Below are positions 1-64,000 of a stretch of 64,000 bases of DNA, piece by piece (position 1 is the first letter of the stretch; every line of letters starts with the position of its first letter). Source of the DNA: Allostellaceae bacterium (GTDB lineage Bacteria; Pseudomonadota; Alphaproteobacteria; ATCC43930; CGMCC-115725); assembly GCA_025451725.1 (NCBI GenBank), contig JANWJX010000023.1, positions 1-64,000 of the forward strand, given 5' to 3'. Below the pieces are notes generated by a model. It was not told the origin of the DNA, did no database searches, and was given only the letters and a program-made list of their open reading frames with translations. A program made the position numbers and the translations under genes.

Positions 1-596
1 ATGAACTGCGCCGCGTGGGTGATCGGCTCGAACACGATGCAGAACCGGTCGGGCAATTGCAGCGACATGGTCGCCTTTTCGCCGGGCGCCAGTTCCAGCG
101 CATCCAGCTCGATGCGGTCGAGCGTCTCGCCGATATTCTCCGGCAGGTCGGCCCATGAGCCCCAGAACAGCTGCCGGTAATATTCCACGGGCGACAGCGA
201 GTCCGGATCGTGCGCCCCGATGCGACGGATGCGAGGCTCGACGGTGAACGTCACTTCGACCATTTCGTCGAGGCTCGGCTCATAGCCGGCGTTGCAGAGC
301 TGACAGTGATATTCGGACGACTGCACGCTCTTGAGCGTCGCGTTAGAATCGAGCACGGCGCCGCAGCCCGGGCACAGCACGTTCCATTGCATTTCGAAAA
401 TGCCGAGCCGCGAGGCGTGCAGGAACGCGCCGATCGCCTCGTCGTCGCTGACGCCGGCGCGCCTGGCGAAGTCGAGCACGTTGACGCGGCACAGCGACGC
501 GTCGCTGCCCTCGGCGATCATTTTTTCGATGGCGTCGACCGCCGCGGGTGCGGCGGCCTCGCGCAGCAGCGGCAACAGCGTAGAGATTTCGCTCAT
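1..596 (-). CDS. DUF5939-type adenylate/guanylate cyclase, N-terminal part (cut by window edge)
   Basis: The reading frame opens at an ATG at 594-596 and runs off the left edge, giving about 198 residues. The visible part resembles the DUF5939 region found in front of class III nucleotide cyclase domains. It carries a zinc-ribbon-like pair, CPGC at residues 75-78 and CQLC at 98-101, followed by a beta-rich stretch. The catalytic domain would lie outside the window, so cyclase activity is inferred from family architecture only. A second class III cyclase lies at 39.6-40.9 kb. The upstream neighbour on the same strand is the DUF2147 gene. Confidence 0.72.
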   Translation of the reverse strand, partial: MSEISTLLPLLREAAAPAAVDAIEKMIAEGSDASLCRVNVLDFARRAGVSDDEAIGAFLHASRLGIFEMQWNVLCPGCGAVLDSNATLKSVQSSEYHCQLCNAGYEPSLDEMVEVTFTVEPRIRRIGAHDPDSLSPVEYYRQLFWGSWADLPENIGETLDRIELDALELAPGEKATMSLQLPDRFCIVFEPITHAAQF

Positions 597-658
597 GTCT
601 GGACTATGACCCCTCGCCTTAGTCCGGACACTACACTAGCGCTCAACACGCCGTGATG

Positions 659-1138
659 CTAGCCGGCGCGGCAGACCGGATGCTGGGGATTCACCCGCGT
701 CCATAACTGGCTTTCGCCCAGCAGTGGAATGCCGATATAGCCGCGCAACCGGATGTGATTGGCGTCCACGACGGTGATATTTCCGTGATACGTGTCGCCG
801 CTTTCCGGGTCATAGACCTTCCCCTCCACCCAACGTTTCGGATCGTCCTTGTCGTGATGGAAGCCGTAGACGATTTGCAAGCCGCACATCGGCTCCTGCC
901 GGTGCGACGGATCGGGATTCTTTTTGTCGCGCGGAATGTAATTCGGATCGCCGCCCGGCGGCGGCCTCATCCAGTCGATCCTGCCGCAAATCGAATCGCC
1001 GCACGGCATGATCGCGATCACGCCCTTGCCGTCCTCCGTGAGCCAGCGTCCGGCGACGCCGTTCGCGTCCTGCGCCGCGACGGCCGGAGCGGTCGATACG
1101 ACAGCCGCTAAAACCAGGGCTAGAACATTGGCGCGCAA
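659..1138 (-). CDS. DUF2147 family exported protein
   Basis: A 159-residue protein with an N-terminal signal peptide (hydrophobic stretch to about residue 22, ending in APAVAA) and a mature domain typical of DUF2147. Markers are GRWLTEDGKGVI near the start, the MPCGDSICGRI segment, and a closing YIGIPLLGESQLWTRV. DUF2147 proteins are small periplasmic beta-rich proteins of unknown function. The start is the TTG at 1136-1138 because a GGAGAG lies 6-12 nt in front of it. A further TTG at 1162 would add eight residues but has no ribosome binding site. The product of this gene cannot be named more precisely. Confidence 0.75.
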   Translation of the reverse strand: MRANVLALVLAAVVSTAPAVAAQDANGVAGRWLTEDGKGVIAIMPCGDSICGRIDWMRPPPGGDPNYIPRDKKNPDPSHRQEPMCGLQIVYGFHHDKDDPKRWVEGKVYDPESGDTYHGNITVVDANHIRLRGYIGIPLLGESQLWTRVNPQHPVCRAG

Positions 1139-1221
1139 ATCCGGCTCTCCGCTGTTCGGCAAAGATTATTGTTCGGCCTATATCGGCCGCCTAGTGTGAT
1201 TGCAACAGAGGAATGGGGCAA

Positions 1222-2004
1222 ATGACGGGCGACTATGTGATTCACGCCGACCGGTTCGGCAACGGCGCCCCGCTTCTGGTGCTGGTGCACGGCCAGGGCG
1301 CCAACGGCGACGTGTGGACCGGGTTGCGGCGCTTCATTGCGCGCGATTGGCACGGCGCTTGTCTCGTACCCGATCTGCGCGGTCACGGTCGATCACCGCA
1401 CCGCCCGCCGTACGCTTACGGTACCTACGCCGCCGATATCGCGTCGCTGATCCCGGTGGGCGAGGAGATTTTCATGATCGGCCACTCGCTCGGCGGCGCA
1501 GTGTCGCTGATGCTGGCGACCGGCTGGTTCGGCGTCCGCGTGCGCGGCGTGTTCGCCTTCGGCATCAAGGTGAATTGGAGCGATGACGAATTGGCGCGCC
1601 GCCGGCAGTTCGCCGCCGCGCCGGTGCGCTGGTTCGACAGGCGTGAGGATGCGATCGAGCGTTATCTCAAAGTCTCCGGCCAGTTCGGCCTCGTCGATCC
1701 GACGTCGCCTGCCGCTGCATCGGGCATCGCCGAAGAAAGCGGCAAGTTCCGCCTCGCCGCCGATCCGGGCATTTCCGGCATGGACGATCCGCCCGACATC
1801 CGCCCGATCCTTGCCGCCGTGACGGCGCCGGTCGCGCTAGCCGTGGGTGAGAAGGACACGATGGTACCACTCACCGATGCGCGGGGCCTCGACCCGCGCG
1901 CCGCCGTTATTTCCGGGGCCGGCCACAACGCGCATGTCGAGAACCCGGAAGGCCTGTGGAACGTTATACGCAATACAACAAAATTAGGTGATATCGGCCG
2001 GTAG
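1222..2004 (+). CDS. alpha/beta hydrolase
   Basis: A 260-residue single-domain alpha/beta hydrolase. The strand-turn motif LVLVHGQGANGDVW gives the oxyanion region. The nucleophile elbow GHSLGG puts the catalytic Ser at about residue 89. The acid is probably in GEKDTMVP, and the catalytic His in GAGHNAHVENPEGL near the C-terminus. The substrate is unknown. GAGGA at 1208-1212 sits directly against the first ATG (1213) but 9 nt before the second (1222), so 1222 is preferred. The gene stands alone, divergent from DUF2147 and about 120 bp before the liv genes. Confidence 0.8.
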   Translation: MTGDYVIHADRFGNGAPLLVLVHGQGANGDVWTGLRRFIARDWHGACLVPDLRGHGRSPHRPPYAYGTYAADIASLIPVGEEIFMIGHSLGGAVSLMLATGWFGVRVRGVFAFGIKVNWSDDELARRRQFAAAPVRWFDRREDAIERYLKVSGQFGLVDPTSPAAASGIAEESGKFRLAADPGISGMDDPPDIRPILAAVTAPVALAVGEKDTMVPLTDARGLDPRAAVISGAGHNAHVENPEGLWNVIRNTTKLGDIGR

Positions 2005-2018
2005 CCACCGACATTGAA

Positions 2019-2047
2019 TTGACTTAGCCGATGTGCCCGGATAACCA
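2019..2047 (+). promoter_or_regulatory. possible sigma70 promoter for the liv genes
   Basis: TTGACT at 2019-2024 resembles a -35 box, with TAACCA at 2042-2047 at a 17-bp distance as a weak -10. It lies in the 118-bp gap before livG. It rests on the -35 match only and could be chance. Confidence 0.25.
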
Positions 2048-2122
2048 AGTGGGCAACAAATAAACCTTATAGGGGGAGGAGTTGCGCCAGACGAAAAAGC
2101 CGCAGCGGCGGCACGCTGGTTT

Positions 2123-2911
2123 GTGGCCGATGACCGGAACCACGCCGTGACCTCGCTTTTGGAAGTCGATCGCGTCGCCGTCAGTTTCGGCGGTATCGTT
2201 GCGCTCGATCAGGTCAGTTTCGACGTCGCGCAAGGCGAGATTTGCGGGTTGATCGGCCCCAACGGCGCCGGCAAGACGACCCTGTTCAACTGCCTGTCCC
2301 GCCTCTATCCCGTGCAGTCGGGCGACATCCGCTTCGAGGGACAGTCGGTCATCCGCATGCCAAAGCATGCGATCGCGCCGCTCGGCATCGGCCGTACGTT
2401 CCAGAATCTCGCGCTGTTTCGCTCCATGTCGGTGCGCCGTAACATCCTGGTCGGCGGCCATTGCCGCACGCGCTCTAGCTTCATCGACAATGCGTTCGCC
2501 CTTCCGATCGCGGCGCGCGAGGAAAACGCGCTCAACCAGCGCACCCGCGAGCTGATCGCGTTCCTGAAACTCGATGCGCAGTCCGAAATCCCGGTCGCCG
2601 CCCTGCCCTTCGGTTTGCAGAAGCGCGTCGAGCTTGGCCGCGCGCTCGCGGCCGAGCCGAAATTGCTGCTGCTCGACGAACCGGCCGCCGGCCTCAATCA
2701 CGAGGAACTCGGCGATCTCGGCCGCATGATCCGCGATATTCGCGAAAAATTCGGCATCACGATCCTCCTGGTCGAGCATCACATGAGCCTGGTGATGAGC
2801 GTTTCCGACAAGGTCGTTGCGCTTGATTTCGGCCGCAAGATCGCCGAAGGCCCGCCGGCGCACGTGCAGCAGCATCCCGAAGTGATCCGCGCCTATCTGG
2901 GGGCGGCGTGA
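2123..2911 (+). CDS. livG: branched-chain amino acid-type ABC transporter ATP-binding protein LivG
   Basis: A 262-residue ATPase of the LivG subfamily. It has Walker A GPNGAGKTT, a Q-loop in GRTFQNLALF, a variant signature region (LPFGLQKRVELGRAL), Walker B LLLLDEPAAGLNHEE and the switch His in LLVEHHM. It would power a HAAT-family importer for branched-chain amino acids, amides or aromatic acids. The GTG at 2123 is used here. A GTG at 2147 is equally possible and would fit a GTGA overlap with a 22-codon TTG reading frame at 2082-2150. A strong GGGGGAGGAG at 2072-2081 is not correctly spaced for either start. Its stop overlaps livF. Confidence 0.88.
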   Translation: MADDRNHAVTSLLEVDRVAVSFGGIVALDQVSFDVAQGEICGLIGPNGAGKTTLFNCLSRLYPVQSGDIRFEGQSVIRMPKHAIAPLGIGRTFQNLALFRSMSVRRNILVGGHCRTRSSFIDNAFALPIAAREENALNQRTRELIAFLKLDAQSEIPVAALPFGLQKRVELGRALAAEPKLLLLDEPAAGLNHEELGDLGRMIRDIREKFGITILLVEHHMSLVMSVSDKVVALDFGRKIAEGPPAHVQQHPEVIRAYLGAA

Positions 2912-3624
2912 TGGGCGCGCTGCTTTCGGTCAAGAACCTGACTGCCGGCTACGGCGAAACGGTGGTGCTGCACGGGCTGAATTTCGAACTCCGGGAAGGC
3001 GGCATCACCGCCATTCTCGGCGCGAACGGCGCCGGCAAGACCACGACGCTACGCGCGCTCTGCGGCCTGTGCCGGCGGCGCGGCGAGATCGAATTCGACG
3101 GCAAGCGCATCGACAATCTCGTCGCCGAGGACGTGGTGCGGCTCGGCGTGGCGCATGTCCCCGACGGGCGCGGCACGTTCGCTGCGATGACCGCCGAGGA
3201 AAATCTGCGTCTTGGCGCCTATCTGCGGCGCGATCGCGATGGCGTGGCGCAAGATTTCGAGAATGTCTACACACTGTTCCCGCGCCTCAAGGAACGGCGT
3301 TCGCAACAGGCGGGCACGCTGTCCGGCGGCGAACAGCAGATGCTGGCGATCGCGCGCGCGCTGATGCTGCGGCCGCGATTGCTATTGCTCGACGAGCCTT
3401 CCTTCGGTTTGGCGCCGCTGATCGTGCAGGAAATCTACCGCACGCTGCGCACCATCAATCAGCAGACCAACGTCAGCATGCTGTTGGTCGAGCAGAATGC
3501 GACATTGGCGCTCGATCTCGCCGACCATGCCTATCTCGTGGAGACCGGCCGCGTGGTGATTTCGGGCGAGTCCGAAACGGTCAAGGCGGACGAGACGATC
3601 CGCCGTTCGTACTTGGGATATTAG
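2911..3624 (+). CDS. livF: ABC transporter ATP-binding protein LivF
   Basis: The second ATPase of the transporter, about 237 residues. It has Walker A GANGAGKTT, signature TLSGGEQQMLAIARAL, Walker B LLLLDEPSFGLAPLIV and the switch His-equivalent region LLVEQN, the usual LivF form with Gln-Asn in place of His-His. The ATG at 2911 overlaps the livG stop in a TGATG arrangement; a GTG at 2908 would add one residue. Translational coupling to livG is likely. Confidence 0.88.
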   Translation: MGALLSVKNLTAGYGETVVLHGLNFELREGGITAILGANGAGKTTTLRALCGLCRRRGEIEFDGKRIDNLVAEDVVRLGVAHVPDGRGTFAAMTAEENLRLGAYLRRDRDGVAQDFENVYTLFPRLKERRSQQAGTLSGGEQQMLAIARALMLRPRLLLLDEPSFGLAPLIVQEIYRTLRTINQQTNVSMLLVEQNATLALDLADHAYLVETGRVVISGESETVKADETIRRSYLGY

Positions 3625-3640
3625 GGACGGAACGAAGGCG

Positions 3641-4513
3641 ATGGACGCACTCCTACATCAGATATTCAGCGGCATCGCCTCGGGCGGCATTTATGCCGGT
3701 CTCGCGCTGGCCTTGGTGATGATTTATCAGTCCACCGGCCACATCAATTTCGCCCAGGGCGAAATGGCGATGTTTTCGACCTACATCGCTTGGGAACTAA
3801 TCGATTATGGCACGCCGTATTGGGGCGCGTTCTTCCTCACCATCGTGTTCGCGTTCGCCGCGGGCGTCGCGATCGAGCGGCTGGTGATTCGACCCTTCCA
3901 CAATCTGCCCGTGATCGCGCTGATCATCGTGTTCATCGGTCTATTGGTGGTCGTGAACAGCACCGCGAGCTGGATTTTCGGCACCACGCTCAAGACCTTC
4001 CCGTCGCCCTTCCCGTCCGAGCCGCTATGGAACAATCACTACATCTCGAACCATGAACTCGGCTCGATCGGCGTCGTGCTGATCATCGTCGCGATCCTGT
4101 TTGTCTTCTTCCGCTACACCACGCTCGGCCTCGCGATGCGCGCGGTCGCCGAAAACCCGATATCGAGCCGGCTGGTCGGCATCCGCGTGAGCTGGATGCT
4201 GGCGTTGGGTTGGGGCCTTGCCGCCGCGATCGGCGCGGTGTCCGGCATGCTGGTGGCCCCGATCCTCTATCTCGACAGTTCCATGATGGGCGGCGTGCTG
4301 ATCTACAGCCTCGCCGGCGCGATCCTCGGCGGGCTCGACAATCCCTGGGGCGCGGCCGTCGGCGGCTTCATTATCGGCATCATGGAGAACGTACTCGGTG
4401 CTTATGTCATCGGAACGCAACTCAAATTCTCGGTCGCGCTGATCGTCATCGTCGTGGTGCTGTTGCTGCGCCCGGCGGGATTGTTCGGCCGCACCGTCGT
4501 AACGCGGGTCTGA
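3641..4513 (+). CDS. livH: branched-chain amino acid-type ABC transporter permease LivH
   Basis: A 290-residue inner-membrane permease of the LivH subfamily with about eight hydrophobic segments. Family marks include the GGIYAGLALALVM start, STGHINFAQGEMAMF (the conserved NFAQGE motif) and the GLAMRAVAENPISSRLVGI cytoplasmic loop that contacts the ATPase. It lies 16 bp after livF and 3 bp before livM, so the four genes form one operon. Substrate cannot be told from the permease alone. Confidence 0.88.
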   Translation: MDALLHQIFSGIASGGIYAGLALALVMIYQSTGHINFAQGEMAMFSTYIAWELIDYGTPYWGAFFLTIVFAFAAGVAIERLVIRPFHNLPVIALIIVFIGLLVVVNSTASWIFGTTLKTFPSPFPSEPLWNNHYISNHELGSIGVVLIIVAILFVFFRYTTLGLAMRAVAENPISSRLVGIRVSWMLALGWGLAAAIGAVSGMLVAPILYLDSSMMGGVLIYSLAGAILGGLDNPWGAAVGGFIIGIMENVLGAYVIGTQLKFSVALIVIVVVLLLRPAGLFGRTVVTRV

Positions 4514-4516
4514 TCC

Positions 4517-5590
4517 ATGGCGGAACAAGTCAAAACCTCGACCACCTCGACCGTCGCCGGCCAGCCGCTGTCGTCAGTACCGCTGGTCAAGAGCGCGACC
4601 GCGCAGATCCAGGCCGTGCCGCTGCCCCGACGCCTTGCCGGAGGTCGCGCGTGGGGGATCGGCGCCATCGTCGTGATCGGCGCGTTGCTGCCGTTCGCGC
4701 TGCAGAATTTCTATATTTTCCAGCTCACGCTCGCGATGGTCTACGCGATCGCGCTGATCGGGCTGAACATGCTGGTCGGCTATAACGGCCAGGTCTCGCT
4801 CGGGCACGGCGCGCTCTACGCCATCGGCGCCTATATCGCCGCCATTCTGATGAACAGTTACGACTGGCCTTACTGGCTGTCGGTGTTGCCCGCGGGCGTC
4901 GTCTGTCTGGTGTTCGGCTATTTCTTCGGCCTGCCGGCGTTGCGCCTCTCGGGCCACTATCTCGCCCTCGCCAGCCTTGCGCTCGCCGTCACCACGCCGC
5001 AAGTGCTGAAGCACAAGGCGCTCGAGCAATGGACCGGCGGCTTCTCCGGCATCGTGCTGTCGAAGCCCGAAGTGCCGTTCGGCTTGCCCATCAACCAGGA
5101 TCAATGGATCTATTTCTTCGTCTACGCGATCATGCTGGTGCTGTTCTTGGGCGCTTATAATCTCCTGCGCGGACGCATCGGCCGGGCCATGATCGCGATC
5201 CGCGACCAGCCCATCGCCGCCGAGGCGATGGGCATTAACAGCGCAATCATCAAGACTTCGACCTTCGGCGTCAGCGCTTTCTATACCGGCGTTGCCGGCG
5301 CGCTCAGCGCCATCGTCGTGCAGTTCGTCTCGCCCGACAGTTACGACTTCTTCCTCTCGATTACCCTCCTCGTCGGCATCGCGGTCGGCGGCTTCGCCAC
5401 CATTTCGGGCGCCATCTATGGCGCTCTTTTCATTCTGCTGGTGCCGAACTTCGCCGGCGAGCTGTCGAAATCGGCGCCGTGGGCGATCTACGGCGTGCTG
5501 CTCATCCTCGTGATGTATTTCCTGCCGACCGGGTTCGCCGGCTTCGTCCGCATGATCGGGCAACGCCTGTCGGCGATGTTTACCCGCTAA
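4517..5590 (+). CDS. livM: branched-chain amino acid-type ABC transporter permease LivM
   Basis: A 357-residue LivM-type permease. The membrane part begins near residue 47 and includes GLNMLVGYNGQVSLGHGAL (conserved GQVSLGH), the cytoplasmic loop GRAMIAIRDQPIAAEAMGI and closing helices. It has an unusually long polar N-terminal tail of about 45 residues rich in Thr, Ser and Val before the first helix. It is the last gene of the livGFHM set. No periplasmic binding-protein gene follows; mazG is 75 bp downstream and unrelated. Confidence 0.87.
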   Translation: MAEQVKTSTTSTVAGQPLSSVPLVKSATAQIQAVPLPRRLAGGRAWGIGAIVVIGALLPFALQNFYIFQLTLAMVYAIALIGLNMLVGYNGQVSLGHGALYAIGAYIAAILMNSYDWPYWLSVLPAGVVCLVFGYFFGLPALRLSGHYLALASLALAVTTPQVLKHKALEQWTGGFSGIVLSKPEVPFGLPINQDQWIYFFVYAIMLVLFLGAYNLLRGRIGRAMIAIRDQPIAAEAMGINSAIIKTSTFGVSAFYTGVAGALSAIVVQFVSPDSYDFFLSITLLVGIAVGGFATISGAIYGALFILLVPNFAGELSKSAPWAIYGVLLILVMYFLPTGFAGFVRMIGQRLSAMFTR

Positions 5591-5665
5591 ACGTTGACGG
5601 TTTGCCGTCTCGTTTCCAGAATTGCGGCCCGCGGACATTGATCCGCTGCGTAAGGAAAATCGTTC

Positions 5666-6439
5666 ATGGATGAGATGACGCGTCTGCTCGACATCATGGC
5701 GCGGCTGCGCGACCCGGTCGCGGGCTGTCCCTGGGACAAGGAGCAGAATTTCCGCACCATCGCGCCCTATACGATCGAGGAAGCGTACGAGGTCGCAGAA
5801 GCGTGCGAGGCGGGCGATCCCGCGGCGCTGAAGGACGAGCTCGGCGATCTGCTGTTCCAGACCGTGTTTCATGCGCGCATGGCGGAAGAAGCCGGCCTGT
5901 TCCGTTTCGCAGACGTCGCCAAAGCGATCTCCGACAAAATGATCCGCCGCCATCCGCACGTCTTCGGCGATGTAAAAGTCAATGGCGCCGCCGCGCAGAC
6001 CGTCGCGTGGGAGGAGACCAAGGCCAAGGAGCGCGCGGCAGGCGGCGCCGCGAGCGTGCTCGACGGCGTCGGTGTCGCCCTGCCCGCGCTGACTCGAGCC
6101 GAGAAATTGCAAAAGCGCGCCGCGCGCGTCGGCTTCGACTGGCAAGACGCGGCGCCGGTGTTCGCCAAGATCGACGAGGAGCTCGACGAGCTGCGCGACG
6201 AGATCGAGGGCAAGGCCGAACAGGCGCGCATCGAGGACGAGTTCGGCGATTTGTTGTTCGCGGTGGTCAATCTCGCGCGCCACCTGCGCATCGACCCGGA
6301 ACAGGCGCTGCGCGGCGCCTCGCGCAAGTTCGAGCACCGTTTCCGCGCGATGGAAGCGACCGCCGCGCCGCTTGAGGGCAAATCGCTCGACGAGTTGGAA
6401 GCCGCCTGGCAGAGCGTGAAGGCGGCGGAGCGGAAATAA
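5666..6439 (+). CDS. mazG: nucleoside triphosphate pyrophosphohydrolase MazG
   Basis: A 257-residue protein with two MazG domains, close to the usual length of about 260. The first has CPWDKEQ, the EEAYEVAEAC helix and the KDELGDLLF metal-binding motif (about residues 19-70). The second has KIDEELDELRDEIEG and EDEFGDLLFAVVNLARHL. MazG hydrolyses (d)NTPs to NMPs and pyrophosphate, a cytoplasmic house-cleaning role. A TAAGGAA in front of the ATG serves as ribosome binding site. The stop is followed within 3 bp by a terminal-inverted-repeat element. Confidence 0.93.
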   Translation: MDEMTRLLDIMARLRDPVAGCPWDKEQNFRTIAPYTIEEAYEVAEACEAGDPAALKDELGDLLFQTVFHARMAEEAGLFRFADVAKAISDKMIRRHPHVFGDVKVNGAAAQTVAWEETKAKERAAGGAASVLDGVGVALPALTRAEKLQKRAARVGFDWQDAAPVFAKIDEELDELRDEIEGKAEQARIEDEFGDLLFAVVNLARHLRIDPEQALRGASRKFEHRFRAMEATAAPLEGKSLDELEAAWQSVKAAERK

Positions 6440-6442
6440 TTT

Positions 6443-6595
6443 CACCGCCAAGGCGCAAAGGCGCCTAGTTCTCTCGTCTATCGTCACCCGCGGGCTTGAC
6501 CCGCGGGTCCCAGGCAAGCGACGGCCGTCAGATGGCTTGAGATGGCCGGGTCGAGCCCGGCCATGACGACCATTTAATCTTGGCGTCTTGGCGGT
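6443..6595. repeat. interspersed element with terminal inverted repeats, copy A
   Basis: About 153 bp bounded by CACCGCCAAGGCGCAAAGG on the left and CTTGGCGTCTTGGCGGTT on the right, which are imperfect inverted copies. The core differs from the other copies. It holds two nested palindromes, one around 6484-6512 (CCGCGGG...CCCGCGG) and one around 6540-6566 (GGCCGGG...CCCGGCC). The element fills almost the whole gap between the convergent 3' ends of mazG and the serine hydrolase. Either hairpin could help end transcription, but neither has a T-run. Confidence 0.7.
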
Positions 6596-6605
6596 TCAAA
6601 TTTTT

Positions 6606-7835
6606 CTATTTCTCCGGTTCCACAAGCGCCGCGTAGACCATATTCCGGATCTTCGATTCCAGCCGGAACAACTGCATCGACGCCTGGACCATCAGCAACG
6701 CGAAGAAATCGCGTTTTGGATCGCACCAGAACATCGTGCCGGCCGCACCCGACCAGTGGAAATTGCCTGCCGAGCCGGCATGCACCGCCTCGCCCTGAGT
6801 GCGGCGCACGGCGAAGCCGAGGCCGAACCCGTAGCCGGGACCGGGGATGTACCAGGTCGGGCCCGGCGGGATGTCGTGGCCGAGATGGTCCGAGGTCATG
6901 TAGGCGACCGTCTCCGGGCTCAGCACCCGCTTGCCCTCGAGCGCGCCGCCATTGAGCATCATCTGGAGGAAGCGCGCGTAGTCGATTGTGGTCGATTGCA
7001 TGCCCTGCCCGCCCATTTGCGCCTTGAGCGCCTGGCGCGGATCGTAGGGCGGCGCGCCGCCGACGAGATGATCGGGTGGTGCCGGCTCGGCGACGCGCGC
7101 GTGCTTGGCCTTGTCGGCGACATAGAACGTCGTCTCGCTCATGCCGAGCGGTCCGAGAATCTGTTCCTGTTCCCACTCATAGAGCGACTTACCCGACACC
7201 ACTTCGACGACGCGGCCGAGCACGTCGGTCGAATGGCTGTAGTTCCAGCCCGCGCCCGGCTGGAACGCGAGAGGCAGGGTCGCGAGCTTCCCGACGAACT
7301 CGGCGTTGGTGAAATCGGCGCCGAAGAAATTGGCGTCGCGATAGAGCTTGCCGATCGGCGTGTCGAAGAAGCCATACGTCAAACCGGATGTGTGACGCAG
7401 CAAATCCTGCACCGTCATCGGCCGACCGCACGGCACCAAGTCCATCGTCGGCGGCAGCGCCGCCATCATCGGCGGACGGAGCACGCCGACCTTGGCCTCG
7501 GCGAATTGCGGAATGTAGGCGGCAACCGGGCTTTCAAGCAGGAGCCTGCCCTGCTCCGCCAGGGTCATCGCCGCGACCGAAGTGATCGGCTTCGACATCG
7601 AATAGATGCGGAAGATCGCGTCCTTGGTCATCGGCGACTTGCTCGCCTTGTCGCGATAGCCGACGGATTCGAAATACGCGATCTTGCCGTGCCGCGCGAT
7701 CAGCATGTTGGCGCCCGGCAATTGTCCGGTCTCGACCTCCTGCCGCAGCGATTCGGTCAGGCGCGCGAGACGATCGCGCGAAAAGCCGACTTGTTCGGGA
7801 TTGCCTTCCTCGAGGCCGCGATTGGCGTGGGACAT
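6606..7835 (-). CDS. serine hydrolase of the class C beta-lactamase / EstB family
   Basis: A 409-residue protein. The S-x-x-K motif is SMSK at about residues 79-82 (nucleophile Ser79, base Lys82), preceded by AIFRIY and followed by PITSVAAM. A Tyr-Ser motif is in the WNYSHSTDVLG segment. No clear signal peptide is present, so it is probably cytoplasmic. Family members include carboxylesterases, D-aminopeptidases and transesterases; true beta-lactamase activity is unlikely without an export signal. ATG at 7835 is preceded by ACGGAGGAAG, a strong ribosome binding site. Confidence 0.85.
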   Translation of the reverse strand: MSHANRGLEEGNPEQVGFSRDRLARLTESLRQEVETGQLPGANMLIARHGKIAYFESVGYRDKASKSPMTKDAIFRIYSMSKPITSVAAMTLAEQGRLLLESPVAAYIPQFAEAKVGVLRPPMMAALPPTMDLVPCGRPMTVQDLLRHTSGLTYGFFDTPIGKLYRDANFFGADFTNAEFVGKLATLPLAFQPGAGWNYSHSTDVLGRVVEVVSGKSLYEWEQEQILGPLGMSETTFYVADKAKHARVAEPAPPDHLVGGAPPYDPRQALKAQMGGQGMQSTTIDYARFLQMMLNGGALEGKRVLSPETVAYMTSDHLGHDIPPGPTWYIPGPGYGFGLGFAVRRTQGEAVHAGSAGNFHWSGAAGTMFWCDPKRDFFALLMVQASMQLFRLESKIRNMVYAALVEPEK

Positions 7836-8041
7836 GATCTTCCTCCGTTATCGCCGGGTCGCGCGTCACCGCCGCGCGTTCAGAGGGATTTAGCCACGCC
7901 CGGAGATGCCGCGCAATCACGCCTCCGTGACAGCGCTAATGATCAGTCTGCGATTGCGTCGTAGCCGCGTTCCGTGAACTCGATCACGCATCAGCAACAT
8001 CGACGTTGACGATCAGTCCATCCGCCATCGCCGGACGCCGG

Positions 8042-8541
8042 TTAGGTCTTGAATTTTTTCTTGATCAGCTCCGCCACGCGCGCCGAGACGAAGGGCGTGA
8101 CGTCGCCGCCGAGCTGGCCGATTTCCTTGACGAAGCGCGAAGAGATGAACTGGTAGCGGTCGGCGGACATGAGGAACACGGTTTCGACCGTCGAGTTGAG
8201 GCGGGAGTTCATGCCCGCCATCTGGAATTCGTATTCGAAATCCGACACGGCGCGCAGGCCGCGCACGATGACACTGGCGCCCTGCTGGACGGCGAAATGC
8301 ATCAAGAGATTGTCGAACGGCTTGACGTCGATCTTCTTGCTCATGTCCTTGCCGTTGAGGTTCGCGATCTCTTCCTTGACGATCGCGACGCGCTCCTCGG
8401 TCGTGAACAGCGGGCCCTTGCCGATATTCTTGGCGACGCCGATCACCAGCCGGTCGACGATCTTGGTCGCGCGCAGGATGATGTCGGTGTGGCCGTTGGT
8501 GATCGGATCGAACGTGCCGGGATAGACCCCCACCCTCTCGC

Positions 8542-8545
<4 letters not shown>
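8042..8545 (-). CDS. coaD: phosphopantetheine adenylyltransferase
   Basis: A 167-residue enzyme of CoA synthesis that joins 4'-phosphopantetheine and ATP to give dephospho-CoA. The nucleotidyltransferase motif is [10 protein letters not shown] (residues 9-18). Other family marks are the phosphopantetheine-binding [12 protein letters not shown] and the closing ISSRFVKEI. Its ATG at 8543-8545 overlaps the gyrA stop codon by four bases (ATGA), so it is translationally coupled to gyrA. Another CoA-pathway gene, coaX, is at 47 kb. Confidence 0.96.
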
Positions 8546-11304
<2,759 letters not shown>

Positions 11305-11335
11305 TTTTGTTGCCTGGAGTCGGTTCTACAACAAC

Positions 11336-11364
11336 GGAAAAACGCCGGTTTTTAGCCCCGGCGT
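11336..11364 (-). promoter_or_regulatory. terminator-like hairpin in the gyrA leader
   Basis: On the minus strand a stem ACGCCGG/CCGGCGT (7 bp, 11358-11364 with 11342-11348) is followed by a run of T. It has the form of an intrinsic terminator but ends only about 30 bp before the gyrA TTG. That leaves no room for a promoter between it and the gene. It may be the end of the ssb unit or a leader attenuator of gyrA. Confidence 0.5.
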
Positions 11365-11406
11365 CACACCGCTTTAATGTAGTGATTTTCCCCCGCGCAT
11401 ACCACG

Positions 11407-11440
11407 AAAAAGGCGCCGAATCGGGTGCGATGTCGGCGCC
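11407..11440 (-). terminator. rho-independent terminator downstream of ssb
   Basis: An 8-bp perfect stem (GGCGCCGA at 11412-11419 with TCGGCGCC at 11433-11440) is followed on the minus strand by five T at 11407-11411. It lies about 107 bp after the ssb stop. A run of eight T on the plus strand (11449-11456) sits 8 nt beyond the other arm, so weak activity in both directions is possible. Confidence 0.7.
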
Positions 11441-11546
11441 GAAAAGTGTTTTTTTTATTCTTAGAAAACAGTCGTTTGTCGCGGGTGCTTAAACTGGAAT
11501 CTCGCCTCTTCTTTCCGCCAGTCGCGGCGCCGCGATTTGGCGCCCT

Positions 11547-12044
11547 CTAGAAAGGGATTTCGTCGTCGAGATCGGCGCCCCCGCCACCCCGCGATGCGCC
11601 GCTCCGGTTGCCGCCGGCGGCGCCGCCGCCGAAACCGCCGCCACCGCCCGAGGCCTCCGCTTCGGCATAATCGCCGCCGCCGCTTCCGCCGCCCCGGCTG
11701 TCGAGCATGGTGAGTTCGCCGCGGAAGCGTTGCAGCACCACTTCCGTGGTGTAGCGCTCCTGGCCTTCCTTGTCGGTCCATTTGCGCGTCTGAAGCGCGC
11801 CCTCGATATAGAGCTTGGCGCCTTTCTTGACGTATTTCTCGACCACGTCAGTCAGCCGGTCGTTGAAGATCACGATGCGGTGCCATTCCGTGCGTTCCTT
11901 GCGCTCGCCGGACGCCTTGTCCCGCCAGGTCTCCGAGGTCGCCAGCGTGAAATTCGCGATGCGCGTGCCGTCGTTGGTCGAGCGGATCTCCGGATCCTTG
12001 CCGACGTTGCCGATCAGAATGACTTTGTTGACGCTTCCGGCCAT
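11547..12044 (-). CDS. ssb: single-stranded DNA-binding protein
   Basis: A 165-residue SSB. The OB fold occupies about residues 1-112 (start MAGSVNKVILIGNVGKDPE, with the WRDKASGERKERTEWHRI segment). A Gly-rich disordered linker at about 118-158 follows, and the acidic tip DDEIPF that recruits repair and replication proteins closes the chain. It binds single-stranded DNA as a tetramer in replication, recombination and repair. GGGGAGC precedes the ATG. A LexA-type box lies 35 bp upstream, so damage induction is likely. Confidence 0.96.
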   Translation of the reverse strand: MAGSVNKVILIGNVGKDPEIRSTNDGTRIANFTLATSETWRDKASGERKERTEWHRIVIFNDRLTDVVEKYVKKGAKLYIEGALQTRKWTDKEGQERYTTEVVLQRFRGELTMLDSRGGGSGGGDYAEAEASGGGGGFGGGAAGGNRSGASRGGGGADLDDEIPF

Positions 12045-12078
12045 GCGGATGCTCCCCTTTTGACTTCGGTTAATATGA

Positions 12079-12093
12079 GAACAAATTTAGAAC
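12079..12093 (-). promoter_or_regulatory. LexA (SOS) box upstream of ssb
   Basis: GAAC-N7-GAAC (GTTC-N7-GTTC on the coding strand) matches the alphaproteobacterial LexA operator exactly. Its near edge is 35 bp from the ssb ATG, where a repressor would cover the promoter. The match and position are seen in the sequence; LexA binding is inferred. Confidence 0.72.
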
Positions 12094-12120
12094 GATGCAA
12101 GAAAAAAACTAAAAGGTTTG

Positions 12121-12254
12121 AACCGCCAAGGCACAAAGACGCCAAGAGATTCCCATAGCGGCGAAAGCCGGTATCCATCCTGTTGCAGTTCAGTGGACCC
12201 CGACTTTCGTCGGCGTGGCATCACGTTGCTTGGTGCCTTGGAATCTCGGTGGTT
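12121..12254. repeat. interspersed element with terminal inverted repeats, copy B
   Basis: About 134 bp, from AACCGCCAAGGCACAAAG to a degenerate right end closing in CTCGGTGGTT. The core holds a GGCGAAAGCCGG-type half and an ACCCCGACTTTCGTCGG hairpin, in the same order as copy C and inverted relative to copies D and E. It lies between the MFS 3' end (14 bp away) and the ssb promoter. Confidence 0.75.
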
Positions 12255-12268
12255 CATGTTTCTATTTT

Positions 12269-13654
12269 TTACCGATTCACCTCCTCGAGCCGCAGGCGCG
12301 TGACGCGCGGGCCGAAGCCGCCGATGGTGACGGCAACCACGGCCATGCACGCCGCGATCAGGACGAACACGCCGCTGACGCCGAACCGGCCGAGCGCGAA
12401 GGCGATGATGAACGCGGTGAAGATGGTGCTGAACCGGCTCCACGAATAGACGAAGCCGACCGCCTGCGCACGGATGCGCGTCGGGTAGAGCTCCGTCTGA
12501 TAGGCGTGGAAGGAGAATGACATCCAGTTATTCGCCAGCGTCACCAGGATCCCGCAGATCAGAATGCCGGCCGCGCCGCTCTGCTGCGAAAAGATCAGGC
12601 CGAAGATCGCGATGCAGATCGCGGCGATCGCAATCTGCGCCTTGCGCTCGAACTTGTCGGAGAGGCGCAGGAACAACAGCGGCCCGATCGGGTTCGCGAT
12701 CGCGATAATGAAGGTGTAGAGCAGCGAACGGGTCATATCGATGCCTTGCGAGATCAGGAATTGCGGCACCCAGCTTGCGAAGCCGTAATAGCCGACGGTC
12801 TGGAACAGATTGAAGATTACCAGGATGATCGTGCGGTTGAGATAAGGCGGCCGCCAGATTTCGAACCACGAGCCCTGTACCATTGCCGTCTCGCCCGCGA
12901 TGACTTGCGGCGGCGGCAGCGGCTTCCCGGTCTCGGCGGCGGCGCGCGTCTCGAGGTCCGACATAATGCGGTCGGCTTCCTCGGCGCGGCTATGCTGCGC
13001 CAGCCAGCGCGGCGATTCCGGCAGGCCAAGCCGGATCCACCAGATGAACACCGCCCCGGTCGCGCCGATCAGCACCACGATGCGCCAGCCGTCGAAACCG
13101 CCGACATGGATCGGCACCAGGAGGTACGACAGCAGCGCCACCACCGGCACCGCCAGGAACATGACGAACTGGTTGTAGGCGAAGGCCGCGCCGCGCCGGT
13201 CCTTCGGCACCAGTTCAGAGACATAGGCGTCGCTGTTGACGAACTCGACGCCGATTCCGACCGACGCGATGAAGCGCCACAGCAACAGGCCGGTCGCGGT
13301 GTGCTGGAACGCCATCACCACGGTGGCGATCGAGTACCACAGCAGCGCGAAGGTGAAGATCGAGCGGCGGCCGAACCGGTCGGACAGCGGCGTGAACAGC
13401 AGCGTGCCGACGAACATGCCCGCGAACAGCGCCGAGACGAACGCCGCAATACCGTTGAGGCCAAAAAACATGCTGCCGGCGCCGCCGAAAATGCCCGATT
13501 TCGCCAAGCCCGGCGCGACATAAGCCGTGAAGAAAATATCGTAGAACTCGAAACAGCCGCCGAGTGAGATCAGCGTCACCAGCCGCCGAACGCTGGACGA
13601 ATTCGGCAGGCGGTCGAGCCTCGCGGCGACCGTCGCGGCGGACGCTGTGGCCAT
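12269..13654 (-). CDS. MFS transporter, metabolite:H+ symporter type
   Basis: A 461-residue inner-membrane transporter with twelve predicted helices. The loop 2-3 signature is PLSDRFGRRSIF. An acidic charged GGCFEFYDIFF motif lies in helix 1, and VPKDRRGAAFAYNQF marks the loop 4-5 region. These are typical of the sugar/aromatic acid/carboxylate symporter branch (MHS/AAHS-like) of the major facilitator superfamily. A long cytoplasmic loop spans about residues 215-255. The substrate cannot be read. It is flanked by the ssb region and a divergent glycosyltransferase 29 bp away. Confidence 0.83.
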   Translation of the reverse strand: MATASAATVAARLDRLPNSSSVRRLVTLISLGGCFEFYDIFFTAYVAPGLAKSGIFGGAGSMFFGLNGIAAFVSALFAGMFVGTLLFTPLSDRFGRRSIFTFALLWYSIATVVMAFQHTATGLLLWRFIASVGIGVEFVNSDAYVSELVPKDRRGAAFAYNQFVMFLAVPVVALLSYLLVPIHVGGFDGWRIVVLIGATGAVFIWWIRLGLPESPRWLAQHSRAEEADRIMSDLETRAAAETGKPLPPPQVIAGETAMVQGSWFEIWRPPYLNRTIILVIFNLFQTVGYYGFASWVPQFLISQGIDMTRSLLYTFIIAIANPIGPLLFLRLSDKFERKAQIAIAAICIAIFGLIFSQQSGAAGILICGILVTLANNWMSFSFHAYQTELYPTRIRAQAVGFVYSWSRFSTIFTAFIIAFALGRFGVSGVFVLIAACMAVVAVTIGGFGPRVTRLRLEEVNR

Positions 13655-13683
13655 GAATCCCCCCTAACGTTTTTTCTCCGGTC

Positions 13684-14889
13684 GTGAAAAGATTGAACCA
13701 TCACGGCGCCGCGACACCAAGGGAAAACGGAGGGTCGCCAGGGAGGGTCGTTATTCGCGCGGCTTTCATCGGTTCAGGAAATCTGCACGACATGACGTTC
13801 GCGTCGGGCTCGCCGTTTTTCATGCGCCGCGCTCTCGAGCGGCGTGTCGAGCCCGCGCTCGTTATCGACGATCCCTGGCCCCGCTGGTTCCTTGGCGCAA
13901 AGAGCCTCGCGACGACCGCGACCGTCGGACGGTTTCATGCCGATTGGTCGCCGCGCCTGACCGCGTTGGCGGGCGCGCGGACGGTGGCGCGGGTGCGCGC
14001 GGCCAGGCCGGACATCGTGTTCGCGCTCATGGCCAGTCCGCTGGCGCATCTTCTGGTCGACGAGTTTCGCGTCGTCCACGCATCCGATACGACGCTCCAC
14101 GCCATGTTCGGTTATTACAATTCCTTCGACAAATTCTCGGCATCGACCCGTCGCGGCGGCGAGATCATCGAGGCCAAGGTCCTTCGCGGAGCGTTTCTGT
14201 CGGTATTTGCGTCGGACTGGGCACGCCAATCGGCAATCCGCGACTACGGCGTGCCGCCGGCAGTGGCGCATGACTTCGCCTGGGGCGCCAACGTGGACAA
14301 TGTCCGCGGCGCGGCGCGCAAACTTCCCGCCGGCGAACTGCGGTTTTTGTTCAACGGCGTCGATTGGAAACGGAAGGGGGGCGCGATCGCCGTCTCGACG
14401 ATCGCGGAGCTTACGCGGCGCGGCATCCCGGCACGGCTCGACGTCATCGGCCGCACCGACGCTGTCATGAGGGGCGCGCCGACACCCGCCAACGTCACCT
14501 TCCACGGCTTTATCGGCAAGACGACCGAGACCGGCGCGAGCAAATTCAATCGCCTTTACGCCGACGCAACCTTTTTCTTGTTGCCGACCCAGGCGGAATG
14601 TTTCGGCATCTCCTTCGCGGAAGCGGCGCACCACGGCCTGCCATGCATCGGTACCGCGACGGGCGGCGTGCCGGCGGCCGTCCGGCACGGCGTTACCGGC
14701 CTGCTTTTGCCGCCGGGTGCGCCCGCCGCGGCTTATGCCGACGCCATCATGGAATTGACATCGTCGCCGCCCGCCTATGAAGCGATGTCGCGCGCGGCGC
14801 TGGCCGACGCGGCGGCGCGGCTGAACTGGGATACCTGGGCGGAAAAGGTGGCCACCGCCGTTTCCCACCGCTTGTCAGGAGGGGCCTGA
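13684..14889 (+). CDS. glycosyltransferase family 4 (GT-B fold)
   Basis: Up to 401 residues. The C-terminal half is a GT4 nucleotide-sugar domain with the E-x7-E motif in ECFGISFAE and the following HHGLPCIGTATGGVP loop. FLFNGVDWKRKGG marks the donor-domain entry. It probably adds a sugar to a glycan or lipid at the inner face of the membrane; donor and acceptor are unknown. The start is uncertain. The GTG at 13684 lacks a binding site, a GGGAGG at 13741-13746 faces only an ATT at 13753, and the next ATG is at 13792. It stands alone, not in a polysaccharide cluster. Confidence 0.8.
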   Translation: MKRLNHHGAATPRENGGSPGRVVIRAAFIGSGNLHDMTFASGSPFFMRRALERRVEPALVIDDPWPRWFLGAKSLATTATVGRFHADWSPRLTALAGARTVARVRAARPDIVFALMASPLAHLLVDEFRVVHASDTTLHAMFGYYNSFDKFSASTRRGGEIIEAKVLRGAFLSVFASDWARQSAIRDYGVPPAVAHDFAWGANVDNVRGAARKLPAGELRFLFNGVDWKRKGGAIAVSTIAELTRRGIPARLDVIGRTDAVMRGAPTPANVTFHGFIGKTTETGASKFNRLYADATFFLLPTQAECFGISFAEAAHHGLPCIGTATGGVPAAVRHGVTGLLLPPGAPAAAYADAIMELTSSPPAYEAMSRAALADAAARLNWDTWAEKVATAVSHRLSGGA

Positions 14890-14910
14890 CGCCGCCCTTT
14901 TCGCGCTAGC

Positions 14911-14937
14911 TTATCCACAGGCGCCTGACCATATAAT
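14911..14937 (+). promoter_or_regulatory. probable uvrA promoter
   Basis: A consensus TATAAT at 14932-14937 lies 25 bp before the uvrA ATG, with a weak TTATCC at 14911-14916 as a possible -35. No GAAC-N7-GAAC box is found in the 73-bp gap, unlike ssb. Confidence 0.4.
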
Positions 14938-14962
14938 GCCCTTCTCCAAGAGCTAGTGGGAC

Positions 14963-17821
<2,859 letters not shown>

Positions 17822-17851
17822 CTCTCCCATTAGCTATTGAGGAGCGAAAGC

Positions 17852-18250
17852 ATGAGGACTGCCATAGTTGCGATCGTGGCCGCCGTTCTTGGAATCCTAA
17901 TTGTTCCTCATCTGTCGTCGCTAATCGCTACCGAACTAGAAGCGGCGGACATGCCTCATGGTTGGCGTTGCGAACTCGGACAGCCAGTATCTCTCGGTGA
18001 TCGCCCGATGAGCGAAGGTCTCGCAAGGATTCTAGGTCAACAATGCGCGGACAAATTACGCCGTGACGGAGAAATCTCGCGCTTTCGAAAAGCTAACGGT
18101 GCGGTCGTTTCATATTTAGTAGGGTCTATCGGCGGATTATTCGATCCGATAAATCTCATTCTAACTTGCCTTGTCGCCTTAGGAATTTTTTTGGGATTGA
18201 AGCGAATCATTCTGTCTCGCAAGTTACGGGTAACATCGCAGCAAGCGTAG
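17852..18250 (+). CDS. small membrane protein, function unknown
   Basis: A 132-residue protein I do not recognise. One hydrophobic helix spans about residues 4-28 (TAIVAIVAAVLGILIV) and a second about 88-113 (LILTCLVALGIFLGL). A polar 55-residue loop with two Cys lies between, and the tail is basic. It could be a two-pass inner-membrane protein with the loop outside. GAGGAG sits 7 nt before the ATG, a good ribosome binding site, so it is probably expressed. Codon use is visibly more A+T-rich than in uvrA 30 bp upstream, and a repeat nest follows, both hints of recent acquisition. Confidence 0.6.
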   Translation: MRTAIVAIVAAVLGILIVPHLSSLIATELEAADMPHGWRCELGQPVSLGDRPMSEGLARILGQQCADKLRRDGEISRFRKANGAVVSYLVGSIGGLFDPINLILTCLVALGIFLGLKRIILSRKLRVTSQQA

Positions 18251-18285
18251 GGCGGATAGGCTACGCGCAACCTGCTCACCCGATT

Positions 18286-18390
18286 AACCGTCAAGGCGCA
18301 AAGACGCCAAGCAACAAATTCCATACCGGCGAAAGCCGGTATCCATGGAGCAGCGGCACGATGGACCCCGACTTTCGTCGGGGTGGTGGT
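18286..18390. repeat. interspersed element, copy C (right end missing)
   Basis: Begins with AACCGTCAAGGCGCAAAG and contains the CATACCGGCGAAAGCCGGTA hairpin and then the ACCCCGACTTTCGTCGGGGT hairpin, in the order seen in copy B. No right-hand inverted repeat is found before copy D, so the copy looks truncated near 18390. Confidence 0.68.
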
Positions 18391-18543
18391 GCGTCCCTCG
18401 ACAGGCGCCTTCGGCGCCAGCTCGGGATGAGGCGAGATTTTTCGATGTTGGGTGCATGATCCGTTTCTTATCAACCTCATCCCGGGCGCGAGCGAGCAGC
18501 TAGCGTAGAGCCGAAAAGCGAAGCGTGATCCCCCAGCCCGTCT

Positions 18544-18683
18544 AACCGCCAAGCCGCAAAGACGCCAAGAAGAATAGCGTCACCACCCCGACGAAAGTCG
18601 GGGTCCATCGCGCCGCTGCACAATGGATACCGGCTTTCGCCGGTATGGGAAGTTTTTCTTGGCGTCTTGGCGCCTTGGCGGTT
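18544..18683. repeat. interspersed element with terminal inverted repeats, copy D
   Basis: The best preserved copy at 140 bp. The terminal repeats are about 28 bp and match at 26 positions when inverted (left starts AACCGCCAAGCCGC, right ends GCGCCTTGGCGGTT). The two inner hairpins, CCCCGACGAAAGTCGGGG and ATACCGGCTTTCGCCGGTAT, are in the reverse order and orientation to copies B and C. The whole unit is therefore inverted. Confidence 0.8.
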
Positions 18684-18957
18684 CAATTTTTCTGGCACCT
18701 CGGCCCGATTTCTCCGCACAAAGCCCCCACCCGAAAACGCGATGCGTTTTCTTCCCTCCCCCGCAGGCGGGGGAGGGTTGGGAGGGGGCTGCCACTGGTA
18801 ATCGTAGGGCGGGTAAGCGCAGCGCAATCGGCCTTCCGAATTGCCCGGCACCGACGGCGGATTGACATCCGCCCCGCATCGTCGCGAAGCGGGGCGGGCG
18901 TTCCGACAAGAACTCTACGTCGCCGGAATGCTCACGTTCCGCACACTTAAATTCCGG

Positions 18958-19206
18958 CTAAAAGTAGTTCCGGTTGCCGTAATGCTTCGCCTCGGCGGGT
19001 CCGAGCCGGCCCATGTCATTGGTCGGTGCCGAGCCGCGAACGACGGTCGCAGCGGCGGTAGCCTCCGGCGCGGCCGTTTGCGCCTGGGCTGCGGCGGTAC
19101 CGAGGGCCACCAACCCGGTCGCGAACACGGCGACGCGGAACAACGTGCTCGCATTGCGTGTCTTTGTCGAACGGGTCGGGTTTTCGGTCGCGTCTTGCGC
19201 GTTCAT
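18958..19206 (-). CDS. small exported protein behind Fur-like boxes, function unknown
   Basis: An 82-residue protein with a polar N-terminal stretch of about 20 residues. A hydrophobic signal (LFRVAVFATGLVALG) ends in AAAQAQ, giving a mature chain of about 38 residues. The mature part is Ala/Thr-rich and ends GPAEAKHYGNRNYF. No family is recognised. GGAG lies 8-11 nt before the ATG at 19204-19206. Two Fur-like operators lie 30-90 bp upstream, so iron- or manganese-responsive expression is inferred. A role in metal handling is possible but not shown by any motif. Confidence 0.6.
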   Translation of the reverse strand: MNAQDATENPTRSTKTRNASTLFRVAVFATGLVALGTAAAQAQTAAPEATAAATVVRGSAPTNDMGRLGPAEAKHYGNRNYF

Positions 19207-19236
19207 GGCGTTTCTCCAAAAAATTTGAAATATAAT

Positions 19237-19255
19237 TTGAATGATTATCATCCAA
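19237..19255. promoter_or_regulatory. Fur-like box 1
   Basis: The core AATGATTATCAT matches positions 4-15 of the classical 19-bp Fur box and is palindromic around its centre. Overall agreement is 12 of 19. It lies about 35-50 bp before the start of the small exported protein, in a markedly A+T-rich stretch. Confidence 0.5.
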
Positions 19256-19272
19256 ATCAACAGGACAGGTGG

Positions 19273-19291
19273 GACTATTATTATCATTATT
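19273..19291. promoter_or_regulatory. Fur-like box 2
   Basis: GACTATTATTATCATTATT agrees with the classical Fur box at 15 of 19 positions, including an unbroken TTATCATTAT. It is 36 bp from box 1, centre to centre. The pair could control the small gene to the left and possibly the MetE-like gene to the right, whose start is 235 bp away. Confidence 0.5.
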
Positions 19292-19295
19292 CAAG

Positions 19296-19526
19296 TCGTT
19301 AAATAAATAATTCGCACGGCAGCAAATTAATCGGCTCTATTTCCATGTATTTTTGAAAATCGGCAATAAACTTGAGTATTTATACCCAGCGGCTGCTCAT
19401 GGCGTTCCGGCGGGCGGCGGGAAGGGCGCCGATCCTTGCGGGCATGGCGCCTATTTTGATAGCGTTGAGCAAACCAGAACGATCGCGCCGCGAAGCGCGG
19501 CGCTCATAGCCAATCGGGAGGACACG
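19296..19526. other. upstream region of the MetE-like gene
   Basis: Together with the Fur boxes this forms a 320-bp gap between divergent genes. It is A+T-rich to about 19385, then G+C-rich. It holds one short perfect hairpin, GCGCCGC/GCGGCGC at 19485-19503, 24 bp before the MetE-like ATG. No S-box, SAM or cobalamin riboswitch motif was recognised. Confidence 0.5.
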
Positions 19527-20771
19527 ATGGCGAACAAGATTCTCACCACCCATGTCGGCAGTCTGCCGCGGCCGCAGAAGCTGCTCGACGTCGCCCAGAA
19601 GCGCACGCTGGGCCAGGCGTTCGACCGGGCGGCGTTCGACCGCGAAATGAAGGACGCCGTCGCCGACGTCGTCCGTCACCAGAAAGATGTCGGAATCGAC
19701 CTCATCAATGACGGCGAGGTCGGCCACACGGTGGGCTGGGCCTACGATTACGGCGCCTGGTGGACCTATGTGGTGCAGCGGCTAGGCGGCGTCGAAGCGA
19801 AGAACGTTTCGCTGTGGGCGACGACCTTGTCGGCCCACATCAAGACGCCGATGGCGCCCAAGGATTTCGTCGTCGGCAATTGGACCGACCGCCGGGACAT
19901 GGGGCGATTTCAGGACGCCTATATGGACCCGCAATCGGGCTGCGCGCTCCCCGAGCAATTCATGACCAACCACAGCCCCGCGGCGATCGGCCCGATCACG
20001 TACAAAGGGCAAGAGGCGATCAAACGCGACATCGACAATTTCAAGGCCGGCCTCAAGGCGGCGGGGCTCGGCACCGAAGGCGCGTGGATGAACGCGATCG
20101 CGCCGGCGAGCTGCGCGCGCATGCCCAACGAGCATTACAAGACCGAGGAAGAGCTGCTCTACGCCTGTGCCGACGCGATGCGCGAGGAATACAAGGCGAT
20201 CGTCGATGCCGGCCTGATCGTGCAGCTCGACGATCCCGCGATCGGCGAGAATTGGGATCAGCAGAAGGACGAACCCAGCATCGAAGGCTATCGCCGTTAC
20301 ACCCGCATGCAGATCGACGCGCTCAACCATTCGATCAAGGGCCTGCCCTCCGACAAGGTGCGGTTCCATCTGTGCTGGGGCAGTTGGCACGGGCCGCACA
20401 CCACCGACATTCCGATGAAGCACATCGTCGACCTGATGCTGGCGGTGAATTGCGACTATTACTCGTTCGAGGCGGCGAACGTGCGCCACGAGCACGAATG
20501 GAAGATCTGGAAGGACGTGAAGCTGCCCGCCGGCAAGAAAATCCTGCCCGGCGTGGTGACGCATTCGACCAATCTGATCGAGGACCCGGAACTGGTCGCC
20601 GACCGCATCTGCCAATTCGCCGACGTGGTTGGCCGCGACGCCGTCATCGCCTCGACCGATTGCGGCCTGGGTGGCCGCGTCCATCCGCAGATCGCCTGGG
20701 CCAAGCTCAAGGCGCTGTCGGACGGCGCGGCGCTCGCGACAAAGCGCCTGTGGCAGAAGAAGGCGGCGTAA
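19527..20771 (+). CDS. cobalamin-independent methionine synthase C-domain family protein
   Basis: A 414-residue protein matching only the C-terminal, catalytic half of MetE, as in the short MetE-like/epoxyalkane:CoM transferase families. All four zinc ligands are present: His281 and Cys283 in FHLCWG, Glu315 in SFEAAN and Cys379 in STDCGLG. The N-terminus TTHVGSLPRP is typical. It probably transfers a methyl or alkyl group to a thiol bound at zinc. True methionine synthesis is doubtful without the N-domain. GGGAGG precedes the ATG at 19527; an upstream ATG at 19353 lacks a binding site and adds unrelated sequence. Confidence 0.83.
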   Translation: MANKILTTHVGSLPRPQKLLDVAQKRTLGQAFDRAAFDREMKDAVADVVRHQKDVGIDLINDGEVGHTVGWAYDYGAWWTYVVQRLGGVEAKNVSLWATTLSAHIKTPMAPKDFVVGNWTDRRDMGRFQDAYMDPQSGCALPEQFMTNHSPAAIGPITYKGQEAIKRDIDNFKAGLKAAGLGTEGAWMNAIAPASCARMPNEHYKTEEELLYACADAMREEYKAIVDAGLIVQLDDPAIGENWDQQKDEPSIEGYRRYTRMQIDALNHSIKGLPSDKVRFHLCWGSWHGPHTTDIPMKHIVDLMLAVNCDYYSFEAANVRHEHEWKIWKDVKLPAGKKILPGVVTHSTNLIEDPELVADRICQFADVVGRDAVIASTDCGLGGRVHPQIAWAKLKALSDGAALATKRLWQKKAA

Positions 20772-20784
20772 TCTTTCGTTCGTT

Positions 20785-20931
20785 AACCGCCAAGACGCCA
20801 AGGCGCCAAGAAATAGGAATTTGCACCTCCCCGACGAAAGTCGGGGTCCATCGACGTATGGCTCCGTGGATACCGGTTTTCGCCGGTATGGAAGATTTTG
20901 TGGTACTTGGTGTCTTGGTGTCCTGGTGGTT
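20785..20931. repeat. interspersed element with terminal inverted repeats, copy E
   Basis: About 147 bp, from AACCGCCAAGACGCCAAGG to a right end closing in TGTCCTGGTGGTT. The inner hairpins CCCCGACGAAAGTCGGGG and ATACCGGTTTTCGCCGGTAT are in the order of copy D. It begins 13 bp after the MetE-like stop and ends 16 bp before the lipocalin-like start, so it supplies nearly all the space between the two genes. Confidence 0.78.
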
Positions 20932-20947
20932 CAAAATTGGCGGATAG

Positions 20948-21382
20948 ATGATGACCGACAGCAACAATCCCCTCGGCGTCTGGACGCTGGTGTCGATGCA
21001 ATTCGTCTTCGACGACACCGGCGAGCGCGTCGATGTTTATGGCGCGCATCCCGACGGCGTCATCGTGCTGACGCCGGAAGGACACATGATCGGGATCATC
21101 ACGACCGGCGCCAAGGCGCAGCGCGCCGACCCCGACACGGCAACGCTGTTCCGCAACATGCTCGCTTATTCCGGCCCTTATCGCATCGAGGGCGACAAAT
21201 TCATCACCAACGTGGACATCGCCTGGCACCCGTCCTGGGTCGGCACCGAGCAAGTCCGTTTTTTCCGTGTCGAGGGCGACCGCCTGTTCATCACCACGCC
21301 GCCGCAGACCCTGCCCCGCTACGACGCGCGCCTCGGACACGCCGTGCTCGAATGGCGGCGAAACCCTGTCACTCGACGCTGA
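20948..21382 (+). CDS. lipocalin-like domain protein
   Basis: A 144-residue single-domain protein resembling the lipocalin-like family (PF13924 type). It begins GVWTLVSMQFVFDDTGERVD, then has a DGVIVLTPEGHMIGII strand pair, and the later GPYRIEGDKFITNVDIAWHPSW and GDRLFITTPP strands. Such proteins are small cytoplasmic beta barrels thought to bind hydrophobic ligands. No signal peptide is present. Two ATG codons in tandem (20948, 20951) are equally good starts. Its last 14 bp overlap the end of the convergent small gene on the minus strand. Confidence 0.78.
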   Translation: MMTDSNNPLGVWTLVSMQFVFDDTGERVDVYGAHPDGVIVLTPEGHMIGIITTGAKAQRADPDTATLFRNMLAYSGPYRIEGDKFITNVDIAWHPSWVGTEQVRFFRVEGDRLFITTPPQTLPRYDARLGHAVLEWRRNPVTRR

Positions 21383-21734
21383 ACTGCGTCGCCAGCATCC
21401 CGGAGCGGTCGCCGGCGGCGCACGTCACGCGAACGCCGCGCGCGCCGATGGGATGCCGCCCGGACAGCACCCGCCATCGCCACGACGCGGTGCCATCACT
21501 CGCCGCCGTCACCGGCGGAAGCACAATGGTGTAGTCGTTGCTGAAATGGCCTTGCCGGCTGCCCTGGCAGGTCGCGCCGGGCGCGGTCCGGACCGTCAGA
21601 GTCACGACGCCGCCGGGATGGACCGGGCTGGCGATGGCGACGAGCGTCACCGTCAAATCCGTGGCCCCGGCCGAGACGGAACCTGTCGCGATCAACGATC
21701 CGAACGCCAGCGGCAATAGGAATCTCATCGCCAT
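21369..21734 (-). CDS. small exported protein, function unknown
   Basis: A 121-residue protein with a signal peptide (MRFLLPLAFGSLIATGSVSAG) and a beta-rich mature domain containing two Cys (ATCQGS and VTCAAGD), perhaps a disulfide. It has the look of a small immunoglobulin-like or surface-associated fold, with TVRTAPGATC and SWRWRVLSGRHPIG. No family is assigned with confidence. AAGGAG overlaps the 3' end of the carbonic anhydrase gene 5 bp upstream, so the two genes are probably one operon. Start at 21734, with a second ATG two codons later. Confidence 0.62.
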   Translation of the reverse strand: MAMRFLLPLAFGSLIATGSVSAGATDLTVTLVAIASPVHPGGVVTLTVRTAPGATCQGSRQGHFSNDYTIVLPPVTAASDGTASWRWRVLSGRHPIGARGVRVTCAAGDRSGMLATQFSVE

Positions 21735-21739
21735 CGGAA

Positions 21740-22375
21740 CTAGCTCCTTAGCCGTGCCGCTTCCGCCGCGTTGCGCACCGTCGCGCCGAGATCCTTCACC
21801 AGCCCGTCGGCGATCGAATAGCACCAGCCGTGGATCGCGAGGTTCGCGCCCGCCGCCCAGGCGTCGACGACGAACGGATCGGCCCCGACGTTTTCGACTT
21901 GGCGGCGCACGTTCAACTCGCACAGCCGGTCTTCGCGCGCGGCGTCGTTCGGCAGCGCGGCTAGTTCCGCTTCGTGGTCGCGCATCACCGCGCGGATCGG
22001 CGACAGCCAATGATCGATCAGGCCGAGGCGCTGGTTGCGGAATGCGGCGCGGACGCCGCCGCACCCATAGTGGCCGACCACGATGACGTGGCTGACCTTC
22101 AGCACCTGCACCGCGTATTGCAGCACCGAGAGATAATTCGCGTCCTGCGGCGGCGCGAGGTTCGCGACGTTGCGATGGACGAACAACTCGCCAGGATCGA
22201 GCCCGACGATCTCGTTGGCCGGCACCCGGCTGTCGGAACAGCCGATCCACAAATACGCCGGCGCCTGCTGCGCCACGAGGCGGCGGAAAAAGCCGGGATC
22301 GACCGCCTTCTTTCCCTCGGCCCAACTTCGGTTGTTGGCGATGAGGTCGGTGATGTCCGGAGCTTGGGTGGCCAT
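21740..22375 (-). CDS. beta-class carbonic anhydrase
   Basis: A 211-residue enzyme interconverting CO2 and bicarbonate. The zinc ligands are in CSDSR (Cys and the Asp-Arg dyad) and HYGCGG (His and Cys). Other marks are the LFVHRNVANL segment and the closing GWCYSIADG loop. It is a cytoplasmic beta-carbonic anhydrase of the common proteobacterial (Can/CynT-like) size. The start is the ATG at 22373-22375. A longer frame reaching 22441 would add 22 residues without family similarity. Confidence 0.92.
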   Translation of the reverse strand: MATQAPDITDLIANNRSWAEGKKAVDPGFFRRLVAQQAPAYLWIGCSDSRVPANEIVGLDPGELFVHRNVANLAPPQDANYLSVLQYAVQVLKVSHVIVVGHYGCGGVRAAFRNQRLGLIDHWLSPIRAVMRDHEAELAALPNDAAREDRLCELNVRRQVENVGADPFVVDAWAAGANLAIHGWCYSIADGLVKDLGATVRNAAEAARLRS

Positions 22376-22493
22376 GCGAGTTTCGTGTTGTAGCGTGCCT
22401 GCCTTGAGAGTGCCATCCGCCGCCCCTTGAAACAAACGCATTCCACGTTATCTCTGACAAAGAGGCGGCGGTGAGGATTGCGCCGACCCTAAA

Positions 22494-22565
22494 AAAATTA
22501 ATTTTGCAGAACGAACCCAATTTTTCGCGGCTCTCCGCCATTTCCGCCCAAAAAACGAAACCGAA
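22494..22565. repeat. dispersed repeat of the QNEPN type (tentative)
   Basis: An A+T-richer stretch containing CAGAACGAACCCAATTTTTC, which reads QNEPNF in one frame. From general knowledge, peptides of this kind turn up as spurious N-termini in many alphaproteobacterial annotations because the DNA is an interspersed repeat. It lies in the 227-bp gap between the divergent carbonic anhydrase and dioxygenase genes. Confidence 0.4.
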
Positions 22566-22602
22566 TGTGCTACGAAAGCGCGACTCACCCGGGAACCGAT
22601 CC

Positions 22603-23427
22603 ATGAGCAAAGCCGCCGCCCGCCTGCCAACCCTCTATATCCCGCATGGCGGCGGGCCATGCTTTTTCATGGAGCCCTCGCCGCCGCTGCCGCGCGATCT
22701 GTGGGATCCCTTGGCGAATTATCTCAAGGGCATCGACAAGTCGCTGGGCCAGCGCCCGAAAGCGGTGCTGGTGATCTCGGGTCATTGGGAAATGCCGCGC
22801 CCGACGGTGAACACCGCGCCGAATCACACGCTGCTGTTCGATTATTACGGCTTCCCGGAGCACACCTACCAACTCACCTACCCTGCACATAATTCGCCGG
22901 CAGTCGTGGCGCGGATCGAGGAGCTTCTGTCGCACGCCGGCTATCGCGCCGGCGAGGACGATCATCGCGGGCTCGATCACGGCGTCTTCGTCCCGTTCAA
23001 GCTGATCTATCCCGACGCCGACGTGCCGATGATTCAACTATCGCTGCTCGCCAGCCTCGACGCCGCCGCGCATATCAAACTCGGGAAGGCGCTCGCGCCG
23101 TTGCGCGACGAAGGCGTGCTGATCGTCGGCTCCGGCATGAGCTATCACAATCTCCGCGCCATGTATGTGCAGCGCCAGGACGTCGACAACGCGGTCGCCG
23201 AATTCGACGCGTGGCTGACCGAAGCGGCAACCGATACCGATCCCGAGCGGCGCAACGCCAAGCTCGCCGAATGGGAGAATGCGCCCTGGGCGCGCTTCTG
23301 CCATCCGCGCGAGGAGCATCTCTTGCCGCTCCACGTCGCGGCAGGGGCCGCGGGCGGCGATGTCGGGCGCCACGCGTTCGGCGACAAGATCGTCGGCAAG
23401 GCCATTTCCGGCTATCAGTTCGGGTAG
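22603..23427 (+). CDS. DODA-type class III extradiol ring-cleavage dioxygenase
   Basis: A 274-residue LigB-superfamily protein, similar in size to YgiD/4,5-DOPA dioxygenases. Probable metal ligands are His in YIPHGGGPCF, His in ISGHWE and His in DHGVFVPF, with a further His in FCHPREEHLLPL. Family members open catechol-type rings with non-heme iron or zinc. The substrate here is unknown. The ATG at 22603 is chosen because the conserved sequence begins 8 residues later; the longer frame from 22471 runs through a repeat. An aldo/keto reductase follows 12 bp downstream. Confidence 0.85.
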   Translation: MSKAAARLPTLYIPHGGGPCFFMEPSPPLPRDLWDPLANYLKGIDKSLGQRPKAVLVISGHWEMPRPTVNTAPNHTLLFDYYGFPEHTYQLTYPAHNSPAVVARIEELLSHAGYRAGEDDHRGLDHGVFVPFKLIYPDADVPMIQLSLLASLDAAAHIKLGKALAPLRDEGVLIVGSGMSYHNLRAMYVQRQDVDNAVAEFDAWLTEAATDTDPERRNAKLAEWENAPWARFCHPREEHLLPLHVAAGAAGGDVGRHAFGDKIVGKAISGYQFG

Positions 23428-23439
23428 GAGCTTCGCGCG

Positions 23440-24471
23440 ATGAAATACAACATGATGGGCCGCACCGGGCTGTACGTGTCTGAACTCTGCCTTGGCACCA
23501 TGACCTTTGCCGGCACGGGTATGTTCAAGAATGTCGGCCAGGTCGACCAGGAGGGCGCGACCAAACTAGTCAAGCAGGCGCTTGATTCGGGAATCAACTT
23601 CATCGACACCGCCGACGTTTACAGCCAGGGTGAGTCCGAACGCTATCTCGGCCAGGCGCTGAAGAATGTCGGCGTGCCGCGCCATGATGTGGTCATCGCC
23701 ACCAAGGTACGCGGCCGCATGGGGCCGGGGCCGAACAATATCGGCCTGACGCGCGGGCACATCATGGACGCGGTCGAGGACAGCCTCAAACGGCTTCAGA
23801 CCGACCACATCGACCTTTATCAGATCCACGGCTACGACGCGGTGACGCCGTTCGACGAGACCATGGCGGCGCTCGACAATCTCGTAAAGCGCGGCCTCGT
23901 CCGTTACATCGGCTGCTCCAACCTCGCGGCATGGCAGATCGAAAAGACGCTGGGCCTGTCGGCGCTCCACGGCTGGGCGCGGTTCGAGACGGTGCAGGCG
24001 TTCTACACCATTGCTTCCAGGGATCTCGAACGCGAAATCCTGCCGATGATGGACGCCGAGCAGATGGGGCTTATGGTGTGGAGCCCACTCGCGGGCGGCC
24101 TGTTGAGCGGCAAGTTCGAACGCGACCGCGCCGGACCGAACAATGCCCGCCGCTCCGCCGGTTTCGATTTCCCGCCGATGGACAAGAACCGCACGTTCGA
24201 CATTGTCGATGCGATGCGGCCGATCGCCGCCAAGCACAACGTCTCCGTGGCGCGCGTCGCGCTCGGCTGGCTCTTGAGCCGCAAGAACGTCATGTCGGTG
24301 ATCGTCGGCGCCAAGACCGAGGAACAGCTTGCCGACAATATCGGCGCGACCGCGCTGAAACTCGACGCCGCCGATCTCGCCACGCTCGACGAGGTCAGCA
24401 AGCTTCGGCCGGAATATCCGATCTGGATGTTTGAGCGCCAGGGCGCGGGACGCGTGCCGGAGCCGAAGTAG
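23440..24471 (+). CDS. aldo/keto reductase
   Basis: A 343-residue NADPH-type (beta/alpha)8 reductase. The catalytic tetrad is visible: Asp in FIDTADVYS, Tyr in the same motif, Lys in VIATKVRG and His in LYQIHGYD. The cofactor-binding C-terminus carries IVGAKTEEQLADNIGA. The sequence is closest in style to the AKR11/12 YajO-like reductases of bacteria. It is 12 bp after the extradiol dioxygenase, so the pair may act on the same aromatic or aldehyde substrate. AGGAG lies upstream of the ATG. It ends two bases from the convergent alaS stop. Confidence 0.9.
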   Translation: MKYNMMGRTGLYVSELCLGTMTFAGTGMFKNVGQVDQEGATKLVKQALDSGINFIDTADVYSQGESERYLGQALKNVGVPRHDVVIATKVRGRMGPGPNNIGLTRGHIMDAVEDSLKRLQTDHIDLYQIHGYDAVTPFDETMAALDNLVKRGLVRYIGCSNLAAWQIEKTLGLSALHGWARFETVQAFYTIASRDLEREILPMMDAEQMGLMVWSPLAGGLLSGKFERDRAGPNNARRSAGFDFPPMDKNRTFDIVDAMRPIAAKHNVSVARVALGWLLSRKNVMSVIVGAKTEEQLADNIGATALKLDAADLATLDEVSKLRPEYPIWMFERQGAGRVPEPK

Positions 24472-24473
24472 AT

Positions 24474-27134
24474 TTAAGCCCCGGCGATTCCGCGTTCGAC
24501 CGCTTCGAGCGCCGCGTCGGCCTGAGCGACGTCGGGGCCGCCGGCCTGGGCCATGTCGGGCCGGCCGCCGCCGCCCTTGCCGCCGAGCGCCGCGGCGCCG
24601 AGCTTCACAAGTTCGACCGCGTTGAAGCGCTTGGTGAGATCATCGGTGACGCCGACCACCAGCGACGCCTTTCCCTCGGCGCTGGAGACGACGGCAACGA
24701 TTCCGGAGCCGATCTCGCGCTTCATCGCGTCGGCGAGGCCCTTCAAGTCCTTGGCCGGCAGATCGGCGACGGCGCGGCCGGCGAACTTGATGCCGTTGAC
24801 GTCCTTCGCGGCCGGCGCGGCCTTCGCCCCGCCGCCGCCTGATGCCAAAGCGCGCCGCGCCTCGGCCAGTTCACGCTCCAGCTTGCGGCGATCCTCGAGC
24901 AAACCTGCAAGCCGCGCGGGCAGCTCGGCGGGTCCGGTCTTGAGCGTCGCCGCCATGTCGTGGAGCAGCGTTTCCTCGCGCTCGACATGAGCCTCCGCCG
25001 CGGCGCCGGTCAGCGCCTCGATGCGGCGGACACCCGACGCCAGGGAGCTTTCGGAGACGATCTTGAACAGACCGATATCGCCGGTTCGGGCAACATGGGT
25101 GCCGCCGCATAGTTCAACGGAGAAATGCCGGGCATGGTCGTGGTCGTCCGTGTCCTCGCCCATCGCGACGACGCGGACTTCGTCGCCGTATTTCTCACCG
25201 AACAGCGCCAGCGCACCGGCCTCGACCGCCTTCGTCGGCGTCATCAGCCGCGTCGTCACTTCACCGTTCTGGCGGATACGGTCGTTGACCGCGCCTTCGA
25301 CCGCGACGACATCCTCGTGAGTCATCGGGCGCGGATGGGAGAAATCGAACCGCATGCGATCCGGCGCGACCAGCGAGCCTTTCTGCGTGACATGATCGCC
25401 CAGCCGTCGCCGCAGCGCCTGGTGCAGCAGATGCGTGACGGAGTGGTTGGCGCGGAGTTGCCTGCGCCGCGTGTCGTCGATGCGCAGCGACACCGCGTCG
25501 CCTTCCTCCAGCGCGCCGCGTTCGAGCTTGCCGATATGAACGAACAAATCGCCGGCTTCGCGTTGCGTATCGGTCACGGTGAAATCGCCGCCGCCCGCGG
25601 TGAACATCACCCCGGTATCGCCCATCTGGCCGCCGGACTCGCCATAAAACGGTGTCTGGTTGACGACGATCGCGGCCTGGGTGCCGGCCTCGATGCGATC
25701 GACCCGCTTGCCGTCGACGAGGATGGCCTGGATCACGCCTTCGGCATTGTGCGTGTCGTAGCCGAGGAATTCGGTGGCGCCCAATTCATCGCGGAGCGCC
25801 AGCCATTGTTCGCCGGTCGCCGCCTCGCCGGAACCAACCCAGCTTTTCCGCGCGTCGTTCCGCTGTTTCGTCATCGCCGCGTCGAAGCCGTCCGTCGCGA
25901 CCGTGCGGTCGCGGCCGCGCAGCACGTCCTGCGTCAGGTCGAGCGGGAAGCCATACGTGTCGTAAAGCTTGAACGCGACGTCGCCGGGGAACGGCTGGCC
26001 GGCGCCGAGCTTGGCTTCCTCGTCGTCGAGCAGCTTGAGACCGCGTTCCAAGGTTTGTTTGAACCCGGTCTCTTCGAGCTTCAGGGTTTCGGTGATCAGT
26101 GCCTCGGCGCGCAACAGTTCGGGGAAGTGCCCGCCCATCTGCCGTGCCAGCGCCGGCACCAGCCGCCACATCAGCGGCTCGCGGCAACCGATGATGTGCG
26201 CATGGCGCATCGCGCGGCGCATGATCCGGCGCAGCACGTAACCCCTTCCCTCCTTGGACGGCAGCACGCCGTCGGCGATCAGGAAGGACGAGGCGCGCAA
26301 ATGATCCGCGATGACGCGGTGCGAAACGGCATGCGGTCCGTCGGCGGCGACGTTCGACGCTTCCGCCGACGCCACGATCAGGGCACGCAAAATGTCGGTG
26401 TCGTAATTGTCGTGCTTGCCTTGCAGCACTGCGGCGATGCGCTCCAGCCCCATGCCGGTATCGATCGACGGCCGCGGCAGGTCCAGGCGCTGCTCGCGCG
26501 TCACCTGCTCGTACTGCATAAAGACAAGATTCCAGATTTCGACGAACCGGTCGCCGTCGGCGTCGGGACTGCCCGGCGGGCCGCCGGCGATATGGTCGCC
26601 GTGATCGTAGAAGATTTCCGAGCACGGCCCGCACGGACCGGTCTCGCCCATCGCCCAGAAATTGTCGGAGGTGCCGATGCGGATGATGCGGCTGTCCGGC
26701 AGCCCGGAAATCTTGCGCCACAGCTTGGCCGCATCGTCATCGTCGGCATAGACCGTCGCGGTCAGCCGGTCGGGCGAAATGCCGAATTCCTTGGTGATGA
26801 GCTTCCACGCCAGTTCGATGGCAAGTTCCTTGAAATAATCGCCAAAGGAGAAATTGCCGAGCATCTCGAAAAACGTGTGATGCCGCGCCGTATAGCCGAC
26901 ATTTTCGAGATCGTTGTGCTTGCCGCCGGCGCGGACGCATTTCTGCGACGAGGCGGCGCGGGAATAGGGCCGTTTCTCGGCGCCGGTGAAGACGTTCTTG
27001 AACTGCACCATGCCCGCATTGGTGAACAGCAGCGTCGGATCGTTGCGCGGCACCAGCGGCGACGACGGCACCACCTCATGCCCGTTGCGCGCGAAAAATT
27101 CGAGAAAAGCGGCGCGAATTTCGTTGGTTTGCAT
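24474..27134 (-). CDS. alaS: alanyl-tRNA synthetase
   Basis: An 886-residue class II synthetase. In order it has the catalytic core ([12 protein letters not shown], then [19 protein letters not shown]), the tRNA-binding helices, and the editing domain with [12 protein letters not shown] (the HxxxH zinc motif) and [13 protein letters not shown]. It ends with the C-Ala domain containing [19 protein letters not shown]. It charges tRNA-Ala and clears Ser/Gly misacylation. The ATG at 27134 gives the conventional MQTNEIR start; an ATG three codons upstream (27143) is also possible. Confidence 0.97.
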
Positions 27135-27185
27135 GGCCCGCATTTAGCCCGAGCCTCTAGACTCTGTAAAGTTGGCGCAGCGCGG

Positions 27186-27752
27186 TTAATGACCCGCGAG
27201 AAAATTCGCCTCGGGCTCGAAATCGGCTTCCGCCGTGGCTTTCATCAAATCCGTCATGCCGGGATTGTTGGCGCGGGCCCGGCTGCGGAAGTCGCGCATC
27301 GATTTCAGCAAATAGTCGTGCTGCTGACCGGCAAGACGGGGCACCGTGGCGTCGCCTTGATATTGACCGAGATGGCATCCGGTGCAACCAATCGAGACAT
27401 TGACCCGATTGGCCACCGCGGCCTCGGCGTCGGTCGCCGATTTCTGCCGCAAATCGGGCCACGGCTTCTTCGAGAAATACTCGGCAAGCGCCATCATGTC
27501 GTCGCGACTCAGCTCGGCGACGACCGCCTGCATGAAGTCGTTTTTGCGGGCGCCGGCTTTGAAGTCGCGCAATTGCAGGAACAGATAACCCTGGTGCTGG
27601 CCCCAAATTACCGGAAAGGCCTTGTCGACAGGCACGCCCTTCTCGCCATGGCACGCGGCGCACGCCGCCGCCTTTTGCTCGACGGTCTGAGTCTGCGCGA
27701 CGCCGGTAACGCTCCAGCCGAGAGTCAACAGCGCTAGAGCGACCCGCCACAT
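27186..27752 (-). CDS. periplasmic diheme cytochrome c (c4-like)
   Basis: A 188-residue exported protein with a signal peptide of about 19 residues (ending VTGVAQ). It has two c-type heme motifs, CAACH at 31-35 and CTGCH at 123-127, in the tandem-domain layout of cytochrome c4. Met residues after each motif could be the sixth ligands. It lies 20 bp after a PQQ dehydrogenase on the same strand. The likely role is to pass electrons from that enzyme to an oxidase. Partnership is inferred from position. Confidence 0.88.
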   Translation of the reverse strand: MWRVALALLTLGWSVTGVAQTQTVEQKAAACAACHGEKGVPVDKAFPVIWGQHQGYLFLQLRDFKAGARKNDFMQAVVAELSRDDMMALAEYFSKKPWPDLRQKSATDAEAAVANRVNVSIGCTGCHLGQYQGDATVPRLAGQQHDYLLKSMRDFRSRARANNPGMTDLMKATAEADFEPEANFLAGH

Positions 27753-27772
27753 GCTTCCGTTGTCAGCCCTCG

Positions 27773-29482
27773 CTATTCAGCGAGGGAAAACGCGATGATC
27801 GCGTTGCCGCGCCGGTAATTGAGCTGCACGTTGCCGCCGGCCGCGACCACGATGTATTGCTTGCCGTCGACGGTATAGGACGACGGCGGCGCGTTGACGC
27901 CGGCGCCGGCCATGAACTGCCACAAGCGCGATCCGGTCGCGGAATCGTAGGCCGCGAACCGGCCGTTGCCTTCGCCCGTGAACACCAGGCCGCCCGCGGT
28001 CGCGAGAACGCCGCCTATCATCGGCTGCGGCGTCTTCACCTGCCAGCGGATCTTGCCGGTATTGTAGTCCACCGCGGTGATGTTGCCCCACTGCGCCTCC
28101 GTCGGGATCACCGCGAAGGCGCCGCCGAGCCAGAGCTTTCCGTTGGGATATGGCGCGCTGGTGACGGTGTAGGTCATCGGCTGATGCAGGTTGATGGCGT
28201 AGGCGAGACCGAGGAACGGGTTCGTGGCCATCGGCGACCATTCCACGCCGCCATTGGCGCCCGGCAGCATCCGCGTGCCCTTGGCGGACGGCAGCGACCA
28301 CATGTCCTCCTGCGGCACCATCGCTTCGGAGAACCGGATCAGGCTGCAATCCTTGCGGTTGTTGACATAGACATGGCCGGTCTTGCCCGCCTCCATCACC
28401 ACGGGAACGATCTTGCCGTCGGCATCTTTCGCTTCCGCGAGAACGGTCGGGCTGACGGCATCCAGATCCCAGACGTCGTGTGCGATGTACTGGTAGTGGC
28501 AGACATATTTGCCGGTATCGAGATCGACCGACACCAGCGAGTCCGTATAGAGATTGTCGCCCGGGCGCGCCGCGCCGTCGAGATCGGGCGACGGATTGCC
28601 GACGACGAAATAGATGCGCCGCGTCGCCAGATCGACCGACGGGTTCTGCCACACGCCGCCGCCGAGCCGCTTATAGAGATCGCCCGCCTTTGCCAGATTG
28701 GCTTTTTCCGCCGCGATGTCGCGATGCATGTCGCGGCCGGTCGCGTCCTGTGCCGCCCACACGCCTTCATTCTTTTCGGGAATGGTGTAGAAGGTCCAGA
28801 TGAGATGGCCGTCCTTGGCGTCGTACGCCTTGACGAAGCCGCGGATTCCGTACTCGCCGCCGTTGGTGCCGATCAGAATTTTGCCGTCCACGGCGGTCGG
28901 CGCCATGGTTTCGCTGTAGCCTTCCTCGGGATTGGCGATCTGGGTTTCCCATTTCACCTTCCCGGTCTTGGCGTCAAGCGCGACCAGCTTGGCGTCGAGG
29001 GTCGCGAGATAGACGTTGTCGCCGTAGAGAGCGACGCCCCGATTGTTCGGGCCGCAGCAATAAGTCGTGATCGGCCCGAGCTTCTGCTGGTAGTGCCACA
29101 ATTCCTCGCCGGTCCGCGCATTGAGCGCGTAGACGTGGTCGAACGATGTGGTGACGTACATCACGCCGTTCACCACCAGCGGGGATGTCTCCATCGATTC
29201 CGTAACGTCGGTCTGGAAGATCCACGCCGGCCGGAGCCCAGCGACGTTGTCGCGGTTGATCTGACGGTTGGGATAGAAGCGCTGCTGCCAGTAATTGCCG
29301 TTGGTCAGAAGGAAATCGTTTCCGTCATGTCCGGCGCGGTTCAGCATGTCCTGCGTCACCGAACTCATATCGCCATAGAGGGTCGCGGGCTTGGTTTCGT
29401 CCGCCGCAACCGCCGCCGAAATGATGGAAAATCCAATTGTCGCCGCAGTCATCGAAACGGCGACGCGTCCAAGCATGCGCAT
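27773..29482 (-). CDS. PQQ-dependent methanol/ethanol-type dehydrogenase, lanthanide-type active site
   Basis: A 569-residue periplasmic eight-bladed propeller quinoprotein with a signal peptide (cut near SAAVAA). The active site has the vicinal disulfide Cys142-Cys143 (TYCCGP), Glu210 and Asn296 as metal ligands, catalytic Asp339, and Asp341 two residues later in WDLD. The extra Asp marks XoxF/ExaF/PedH-type enzymes that use a rare-earth ion rather than calcium. No heme motif is present, so it needs a separate electron acceptor, probably the cytochrome c behind it. ACGGAGG precedes the ATG at 29482; a TTG eight codons upstream is not favoured. Confidence 0.9.
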
Positions 29483-29555
29483 GGGTTCCTCCGTTCGCTG
29501 ATTCAATTTTATTTTTGGTTGGTTGAACGAAGCCTACGCGGCACTACCAGCCGAG

Positions 29556-31403
29556 TCAACGAAACGCAGCCGCTGACTCAAGCGCTTCCGCCGCCTCGAG
29601 CCAGGCTTTCTCCGCCGCCGACACGAGCTTCGTCAACTCGGCATGGCGATGCATCAATTCGACCCGCTCGGCCGCGGTAAGATTCGCAGACGCAAGGCGG
29701 CTTTCGACGAATGAACGGTCGGACGCGATGCGTTGGAGACGGGCTTCGGCGTCGCGGGCCGCGCGTCGCATCGGTTCAAGCTTCTTGCGGCTCGGCGCAG
29801 GCGACGGGGTCACAGTTTTGTCACGTCCCGGCGCGGGCCGCTGCTTGTTCAGCATTGCGTAACGATACGTCTCGAGGTCGCCGTCATACGGTGTCACCCG
29901 GCCATTCGCTACCAGCCACAGCCGGTCAGCGGTCAATTCCAGCAAGTACCAATCGTGGCTGATCAGGATCACGGCGCCGGGAAACTCGTTGATCGCCGTC
30001 GCCAGCGCGGCACGGCTGTCGATGTCGAGATGGTTTGTTGGCTCGTCGAAGATCAGCAGCGACGGCGCGTCGTGCGTGATCAGCGCGAAATTGAGGCGCG
30101 CCCGCTCGCCGCCCGACAGCGATTTGACCGGCACGAAGGCCTTGTCCTGGCTGAAGCCGAACCGGCCGAGCCGCGCACGGACCGCCGTCGGCAATGCCTT
30201 GGGCATGAGCCGCGCCAGATGGTCGAATGGCGTTTCCTCGGGCGACAGATCCTCGATCTGATGCTGCGCGAAAAACCCGATGCCGAGCTTAGGCGAGCGG
30301 TGTTGATGCCCGCCCTCCAGAGTCATCCGTCCCGCTAGCAATTTCGCCAGCGTCGACTTGCCGTTGCCGTTCGCGCCGAGCAGCGCGATCCGATCGTCGG
30401 GGTCGAGCCGCAGATCGAGATCGCGCAGCACCGGGCGCCCGGGCTCATACCCGACCGAGCCTTTTTCGATGCTGATCAGCGGCGGACGCAATTCCGGCGG
30501 CTCGGGGAAATCGAAGGTGAGCGCGGCCTCGTCCTCGAGCACCGCAACGGGCTTCATTTTCGCGATCATCTTGAGCCGGCTTTGTGCCTGGCGCGCTTTC
30601 GTGGCCTTGGCGCGGAACCGGTCGACGAAGGCTTGAAGATGCGCGCGCCTCGCCTCCTGCTTGGCCGCCTCGGCCTTACTCTGCGCCATGCGCAGCGCAC
30701 GCCGCTCCTCGAACGCGTCGTAGCCGCCGGCGTAGAGAGTCAATGTCGTGCGATCGAGATGGAGAATGTGATCGGGCACCGCGTTCAGCAGGCTGCGGTC
30801 GTGGCTCACAATCAGCAGCGTGTGCGGATACGAGCGGAGATAATCCTCGAGCCACGCCGTCGCTTCGAGGTCGAGGTGATTGGTCGGCTCGTCGAGCAAC
30901 AGCAATTCCGGCTCGCTGAACAACACCGCCGACAGCGCGACGCGCATGCGCCAGCCGCCGGAATAGCTCGACAGCGGTCGTCGTTGCATTGCTTCGTTGA
31001 AGCCCAGCCCGGCGAGGATCGCGGCCGCCCGCGCGGGCGCGGCGTGAGCGCCTATAACCGTAAGCCGGTCGTGGATTTGCGCAAGCCGCTCCGCATCGCT
31101 GGTCGCGCTTTCCTCGGCCAACAGCGCCGCGCGCTCGGTGTCGGCGGACAGAACATGCTCGATCGGCGTCTGATCGCCGCCGGGCGCTTCTTGCTCCACC
31201 ATGCCGATGCGATCGCCGCCGCTTACCTCGATCGAACCTGCGTCGGCGGACAGTTCGCCCCGAATGAGGTTCAGCAGTGTCGATTTTCCGGTCCCGTTGC
31301 GTCCGACCAGCCCGACCTTCCAGCCGTCGGGAATGCGCGCCGACGCGCCTTCGAGCAGCGTGCGTCCGGCAATCCGGTATGTCAGGTCGGCGATGGTCAA
31401 CAT
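29556..31403 (-). CDS. ABC-F family ATP-binding protein
   Basis: A 615-residue soluble protein with two ABC cassettes and no membrane segment. Cassette 1 has GRNGTGKSTLL, SYSGGWRMRVAL and LLLLDEPTNHLD. Cassette 2 has GANGNGKSTLA, LSGGERARLNFAL and LIFDEPTNHLD. The linker between them (about residues 235-290) is rich in Lys, Arg and Ala, as in the ribosome-binding P-site tip. The C-terminus has a coiled coil. It resembles YheS/Uup-type translation factors that act on the ribosomal E site. Exact subgroup is uncertain. Confidence 0.9.
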   Translation of the reverse strand: MLTIADLTYRIAGRTLLEGASARIPDGWKVGLVGRNGTGKSTLLNLIRGELSADAGSIEVSGGDRIGMVEQEAPGGDQTPIEHVLSADTERAALLAEESATSDAERLAQIHDRLTVIGAHAAPARAAAILAGLGFNEAMQRRPLSSYSGGWRMRVALSAVLFSEPELLLLDEPTNHLDLEATAWLEDYLRSYPHTLLIVSHDRSLLNAVPDHILHLDRTTLTLYAGGYDAFEERRALRMAQSKAEAAKQEARRAHLQAFVDRFRAKATKARQAQSRLKMIAKMKPVAVLEDEAALTFDFPEPPELRPPLISIEKGSVGYEPGRPVLRDLDLRLDPDDRIALLGANGNGKSTLAKLLAGRMTLEGGHQHRSPKLGIGFFAQHQIEDLSPEETPFDHLARLMPKALPTAVRARLGRFGFSQDKAFVPVKSLSGGERARLNFALITHDAPSLLIFDEPTNHLDIDSRAALATAINEFPGAVILISHDWYLLELTADRLWLVANGRVTPYDGDLETYRYAMLNKQRPAPGRDKTVTPSPAPSRKKLEPMRRAARDAEARLQRIASDRSFVESRLASANLTAAERVELMHRHAELTKLVSAAEKAWLEAAEALESAAAFR

Positions 31404-31424
31404 GGGAGGGAAATCACAAATTAA

Positions 31425-32336
31425 TCATCGGCGCAGAAATTCCAACGTCTCGGCACGGGTCGGGAAGCTCGCTAAGGCGCCCTTTTTCCCTACGGATAGG
31501 GCGGCGGAAGCGTTCGCTTCTACCAGTGCGTCGCGTAAGCCATCGCCGCGTGTCAACGACGCGGCGAGCGTACCGACAAAACAATCGCCCGCGCCCGTCG
31601 TGTCGGTGACCTGGACACGATGCCCACCGATTTGGATCGGATTGCCGCGATGCAGCGCTGCCACCCCGGCATCGCCGAGCGTGACGACGAGCGTTTGATC
31701 GTCGCAAAGTTTTAGGGCGCGCGCGGCGCTCTCAAGCGACGTTTCGGTTTGTGCAAGATCAAAGCGTTCGCCGGCGAGAAATTCGCTTTCGGTTTCGTTG
31801 ACCACGACGAATTCGGCGAGCGGCAGAATCTCCCGTGCCGGTTCCGCCGCGGGCGCCGGATTGAAGATGGTCACGGCGCCGAGCCGCCTGGCCTGGGAGA
31901 AGGCCGCGCGCACCACTTCGACTGTTGTCTCGCCCTGGGCGACACAGACGTCGCCTTTCATAAACGAAAGGGCCGCGATGCGCGCAGGATCGATAAGCAT
32001 ATTCGCGCCCGGCACGACGACGATCTGATTGTCGCCGCCACCGACCATGATCAGCGCGACCTGTGTCGCGGCCTCGACAGTCTCGATACCCGACACGTCG
32101 ACGCCATGATCGGCGAGTATGTCCCGCATGAACGCGCCGTTCGTATCGTTGCCAACCGCGCCGACCATCGCGACGCGCGCGCCGGCTAACGCGGCCGCGA
32201 CGGCCTGGTTCGCGCCTTTGGCGCCGGGGAAGCGTGCGAAATTGTCGCCGAGGATCGTCTCGCCTTTCACCGGCAGACGCGGCGCATAGGCGACCAGATC
32301 GACCCCGATACTGCCGACAACGACGACCCTTGCCAT
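31425..32336 (-). CDS. rbsK: ribokinase (PfkB family)
   Basis: A 303-residue sugar kinase phosphorylating D-ribose at O5. Signature 1 is GAKGANQAVAAALAGA. Signature 2 is DTTGAGDCFVGTLAASL, with the catalytic Asp in GAGD. The N-terminal VVVGSIGVDLVAYAP supplies the substrate lid region. No ribose transporter or regulator gene is next to it, so ribose specificity is inferred from family similarity; other nucleoside or sugar substrates are possible. GAGGG precedes the ATG. The gene lies 62 bp after trpB2, across a strong terminator. Confidence 0.88.
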   Translation of the reverse strand: MARVVVVGSIGVDLVAYAPRLPVKGETILGDNFARFPGAKGANQAVAAALAGARVAMVGAVGNDTNGAFMRDILADHGVDVSGIETVEAATQVALIMVGGGDNQIVVVPGANMLIDPARIAALSFMKGDVCVAQGETTVEVVRAAFSQARRLGAVTIFNPAPAAEPAREILPLAEFVVVNETESEFLAGERFDLAQTETSLESAARALKLCDDQTLVVTLGDAGVAALHRGNPIQIGGHRVQVTDTTGAGDCFVGTLAASLTRGDGLRDALVEANASAALSVGKKGALASFPTRAETLEFLRR

Positions 32337-32347
32337 GAACCCTCAAG

Positions 32348-32377
32348 AAAAAACGGGCGGGCCAAGAAGCCCGCCCG
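32348..32377 (-). terminator. rho-independent terminator after trpB2
   Basis: A perfect 9-bp G+C stem (CGGGCGGGC at 32354-32362 with GCCCGCCCG at 32369-32377) with a 6-base loop is followed on the minus strand by six T at 32348-32353. It lies 22 bp beyond the trpB2 stop and ends that transcript before rbsK. Confidence 0.9.
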
Positions 32378-32398
32378 CCCGGTTGTGATGTAGCAATC

Positions 32399-33766
32399 CT
32401 ACTCGGCTGCGACTTTCGGCAGATCCGCCATCGCCGCCTTCAATTCTTTCTCGTCGTACGCGCTGTCTTCCAACTTGCCGGCGAAATAGTCGATATAGGC
32501 CTGCATGTCGAAATGACCGTGGCCGCAGAGATTGAACAGGATCGTCTGCTTCTTGCCCTCGCGCTTGCAGCGCAGCGCCTCGTCGATCGCGCCGCGGACA
32601 GCGTGATTGGCTTCCGGCGCCGGCAGAATGCCCTCGGCGCGGGCGAACTGAACGCCCGCTTCGAAGCACTTGGTCTGCGTGTAGGCGCGGGATTCGATCA
32701 GCCCCTGCTCCTGCACCAGGCTGACCAGCGGCGCCATGCCGTGATAACGCAAGCCGCCGGCATGGAAGCCGGGCGGCACGAAGGTCGAGCCCAGCGTGTG
32801 CATCTTCACCAGCGGGGTGAGATGGCCGGTATCGCCGAAATCGTAGGCGTACTTGCCGCGCGTGAGGCTCGGGCACGCCGACGGCTCGCATGCGATTACC
32901 CGCACCTTCTTGCCGCCGCGCAGCTGCGCGCCGATGAAGGGGAAGGTGGCGCCGGCGAAATTGCTGCCGCCGCCGGTGCAGCCGACGATGATGTCGGGAT
33001 AGTCGTCAGCCATGTCGAACTGCTCGATCGCTTCCTGGCCGATCACCGTCTGGTGCATCAGCACATGGTTCAGCACCGAGCCGAGCGCGTATTTGGTGTC
33101 GTCGTGCGTCGCGGCGACTTCGACCGCCTCGCTGATGGCGATGCCAAGACTGCCCGTCGAGTTCGGATGCTCCTTCAGAATCTGTCGGCCGGCATTGGTC
33201 TCGGTCGAGGGCGACGCGACGCACTGCGCGCCCCACGCCTCCATCAGCGCCTTGCGGTAAGGCTTCTGCTGATAGCTCACCTTCACCATGTAGACTTTGA
33301 CTTCGAGGCCGAACAGCGCGCCCGCGAAAGCAAGCGCCGAGCCCCACTGGCCGGCGCCGGTCTCGGTCGAGAGGCGCTTCACGCCTTCCTGCTTGTTGTA
33401 GAAGGCCTGCGCCACCGCCGTGTTGGGTTTATGGCTGCCGGCGGGCGAGACGCCCTCGTATTTGTAATAAATGCGCGCCGGGGTATCGAGCGCCTTCTCG
33501 AGACGACGGGCGCGATAGAGCGGCGACGGACGCCACTGTCTGTAGACGTCGCGAACCGGCTCGGGAATGTCGATGTACCGCTCGGCCGAGACCTCTTGCA
33601 TGATCAGCGCCATCGGGAACAGCGGCGCCAGGTCGCCGGGCCCGATCGGCTGCAACGTGCCGGGATGCAGCACGGGCGGCGGCGGTGTCGGCAGATCGGC
33701 GACGATGTTGTACCAAGCCTTCGGAATCTTCGATTCCTCGAGCACATATTTGACGGTATCGGCCAT
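32399..33766 (-). CDS. trpB: TrpB-like pyridoxal-phosphate enzyme (TrpB2 type)
   Basis: A 455-residue PLP enzyme of the long TrpB2 branch. The Schiff-base Lys is Lys113 in GSHKPNTA. The Glu-bearing loop [14 protein letters not shown] and the phosphate cradle [11 protein letters not shown] follow. The N-terminal 80 residues are typical of TrpB2 and absent from TrpB1. No trpA is adjacent. TrpB2 enzymes condense serine and indole, possibly as a salvage or TrpA-independent synthase. GGGGAGG lies before the ATG, and a terminator follows the stop. Confidence 0.9.
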
Positions 33767-33819
33767 TTAGACCTCCCCTTGTTAACGAATTCCGTGACTA
33801 TTCTTTACCCGGCGGCGAG

Positions 33820-34446
33820 TCATTTGGCAAAGGCCAGCAGACGCTTAACTTTTGCCGAGAAGCTGTGACGGGCTTGTTCACGCCGAACCACGCTCTCGTC
33901 CGTGACCCAGTTGAGTTGGATGACGCGGCGCGGCCCGAAGGCCGGCGCGTGGCCGTGCCAGGAATGTGGCGTCACGACGAAGGCGAGCAAGGTACCGGCA
34001 TCGGGCGGCACTTCGGCGACCATGTCGTCGAGACTGTTGGGCGAGCGCAGCAAGCGAAGCCGCCCGCCCGGCGCCTCCCAGCTCTCGTTTAGGTAGATCA
34101 GCACCGTGACCAGCTTAGTCTTGCTGTCGGAATGGATATTGCCGTCGCGCGCGCCCGACTGGCCGCGCACCGTCACCATGGTCGGCCGGCCGGTCAGGTC
34201 GATTTGCAGCTTCGCGGCCATGACATCGCGGAACGCCGGACCTTCGAGTTCGCGCAGGAACGCAGCAAAGGTGTCGCCGATATCAAGCGAGGTGGTCGGG
34301 AAGCTGCCGACCTTGTCGATGCGCGGAAAGTCACCGGACAAGGCGGCGCGTGCGGCCTCAGGAATGAAACCCGGCACCACGAGATAAGGAAACGGGTCAG
34401 TCTCCAGCGTCGCGGCGCGAACCCGGTCGAGATCGAGAAAATTCAT
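33820..34446 (-). CDS. 2-oxoglutarate/Fe(II)-dependent oxygenase
   Basis: A 208-residue double-stranded beta-helix enzyme. The iron triad is His105 and Asp107 (NIHSDSKTK) and His164 (PHSWHGH), and Arg174 (RRVIQLNW) would bind 2-oxoglutarate. Strand content such as VTVLIYLNESW and GTLLAFVVTPHSW fits the prolyl-hydroxylase-like 2OG-FeII_Oxy_3 branch. The substrate is unknown. The ATG at 34446 is chosen because the family sequence starts there; an upstream extension to 34524 overlaps the promoter of the divergent flavoprotein gene. Confidence 0.83.
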   Translation of the reverse strand: MNFLDLDRVRAATLETDPFPYLVVPGFIPEAARAALSGDFPRIDKVGSFPTTSLDIGDTFAAFLRELEGPAFRDVMAAKLQIDLTGRPTMVTVRGQSGARDGNIHSDSKTKLVTVLIYLNESWEAPGGRLRLLRSPNSLDDMVAEVPPDAGTLLAFVVTPHSWHGHAPAFGPRRVIQLNWVTDESVVRREQARHSFSAKVKRLLAFAK

Positions 34447-34538
34447 GAGCCGACCATAGCAGCCGCCGCGCGCCTTGTCGCCGGACGGCGGAAACGGCAT
34501 CATCGTTGGACGACAAACCATCAAGGCGGGAGACCGGC

Positions 34539-35579
34539 GTGATCAAATCCTGGATTTTCGAGTTCTTCCCGACGCCGCCCGAGATGAACGTCAAGTTCGA
34601 TCCCGCCGTCTCCCAGCGCTATTTCGATGCCTATCTCGACCTGTGGGCCAGCGCCGAACCGGCCGGCTTCGACGGCATCTTTTTCAGCGAGCATCATTTC
34701 GGCGCCGCCTATGCGCCCTCGCCCAACCTGCTGATCTCCAACGTCGCCCTGCGCACCAAGAAGATTCGTCTCGGCGTCATGGGCGTGGTGCCGCCGTACC
34801 ACTCGCCGTGGCAGTTGATCGAGGAATTCGGCATGCTCGATCATCTCACCGGCGGGCGGTTGGAGATCGGCACCGCGGCCGGCATTCCGAACGAGATGGC
34901 GAATGTCGGCATCACGCCGGACGAGGCCCGCGAACGTAACGATGAGATGCTTGAGATACTCGATGCCTGGCTGGCCAACCCGGTGGTTTCGCATCACGGC
35001 AAATATTGGAATTTCGACAATCTCCGCATCGTGCCGCGTTGCGTCCAGCTTCCGGCGCCGCCGAAATGGGTGACGGTGGTCAGCGTGTCGTCGGCCCGCA
35101 AGGCGGCCCGGCGCGGCGCCAAGATCTGCACCGGGTTCCATCCGCAGGGCACCGTCATCGAGATTTTCGACGCGTATCGCGACGAAGCCGCCAAGATCGG
35201 ACGCAAGGTCGGACCCGACGATCTGTGCCTCCGCCGGCAAGTCACCATGCTCGACAACGACAAGAATGTGAAAGAAGTGCTGGCAGACCAGGCAAAGCAT
35301 TTCCGGCAATTCATCCAGATCGATCCCCGCGTCAATCTGCCCGGGCGGCCCGCCGTGCTCGACACGCCGTCGGCGCATGCCTTCTCGATCGGCGACGAGG
35401 AGTTCATCGCAGGCACGCCAGCGACGGTCGCCGAGCAAGTTGCCGCCCAATGCAAGAGCGCGGGCGCCGGGCATTTCGCGGCCATTTTCAATCGCATGGC
35501 GTCGCCGCAGCAATTGATGGAGTGGTATCGCGACTTCGGCGCCGGGACGATCCCGAAGCTGCGTCAGGCGTCGGTCTGA
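34539..35579 (+). CDS. LLM-class flavin-dependent oxidoreductase
   Basis: A 346-residue bacterial-luciferase-like (beta/alpha)8 protein. Marks are the N-terminal GIFFSEHHFGAAYAPSPNLL (His-containing active-site region), RLGVMGVVPPYHSP and LTGGRLEIGTAAG. Members are FMN- or F420-dependent monooxygenases or reductases acting on varied substrates, often sulfonates, aromatics or alkanes. The GTG at 34539 is preferred, with GGGAG about 7 nt upstream; a TTG at 34506 is less likely. It is convergent with and touching the OsmC gene, and divergent from the 2OG oxygenase. Confidence 0.87.
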   Translation: MIKSWIFEFFPTPPEMNVKFDPAVSQRYFDAYLDLWASAEPAGFDGIFFSEHHFGAAYAPSPNLLISNVALRTKKIRLGVMGVVPPYHSPWQLIEEFGMLDHLTGGRLEIGTAAGIPNEMANVGITPDEARERNDEMLEILDAWLANPVVSHHGKYWNFDNLRIVPRCVQLPAPPKWVTVVSVSSARKAARRGAKICTGFHPQGTVIEIFDAYRDEAAKIGRKVGPDDLCLRRQVTMLDNDKNVKEVLADQAKHFRQFIQIDPRVNLPGRPAVLDTPSAHAFSIGDEEFIAGTPATVAEQVAAQCKSAGAGHFAAIFNRMASPQQLMEWYRDFGAGTIPKLRQASV

Positions 35580-36095
35580 TCAGTTTCCGCCCGCGGCCGA
35601 GCGCGAGACTTTCAACTCCGGGCGCTTGTTGATCGTCTGGAACACGACGCAATAGCGCTCGGTCAGTTTGACCAGCGTGTCGAGCTGTTCCGGCGTCGCG
35701 TCGGAATCGATGTCGAAGCGCAATCGGATTTCACGAAAGCCTACGGGCGCGTTCTTGTCGACGCCCAGCGTGCCGCGCGCGTCGATATCGCCCTCGGCAT
35801 ACACCGTCGCATCGCGCAGCTTCAGATCCAGCGCCGTCGCGACCGCGTTCAAAGTGACGCCGGCACACGCCACCAGCGCCTCGAGCAGCATATCGCCCGA
35901 ACAGAGCGACAGGCCGTCGCCGCCGGTCTTGGGATGCAGCCCCGCCTGCGCGAGGCCGCGCCCCGTCTCGACCTTGCACGTCAGGCCGGCGCCGAGATCA
36001 CCCTTGGCCCTGAGGGTGAAGACCGCGTTTTCCGGCGCCTCGCGATAGTTCGATTTGATCGGCGCCTGGAGCGCACGCAGTTCCTCGGCGTTCAT
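35580..36095 (-). CDS. OsmC family protein
   Basis: A 171-residue protein of the OsmC/Ohr fold. The first Cys region is LLEALVACAGVTLNAVA and the second is RYCVVFQTI, the usual spacing for the peroxidatic and resolving positions. The family reduces organic or hydroperoxides with thiols; YhfA-like relatives have no proven activity. The motif around the second Cys lacks the proline of classical CPVxxT, so peroxidase activity is uncertain. It lies 38 bp after the dnaE stop on the same strand as dnaE and directly abuts the convergent flavoprotein gene. Confidence 0.85.
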   Translation of the reverse strand: MNAEELRALQAPIKSNYREAPENAVFTLRAKGDLGAGLTCKVETGRGLAQAGLHPKTGGDGLSLCSGDMLLEALVACAGVTLNAVATALDLKLRDATVYAEGDIDARGTLGVDKNAPVGFREIRLRFDIDSDATPEQLDTLVKLTERYCVVFQTINKRPELKVSRSAAGGN

Positions 36096-36133
36096 TCCTT
36101 ATCTTCCTCCGTCTGCCGCGAACCCCGTTGTGG

Positions 36134-39100
36134 TCAGATATCGTGAACCTCGAGCACGCCGGGCACCGCCTGCACCTGGCCTCTGATGCCGGGCCCGATC
36201 TTGAAGCCGCCCGGCAGCACGATTTCCACTTCGCGCGCCGGCGTCACCGGCACCACCAGCGATACCCTGCCCTTGCCGCCGATTTCCTTCGCCATCAGTT
36301 TCGCCAGCATCGGCACCGCGTCGGCGGCGTCGAGTTTGATACGCAAGCCCGCCGCGGCGTGCGCCACCGCTTCGTCGAGCGGTTCGATTGCCTGTGCGGT
36401 GAGGCGCAGCGTCTCGCCGTCCTCGCGCACGTCGACGGTAATCAAGAGCGGCGTGCCGGATTCGAGATAGGGCCGCGCCGCGCTGAGCTGTTCCGAGAAC
36501 ACCGTGATCTCGAACATACCGCTTTGATCGGAGAGCTGCACGAAGGCGAAGCGGTTGCCGCGCGCCGAGTTGCGTTCCTTCTTGCCGACCACGATGCCCG
36601 CGATCTTGTACCGGGTCGAGCCGCCCGAGGCGGCGCGCGCGGCAAGATCGGCCGCACGGACCACGCCCAACCGCTCGAGGCTCTTGCCGTAACCGGCGAG
36701 TGGATGGCTCGACAGATAGAACCCTATCGCTTCGAATTCCTGTTGCAGCTTTTCGACGGGCAGCCAATCCGCCGTCGCCGGCAGCGCGCGCACCGCGGCA
36801 AGCGACGCGCCGTTGTCACCGAACAGATTGACCTGTTTGGTGACGCGGTCCTCGGTCGCGCTGGCGGCATGGCGCAGGAGCATTTCGGAAGCGGCGAAAG
36901 TCTGCGCGCGATTGCCGTTGAGCGTGTCGAACGCGCCGGCCTTGGCGAGACTTTCGAATTGCCTCTTGTTGAAGCTCTTGACGTCGAGACGCTCGGCCAA
37001 ATCGAACAGCGACTTGAACGGGCCGCGCGCTACGCGCTCCGCCACGAGCTGACCCATCGCCTGCGCTCCGACGCCCCGCACCGCGGCGAGCGCATAGCGA
37101 ATCGCCGGGCCCGATGGCGTGTCCTCGACGACGAAGCCGACATCGGACCTGTTGACGTCGGGCAGCAGCAGCTTGATGCCGAGCCGGTCGCACTCCTGCC
37201 GGAAGACATTGAGCTTGTCGGTGTTGCCGATGCAGTAAGTCATGAACGCGGCGATGTACTCGACCGGGTAATTGGCCTTGAAGTACGCTGTCTGGTAGGC
37301 GATCAGCGCGTAAGCGGCGGCATGGCTTTTGTTGAAGCCGTACCCCGCGAATTTCTCGACCTGACCGAAGACATGCTCGGCAAGCTGGTCGGAAACACCG
37401 TTTTTCTTGGCGCCTGCAATGAAGTTGGCGCGCTGCGCGTCCATCTCCGCCTTGATCTTCTTGCCCATGGCGCGGCGCAGCAGATCGGCGCTTCCGAGCG
37501 AATAGCCCGACAGAACCTGGGCGATTTGCATCACCTGTTCCTGATAGACCATGATGCCGTGCGTCTCGGCGAGGATCGGCTCAAGCGTCGGATGGAGATA
37601 GTCGGGCTTTTCCTGCCCGTGCTTCACCGAAATGTAGCGCGGGATGTTCTCCATCGGGCCGGGACGATAGAGCGCGACCACCGCGATGATGTCCTCGAAG
37701 CGGTCGGGCCGCAATTTCTTGAGCATATCGCGCATGCCCGCGCCTTCGAGCTGGAACACCCCGACCGTGTCACCGCGCGCCATCAGGTCGTAGGCCGGCT
37801 TGTCGTCGAGCGGCAGCTTATCGAGATCGAGCGAGATGCCGCGCTTGTTCAAGAGCTCGACGGCGCGCGCCAAAATGGTCAGCGTGGTGAGGCCGAGGAA
37901 GTCGAACTTCACCAGCCCCGCCGTCTCGACATATTTCAGATTAAACTGTGTCGCCGGCAGCGGTGAGCGCGGGTCGCGATAGAGCGGCACCAGTTCTTGC
38001 AACGGCCGGTCGCCGATCACCACCCCGGCCGCGTGGGTCGAGGCGTGACGGTAGAGACCTTCAAGTTTGCCCGCGATCTCCATGAGACGCGCCACGGTCT
38101 CGTCGCTGTCGCGCATCTGCTGCAGCAGCGGCTCGCCCTCGATGGCGGCGTTGAGCTTCACCGGCGCGGCGGGGTTGTTCGGCACCAGCTTGCAGATGCG
38201 GTCGACCTGGCCATACGGCATTTCCAGCACGCGGCCGACGTCGCGCAGCACCGCGCGCGCCTGGAGCGTGCCGAAGGTGATGATCTGCGCGACCTTATCG
38301 GCTCCGTATTTTTCCTGAACGTGGCGGATCACCTCGTCGCGCCGGTCCTGGCAGAAATCGATGTCGAAGTCCGGCATCGACACGCGCTCGGGATTGAGGA
38401 ACCGCTCGAACAGAAGCCCGAACCGCAGCGGGTCGAGATCGGTGATGGTCAATGACCATGCGACCACCGAGCCGGCGCCCGAGCCGCGCCCCGGTCCGAC
38501 GGGAATCCCCTGCGCCTTCGACCACTGGATGAATTCGGCGACAATGAGGAAATAGCCTGCGAAGCCCATCGTCTCGATGACGCCGAGCTCAAAATCGAGC
38601 CGCTCGCGATAGGGTTTGGCCGCCGCCTCGCGCTCGGCGCCGCTCATGCCGGGCGTGAGAACGTGTCGTTCGAGGCGTTGTTCGAGCCCCGCTCTTGCCG
38701 CGGCGCGCAGCGCCTGCTTCTCGTCACCCGCCTCGGTCGGGAATGGCGGCAGGATCGGTGCGCGCGGCTCCGGCATGTAGGCGCAGCGCTGTGCGATCAC
38801 CAGCGTGTTGTCGCAAGCCTCGGGCAGGTCGGCGAACAGCACCCGCATTTCCTGCGGCGACTTGAAATAATGCTGCGGCGTCAGCTTGCGGCGGGCGCCG
38901 TTGCTGAGCGTGGTGCCGTCGGCGATGCACAGCAGCACGTCGTGCGCCTCGTAAAATTCTTCCTCGTCGAAGTAGACGTTGTTGGTCGCGACCAGCGGCA
39001 GATTCTGCGTATAGGCCAGATCGATGAGCGCAGGCTCGATCCGTTCTTCCTCGGGCATGCCATGGCGCATCAGTTCGACATAAACGCGGCCGGGGAAGAT

Positions 39101-39604
39101 TTCCGCGAGCCGCGTCAGCAGCGACGCCCCGGCGTCGTTCTGCCCCTCGTTCAGCAAGCGCCCGACCGGCCCCGCCGGCCCGCCGGTCAGAAGGATCAAC
39201 CCGTCGCTGTGCGCCGCCAGCTTGTCGAGATCGACCTGTGCCGTCTCGGTGCCGTCGCTGTCGAGGTACGACGCACTGACCAGCGCCAGAAGATTGCGAT
39301 AGCCGGTCTCGTCCTGCGCGAGCAATACCACCGGGTCGGGCAGCGCCGGTTTGCCGAGGCGGCCGCGCGCCTCATGATCGGCGCGGCGGATCGCCAGCTC
39401 GCAGCCGACGATGGGCTGCACGCCGTCGTCGCGCGCCGCCATCGCGAACTCCAGCGCGCCGAACAGATTGCCGGTATCGGTCATGGCGACGGCGGGCATG
39501 CGGTTGAGCTTGCACAGCGCCGTCAGCTCCTTGACCTTGATCGAGCCGGTCGAGAGCGAATAAGCAGAATGGGTGTGGAGATGGATGAAATCGGCGGCGG
39601 ACAT
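36134..39604 (-). CDS. dnaE: DNA polymerase III subunit alpha
   Basis: An 1156-residue replicative polymerase of the DnaE1 type. In order it has the PHP domain (FIHLHTHSAYSL), the catalytic palm with PDFDIDFCQDRRDEV (the paired Asp), fingers, the helix-hairpin-helix region and an OB domain near 1000 (YKIAGIVVGKKER). Length fits the family. It elongates DNA within the holoenzyme with the beta clamp. ATG at 39604 is used; a GTG at 39610 is also in frame. The cyclase stop is 7 bp upstream, so dnaE may be transcribed together with the cyclase and lol genes. Confidence 0.97.
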   Translation of the reverse strand: MSAADFIHLHTHSAYSLSTGSIKVKELTALCKLNRMPAVAMTDTGNLFGALEFAMAARDDGVQPIVGCELAIRRADHEARGRLGKPALPDPVVLLAQDETGYRNLLALVSASYLDSDGTETAQVDLDKLAAHSDGLILLTGGPAGPVGRLLNEGQNDAGASLLTRLAEIFPGRVYVELMRHGMPEEERIEPALIDLAYTQNLPLVATNNVYFDEEEFYEAHDVLLCIADGTTLSNGARRKLTPQHYFKSPQEMRVLFADLPEACDNTLVIAQRCAYMPEPRAPILPPFPTEAGDEKQALRAAARAGLEQRLERHVLTPGMSGAEREAAAKPYRERLDFELGVIETMGFAGYFLIVAEFIQWSKAQGIPVGPGRGSGAGSVVAWSLTITDLDPLRFGLLFERFLNPERVSMPDFDIDFCQDRRDEVIRHVQEKYGADKVAQIITFGTLQARAVLRDVGRVLEMPYGQVDRICKLVPNNPAAPVKLNAAIEGEPLLQQMRDSDETVARLMEIAGKLEGLYRHASTHAAGVVIGDRPLQELVPLYRDPRSPLPATQFNLKYVETAGLVKFDFLGLTTLTILARAVELLNKRGISLDLDKLPLDDKPAYDLMARGDTVGVFQLEGAGMRDMLKKLRPDRFEDIIAVVALYRPGPMENIPRYISVKHGQEKPDYLHPTLEPILAETHGIMVYQEQVMQIAQVLSGYSLGSADLLRRAMGKKIKAEMDAQRANFIAGAKKNGVSDQLAEHVFGQVEKFAGYGFNKSHAAAYALIAYQTAYFKANYPVEYIAAFMTYCIGNTDKLNVFRQECDRLGIKLLLPDVNRSDVGFVVEDTPSGPAIRYALAAVRGVGAQAMGQLVAERVARGPFKSLFDLAERLDVKSFNKRQFESLAKAGAFDTLNGNRAQTFAASEMLLRHAASATEDRVTKQVNLFGDNGASLAAVRALPATADWLPVEKLQQEFEAIGFYLSSHPLAGYGKSLERLGVVRAADLAARAASGGSTRYKIAGIVVGKKERNSARGNRFAFVQLSDQSGMFEITVFSEQLSAARPYLESGTPLLITVDVREDGETLRLTAQAIEPLDEAVAHAAAGLRIKLDAADAVPMLAKLMAKEIGGKGRVSLVVPVTPAREVEIVLPGGFKIGPGIRGQVQAVPGVLEVHDI

Positions 39605-39611
39605 GGTCACG

Positions 39612-40883
39612 TTACGTCACAGGGCCATGCGCCGGACTCAACCGTTGTATCTCTGCGCGGAAGGCTTCGTTCGGCACGGTGCCGTCGGGATCCGCCGAGA
39701 ATTCCGGCCGCAAGCGGTCAAGGAAGCACATCTTCAACGGTCCCTTGCCTTTGATGTCGATCGAGCCGCGCGGCTCGAGCACGAACAACGAAGCGACACG
39801 TTCTGCGGTGCTTTCCGAAATATTGACCCGCATCGACTCGCCCGCCGCCTCAGTACGCGCGGCGACATTGACCGAGTCGCCCCAAATATCATAGGCAAAC
39901 TTTTGCTTGCCGACGACGCCGGCGATCACCGAGCCCGTGTGAATGCCGATGCGCGCCTCGAGAAACGGCAGCCGCACTCTTTCGCGCTGCGCCTTCGTGC
40001 GCGTCAAATACGCTTTGAGCTTGAGCGCCGCGAGACATGCGTCGATTGCGTGCGTGCGGTTTTCTTCCGGCACGCCGGCGACAGCCATATAGGCGTCGCC
40101 GATGGTCTTGAGCCGCTCCATCCGGTGCGCCGCGATAATTTCATCGAAGGCCGAAAAATACTGATCGAGCAGCCCAACCAATGTTGCCGGCTCGGTTCGT
40201 TCGACCAGGGTCGTGAAGTCCTTGAAGTCGGTGAACAGGACCGTCGCCGAAGGAAAAAAGCGCGGCTGCACCTGGCCGTCACGATCCAATTCCTCGGCAA
40301 CGGGCTTGGGCAAGATGTTGAGCAGCAGGCTGCGCGTCCGGGTGCGCTCACGGTCGAGCTGGGTCAAGGCGTCGCCGAGGTCGCTGACCTTGCGCCGGAG
40401 CTCGATGCGCGAGACGAGCTGCCGCGCCAAACGACGCACCGACTCAAGCTGCTCGGGCTGTAAGCTGCGCGGGACGAAATCGACGATGCATAGCGTCCCC
40501 AAGGCATGACCGCGGGAGGTGATAAGCGGCATGCCGCAATAGAGGCGAATGTTCGGGCCATTCTTCACCCCGAAAAAGCCTTCGTAGCGCGGCTCCTGTT
40601 CGATGTCCGGGATATGAACCAAGTCGGCCGCGCACAGCGTTACCGAACAAACCGACAATTCACGCGGTACCTCATTCATGCCAGGCGGCAGGCCGCACGA
40701 CGCCTTGAGCCAATCGCGCGTCTCGTCAATGAAGCCGACGAACGCGATCGGCGCGCCGCAGACGTGCGCGGCGAGTTCAGCGATATCGTCGAAGCCCGGT
40801 TCGGGCGGCGTATCCAGGATAGCGAGGTCGCGCAACGCCTCGATACGATCGCGCTCGTTGGCCGGAATCGGGATCGTGGGCAT
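39612..40883 (-). CDS. GAF-domain class III adenylate cyclase
   Basis: A 423-residue soluble protein. A GAF sensor domain spans about residues 15-165 (FDDIAELAAHVCG, then LYCGMPLITSRGHALGTLCI), then a short coiled linker, then a class III cyclase catalytic domain from about 205. VLFTDFKDFTTLVE supplies a metal-binding Asp, LKTIGDAYMAV the adenine-selecting Lys, and YDIWGDSVNVAARTE the partner Asp and transition-state Asn/Arg. All catalytic positions look intact, so it should make cAMP in response to a small ligand or redox signal. GGTGAGG precedes the ATG at 40883. It sits between lolD and dnaE. Confidence 0.9.
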   Translation of the reverse strand: MPTIPIPANERDRIEALRDLAILDTPPEPGFDDIAELAAHVCGAPIAFVGFIDETRDWLKASCGLPPGMNEVPRELSVCSVTLCAADLVHIPDIEQEPRYEGFFGVKNGPNIRLYCGMPLITSRGHALGTLCIVDFVPRSLQPEQLESVRRLARQLVSRIELRRKVSDLGDALTQLDRERTRTRSLLLNILPKPVAEELDRDGQVQPRFFPSATVLFTDFKDFTTLVERTEPATLVGLLDQYFSAFDEIIAAHRMERLKTIGDAYMAVAGVPEENRTHAIDACLAALKLKAYLTRTKAQRERVRLPFLEARIGIHTGSVIAGVVGKQKFAYDIWGDSVNVAARTEAAGESMRVNISESTAERVASLFVLEPRGSIDIKGKGPLKMCFLDRLRPEFSADPDGTVPNEAFRAEIQRLSPAHGPVT

Positions 40884-40961
40884 GGCCTCACCTATATGGT
40901 GCTGCATCCATCCTGCGGCAAAGCCGGAACGACTTCAATGACAGGGCAGCCGGCGCCGGAC

Positions 40962-41654
40962 TCACGGTTTGCGGGAAACGACGAGCCCGTCTTCAAGCAC
41001 TAGTACTCGGTCGAGGCGGCGGGCGAGATCGAGATTGTGGGTCGCAATCAACGCGGCGAGACCGGTCCGGCGCACGACACGTAGTAAGGCGTCCGTGACG
41101 TCGGCGGCGGTGTGCTGGTCAAGATTACCGGTCGGCTCGTCCCCGAGGAGGAGACGAGGCGCGTTGGCGAGCGCGCGGACGATGGCGACCCGTTGCTGCT
41201 CGCCGCCCGAGAGGCGTGCGGGCCTGTGGTCTGCGCGCGGTTCGAGCCCGACCATGCGTAACAATTCGAGGGCGCGGTTCCGCGCCTCGCGCTTGCCGAG
41301 CCCGGCGATCATCTGCGGCAGCATGACGTTTTCGAGCGCGGAAAATTCCGGCAACAGGTGGTGGAACTGATAAACAAAACCCAGATGCGCACGCCGCAGC
41401 CGGGTGCGTTCAAGATCGCCGAGCGCGCCGCAGGCAATGCCGTCGAGCAGTACCTCGCCGCTGTCGGGCCGCTCCAAGAGACCGGCCAGATGCAGCAACG
41501 TCGACTTGCCGGCGCCTGACGGCCCGACCAGCGCCACGATCTCGCCCGGGGCAATGGAAAGGTTCGCCGCACGCAGCACCTCGAGCGTGGTGCCGCCCTG
41601 GCGAAAGGTGCGCATCGCATCGCGCAGCTCCAGCGCGGGCGCGCCCTCATTCAT
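40962..41654 (-). CDS. lolD: lipoprotein-releasing system ATP-binding protein LolD
   Basis: A 230-residue ATPase of the MacB/LolD family. It has Walker [30 protein letters not shown] (the characteristic LolD Q-loop region), signature [12 protein letters not shown] and Walker [13 protein letters not shown]. With LolC/E it extracts outer-membrane lipoproteins from the inner membrane and hands them to LolA. Its ATG at 41654 lies inside the last codons of lolC/E (8-bp overlap), so translation is coupled. A longer frame to 41714 is not needed. Confidence 0.95.
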
Positions 41655-42891
41655 AGCGCAGAGCTTCCACAGGATCGAGCCGCGCCGCGCGCCAGGATGG
41701 ATAGAGCGTCGCAAGGAACGACAGCGCGAACGCCATGGCGACCACCGTCACGACGTCGGAGGCATAGACCTGCGCGGGGATGCGGGTGAAGAAATAGATT
41801 TCGGCCGAGAACAAATTGACGCCGACAATGTCCTGCACGAACTGGCGGATCGACTCGATGTGCAGCGCGAACTCGGTGCCGATGACGAAGCCGAGGAACG
41901 TGCCGACCACGCCGATCGACGCGCCCGACAGGATGAAGATGCGCAGGATCATGCCGCGCGTCGCGCCCATGGTGCGCAGGATGGCGATGTCGTGGCCCTT
42001 GTCCTTCACCATCATGATCATGCCGGAAATGATGTTGAACGCCGCCACCAGGATGATCAGCGTCAGGATTAGGAACATTACGTTGCGTTCGATCTCGATG
42101 GCGTTGATGTAGCTTGCCTGGGTCTGGCGCCAGTCGACAATGCGCGCAGAGGGGCCGATGAGCTCGCCGAGCGCCGCGCGCACCGCATCGAGATTGTCGG
42201 GGTCTTTGGCAAAAATCTCGACGCTGGTGACACCCGTGCCGGTATTGAAGAACAGTTGCGCCGCCGCGAGCGGCATCATGATCATGTTATTGTCGTACTG
42301 ATACATGCCGAGATCGAACACCCCGACGATTTTGTAGGTCTTGATCCGTGGCATGGTGCCGAAGGCGGTGGCGTTGCCGTTGGGCGACACGATCGTGATA
42401 TTGCCGCCGGCCGCGACGCCGAGACGCTGAGCGAGACGCACGCCGACAATGACGCCGTCGTCCTTGAACTGCGCCAACGCGGCGGGGTCGACCGCGCCGG
42501 CAAGCAAGGGCTGGGCCGCGATGTCGTCGGCGCGCATGCCGCGCACGAGCACGCCGGTCGAGCCGCTATTGGTGCTGGCGAGCACCTGGCCCTGGACCTG
42601 CGGCCGGGCGGCGACGACGCCGGGAATGGCGCGGATGCGCTTGTCGAGCGCATCGAAATCGGCGAGCGGACCTTTCGCCGACAGCACCGACAAATGCCCC
42701 TCGATGCCAAGAATGTGGTTCACGAACTCGATGCGGAACCCGTTCATCACGGACATGACGATGATCAGCGTCGCGACGCCCAGCATGATGCCGAGCAGCG
42801 AAAAGATCGCGATCACCGAAACGAAACCTTCGGCGCGCCGCGCCCGCAGATAACGGAACGCGACCATGCGCTCGAACTGGCCGAAGATCAT
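41647..42891 (-). CDS. lolC: lipoprotein-releasing system permease LolC/LolE
   Basis: A 414-residue four-helix permease. Helix 1 follows [19 protein letters not shown], the conserved LolCE start. A periplasmic domain of about 230 residues follows, then three helices including [17 protein letters not shown], the cytoplasmic coupling loop. The single gene in place of separate lolC and lolE implies a homodimeric transporter, common in alphaproteobacteria. The ATG at 42889-42891 overlaps the proS stop (ATGA) and the end overlaps lolD. Confidence 0.94.
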
Positions 42892-44207
42892 CGCGCCGCC
42901 TTGATGCGGTTGAGCGCCGCCTCGGCGGTCATCTCCTCGCGCTGGCCGGTTTTTCGGTCCTTCACTTCGACCACGCCTTTTTGCAGGCCGCGCGGCCCGA
43001 CCACGATCTGCCACGGCAGACCGATCAGATCCATCGCGGCGAACTTGGCGCCGGCGGATTCCGCGCGGTCGTCGTAGAGCGTGTCGACGCCTGCCTTGTT
43101 CAAGGTCGTGTAGAGCGCCTCGCATGCTTCGGTGCAGGCGGCGTCGCCGGCGCGCAGATTGATGAGCCCCGCGCCGAACGGCGCCACGCTCGCGGGCCAG
43201 ACGATACCGGCGTCATCATGGCTTGCCTCGATGATGGCGCCGACGAGGCGCGACACGCCGATGCCGTAACAGCCCATTTCCGGTACGACCGGTTCGCCGT
43301 TCGGGCCGGCTACCGACACGTTCATCGCCTTGGTGTATTTGTTGCCGAGGAAGAACACCTGCCCCACTTCGATGCCGCGCGCCGAGAGCAACCGGTCCGG
43401 CGGCACGGGACAGTTCGCCGCGTCGTGTTTCTCGTCGGTCGCGGCATAGAGGCTGGTCCATTGCCTGAAAAACGGTTCGAGATCGTCGTCATAGTCGACC
43501 TCGGTCGACAGCACGTCGGACTCAAGCCACGCCTTGTCGCAATAGACCTGGGACTCGCCGGTATCGGCGAGGACGATGAATTCGTGGCTCAAATCGCCGC
43601 CGATCGGGCCGGTGTGGGCGCGCATCGGCACGGTCTTGAGGCCCATGCGTGCGAAGGTCCGCAGATAGGCGAGGAACATCTTGTTGTAGGTTTTGCGCGC
43701 CGCCGCGAGATCGAGATCGAAGGAATAGGCATCCTTCATCAGAAATTCGCGCCCGCGCATCACGCCGAAGCGCGGCCGCACCTCGTCCCGGAATTTCCAC
43801 TGGATGTGATAGAGGTTCTTCGGCAGGTCGCGGTACGATTTGATGTTCTGCCGGAAAATATCGGTGATCAGCTCTTCGTTGGTCGGGCCATAGAGCATGT
43901 CCCGCTCATGCCGGTCGCGGATGCGCAGCATCTCCTCGCCGTAATCGTCATAGCGCCCGCTTTCGCGCCATAGCTCGGCCGGCTGGACAGTCGGCATCAG
44001 CAATTCCTGGGCGCCGGCCGCGTCCTGCTCTGCCCGGACGATAGTTTCGATATTGCGCAACACTCGCAGGCCTAGCGGTAGCCAGGAATAAATGCCGGCG
44101 CTGGACTGCCGGATCATGCCGGCGCGCAGCATCAACCGGTGCGAGACGATTTGCGCTTCCGCCGGATTTTCGCGCAGAAGCGGCAAAAAATAGGTGGAGA
44201 GCCGCAT
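42888..44207 (-). CDS. proS: prolyl-tRNA synthetase, short type
   Basis: A 439-residue class II synthetase lacking the large editing insertion of the 570-residue E. coli enzyme, as is usual for alphaproteobacteria. Motif 2 is in [22 protein letters not shown]. Motif 3 is in [16 protein letters not shown]. The anticodon-binding domain follows (PFGAGLINL to the end). It charges tRNA-Pro; misacylated Ala-tRNA-Pro would need a free-standing editing protein elsewhere. ATG at 44207 begins the conserved MRLSTYFLP. It is the first gene of proS-lolC-lolD. Confidence 0.95.
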
Positions 44208-44366
44208 GAAACCTCGATTAACGGGGCAGGCTGCGACTGTAGAAAACGCGTCGTCCCCTGTCCATCGCACTAATTTCTGACAATTCTGTCATCTGACGGC
44301 AGAAATAAGCGACAAGAAGTGAGGCGGATATTCATAATTTTCGTGACGGCGGCACAAACCTGTGGG

Positions 44367-44372
44367 TATATT
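44367..44372 (+). promoter_or_regulatory. possible -10 box of the candidate small RNA
   Basis: TATATT lies 7-12 bp before the proposed start at about 44379, with GTGACG at 44343-44348 as a partial -35 (4 of 6) at 18-bp spacing. The -35 is weak. Confidence 0.35.
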
Positions 44373-44378
44373 TTGTCC

Positions 44379-44513
44379 ACTGGAAAGCTCGCGATCTGCG
44401 GAGCGTCCAGGGCCCAAGTTTGGGGAGGATCGAGCGGCTTTTGTGGGGGACCGCTCGACGGAAGAGGTTCGAGATTGGCGAGAGGCAAGGCCCGAATGGT
44501 CTTGCCTCTTTGC
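44379..44513 (+). ncRNA. candidate structured small RNA, family not recognised
   Basis: The 337-bp gap between proS and tag has no convincing protein gene but holds three consecutive hairpins on the plus strand. Hairpin 1 pairs CTGGA (44380-44384) with TCCAG (44406-44410) and GCTC (44387-44390) with GAGC (44401-44404). Hairpin 2 pairs TCGAGCGG (44430-44437) with CCGCTCGA (44451-44458). Hairpin 3 pairs AGAGGCAAG (44481-44489) with CTTGCCTCT (44501-44509) and is followed by TTGCTTT. A possible promoter lies just upstream. The transcript would be about 135 nt. It is unlike 4.5S and tmRNA; I cannot place it in a named family. Confidence 0.5.
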
Positions 44514-44516
44514 TTT
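44481..44516 (+). terminator. terminator-like hairpin of the candidate small RNA
   Basis: A perfect 9-bp stem AGAGGCAAG/CTTGCCTCT with an 11-base loop, followed by TTGCTTT on the plus strand. The T-run is interrupted. It points away from proS and toward the 3' end of tag, so besides ending the small RNA it could insulate the two genes. Confidence 0.55.
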
Positions 44517-44544
44517 AAGACCAAACGTTAAATAACGGAAATTA

Positions 44545-45090
44545 TTATTTCTTTTTGTGCGACCAAGCCGGTTTCAGCTTGGCGATCTTGCCATAGACCG
44601 GGCAATTCGGCTCGTGCGCGCCCGACAGATAGCCGAGGCTCATCAGAAACTCGTTCACGATCTCGCCGCCGGTAAAGCGGAAGTTTTGTTTGAACAACTT
44701 GACCCAACCATCTTTAGGTAAAGGATGATTTTTGTCGAGCCAAGCGGCGAAACTGCCATGTTCGGCGCGAATCGTTTGAAGCCGCCGGGCGTTGTCGATC
44801 GCCGCCTCGACCTTGAGCCGGTTGCGGATGATGCCCGCGTTGCCGAGCAGCCGCTTCACGTCCTTGGCCTTGTAGCCGGCGACTCGGTCGATATCGAACC
44901 CGTCGAAGGCCTCGAGAAACGCCTCTCGCTTCTTGAGGATGGTGAGCCAGGACAACCCGGCCTGGTTGATCTCAAGCACCAGCCGCTCGAACAGTACGGC
45001 GTCGTCCCGCGACGGAAAGCCGTACTCGGTGTCGTGGTACGGGCCATGGAATTCGTGTCCCGGCGCCATCGCGCAATAGGCCGCGCTCAT
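44545..45090 (-). CDS. tag: DNA-3-methyladenine glycosylase I
   Basis: A 181-residue Tag-type glycosylase that removes 3-methyladenine from alkylated DNA. The zinc ligands are likely Cys6 and a His near 15-19 at the N-terminus together with His and Cys of GAHEPNCPVY at the C-terminus. The YHDTEYG motif replaces the more usual YHDTEWG. The helix-hairpin core GLSWLTILKKREAFLEAFDGFD is typical. Its ATG overlaps the DUF1467 stop (ATGA), so it is a late gene of the rnj operon. The C-terminus is Lys-rich. Confidence 0.93.
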   Translation of the reverse strand: MSAAYCAMAPGHEFHGPYHDTEYGFPSRDDAVLFERLVLEINQAGLSWLTILKKREAFLEAFDGFDIDRVAGYKAKDVKRLLGNAGIIRNRLKVEAAIDNARRLQTIRAEHGSFAAWLDKNHPLPKDGWVKLFKQNFRFTGGEIVNEFLMSLGYLSGAHEPNCPVYGKIAKLKPAWSHKKK

Positions 45091-45332
45091 ATCTCCCCCC
45101 GAAAGCTGATGAGGTCCGACCGGATAATGGCCCAGATGATAAGCCAGATCACGGCTGCGGCGACGGTGGTAACGCCGGCCTTGAGCCACAGACGCGGCCG
45201 GACCGGCGCGCCGGGTGCCTGCCCCGGCACGGCCTCTCCCGTGCCCGGCGGACGCACGCCCCAGGGCAGGACAGCGAAGATCGTCACCCACCAGATCAGC
45301 ACGTAGACGACGACACCCTCGACCCAGGTCAT
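45087..45332 (-). CDS. DUF1467 family membrane protein
   Basis: An 81-residue protein with two hydrophobic helices (VVVYVLIWWVTIFAVLPWG and VTTVAAAVIWLIIWAII) and a Pro/Gly-rich loop (GVRPPGTGEAVPGQAPGAP). It fits DUF1467, a small alphaproteobacterial inner-membrane family of unknown function often found between rnj and proS. The ATG at 45332 overlaps the rnj stop by four bases and the stop overlaps tag in the same manner. Coupling to RNase J is therefore likely in expression, though not necessarily in function. Confidence 0.85.
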   Translation of the reverse strand: MTWVEGVVVYVLIWWVTIFAVLPWGVRPPGTGEAVPGQAPGAPVRPRLWLKAGVTTVAAAVIWLIIWAIIRSDLISFRGEI

Positions 45333-46999
45333 AGCCGCACCAGGTGGATCTCCGTCACCGGGCGCTTGCCGCGCCAAGCCTTGAGCGAACGCCTCAGCGC
45401 TAGCCGCGCCGCCTCGCGCACCACCTCGTCGTCGCGGCGGTCGCGGGCCGAGAGTTCCCCGATCGCCTCGACGATGCGCTCGCTGAGCCGGACGCCGAGA
45501 TCGTCGGCCTCATCCCCCAGCCCATGCACCGTGACCTGGGGCGGCACCTTGAGCGTGCCGTTTTTGTCCATCACCAGCGACGCCAGCGCCGCGCCGTTGA
45601 AGACGAGACGCTGGCGCGACTTGATCGCCTCGCTCGACGCCGCGATGAGTTGCGTCCCATCCACCACCAGCCGCCCGACCGGCAGTTCGCCGATCGGCAG
45701 CGCCGGGCCGGGCGCGAGCTTCACCATCTCGCCGTTCCGCGTCACCACGGTCTGCGGCACCTGGCATTGCTCGGCGAGCCGCGCCTGGGCCAGGAGATGC
45801 CGCATCTCGCCATGTACCGGCAGCGCGATCCGTGGCCGCACGGTCTGGTACATGCGCGTCAGCTCGTCCTGCGCCGGATGGCCCGAGACATGGATCGGCG
45901 CGTCATGCTCGGTGACGATCCCGACCCCGAGGCCCGCCAGCTTGTTTTGGAGACGGCCGATGGCCCGCTCGTTGCCCGGAATGATGCGCGAGGAAAAAAT
46001 CACCGTGTCGCCTTCTTCGAGCACGATCTCCGGGTGATCGTCGTCGGCGATGCGGGCAAGCGCCGAGCGCGGCTCGCCCTGGCTCCCGGTGCAGATCAGC
46101 AGCACCTTGTCGCGCGGAAGATAAGCGGCTTCCTCGTCGGTGAGGAACGGCGCCACGCCCTTGAGATAGCCGGTCTCGCGCGCGGCGTGCTCGATGCGCC
46201 ACAGCGACCGCCCGACCAAAGCCGCCTGGCGGTCGTGCGCGGCCGCCGCGGCCGCCGCCGACGAAAGCCGCGCAACGTTGGAGGCGAAGCAGGCGATCAC
46301 CGCGCGCTGTTCGCATTCGCCGACAATGTCGATCAACGCGTCGCGGACATCGGCTTCGGAGCCTGACTCGCCCGGACGGAGCGCATTGGTGCTGTCGCAC
46401 ACCATCGCCAGCACACCATCGTCGCCAAGCTTGCGCAGCGCTGCCATGTCGCTGACCTCGCCGATCAGCGGGTCGGGGTCGAACTTCCAGTCACCGGTAT
46501 GCAGCACCGTGCCCAGCGGCGTGCGCAGCACCACGGCGTTGGGTTCGGGGATCGAGTGGGTCAGCGTGATGAGTTCAAGATCAAACGGCCCGACGCTGAA
46601 GCGCCCCGACATCGGGATTTCGACGACCTTCACCTCGTCCTCGAGATCGGCCTCGATCAATTTCTGCCGCAGCACCGCCGCGGTGAAGGGCGTGGCGTAG
46701 ACCGGGCATTTGAGACGCCGCCACAGATGCGGAATGGCGCCGATATGATCCTCGTGCGCGTGGGTCGCGACCAGGCCGACCAGATCGCGCGCCCGCTCGG
46801 CGATGAAGCCCGGGTCCGGCATCACCACATCGACGCCCGGCATGGTGTCGTCGGCAAAGGTGATGCCGCAATCGATCATCAGCCATTTGCCGGCATAACC
46901 GTAGAGCGACATGTTCATGCCGATCTCGCCTACCCCGCCGAGCGCGAGGAATACCAGCTCGTCGGGCCGGTTCGGCAAGGGCAAAGCGACGTCGGTCAT
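45329..46999 (-). CDS. rnj: ribonuclease J
   Basis: A 556-residue metallo-beta-lactamase/beta-CASP nuclease with 5'-3' exo- and endoribonuclease activity. It begins with GGVGEIGMNM. The zinc motif is HAHEDHIG (residues 80-87). The beta-CASP marks include SGHPAQDELTRM and the PVHGEMRHLLAQARLAE motif. It matures rRNA and degrades mRNA in bacteria that rely on RNase J together with RNase E. ATG at 46999 overlaps the coaX stop (ATGA). The C-terminal RNA-channel domain is complete. Confidence 0.94.
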   Translation of the reverse strand: MTDVALPLPNRPDELVFLALGGVGEIGMNMSLYGYAGKWLMIDCGITFADDTMPGVDVVMPDPGFIAERARDLVGLVATHAHEDHIGAIPHLWRRLKCPVYATPFTAAVLRQKLIEADLEDEVKVVEIPMSGRFSVGPFDLELITLTHSIPEPNAVVLRTPLGTVLHTGDWKFDPDPLIGEVSDMAALRKLGDDGVLAMVCDSTNALRPGESGSEADVRDALIDIVGECEQRAVIACFASNVARLSSAAAAAAAHDRQAALVGRSLWRIEHAARETGYLKGVAPFLTDEEAAYLPRDKVLLICTGSQGEPRSALARIADDDHPEIVLEEGDTVIFSSRIIPGNERAIGRLQNKLAGLGVGIVTEHDAPIHVSGHPAQDELTRMYQTVRPRIALPVHGEMRHLLAQARLAEQCQVPQTVVTRNGEMVKLAPGPALPIGELPVGRLVVDGTQLIAASSEAIKSRQRLVFNGAALASLVMDKNGTLKVPPQVTVHGLGDEADDLGVRLSERIVEAIGELSARDRRDDEVVREAARLALRRSLKAWRGKRPVTEIHLVRL

Positions 47000-47766
47000 T
47001 TCCGGTTGAGATCGTAAATGAGACGCAACCCCCACAGATTCAGCGCCGGGTCGACCGTCTCCAGGGCCGGGGTCGAATTCTCGAACAACGGCGCGAGACC
47101 GCCGGTCGCAACCGTCTTCATCTTGGCGCCGAACTCGGCCCTGATGCGCGCGACCAGCCCCTCGACGAGGCCGATATAGCCCCAATAAATGCCGGACTGC
47201 ATGCAGCTTTCGGTGTCCTTGCCGATCACCTTGTCGGTACGGCGGATGCGGATCGACGGCAGTTTCGCCGCCGCCGCGTGCAGCGCCGCGAGCGACAGGT
47301 TGATGCCGGGCGCGATGACGCCGCCGCAATAATTGCCTTTCTCGTCCACCACATCGAGCGTGGTGGCAGTGCCGAAATCGACCACGATCAGCGGGCCTTT
47401 GTAGCGGTCATGCGCGGCGACAGTGTTGACGATGCGGTCGGCGCCGACCTCGTCCGGCCGGTCGACCAGCGCCTTCATGCCCAGCTTCACGCCCTTGTCG
47501 CCGACGATCAGCGGCGTGGTATTGCAATATTTCTTGCACAGCGTGACGAGGTTGAAATTCACGTCCGGCACGACGCTGGCGATCACCGCGCCGTCGATGT
47601 TGCCACGCGACAGTTTCGCCAGCGCCAGCAGGTGATCAAACCACACGACATATTCGTCGGCGGTGCGCTTCGCCTCGGTCGCGGTGCGCCAGCTGCCTTT
47701 CAGCGTCGCGCCGTCCCACAGCGCGAACACGGTGTTGGTGTTGTTGGCATTGATGGCAAGAAGCAT
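46996..47766 (-). CDS. coaX: type III pantothenate kinase
   Basis: A 256-residue ASKHA-fold kinase that starts CoA synthesis. The phosphate-1 loop is INANNTNTVFALWDG. The pantothenate region holds GADRIVNTVAAH, and the metal-binding DFGTATTLDVV contains the catalytic Asp. It needs a monovalent cation and is not feedback-inhibited by CoA, unlike CoaA. GGAGGCGTC precedes the ATG at 47766. It follows birA by 11 bp and overlaps rnj. With coaD at 8 kb, two steps of the CoA pathway are in the window. Confidence 0.94.
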   Translation of the reverse strand: MLLAINANNTNTVFALWDGATLKGSWRTATEAKRTADEYVVWFDHLLALAKLSRGNIDGAVIASVVPDVNFNLVTLCKKYCNTTPLIVGDKGVKLGMKALVDRPDEVGADRIVNTVAAHDRYKGPLIVVDFGTATTLDVVDEKGNYCGGVIAPGINLSLAALHAAAAKLPSIRIRRTDKVIGKDTESCMQSGIYWGYIGLVEGLVARIRAEFGAKMKTVATGGLAPLFENSTPALETVDPALNLWGLRLIYDLNRK

Positions 47767-47777
47767 GACGCCTCCGT

Positions 47778-48515
47778 TCAACCGGTCGGAAAGACCGTCC
47801 CCGCTGCAATATGGCGCGTCCCTTCGGCATTTTCGAGTACCAGCGCGCCCGACGCGTCGAGATCGGCGAAGCGGCCGCGCGTCTCGACCGCGCCGTAGCG
47901 CACCCGGATTTCGTCGCCGAGCGCGTGCGCCCGCCGGAGCCATGATGCGCGCAGCGGTGCGAAGCCATGCGCGCGCCACGTCTCGTGCCAGTGAAGGAAC
48001 CGGACGCAGAACGCGGCGAGCATCGCGTCCGGGGTCGCGTATTTTCCGAGGGCCGTAAGCGAGGTGGCGGGCGTATCGGTCGCTTCGGGGTGCGACGCGA
48101 GGTTGATGCCGACGCCGACAATCAGCCACGAGACGCGCGCGCCCGACGCCTCGGATTCGAGGAGAATACCGGCGATCTTGCGGCCGTCGACCAGAACGTC
48201 ATTAGGCCATTTGCAGCGCGCCTCGATGCCCGGGGGCAGCGCCTCGCACACGGCGAGCGCGGCCGCGAAGCCGAGCTGCGCCGCGTCGGCGGCGGCGCGG
48301 TCGGGGCGCAGCAGGATCGAGCAGTAGAGATTGCCGTGCGGCGATTGCCACGCCCTGCCCTGGCGACCGTGGCCGGCGGTCTGCCGATCGGCCCAGACGA
48401 CGAGACCGGATTGCGCGCCGGCGGCGGCGAGACGCCGCGCCTCGTCATTGGTGCTGTCGATCTCGGCGAAACGGCGCAGGGTGAAAAAATCGGGCAGCGC
48501 CGGAAGCGGCGTCAT
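47778..48515 (-). CDS. birA: biotin-[acetyl-CoA-carboxylase] ligase
   Basis: A 245-residue monofunctional biotin protein ligase. The biotin loop is [20 protein letters not shown]. The catalytic [17 protein letters not shown] contains the Lys that holds biotinyl-AMP, and the small C-terminal SH3-like domain is present. There is no N-terminal winged helix, so it cannot act as a DNA-binding repressor as E. coli BirA does. Its ATG overlaps the nuoN stop (ATGA). It attaches biotin to AccB and other carboxylases. Confidence 0.93.
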
Positions 48516-49972
48516 CCCGGGAACAGCACCGCGCTGGCGGCTTCCGCGCCCGACACGATGGGCGACGGATAGAGGAAGAAGAACATGATGACGATGGTCG
48601 CGACGATCAGCACCGCGCGCACTTCGGCGCCCATGTTGCGGTCGAACGCGCCGCCCGCCGCCGGCTCGTCGAAATACATCAGCTTGACGATGCGGATGTA
48701 ATAGTAGGCGCCGACCACGCTGGTGACGACGCCGATCACCGCCAGCACATTGAGATGGGAATCGATCGCCGCCATGAAGATGTAGAGCTTGGCGAAGAAC
48801 CCGGCGAGCGGCGGGATGCCGGCGAGCGAGAACATGAAAATACCGAGCGCCAGCGCCATCGCGGGCTGGGTGCGCGACAATCCGGCGAGGTCGCCGATGC
48901 CTTCGACCAGCCGGCCGTTACGGCGCATCGAAATGATGATCGCCCAGGTGCCGATATTCATGAACAGGTAGATGGTGAGATAGATCAGGATGCCGCGCAC
49001 CCCGAGCGCATTGCCGGCGGCGAGGCCGATCAGCGCGTAGCCGACATGACCTATCGAGCTGTACGCCATCAGCCGCTTGATATTGCGCTGATTGATGGCG
49101 GCGAGCGCGCCGAGAATCATCGAGGCGACGGAGATCGCCCAGATTACCTGCCGCCATTCGGTGATGAGGCCGTGGAACGGCCCGACCATCACGCGGACGA
49201 ACAGCGCCATCGCCGCAATCTTGGGCGCGACCGAGAAGAAGGCGGTGACGGGCGTCGGCGCGCCTTCATAGACGTCGGGCGTCCACATATGGAACGGCAC
49301 GGCCGAAACCTTGAAGGCAAGACCGACGATCAGAAACACGATACCGACCACAAGTCCCGCCGGAGGCGGGGTCGCGCCGGTCAGATGCGCCGCCAGCGTG
49401 TCGAACCCGGTGGCGCCGGCAAAACCATAGATCATCGAAATACCGAACAGCATCATCCCCGAGGCGAGCGCGCCGAGAACGAAATATTTGAGCCCGGCTT
49501 CGCTCGAGCGCGCGTTGTCGCGGTCGAAGCTGGCGAGGATGTAGAGCGCCAGCGATTGCAGCTCGAGCCCGACATACAGCGACAGCAGATCGTTGGCCGA
49601 AATCATCATCAGCATGCCGGTGGTCGCCAGCAGCACCAGCACCGGAAACTCGAAGCGCGCGATCTTTTCGCGCTCGTTGTAGCGGACCGACAGGATCAGC
49701 GACAAAGCCGAGCCAATCAGCACCAAGATCTTGGCGAAGATGCTGTAACCGTCGATGACGAACATGCCGGCGAGGCTCACATGACGGGCGCCGTTCTGGG
49801 CGCCCACCATGAAGATCGCGATGACCAGCACCACCACGCCGAGCCACGATACTTCCTTCGCGGCGCGCGCCTCGCTCTGGAACACGCCCAGCATCAAGAG
49901 CGCCATCGCCGAAACCGCCAGAAAGATCTCCGGCAGCGCCGTCAGGAAGTTATGGAGCGAATAGATCGGCAT
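48512..49972 (-). CDS. nuoN: NADH-quinone oxidoreductase subunit N
   Basis: A 486-residue antiporter-like membrane subunit with fourteen helices, forming one of the proton channels of complex I. Marks are the [21 protein letters not shown] segment, [19 protein letters not shown] (conserved Lys and His) and [19 protein letters not shown] at 49972 begins the conserved MPIYSLHNF; the stop overlaps birA. It is the last nuo gene of the operon. Confidence 0.96.
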
Positions 49973-49974
49973 GG

Positions 49975-51489
49975 TCAGCGCTGGGCCAAAGCGGGCGCGT
50001 GCGGCGTCTGCCGCGCGGCCTCGAGATGCTGAACGATATGGGCGATGGCGGGTTGCATCGGATGGAGGAAGCTCGACGGATAAATGCCCATCCACAGCAC
50101 GACCGCGATCATCGGCGCAAACACCACCACCTCGCGCCAGTTGAGGTCAAGCATCGAGCGTACGTCGTCGCGGGTGATGACGCCGAAAATCAGCCGGCGA
50201 TAGAGATAGAGCATATAGATCGCGCTGAGGATCATGCCAGTCGTCGCCAGGAAGGCGACCCAGGTGTTGATCTTGAAGGCGCCCACGAGCGCCAGGAATT
50301 CGCCGATAAAGCCGCTGGTGCCCGGCAAGCCGACCGAGGCGAGCATGAACACCATGAACGCGAGGGCGTATTTCGGCATGTTGTGGACCAGGCCGCCGTA
50401 GCGCGCGATCTCGCGGGTATGCAGCCGGTCATAGATCACGCCGACGCAGAGGAACAGCGCGGCCGACACAATGCCGTGGCTCAGCATCTGGAACATCGCG
50501 CCCTGCATGCCTTCGGGCGTGCCGGTGAAAATACCGATGGTGACGAAGCCCATATGCGCGACGGAGGAATAGGCGATCAGCTTCTTCATGTCCTCCTGCG
50601 CCAGCGCCACCAGCGAGGTGTAGATGATGGCGACGACGGAGAGAGTGTAGACCAGCGGCGCGAACATCGCCGATGCGTCGGGCAGCATCGGCAGCGAAAA
50701 GCGGATGAAGCCGTACCCGCCCATTTTCAGCAGTACGCCGGCGAGAATGACGGAGCCCGCGGTCGGCGCCTCGACATGGGCGTCGGGCAGCCAGGTATGG
50801 ACCGGCCACATCGGCACCTTCACCGCGAACGAGGCGAAGAAGGCGAGCCATAGCCAGGTCTGGAGCGCCGGCGCGAAATTGTGGTTGAGGGCGGTGACGA
50901 TGTCGGTGGTGCCGTCATTGACGTAGATGGCGAGGATCGCCAGCAGCATCAGCACCGAGCCCAACAGCGTGTAGAGGAAAAACTTGAACGCGGCATAGAC
51001 GCGCCGCGCGCCGCCCCACACCCCGATGATCAGGAACATCGGGATCAGCACGCCTTCGAAGAACATGTAGAAGATGACGAAATCGAGCGCGCAGAACATA
51101 CCGACCATCATCGTCTCGAGGACGAGGAAGGCGATCATGTATTCCTTCACCCGCTTGGTGATCGCGGTCCAGCTCGCCACCACGCAGATCGGGGTCAGGA
51201 CGGTCGAAAGCAGCACGAAGAACAGCGAAATGCCGTCGACGCCGAGGTGATAGGCGATCTTCAGGCCGGGCAGCCACACCGCCTGCTCGACGAACTGAAA
51301 ATCAAAGCTGCGCGTGTCGAAATCGGCCCACAGGACGAACGACACCAGCATCGTGACCAGCGAGGTCCACAGCGCGATCCAGCGCGCGTTGCGCGCGGTC
51401 GCCGCCTCGTCGCCGCGCAGGATCAAGATCAGCGCGACGCCGAGGATCGGCAGGAAAGTGACGATGGAGAGCAGCGGCCAATGGGACAT
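49975..51489 (-). CDS. nuoM: NADH-quinone oxidoreductase subunit M
   Basis: A 504-residue antiporter-like subunit. Visible marks are [20 protein letters not shown], the Lys-containing [22 protein letters not shown] and [16 protein letters not shown]. About fourteen helices form a proton channel between NuoL and NuoN. ATG at 51489; 2 bp after the nuoL stop and 2 bp before nuoN, so translation is probably continuous through the three. Confidence 0.97.
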
Positions 51490-51491
51490 GG

Positions 51492-53432
51492 TCACGCGCT
51501 CCGCCAGAACAGGAACCAGGAAACGAAGATCGCGACGCCGATCACCATCGCGAAGGCGTACTGGAATACATAGCCCGATTGCAGGCGGCTGGCGCGAACC
51601 GACAGGTCGCCTGTCACTTCGGAAATGCCGTCTGGGCCGAACCCGTCGATCACCATACCGTCGCCGCGCCGCCACAACACGCGCGCCAGCCAGAAGGCGG
51701 GTCGAACAAAGATGAAATTATAGATCTCGTCGAAATACCACTTGTTGAGCAGGAACAAATACAGCGGCTCGAAGGCGCGGGCCGCCGCGGCGGGCACGCC
51801 GGTTTGGCGGATGTAGGCGTACCAGGCGGTCGCGATGCCGGCGAGGCCGGCGACCAGCGGCAGGGCCGAGACCCAACCGGGTACCGTCTCCGCTCCGGCG
51901 ATGCCGGGATGCGACGGCAACACCACGATGGCGTTGCCCCAGAACTCTTTCGCGCCCTCGCCGACGAACCAGTGATAGCCGAGCCCGCCCATCACCAGCG
52001 CGCCCGCCGCCAGGATATAGAGCGGGATAAGCATCACGTTCGGCGATTCATGCACGTGGTGCAGCGTGTCGTGATCGGCGCGGCTGTGGCCGTGGAAGGT
52101 CAGGAACAGGAGGCGCCAGGAATAGAACGCCGTCAGGAACGCGGCGAAGCAGCCGAGCACGAACGCGTACTGGCCGACCTCGGTGCCGGAGGCGTAAGTC
52201 GCCTCGAGAATCATGTCCTTGGAGAAATAGCCGGCGAAAGGCGGGATGCCGGCGAGCGCCAGGCTGCCGATCCACATCACGACATAGGTGATGGGAATGA
52301 GCTTCCACAGCCCGCCCATCTTGCGCATATCCTGCTCGCCCGACATGGCATGGATCACCGAACCAGCCGACAGGAACAGCAGCGCCTTGAAAAAGGCGTG
52401 CGTGATGAGGTGGAACATCGAGGCCTGATAGGCCGAGACGCCCGCCGCGAAGAACATGTAGCCGAGCTGCGAGCAGGTCGAATAGGCGATCACTTTCTTG
52501 ATGTCGTTCTGGGCGATGCCGACGCTGGCGGCGAACACGCAGGTGGTGCCACCGATCACCACCACGAAACCCAGCGCGATCGGCGCATATTCGAACATCG
52601 GCGACAGGCGGCACACCATGAACACGCCGGCCGTCACCATCGTCGCGGCGTGGATCAGGGCCGAGACCGGCGTGGGGCCTTCCATCGCGTCGGGCAGCCA
52701 GGTATGCAGCCCGATCTGCGCCGACTTGCCCATCGCGCCGATGAACAGAAGGATGCAAGCGACGGTCAGGGCGTCGGCATGCATGCCGAGGAACACGAAA
52801 GTCTTGCCGGCCATCGCCGGCGCGGCGCCGAACACCGGCGCGAAGTCGAGCGTGCCGAACAGGTAATAGACAGCGAAAATGCCGAGGGCGAAGCCGAAAT
52901 CGCCGATGCGGTTGACGACGAAGGCCTTGATGGCGGCGGCATTGGCGCTCGGCCGGTCGTACCAAAAGCCAATCAGCAGATACGAGGCGAGGCCGACACC
53001 CTCCCAGCCGAAGAACATCTGTACGAAGTTGCTGGCCGTCACCAGCATCAGCATGAAGAAGGTGAACAGGCTGAGATAGGCCATGAAGCGCGGGATCGAC
53101 GGATCCTCGGCCATGTAGCCGACGGAATAGACGTGGATCACGAACGACACGACCGTGACCATCGCCAGCATCACGGCAGAGAGCGTGTCGAGCTTCAGCG
53201 CCCAGGCAAGCTTGAGCTGGCCGGCGTCGATCCAGGTGAACACCGGCACGGTCGCGGTGTGGTGCCAGACCGCGATGTCGTTGAAGACCACGACGCCGCA
53301 TACCGCCGCGAGGCCGAGACAGCCGCAAGTGACGATCTGCGACGCGCGGTCCCCGATGGCTCGGCCGAAAAGCCCGGCGATGATGGCGCCGAGCAGCGGC
53401 AGGAAAACGGCAGGAAGGGCGAGATCGGCCAC
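51492..53432 (-). CDS. nuoL: NADH-quinone oxidoreductase subunit L
   Basis: A 646-residue distal antiporter-like subunit. Marks are [41 protein letters not shown] (conserved Lys and His neighbours) and [17 protein letters not shown], with the long C-terminal lateral helix closing the chain. The start is a GTG at 53430-53432 placed 4 bp after the nuoK stop; no ATG is near in frame. It carries the half-channel at the far end of the membrane arm. Confidence 0.97.
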
Positions 53433-53436
53433 TTGG

Positions 53437-53745
53437 TCAGCCCTTCAACAGGTCGATGTCGGCGACCGCGATGGTGCCGCGGTTGCGGAAATAGATGACG
53501 AGAATGGCGAGGCCGATGGCCGCCTCGGCCGCGGCGACGGTGAGGACGAACATGGCGAAGACCTGTCCGACCAGATCGCCCAGGAACGACGAGAACGCGA
53601 CGAAATTGATGTTCACCGACAGCAGCATCAGCTCGATCGACATCAGGATGATGATGACGTTCTTGCGATTGAGGAAGATGCCGAAAATGCCGAGCGTGAA
53701 CAGGATCGCGGCGACGGTCAGGTAATGGGCAAGGCCGATTTCCAT
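53437..53745 (-). CDS. nuoK: NADH-quinone oxidoreductase subunit K
   Basis: A 102-residue three-helix subunit of the complex I membrane arm. The conserved Glu residues in [20 protein letters not shown] and in [14 protein letters not shown] lie on the central hydrophilic axis for proton transfer. The ATG at 53745 overlaps the nuoJ stop by one base (TAATG), a coupled start. Confidence 0.96.
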
Positions 53746-54377
53746 TATCGCACCCCCTGCCCTTCGCCGACGCCTTCGCCGGTCTTCACCTTGACCAGTT
53801 CGATGGCGGAGGCGCGGTTGCGCGACACCTGCTCGGCGATGTTCTGGCGGCGCGCGTCGGGCTTGTGGCGCAGCGTCAGGACGATGGCGCCGATCATCGC
53901 GATCAGCAGGATCACGCCAGACGCCTGAAAAGCGTAGGCATATTTGGTGTACAGCAGATCGCCAAGCGCGGCCGTGTTGGTGACGTGCGCCTGCGGCATC
54001 GGCGCGGCCAACGACTGATTGACAGCCGGCGCGAACGCCCAGGCGCCGAACACCAGGATCAACTCGACCGCGAGAATGATGCCGACCGTCGCGCCGATGG
54101 GTAAATAACGCACCACGCCTTCGCGCAGCTTGGCGAAGTCGATATCAAGCATCATCACCACGAACAGGAACAGCACCGCGACCGCGCCGACATAGACGAT
54201 GACCAGGATCATCGCCAGGAACTCGGCGCCGAGCAGCACGAACAGGCCGGCGGAATTGAAAAACGCGAGGATCAGGAACAGCACCGAGTGAACCGGGTTG
54301 CGCGCCGTGATGACCAGCACGCCCGACGCCACGGCGACGGCGGCAAAGAGATAGAAGCAAATCGCCTGGACGATCAT
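53745..54377 (-). CDS. nuoJ: NADH-quinone oxidoreductase subunit J
   Basis: A 210-residue membrane subunit with five helices. Family marks are [24 protein letters not shown] and [28 protein letters not shown], whose third helix carries the pi-bulge involved in coupling. A polar C-terminal tail of about 45 residues follows the last helix. ATG at 54377 overlaps the nuoI stop (ATGA). Confidence 0.96.
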
Positions 54378-54862
54378 CGGTAGGGTGCGTCCAAGGCGAT
54401 GTTATTGGCGATCTCTTCTTCCCAGCGGTCGCCGTTCGCCATGAGCTTTTCCTTGTCGTAGAAAAGTTCCTCGCGGGTCTCGGCGGCAAACTCGAAATTC
54501 GGCCCTTCAACGATGGCGTCGACCGGGCACGCTTCCTGGCAGAAACCGCAATAGATGCACTTGGTCATGTCGATGTCGTAGCGCGTAGTGCGGCGGCTGC
54601 CGTCCTCGCGCGCTTCGGCCTCGATGGTGATGGCAAGCGCCGGGCAGATCGCCTCGCACAATTTGCAGGCGATGCAGCGCTCCTCGCCGTTGGGATAGCG
54701 GCGCAGCGCGTGCTCGCCGCGGAAGCGCGGGCTGAGCGGTCCTTTTTCATGCGGATAGTTGACCGTCGCCGCCGGCTTGAACATATACCGGAAGGTCAGG
54801 CCGAGCCCTGCGACCAGTTCGGCCAGGAGAACGCTGGCGATGCCGCGATCCTGAATAGCCAT
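54374..54862 (-). CDS. nuoI: NADH-quinone oxidoreductase subunit I
   Basis: A 162-residue peripheral-arm subunit with two 4Fe-4S clusters (N6a and N6b). The motifs are [12 protein letters not shown] and [12 protein letters not shown], each followed by the Pro that closes the fold. The N-terminal amphipathic helix touches the membrane arm. It passes electrons from NuoG to NuoB. It lies 10 bp after nuoH and overlaps nuoJ by four bases. Confidence 0.97.
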
Positions 54863-54872
54863 CGGCGCCTCC

Positions 54873-55889
54873 CTATGCTCCCACGGGCAACCAGCCGGTC
54901 CAGACCAGAACGCCGGCCGTCAGGACCAGCCAGAACAACGATAGCGGCAGAAACACTTTCCAGCCGAGCCGCATGAGCTGGTCGTAGCGATAGCGCGGGA
55001 ACGTCGCGCGCACCCAGAGAAACGCGAACAACACGAAGCAGACCTTGAGCACGAACCAGATAGTGCCGTAAGGCGCGTGCGCCGGCGTGATGCCGAACGG
55101 CGGCAGCCAGCCGCCGAGGAACAGGATACTGGTCATCGCGCTCATCAGGATCATGTTCACGTATTCGCCGAGATAGAACAGCGCGAACGACATCGAGGAA
55201 TATTCGACGAAGAAACCGGCGACCAGCTCGCTCTCGCCCTCGGGCAGGTCGAACGGCGCGCGGTTGGTCTCCGCCAGTCCCGAGATGAAGAACACGATGA
55301 ACATCGGGAACAGCGGGATGAAGAACCAGAGATGCTGTTGCGCCAGCACGATCTTCGACAGGTTCAGCGATCCGACGCACAGCAGCACCGTCACCAGCAC
55401 GAAGCCGATCGACACTTCGTACGACACCATCTGCGCCGCCGAACGTAGCCCGCCGAGGAACGCGTATTTCGAATTCGACGCCCAGCCCGCCATGATGATG
55501 CCGTAGACGCCGAGCGACGAGATGGCGAACAGGTACAGGATGCCGACATTGATGTTGGCCAGCACCATGCCGTCGCCGAACGGAATCACCGCCCAGGCGA
55601 CGAGGCTCAGCGTGAATAGCACCATCGGCGCGATCAGGAAGATCGCGGTGTTGGCGCCGCTCGGGATGATGGTTTCCTTGGTGATGAGCTTGACCGCATC
55701 AGCCCAGGGCTGCAGCAGGCCGAACGGGCCGATCACGTTCGGACCTTTGCGCCGCTGCATCAGCGCCAGCACCTTGCGCTCGAAATAGGTTAGATACGCC
55801 ATCGACACGGCGATCACGACCGCGATCAGCAAGACCTCGAGGATCGTGATGATCGTTGGCCAGAAATAGCCGGACCAGAAATCGGTCAT
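54873..55889 (-). CDS. nuoH: NADH-quinone oxidoreductase subunit H
   Basis: A 338-residue, eight-helix subunit that forms the quinone chamber with NuoB and NuoD. Marks are [34 protein letters not shown] and [20 protein letters not shown], the conserved acidic loop at the quinone site. ATG at 55889 overlaps the nuoG stop (ATGA). An upstream frame to 56048 is only out-of-frame nuoG. Confidence 0.97.
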
Positions 55890-57898
55890 GCGCTTTTCCG
55901 GGCCGGGATGGCCTTGGCGGCGACCGCACCGGCGCAGGCCGCCATCGTCGGCGAGGCGCGGCTGATGGCGTCGGTGCGGTAGAAATCGGCAACCGGGTAG
56001 ACGAAGGGCGCAGGATCGATGCTCCCCGCCGCGCCGAACGCGCTCCACGGCGCGGGCACGCGCTCGTCGATATGGGCGAAGAGCGGGTTGGCGGCGATCA
56101 GCCCGGCGCGGACATCGCGCAGATTGTTGTAGGGCAGCGTCTTACCCAGCGCCTCGGATAGCGCGCGGACGATTGCCCAGTCCTCGCGCGCGTCGCCTGG
56201 CGGGAACACGGCGCGGCGCCCGAGTTGCACCCGGCCCTCGGTGTTGACGTAAGTCGCGTCCTTTTCGGTGTAGGCCGCGCCCGGCAGGATCACGTCGGCG
56301 CGGCGTGCGCCGGAATCGCCGTGATGGCCCTGATAGATGACGAACGTCTTGCCGAGCTTGGTGGTGTCGATCTCGTCGGCGTCGAGCAGGTAGAGAATGT
56401 CGATCTCGCCCTTCTCGCATCCGGCCAGGATCGCCGCCGTGTCGCGACCGCCCTGCCCCGGCACGAAGCCGAGATCGAGCCCGCCGACCCGCGACGCCGC
56501 GAGCTGGAGCACGTTGAAGCCGTTCCAGCCTTCGCGCGGTTCGACCAGCGCGCGGGAAGCGGCGAGGATCGCAGCGCCGTCCTTGCGGCGCAGCGCGCTC
56601 GTGCCGACAATCACCATCGGCGCCTTCGCGTCCTTGAGGAACGCGGCCGCGCCCGCCATGTCGATCTGCTGCGCCGGGTAGGTCAGGTCCAGCGCCGGAC
56701 CGACATAGCCGACCTTGAACCCGCCCGCGAGCCAGCGCTTGCGAAGCCGCGCGTTGATAATCGGCGCCTCGACCTTGGGGTTGGTGCCGATCAGCAGGCA
56801 GCGGTCCGCCTGCTCGATGCCGGCGATACCCGTGTTGAAGATATACGAGGCGCGCACGCGGGGATCGGCATAGGCGCCGTCCTGACGGCAATCGAAATTC
56901 GCCGAACCGAGCGCCTTCATCAGTTCCTTCAGCGCCAGCATGCTTTCGCAATCAGCGAGGTCGCCGGCAATGGCGGCGATGCGCGAGCCCGGCACCTGCG
57001 CCGCGCGCTCGGCGATCACCGCGAATGCTTCGCGCCACTCCACCTCATGCAGCTTGCCGTTGCGCCGGACATAGGGCCGGTCGAGCCGGTTGCGCTTCAG
57101 ACCGTCAAGCGCGAAGCGGGTCTTGTCGGAAATCCACTCCTCGTTGATGTCCTCGTGAAGCCGCGGCAGCACGCGCAGCACGGCGCCGCCGCGTGAATCG
57201 ATGCGGATGTTGCTGCCGACCGCGTCGAGCACGTCGACGGATTCCGTTTTTCGCAGCTCCCACGGCCGCGCGATGAACTCGTACGGCTTCGAGGTCAGTG
57301 CGCCAACCGGGCAGAGATCGATGATGTTGGCCGACAGTTCGGAGCCGAGCGCCATCCCGACATAGGTGGTGATTTCGGAATCCTCGCCGCGATTGACCAT
57401 GCCCAATTCGGACACGCCGGCGACATCGGTCAGGAATCGGACGCAGCGCGTGCAGTGGATGCACCGCGTCATCGCGGTTGCGACCAGCGGGCCGAAATCC
57501 TTTTCCTTCACCGCGCGCTTGGCTTCCTTGTAGCGGCTGCGGTCGAAGCCGTAGGCCATCGCCTGATCCTGCAAATCGCACTCGCCACCCTGATCGCAGA
57601 TCGGACAATCGAGCGGATGATTGATCAGCAGGAATTCCATCACGCCGTGGCGCGCCTTTTTGGCGCGCTCACTTTGCGTATGGACCACCATGCCATCGGA
57701 AACCGGCTGGGCGCAGGACGCGATCGGTTTCGGCGCCTTTTCCTGCTCGACCAGGCACATGCGGCAATTGCCGGCGATGGCGAGGCGCTGGTGGTAGCAG
57801 AAATGCGGAATCTCGATGCCGAGTTGTTGCGCCGCCTGAAGCACCGTGGTGTTCGCCGGAACCTCGACCTCGCGGCCGTCGATGGTGAGTTTCGGCAT
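55886..57898 (-). CDS. nuoG: NADH-quinone oxidoreductase subunit G
   Basis: A 670-residue Fe-S subunit of the peripheral arm, the shorter Paracoccus-like form. The N-terminal 2Fe-2S domain has the ligands in [18 protein letters not shown] and the later [27 protein letters not shown] binds a 4Fe-4S cluster with a His ligand nearby. [11 protein letters not shown] gives another cluster. The molybdopterin-oxidoreductase-like body follows without Mo ligands. It overlaps nuoH at its end and starts 3 bp after nuoF stops. Confidence 0.96.
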
Positions 57899-57901
57899 CG
57901 T

Positions 57902-59185
57902 CTACTCCGCCGCCATCGGCCGCGCGCCGCGCTCGGCGATGCGCTTTTCCATCTCGGGCCGGAAATGCCGGATCAGGCCTTGCACCGGCCACGCCGCGCC
58001 TTCGCCGAACGCGCAGATCGTGTGCCCCTCGATCTGGGTCGTCACGGTCTGCAACAGGTCGATGTCGGAAATATCCGCGTCGCCTTTGGCGATGCGCTCC
58101 AGCATGCGCCACATCCAGCCGGTGCCTTCGCGGCACGGCGTGCACTGGCCACAGCTTTCATGCTTGTAAAACTTCGCGATCCGCGCGAACGCCTTGATGA
58201 TGTCGGTGGACTTGTCCATCACCACGATGGCGGCGGTGCCGAGGCCCGACTTTGCGTCGCGGAGCGCGTCGAAATCCATCAGGATCGTGTCGGCGATCGA
58301 CTTCGACAACACCGGCATCGACGAGCCGCCGGGGATCACCGCCAGCAGGTTGTCCCAGCCGCCGCGCACGCCGCCGGCATGCGTTTCGATCAGCTCGCGC
58401 AGCGGAATGCTCATCGCCTCTTCGACGTTGCATGGCTTGTTCACGTGGCCGGAAATGCAGAAAACCTTGGTGCCTTCGTTCTTGGGCCGGCCAAAGCTGG
58501 CGAACCATGGCGCGCCACGGCGCAGGATGGTCGGCACCACCGCCAGCGTCTCGACATTGTTGACCGTCGAGGGACAGCCGAACAGCCCGACCCCCGCCGG
58601 GAACGGCGGCTTCAAACGCGGCTTGCCGGGCTTGCCTTCGAGGCTTTCGAGCAAGCCCATTTCTTCGCCGCAGATATAGGCGCCGGCGCCGCGATGAAGA
58701 TACAGGTCGAAATCGAAGCCCGAGCCGCATGCGTTCTTGCCGAGGAAGCCGGCCGCGTAAGCCTGCTCGATCGCAGCCTGAAGATTCAGCGCCTCGTTAT
58801 AGAATTCACCGCGGATATAGATGTAGCCGGCGGTCGCGCCCATCGCCGCGCCCGCGAGCAGGCAACCCTCGACCAGCTTATGCGGATCGTTGCGGATGAT
58901 GTCGCGGTCCTTGCAGGTGCCGGGCTCGGATTCGTCGGCATTGACGACGAGATAGCACGGCCGGTCGCTCTGCTTCGGCATGAACGACCATTTCAGTCCG
59001 GTCGGGAAGCCCGCGCCGCCCCGGCCGCGCAGGCCCGAATTCTTCACCTCGTTTACCAGCCAGTCGCGGCCCTTAAGGATCAAGTCCTTGGTGCCGTCCC
59101 AATCGCCGCGCGCCTGCGCGCCTTTGAGCGTCCAGTCAAACTGGCCGTAGAGATTGGTGAAGACGCGGTCTTTATCGGCGAGCAT
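57902..59185 (-). CDS. nuoF: NADH-quinone oxidoreductase subunit F
   Basis: A 427-residue flavoprotein that oxidises NADH. The NADH/FMN site has [16 protein letters not shown] and [17 protein letters not shown]. The N3 4Fe-4S cluster ligands are in [11 protein letters not shown], with the last Cys in HTICAFG. The ATG at 59185 overlaps the nuoE stop by one base (TGATG), consistent with NuoE-NuoF being assembled together. Confidence 0.97.
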
Positions 59186-59811
59186 CAGGTCGCGCCCTTC
59201 GCGAAAGTCACATCCTTGAGCGTGGTCTGGCCGCCTTCCGGCGCCGAACCCTGGCGATGTTTGACCGAGCCGATGGGAGGCTTGCGGCCTTGCGCCAGCG
59301 CGTCGAGCAGCGCCTCGGTCGACGGCCCGTCCAAATCTTCGTAGAAATCGTCGTTGACCTGGATGACCGGCGCGTTGACGCAGGCGCCGAGACATTCGAC
59401 CTCGATCAGCGTGAACTTGCCGTCGCCGGTCGTCTCGTTCATGCCGATGCCGAGCTTTTTCTCGCACGCCTTCACGACCTCGTCCGAGCCACGCAGCCAG
59501 CATGGCGTCGTGGTGCAGACCTGCAAGAGATGCTTCCCGACCGGCCGCAGATGAAACATGGTGTAGAACGTCGCGACCTCGTAGACGCGGATCGGCGCAA
59601 TCTCGAGCAGGCCCGCGACGTAATCCATCGCCGCGCGCGGCAACCAGTTGTTATGCTGCCGCTGCGCCAGGTCGAGCAGCGCCAGAACCGCGCTCTGTTG
59701 GCGCCCCGCCGGATATTTGGCGATGGCGGCTTTCGCCTTGGCCAGATTCTCCGGCGTGAATTCGAAGCTCGCCGGCTGATCGACCGGACGCGTATCGACG
59801 GCGCCGCTCAC
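59185..59811 (-). CDS. nuoE: NADH-quinone oxidoreductase subunit E
   Basis: A 208-residue thioredoxin-like 2Fe-2S subunit (cluster N1a). The Cys ligands are in [11 protein letters not shown] and [11 protein letters not shown]. The C-terminus has an extra tail of about 40 residues past the core (from about 165), rich in Gly and Lys. The start is a GTG at 59809-59811 overlapping the nuoD stop (GTGA). A longer frame to 59886 is out-of-frame nuoD sequence. Confidence 0.95.
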
Positions 59812-61001
59812 CGGTCGATCTCCCCGAACACGATGTCCATCGAACCGATGGTCGCCACCAGATCGGCGAGCATGAGGCCCTTGCACATGAAATCGGTTGC
59901 TTGCAGGAACGCAAAGCTCGGCGCCCGCAATTTACAACGATAAGGCCGGTTGGTGCCGTCGGAGACGAGATAGACGCCGAACTCGCCCTTCGGCGCCTCG
60001 ACCGCCGTATAGGTCTCGCCTGCCGGGACGTGATAGCCCTCGGTGTAGAGCTTGAAATGATGGATCAGCGCTTCCATCGAATGTTTCATCTCGGCGCGCT
60101 TCGGCGGCGTCACCTTGTGATTGTTCACCACGACCGGGCCGAGTGGCATTTTCTCGATCGCCTGGCGGATGATCTTGATCGACTGGCGCATCTCCTCGAT
60201 GCGCACGAGATAGCGGTCCCAAGAATCGCCGTGCTTACCGATGGGAATGTCGAACTCCATCGCCGCGTAGGCGTCGTAGGGCTGCGCCTTGCGCAAATCC
60301 CAGGCGATGCCCGAGCCGCGCAGCATCGGGCCCGACAGGCCCCAATCCATCGCGTCCTTGGCGTTGATGATGCCGATATCGACGGTGCGTTCCTTGAAGA
60401 TGCGATTGTCCGACAGCAATTCCTCGAGATCGTCGATCTTTTGCGGGAATTGCTCGGTGAAACCCATGATGTCGTCGCACAGGCCTTCCGGCATGTCCTG
60501 ATGCACGCCGCCGGGACGGAAATACGCGGCATGAAAGCGCGCGCCGGAGACGCGCTCGTGAAACTCGAGCAGCTTTTCGCGTTCCTCGAAATACCAGAAG
60601 AACGGCGTAATCGCGCCTGTATCCATCGCCATCGCCGGCACGGCGAGCAGGTGATTAAGTACGCGCGTGATCTCGGCGAACAGCACGCGGATATACTGCG
60701 CGCGAGGCGGCGCCTCGATGCCTAGCAGCTTTTCGACTGCCAGCGCGTAGGCATGCTCCTGGCACATCGGCGAGACATAATCGAGCCGGTCGAAATACGG
60801 CAGCGCCTGGAGATAGGTCTTGTACTCGATCAGCTTTTCGGTACCGCGATGGAGGAGCCCGATATGCGGATCGGCGCGCTCCACCACTTCACCATCCATC
60901 TCGAGTACCAGGCGCAGCACGCCATGCGCGGCCGGATGCTGCGGTCCGAAATTGATCGTGAAGTTCTTGATCTGATTCTGAAGATCGCCGGCGTCGGTCA
61001 T
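59808..61001 (-). CDS. nuoD: NADH-quinone oxidoreductase subunit D
   Basis: A 397-residue 49-kDa-type subunit lining the quinone pocket with NuoB. Markers include [13 protein letters not shown] near residue 20 (the quinone-site His), [14 protein letters not shown] and DPHIG. It is related to the hydrogenase large subunit but lacks metal ligands. ATG at 61001 overlaps the nuoC stop (ATGA). NuoC and NuoD are separate genes, not fused as in E. coli. Confidence 0.97.
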
Positions 61002-61609
61002 TTCTTGGCCTCGCCGGCTTTTTCGTCGCCCGGGAGGATGTTGTTCATGCCTTCCCACGGCGACAGGAAATCGAAGCTGCGGAATTCCTGCTTGAGCTTC
61101 ACAGGCTCGTAGACGACGCGGCGTTGTTCCTCGTCGTAGCGCACCTCGACATAGCCCGTCAGCGGAAAATCCTTCCGCATCGGATGGCCTTCGAAGCCGT
61201 AATCGGTGAGGAGGCGGCGCAGATCGGGATGATCGGAAAAGAAAATGCCGTACAGGTCCCAGGCCTCGCGCTCGTACCAGCCCGCGCTGCTGTAAACGCC
61301 CGTCACCGACGGAACCGGCGTCGCTTCGTCGGTGGCGAGTTTCACGCGGACCCGCTTGTTGTTGCGCAGGCTCAGAAGCTGATAGACGACCTCGAACCGT
61401 TCCGGCCGGTCGGGGTAGTCGACGCCGGAAATATCGAGCAGCACCTCGAAACGCAGCGCCGGATCGTCGCGCAGCTTGGTCAACACCGGGACGATGGATT
61501 CACGTTTCACCGTGACGATCGCCTCACCGTTGCGGATCGAGTTGTCGATCACAACGCCGGGAATCGCGGCGGCAACCATCTCCCCCGATTGCAGTAAAGT
61601 CTCAGCCAT
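60998..61609 (-). CDS. nuoC: NADH-quinone oxidoreductase subunit C
   Basis: A 203-residue 30-kDa-type subunit. The signature is [27 protein letters not shown] shortened here to its core ERE-DLYGI, followed by [13 protein letters not shown]. The N-terminal half gives structural contacts to NuoD. GAGG precedes the ATG at 61609. It is 11 bp after nuoB and overlaps nuoD by four bases. Confidence 0.95.
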
Positions 61610-61620
61610 CGCCTCTTTTA

Positions 61621-62133
61621 TCAGCGCGCGAAGACGCGCTCGCGTTTGATCTTCTTTTGGAGTTGCAGGACGCCGTAGAGCAGCGCCTCGGCCGTCGGCG
61701 GACAGCCGGGGACATAAATATCGACCGGCACGATCCGGTCACAGCCGCGCACCACGGAATAGGAATAGTGATAGTAGCCGCCGCCGTTGGCGCACGAACC
61801 CATCGAGATCACCCAGCGCGGCTCGGCCATCTGATCATAGACCTTGCGCAGCGCGGGGGCCATTTTGTTGCACAGCGTGCCGGCGACGATCATCAGGTCG
61901 GACTGGCGCGGCGACGCGCGCGGGAAAATGCCGAACCGGTCAAGATCGTAGCGCGCGCCGATGACATGCATCATTTCGACGGCGCAGCACGCCAAACCAA
62001 ACGTCATCGGCCACAGCGACCCTGTCCGTGCCCAGTTCACGACATCGTCGAGCTTGGCAACCAGAAAACCTTTGTCTTCGACCTCGCCGAGCGCGCGCTT
62101 GAGGAGGACGTCCTGTTCCGCGGTCACTCCCAT
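61621..62133 (-). CDS. nuoB: NADH-quinone oxidoreductase subunit B
   Basis: A 170-residue subunit carrying the terminal 4Fe-4S cluster N2. The ligands are the tandem Cys in [12 protein letters not shown], Cys in GSCANGGG and Cys in [12 protein letters not shown]. Electrons pass from here to quinone. The ATG at 62131-62133 is chosen because AAGGGAG lies 7-10 nt upstream; it overlaps the nuoA end by 10 bp. An ATG seven codons upstream (62154) has no binding site. Confidence 0.95.
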
Positions 62134-62489
62134 TCCAATGCTCCCTTCCGCCATTCATAAATAAACCCGATGGTCAGAACGGCAAGGAACACGATCATGG
62201 AAAAGAAACCGAACAGGCCGATATGGGCGAGCGACACCGCCCACGGAAACAGGAACGCGACCTCGAGGTCGAAAATGATGAACAGGATGGCCACCAAGTA
62301 GAACCGTACGTCGAATCTGCTGCGCGCGTCGGCGAACGGCTCGAATCCGCATTCGTAAGGTGAGAGCTTTTCGGAATCAGGTTTCTGCTTCGCCGCTACC
62401 AGCGACAGGACCACGATGAAGGCAGCCATACCGCCGGCAATGACGAGGAAGATCAGGATCGGCAAATACCCGCGCAGCAACTCGTTCAT
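62124..62489 (-). CDS. nuoA: NADH-quinone oxidoreductase subunit A
   Basis: A 121-residue three-helix subunit. Marks are [20 protein letters not shown], with the conserved Cys loop near the quinone channel, and [22 protein letters not shown]. It is the first gene of the operon. GTGGAG precedes the ATG at 62489. Only 30 bp separate it from the 3' end of tRNA-Asp on the same strand. Confidence 0.96.
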
Positions 62490-62519
62490 CGCGCGACTCC
62501 ACTGAAAAACACTCGCGGA

Positions 62520-62596
<77 letters not shown>

Positions 62597-62777
62597 GAAT
62601 CCCAAGCCAAAAACCTCGCCTCGGCACTCGAGCGCGACGGCTTCTCGTAACCCGCGCTCCTTGTGGAGTCAAGCATTCGCCCTGCACCGCAGCATGGCTA
62701 CTTTCGGCCTTGCAACAAAGCGGCCGAGTCGGTGTTATGCCACGGCAAATTCAACCAAAAATCTACGGGACCACGCC

Positions 62778-63803
62778 ATGAAGCTCGACATTTTCTGCCA
62801 TCTGTTCCCGAGACCGTTTTACGACCGGATGGTCGAGGTCCTGCCCGACGCCAAGGACATGTTCAATCGGGTCCGCCACGTACCGTCGATCGTCGATCTC
62901 GACGTCCGGTTCCGCATGATGGACATGTTCGACGAATATGCCCAGGTGATCTGCCTGTCCGGCCCGCCGGTGGAGAATTTCTGTACGCCGAAACAAGCGG
63001 CCGAACTGGCCAAGATCGCCAATGACGAGCAGGCCGCGCTCGTGACGAAATACCCCGACCGGTTTCTCGGCTTCATCGCCTGCCTGCCGATGAACGACAT
63101 TGACGCCGCGGTCAAGGAAGCGAGGCGCGCCATCGACAAGCTCGGCGCGGTCGGCGTCCAGATTTACACCAACATCAACGGGCGCCCGGTCTACACCAAG
63201 GAGACCGAGCCGCTATTCGACCTGATGGCGGAATACGACCTGCCGATCTGGATGCACCCCATCCGCGGCCCCGAAATGGCCGACTATATCGGCGAGAAAA
63301 AGAGCCATTACGAGATCTGGTGGACCTTCGGCTGGCCCTACGAGACCAGCGTTGCGATGGCGCATTTCGTGTTCGGCGGTCTGTTCGACAAGCACCCGAA
63401 CATCAAGATCATCACCCATCATATGGGCGGCATGGTGCCGTATTTCGAAGGGCGCGTCGGGCCGGGCTGGGACCAGCTCGGCACCCGTACCACGGATGAG
63501 GACTACTTTCCGCTGGTGCGCAAGATGAAGGCCAAGGGCAAGCGCCCGGTCGACTATTTCAAGAATTTCTATGCCGACACCGCGATGTTCGGCGCCTTCG
63601 AAGGCACCAAGACCGGCCTTAAATTCTTCGGCGTCGATCACTGCCTCTACGCCTCGGACATGCCGTTCGACCCGGAGAAAGGCACCGCCTATATCCGCTG
63701 GACCAACGAGATCGTCGACCGGCTCGACCTGTCGCCATTCGAGCGTCATGCCATCTTCGAAGGCAACGCCCGCAAGCTGCTGAAGCTCGACCGGAACAAG
63801 TGA
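62778..63803 (+). CDS. amidohydrolase superfamily protein (ACMSD-like)
   Basis: A 341-residue TIM-barrel protein of the amidohydrolase 2 / ACMSD-like group, which includes decarboxylases and ring-acid hydrolases. Metal-site candidates are His in IFCHLFPRPF (only one His where HxH is usual), His in IWMHPIRGPE, His-His in KIITHHMGGMV and Asp in YASDMPFDPEKG. The first His of the HxH pair is replaced by Phe, an unusual but recurring variant. The ATG at 62778 starts the conserved region; a longer frame from 62661 covers the intergenic space. Substrate unknown. Confidence 0.85.
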   Translation: MKLDIFCHLFPRPFYDRMVEVLPDAKDMFNRVRHVPSIVDLDVRFRMMDMFDEYAQVICLSGPPVENFCTPKQAAELAKIANDEQAALVTKYPDRFLGFIACLPMNDIDAAVKEARRAIDKLGAVGVQIYTNINGRPVYTKETEPLFDLMAEYDLPIWMHPIRGPEMADYIGEKKSHYEIWWTFGWPYETSVAMAHFVFGGLFDKHPNIKIITHHMGGMVPYFEGRVGPGWDQLGTRTTDEDYFPLVRKMKAKGKRPVDYFKNFYADTAMFGAFEGTKTGLKFFGVDHCLYASDMPFDPEKGTAYIRWTNEIVDRLDLSPFERHAIFEGNARKLLKLDRNK

Positions 63804-63815
63804 CGCGGGCGACGC

Positions 63816-64000
63816 CTACAGCTTCACGTCGCTGAACTGGAAGCGCGGCTCGATATCGGTGAAGTTCGGAATGTCGCCGACCAGCGCCGCCTGATGCGGC
63901 GCGACGGCGGCGTCGTGCGCGGCGCGGCTGTCGAACAGCAGATGGCACATGGTGACGAACTCTGGCGCGGAATTGGGCGCCATGCCGGAAATGCCCTGCT
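63816..64000 (-). CDS. EthD-like small protein, C-terminal part (cut by window edge)
   Basis: The last 61 or so residues of a minus-strand gene ending at a TAG at 63816-63818. The visible part, VTMCHLLFDSRAAHDAAVAP then DIPNFTDIEPRFQFSDV, resembles the C-terminus of EthD/dimeric alpha-beta barrel proteins, which assist in degradation pathways. The start lies outside the window. It is convergent with the amidohydrolase gene 12 bp away. Confidence 0.62.
   Translation of the reverse strand, partial: QGISGMAPNSAPEFVTMCHLLFDSRAAHDAAVAPHQAALVGDIPNFTDIEPRFQFSDVKL

Follow-up and report, generated by a model that had tools for sequence, protein, structure and literature searches.

We asked what is encoded in the gap between proS and tag on contig JANWJX010000023.1 of an Allostellaceae bacterium, in a window (the whole stretch of DNA analyzed) of 64,000 nucleotides. 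The original prediction placed a small RNA there, on the plus strand and against two flanking genes on the minus strand; both genes, the TATATT box, and the chain of hairpins with its terminal stem were all found as it had described them (Table 1). We computed the folding energy of positions 44379–44513 (plus strand) and compared it with those of 200 dinucleotide-shuffled sequences. The actual value was –64.2 kcal/mol, compared with –50.1 ± 3.8 kcal/mol for the shuffled sequences (z = –3.7), and none of these was as good as the real sequence, in agreement with the strong folding that had been claimed. The –35-like element GTGACG lies 18 nt upstream of TATATT. A strict scan for T-runs called no terminator at the 3΄ end of the small RNA, owing to an interruption of the U-tract; in homologues, TTATTTTTT occupies the position of this tail. 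Overlapping open reading frames of up to 84 amino acids were dismissed as protein-coding genes because 1–2 nt indels occur across the region in the alignment of congeners, which also upholds the earlier view that the gap holds no convincing protein.

Table 1. Predicted features of the proS–tag region of the window
Feature	Position	Strand	Remarks
Predicted small RNA transcript (candidate alphaR8 sponge)	44379..44518	+	5΄ end predicted from the position of the –10 box
–35-like element GTGACG	44343..44348	+	correctly spaced –10 element downstream
–10 element TATATT	44367..44372	+	invariant in the genus
Hairpin 1	44380..44410	+	from the fold; CTGG...CCAG ends common to the genus
alphaR8-pairing core GGCCCAAGTTTGGGGAGGA	44411..44429	+	predicted weak stem-loop (CCC/GGG); small stem-loop at 44413–44424
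Hairpin 2, stem TCGAGCGG/CCGCTCGA, G-rich loop TTTTGTGGGGGA	44430..44458	+	stem maintained among congeners
Rho-independent terminator, stem GAGGCAAG/CTTGCCTC, tail TTTGCTTT	44482..44516	+	from the fold and compensatory changes; stem spans 44482–44508, followed by the tail
proS (prolyl-tRNA synthetase)	42888..44207	–	divergent neighbour, conserved beside the small RNA
tag (DNA-3-methyladenine glycosylase I)	44545..45087	–	convergent neighbour; start codon approximate

The absence of a match to a named family was likewise borne out by a covariance search with Rfam, in which no family reached the gathering score on either strand of the small RNA region, and nothing meaningful was found at E values up to 10, a match to SOX2OT being attributable to chance. 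A tRNA gene at positions 62523–62596 (minus strand) was the sole gathering-level Rfam match in the 64 kb window.

A plain DNA search of 61 relatives detected the element in four genomes, namely that of the window, those of two congeners and, through a 28-nt match, that of a further family member, which would suggest an element nearly restricted to the genus. This view was overturned by a core pattern and a covariance model. The core pattern GGGCCCAAGTTTGGGGAGGA, with up to three mismatches, was found in 37 of the 39 family genomes, usually one to four times in each, and in more than 117 stretches of named genomes. The idea that these represent a multi-copy family of paralogous small RNAs sharing a 20-mer was considered first and then dropped, because Rfam identified the bulk of the copies as alphaR8 genes read backwards. 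The majority of core matches are alphaR8/MmgR small RNA genes (RF00519) on the opposite strand, with scores of 45–79 bits at the tested loci that have the bulk form of the core, and a minority are homologues of the small RNA of the window.

For these homologues, we built a covariance model (R1) from 17 sequences, including that of the window, which as one of the 17 was matched at positions 44380–44518 (84 bits, E = 9e-20). Strong R1 matches together with weaker members placed a homologue in 33 of the 39 family genomes and in all 11 genera. The homologues have a terminator of the form GGCAAG...CTTGCC followed by a T-run, with a promoter on the plus strand, and nearly all adjoin proS and/or tag in a constant orientation, divergent from proS and convergent with tag. 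Strong conservation of the gene is confined to its promoter, terminator and core. Between genera, the core and the terminator are the only alignable parts, and the three hairpins are unequally conserved, the middle one being variable. The proposal that compensatory changes should mark the stems held for the terminator, whose consensus stem shows double-sided changes across the 17 members. Within the genus alignment, the stem of hairpin 2 is kept in one congener (G003) through a G-U pair and a compensatory change. The position, strand, promoter, terminator and core are thus all conserved across relatives, and on this comparative evidence we conclude that the predicted element between proS and tag is a small RNA gene, as originally proposed.

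Matches to R1 extend to dozens of other alphaproteobacterial families, and approximately 35 further genomes of the class outside the family reach at least 39 bits. The search fetched 26 class-level loci, 22 of which have either proS or tag within 1.5 kb; in the other four, neither gene was detected within the fetched 1.5 kb and the RNA features were still kept. A phylum-wide draw of 299 genomes (E values up to 0.001) yielded just two weak R1 matches outside the class, of at most 33 bits. Weak R1 matches of up to approximately 33 bits, which occur in a large number of genomes, are for the most part antisense to alphaR8 and were left out of the count of sponges; the genomes of family f2 gave weak matches only. 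Of 65 members, 57 have a promoter upstream of the core, consisting of a (G/A)TGAC –35 element and a correctly spaced –10 element resembling TAxxxT, compared with 3.9% of shuffled upstream regions. Across families, most members have (G/A)TGACG, not TTGACA, as their –35 hexamer, 17–18 nt from the –10 element; this preference could point to a shared regulator or sigma factor.

The original prediction had missed the complementarity of the core to alphaR8/MmgR small RNAs, and this complementarity points to the likely function of the gene. The core is antisense to the alphaR8 element UUUCCUCCCU and to the AAACUUGGGCC that follows it, that is, to the anti-Shine-Dalgarno region of alphaR8 small RNAs (Rfam RF00519, MmgR/SisA) and the 5΄ arm of their terminator. 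Genes for alphaR8 were detected above the cut-off in 38 of the 39 family genomes; the genome of the window (G000, 61% complete) contains two (C2:11849-11921 and C16:1-58), and a congener (G001) contains two clear copies and a weaker sub-threshold match. We compared the longest continuous helix with that of shuffled sequences, because the energy of the full-length duplex was uninformative against shuffles. With each alphaR8 of its own genome, the core is predicted to form 19 continuous pairs, one of them G-U (–40.1 kcal/mol), whereas the shuffled sponges averaged 10 and never exceeded 17.

We further compared the core sequences of the sponge and alphaR8 in 60 genomes, and found that the two change together. 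Within a single genus (g6), two-sided compensatory changes were observed: sponge GTTCAGG occurs with alphaR8 CCTGAAC in G008, G030 and G036, and sponge GTTTAGG (or GTTTGGG) with CCTAAAC in G017, G022, G032 and G034. GTCTAGG is combined with CCTAGAC in genus g4 and in a single genus of family f17, families f17 and f136 are each divided into AAG/CTT and GAG/CTC pairs, and genus g8 has CCTAAG/CTTAGG in one genome and CCCAAG/CTTGGG in the other. The total of own-genome internal mismatches was 9, compared with a mean of 19.3 and a minimum of 13 in 3,000 within-family permutations, a comparison that is not fully corrected for the tree. Of 24 distinct one-sided changes in the sponge, 20 fall at A/C sites and 17 of these keep a G-U pair, a bias that is what selection for pairing would predict. 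A few members (G070, G345, G148, G418, G136 and G005) contain internal mismatches. Several other families retain an alphaR8 score of 31–46 bits on the strand opposite to the sponge. Apart from one locus over the cut-off (L240), these scores are sub-threshold (31–40 bits; loci with 32–46 bits are L235, L239, L243, L244, L247, L251, L254, L259, L260 and L240), and in these families an appearance of covariation could result from shared ancestry or concerted evolution. The window and its genus are free of this caveat, as RF00519 gave no match there on either strand, either for the window at the gathering score or at E values up to 10, or for the three loci of the genus (L001–L003) at E values up to 1. 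Taken together, these comparisons strongly support pairing between the putative sponge and alphaR8.

The same opposite-strand scores raise the possibility that the functional gene is an inverted and diverged alphaR8 on the minus strand, of which the plus-strand signal is a mere mirror image. They do indicate that an alphaR8 gene was probably the starting point of the locus, or overlaps it. However, the window and its genus lack any such match, no U-tract follows the arm on the minus strand, and the conserved promoter and terminator T-runs sit on the plus strand; we therefore regard this explanation as very unlikely. Scarcely more probable is the view that the GGGGAGG of the core mimics a Shine-Dalgarno sequence and serves as a general decoy of many small RNAs bearing the anti-Shine-Dalgarno CCUCC, with no specificity for alphaR8. 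The core does contain GGAGGA, hairpin 2 presents a second G-rich loop, and the overlap of the core with a Shine-Dalgarno-like GGAGG string means that other CCUCC-bearing small RNAs could also be bound. However, the 19 nt of complementarity extend far beyond a Shine-Dalgarno sequence into the terminator arm of alphaR8, and the half of the core outside that motif covaries with alphaR8.

The least probable of the alternatives, which we consider highly improbable, is that there is no independent RNA and that the hairpins are incidental to a cis feature, such as a 5΄-divergent region or an untranslated region of tag or proS. The placement between two minus-strand genes would allow this. However, the promoter is directed away from proS, the core and terminator are kept across families and the intervening sequence is not, and the four class-level loci that carry neither gene within the fetched 1.5 kb keep the RNA features. 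The gene, its orientation, its complementarity to alphaR8 and the covariation are supported by these comparisons, and we consider it probable that the product is a trans-acting, CrfA-like sponge of alphaR8.

CrfA (CCNA_R0093) of Caulobacter crescentus is an Hfq-dependent sponge of four alphaR8 small RNAs, SisA–D, which was shown experimentally to act via its G/A-rich second stem-loop, and which, when carbon is limiting in starvation, lifts the repression of genes for transporters (Vogt et al. 2025, PMC12559287). It is the sole precedent, and the sole antagonist of alphaR8, found in our literature search. The transcription start site of crfA is at position 3,781,500 on the minus strand (PMC5988900), and proS is not mentioned in the main text of the CrfA paper (PMC12559287). 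Judged by the published description of CrfA, its parts recur in the candidate RNA of the window, namely a hairpin, a weak CCC/GGG stem-loop containing the core, more hairpins and a terminator, and the genome of the window contains an hfq gene, as the host of CrfA contains Hfq; it is for this reason that we interpret the RNA as a sponge. Both are free-standing genes, that of the window with an in silico promoter and terminator; both have a G/A-rich stem-loop that is complementary to the UUUCCUCCCU core of alphaR8; and both have several alphaR8 siblings in their genome, of which two were found in the incomplete genome of the window. The sites protected in CrfA and SisA span 13–15 nt (CrfA G49–C63, SisA G33–C45), whereas the core of the window spans 19 nt and enters the terminator arm of alphaR8, and CrfA has been demonstrated by experiment, whereas the RNA of the window is known from sequence comparison alone, in which natural compensatory changes take the place of a mutational demonstration of pairing. 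Relative to the alphaR8/MmgR/SisA–D family itself (RF00519, 'suhB' in Rfam), the sponge core is the antisense, encoded on the opposite strand and with a putatively opposite role. QrrX of Vibrio is a free-standing small RNA that opposes the multi-copy sibling Qrr small RNAs (PMC12559287); by its description, it resembles the predicted sponge in antagonizing a family of siblings, and differs in lineage and targets.

Since the sponge and alphaR8 sequences change together, the small RNA most likely soaks up and switches off alphaR8 regulators. In the mechanism that we propose, its own sigma-70-type promoter would drive transcription from approximately position 44379 to the terminator at approximately 44516, and the exposed G/A-rich stem-loop of the core would pair over approximately 19 nt with the single-stranded UUUCCUCCCU and the terminator 5΄ arm of alphaR8, with Hfq as the likely matchmaker. 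Such pairing would mask the alphaR8 sequence used on the ribosome-binding sites of target mRNAs and would probably be followed by decay of alphaR8, so that repression of the alphaR8 regulon would be relieved. Links of the alphaR8 small RNAs to carbon storage and to the uptake of nutrients have been described, and by analogy with CrfA we infer a role of the sponge in carbon or nutrient shifts.

The origin of the sponge may be reflected in several other families, in which its locus still looks like an entire alphaR8 gene in inverted form: an A-run and a hairpin complementary to the alphaR8 terminator are followed by the core and then by a CGCC...GGCG hairpin. This resemblance suggests an inverted-alphaR8 origin, or an overlapping pair of sense and antisense genes, in the families with the opposite-strand signal. 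The probable source of the sponge locus is thus the opposite strand of a copy of alphaR8, and in the genus of the window all likeness to alphaR8 except the pairing core appears to have been lost. The small RNA most likely belongs to a broad and apparently undescribed family at the proS–tag locus; the kind of sponge is known from one example, and the family and its breadth appear to be new. We lean, with some reserve, toward a vertically inherited sponge of this origin, kept at proS–tag across much of Alphaproteobacteria and co-evolved reciprocally with its targets. If this is true, sponge control of the alphaR8 regulon would be an ancient and general layer and not a speciality of Caulobacter. 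As alphaR8 small RNAs are present in nearly all alphaproteobacteria (PMC12559287), the sponge, if it is one, would make their antagonist widespread, and its fixed locus would permit annotation from sequence alone. The reciprocal changes in sponge and target would also represent ready-made natural compensatory mutants for the study of RNA sponge–target co-evolution.

In addition, two congeners contain a genus-specific variant of alphaR8 with a C-rich hairpin loop (G003:C259:7586-7655, L195; and G002:C58 near 7605-7626, L031), which was not found in the genome of the window or in G001. The core TCCTCCCCAAAC of this variant would form Watson-Crick pairs with the genus-specific sponge sequence GTTTGGGG, and the GGGGG in the loop of hairpin 2 of the sponge could also contact the C-rich loop of the variant.
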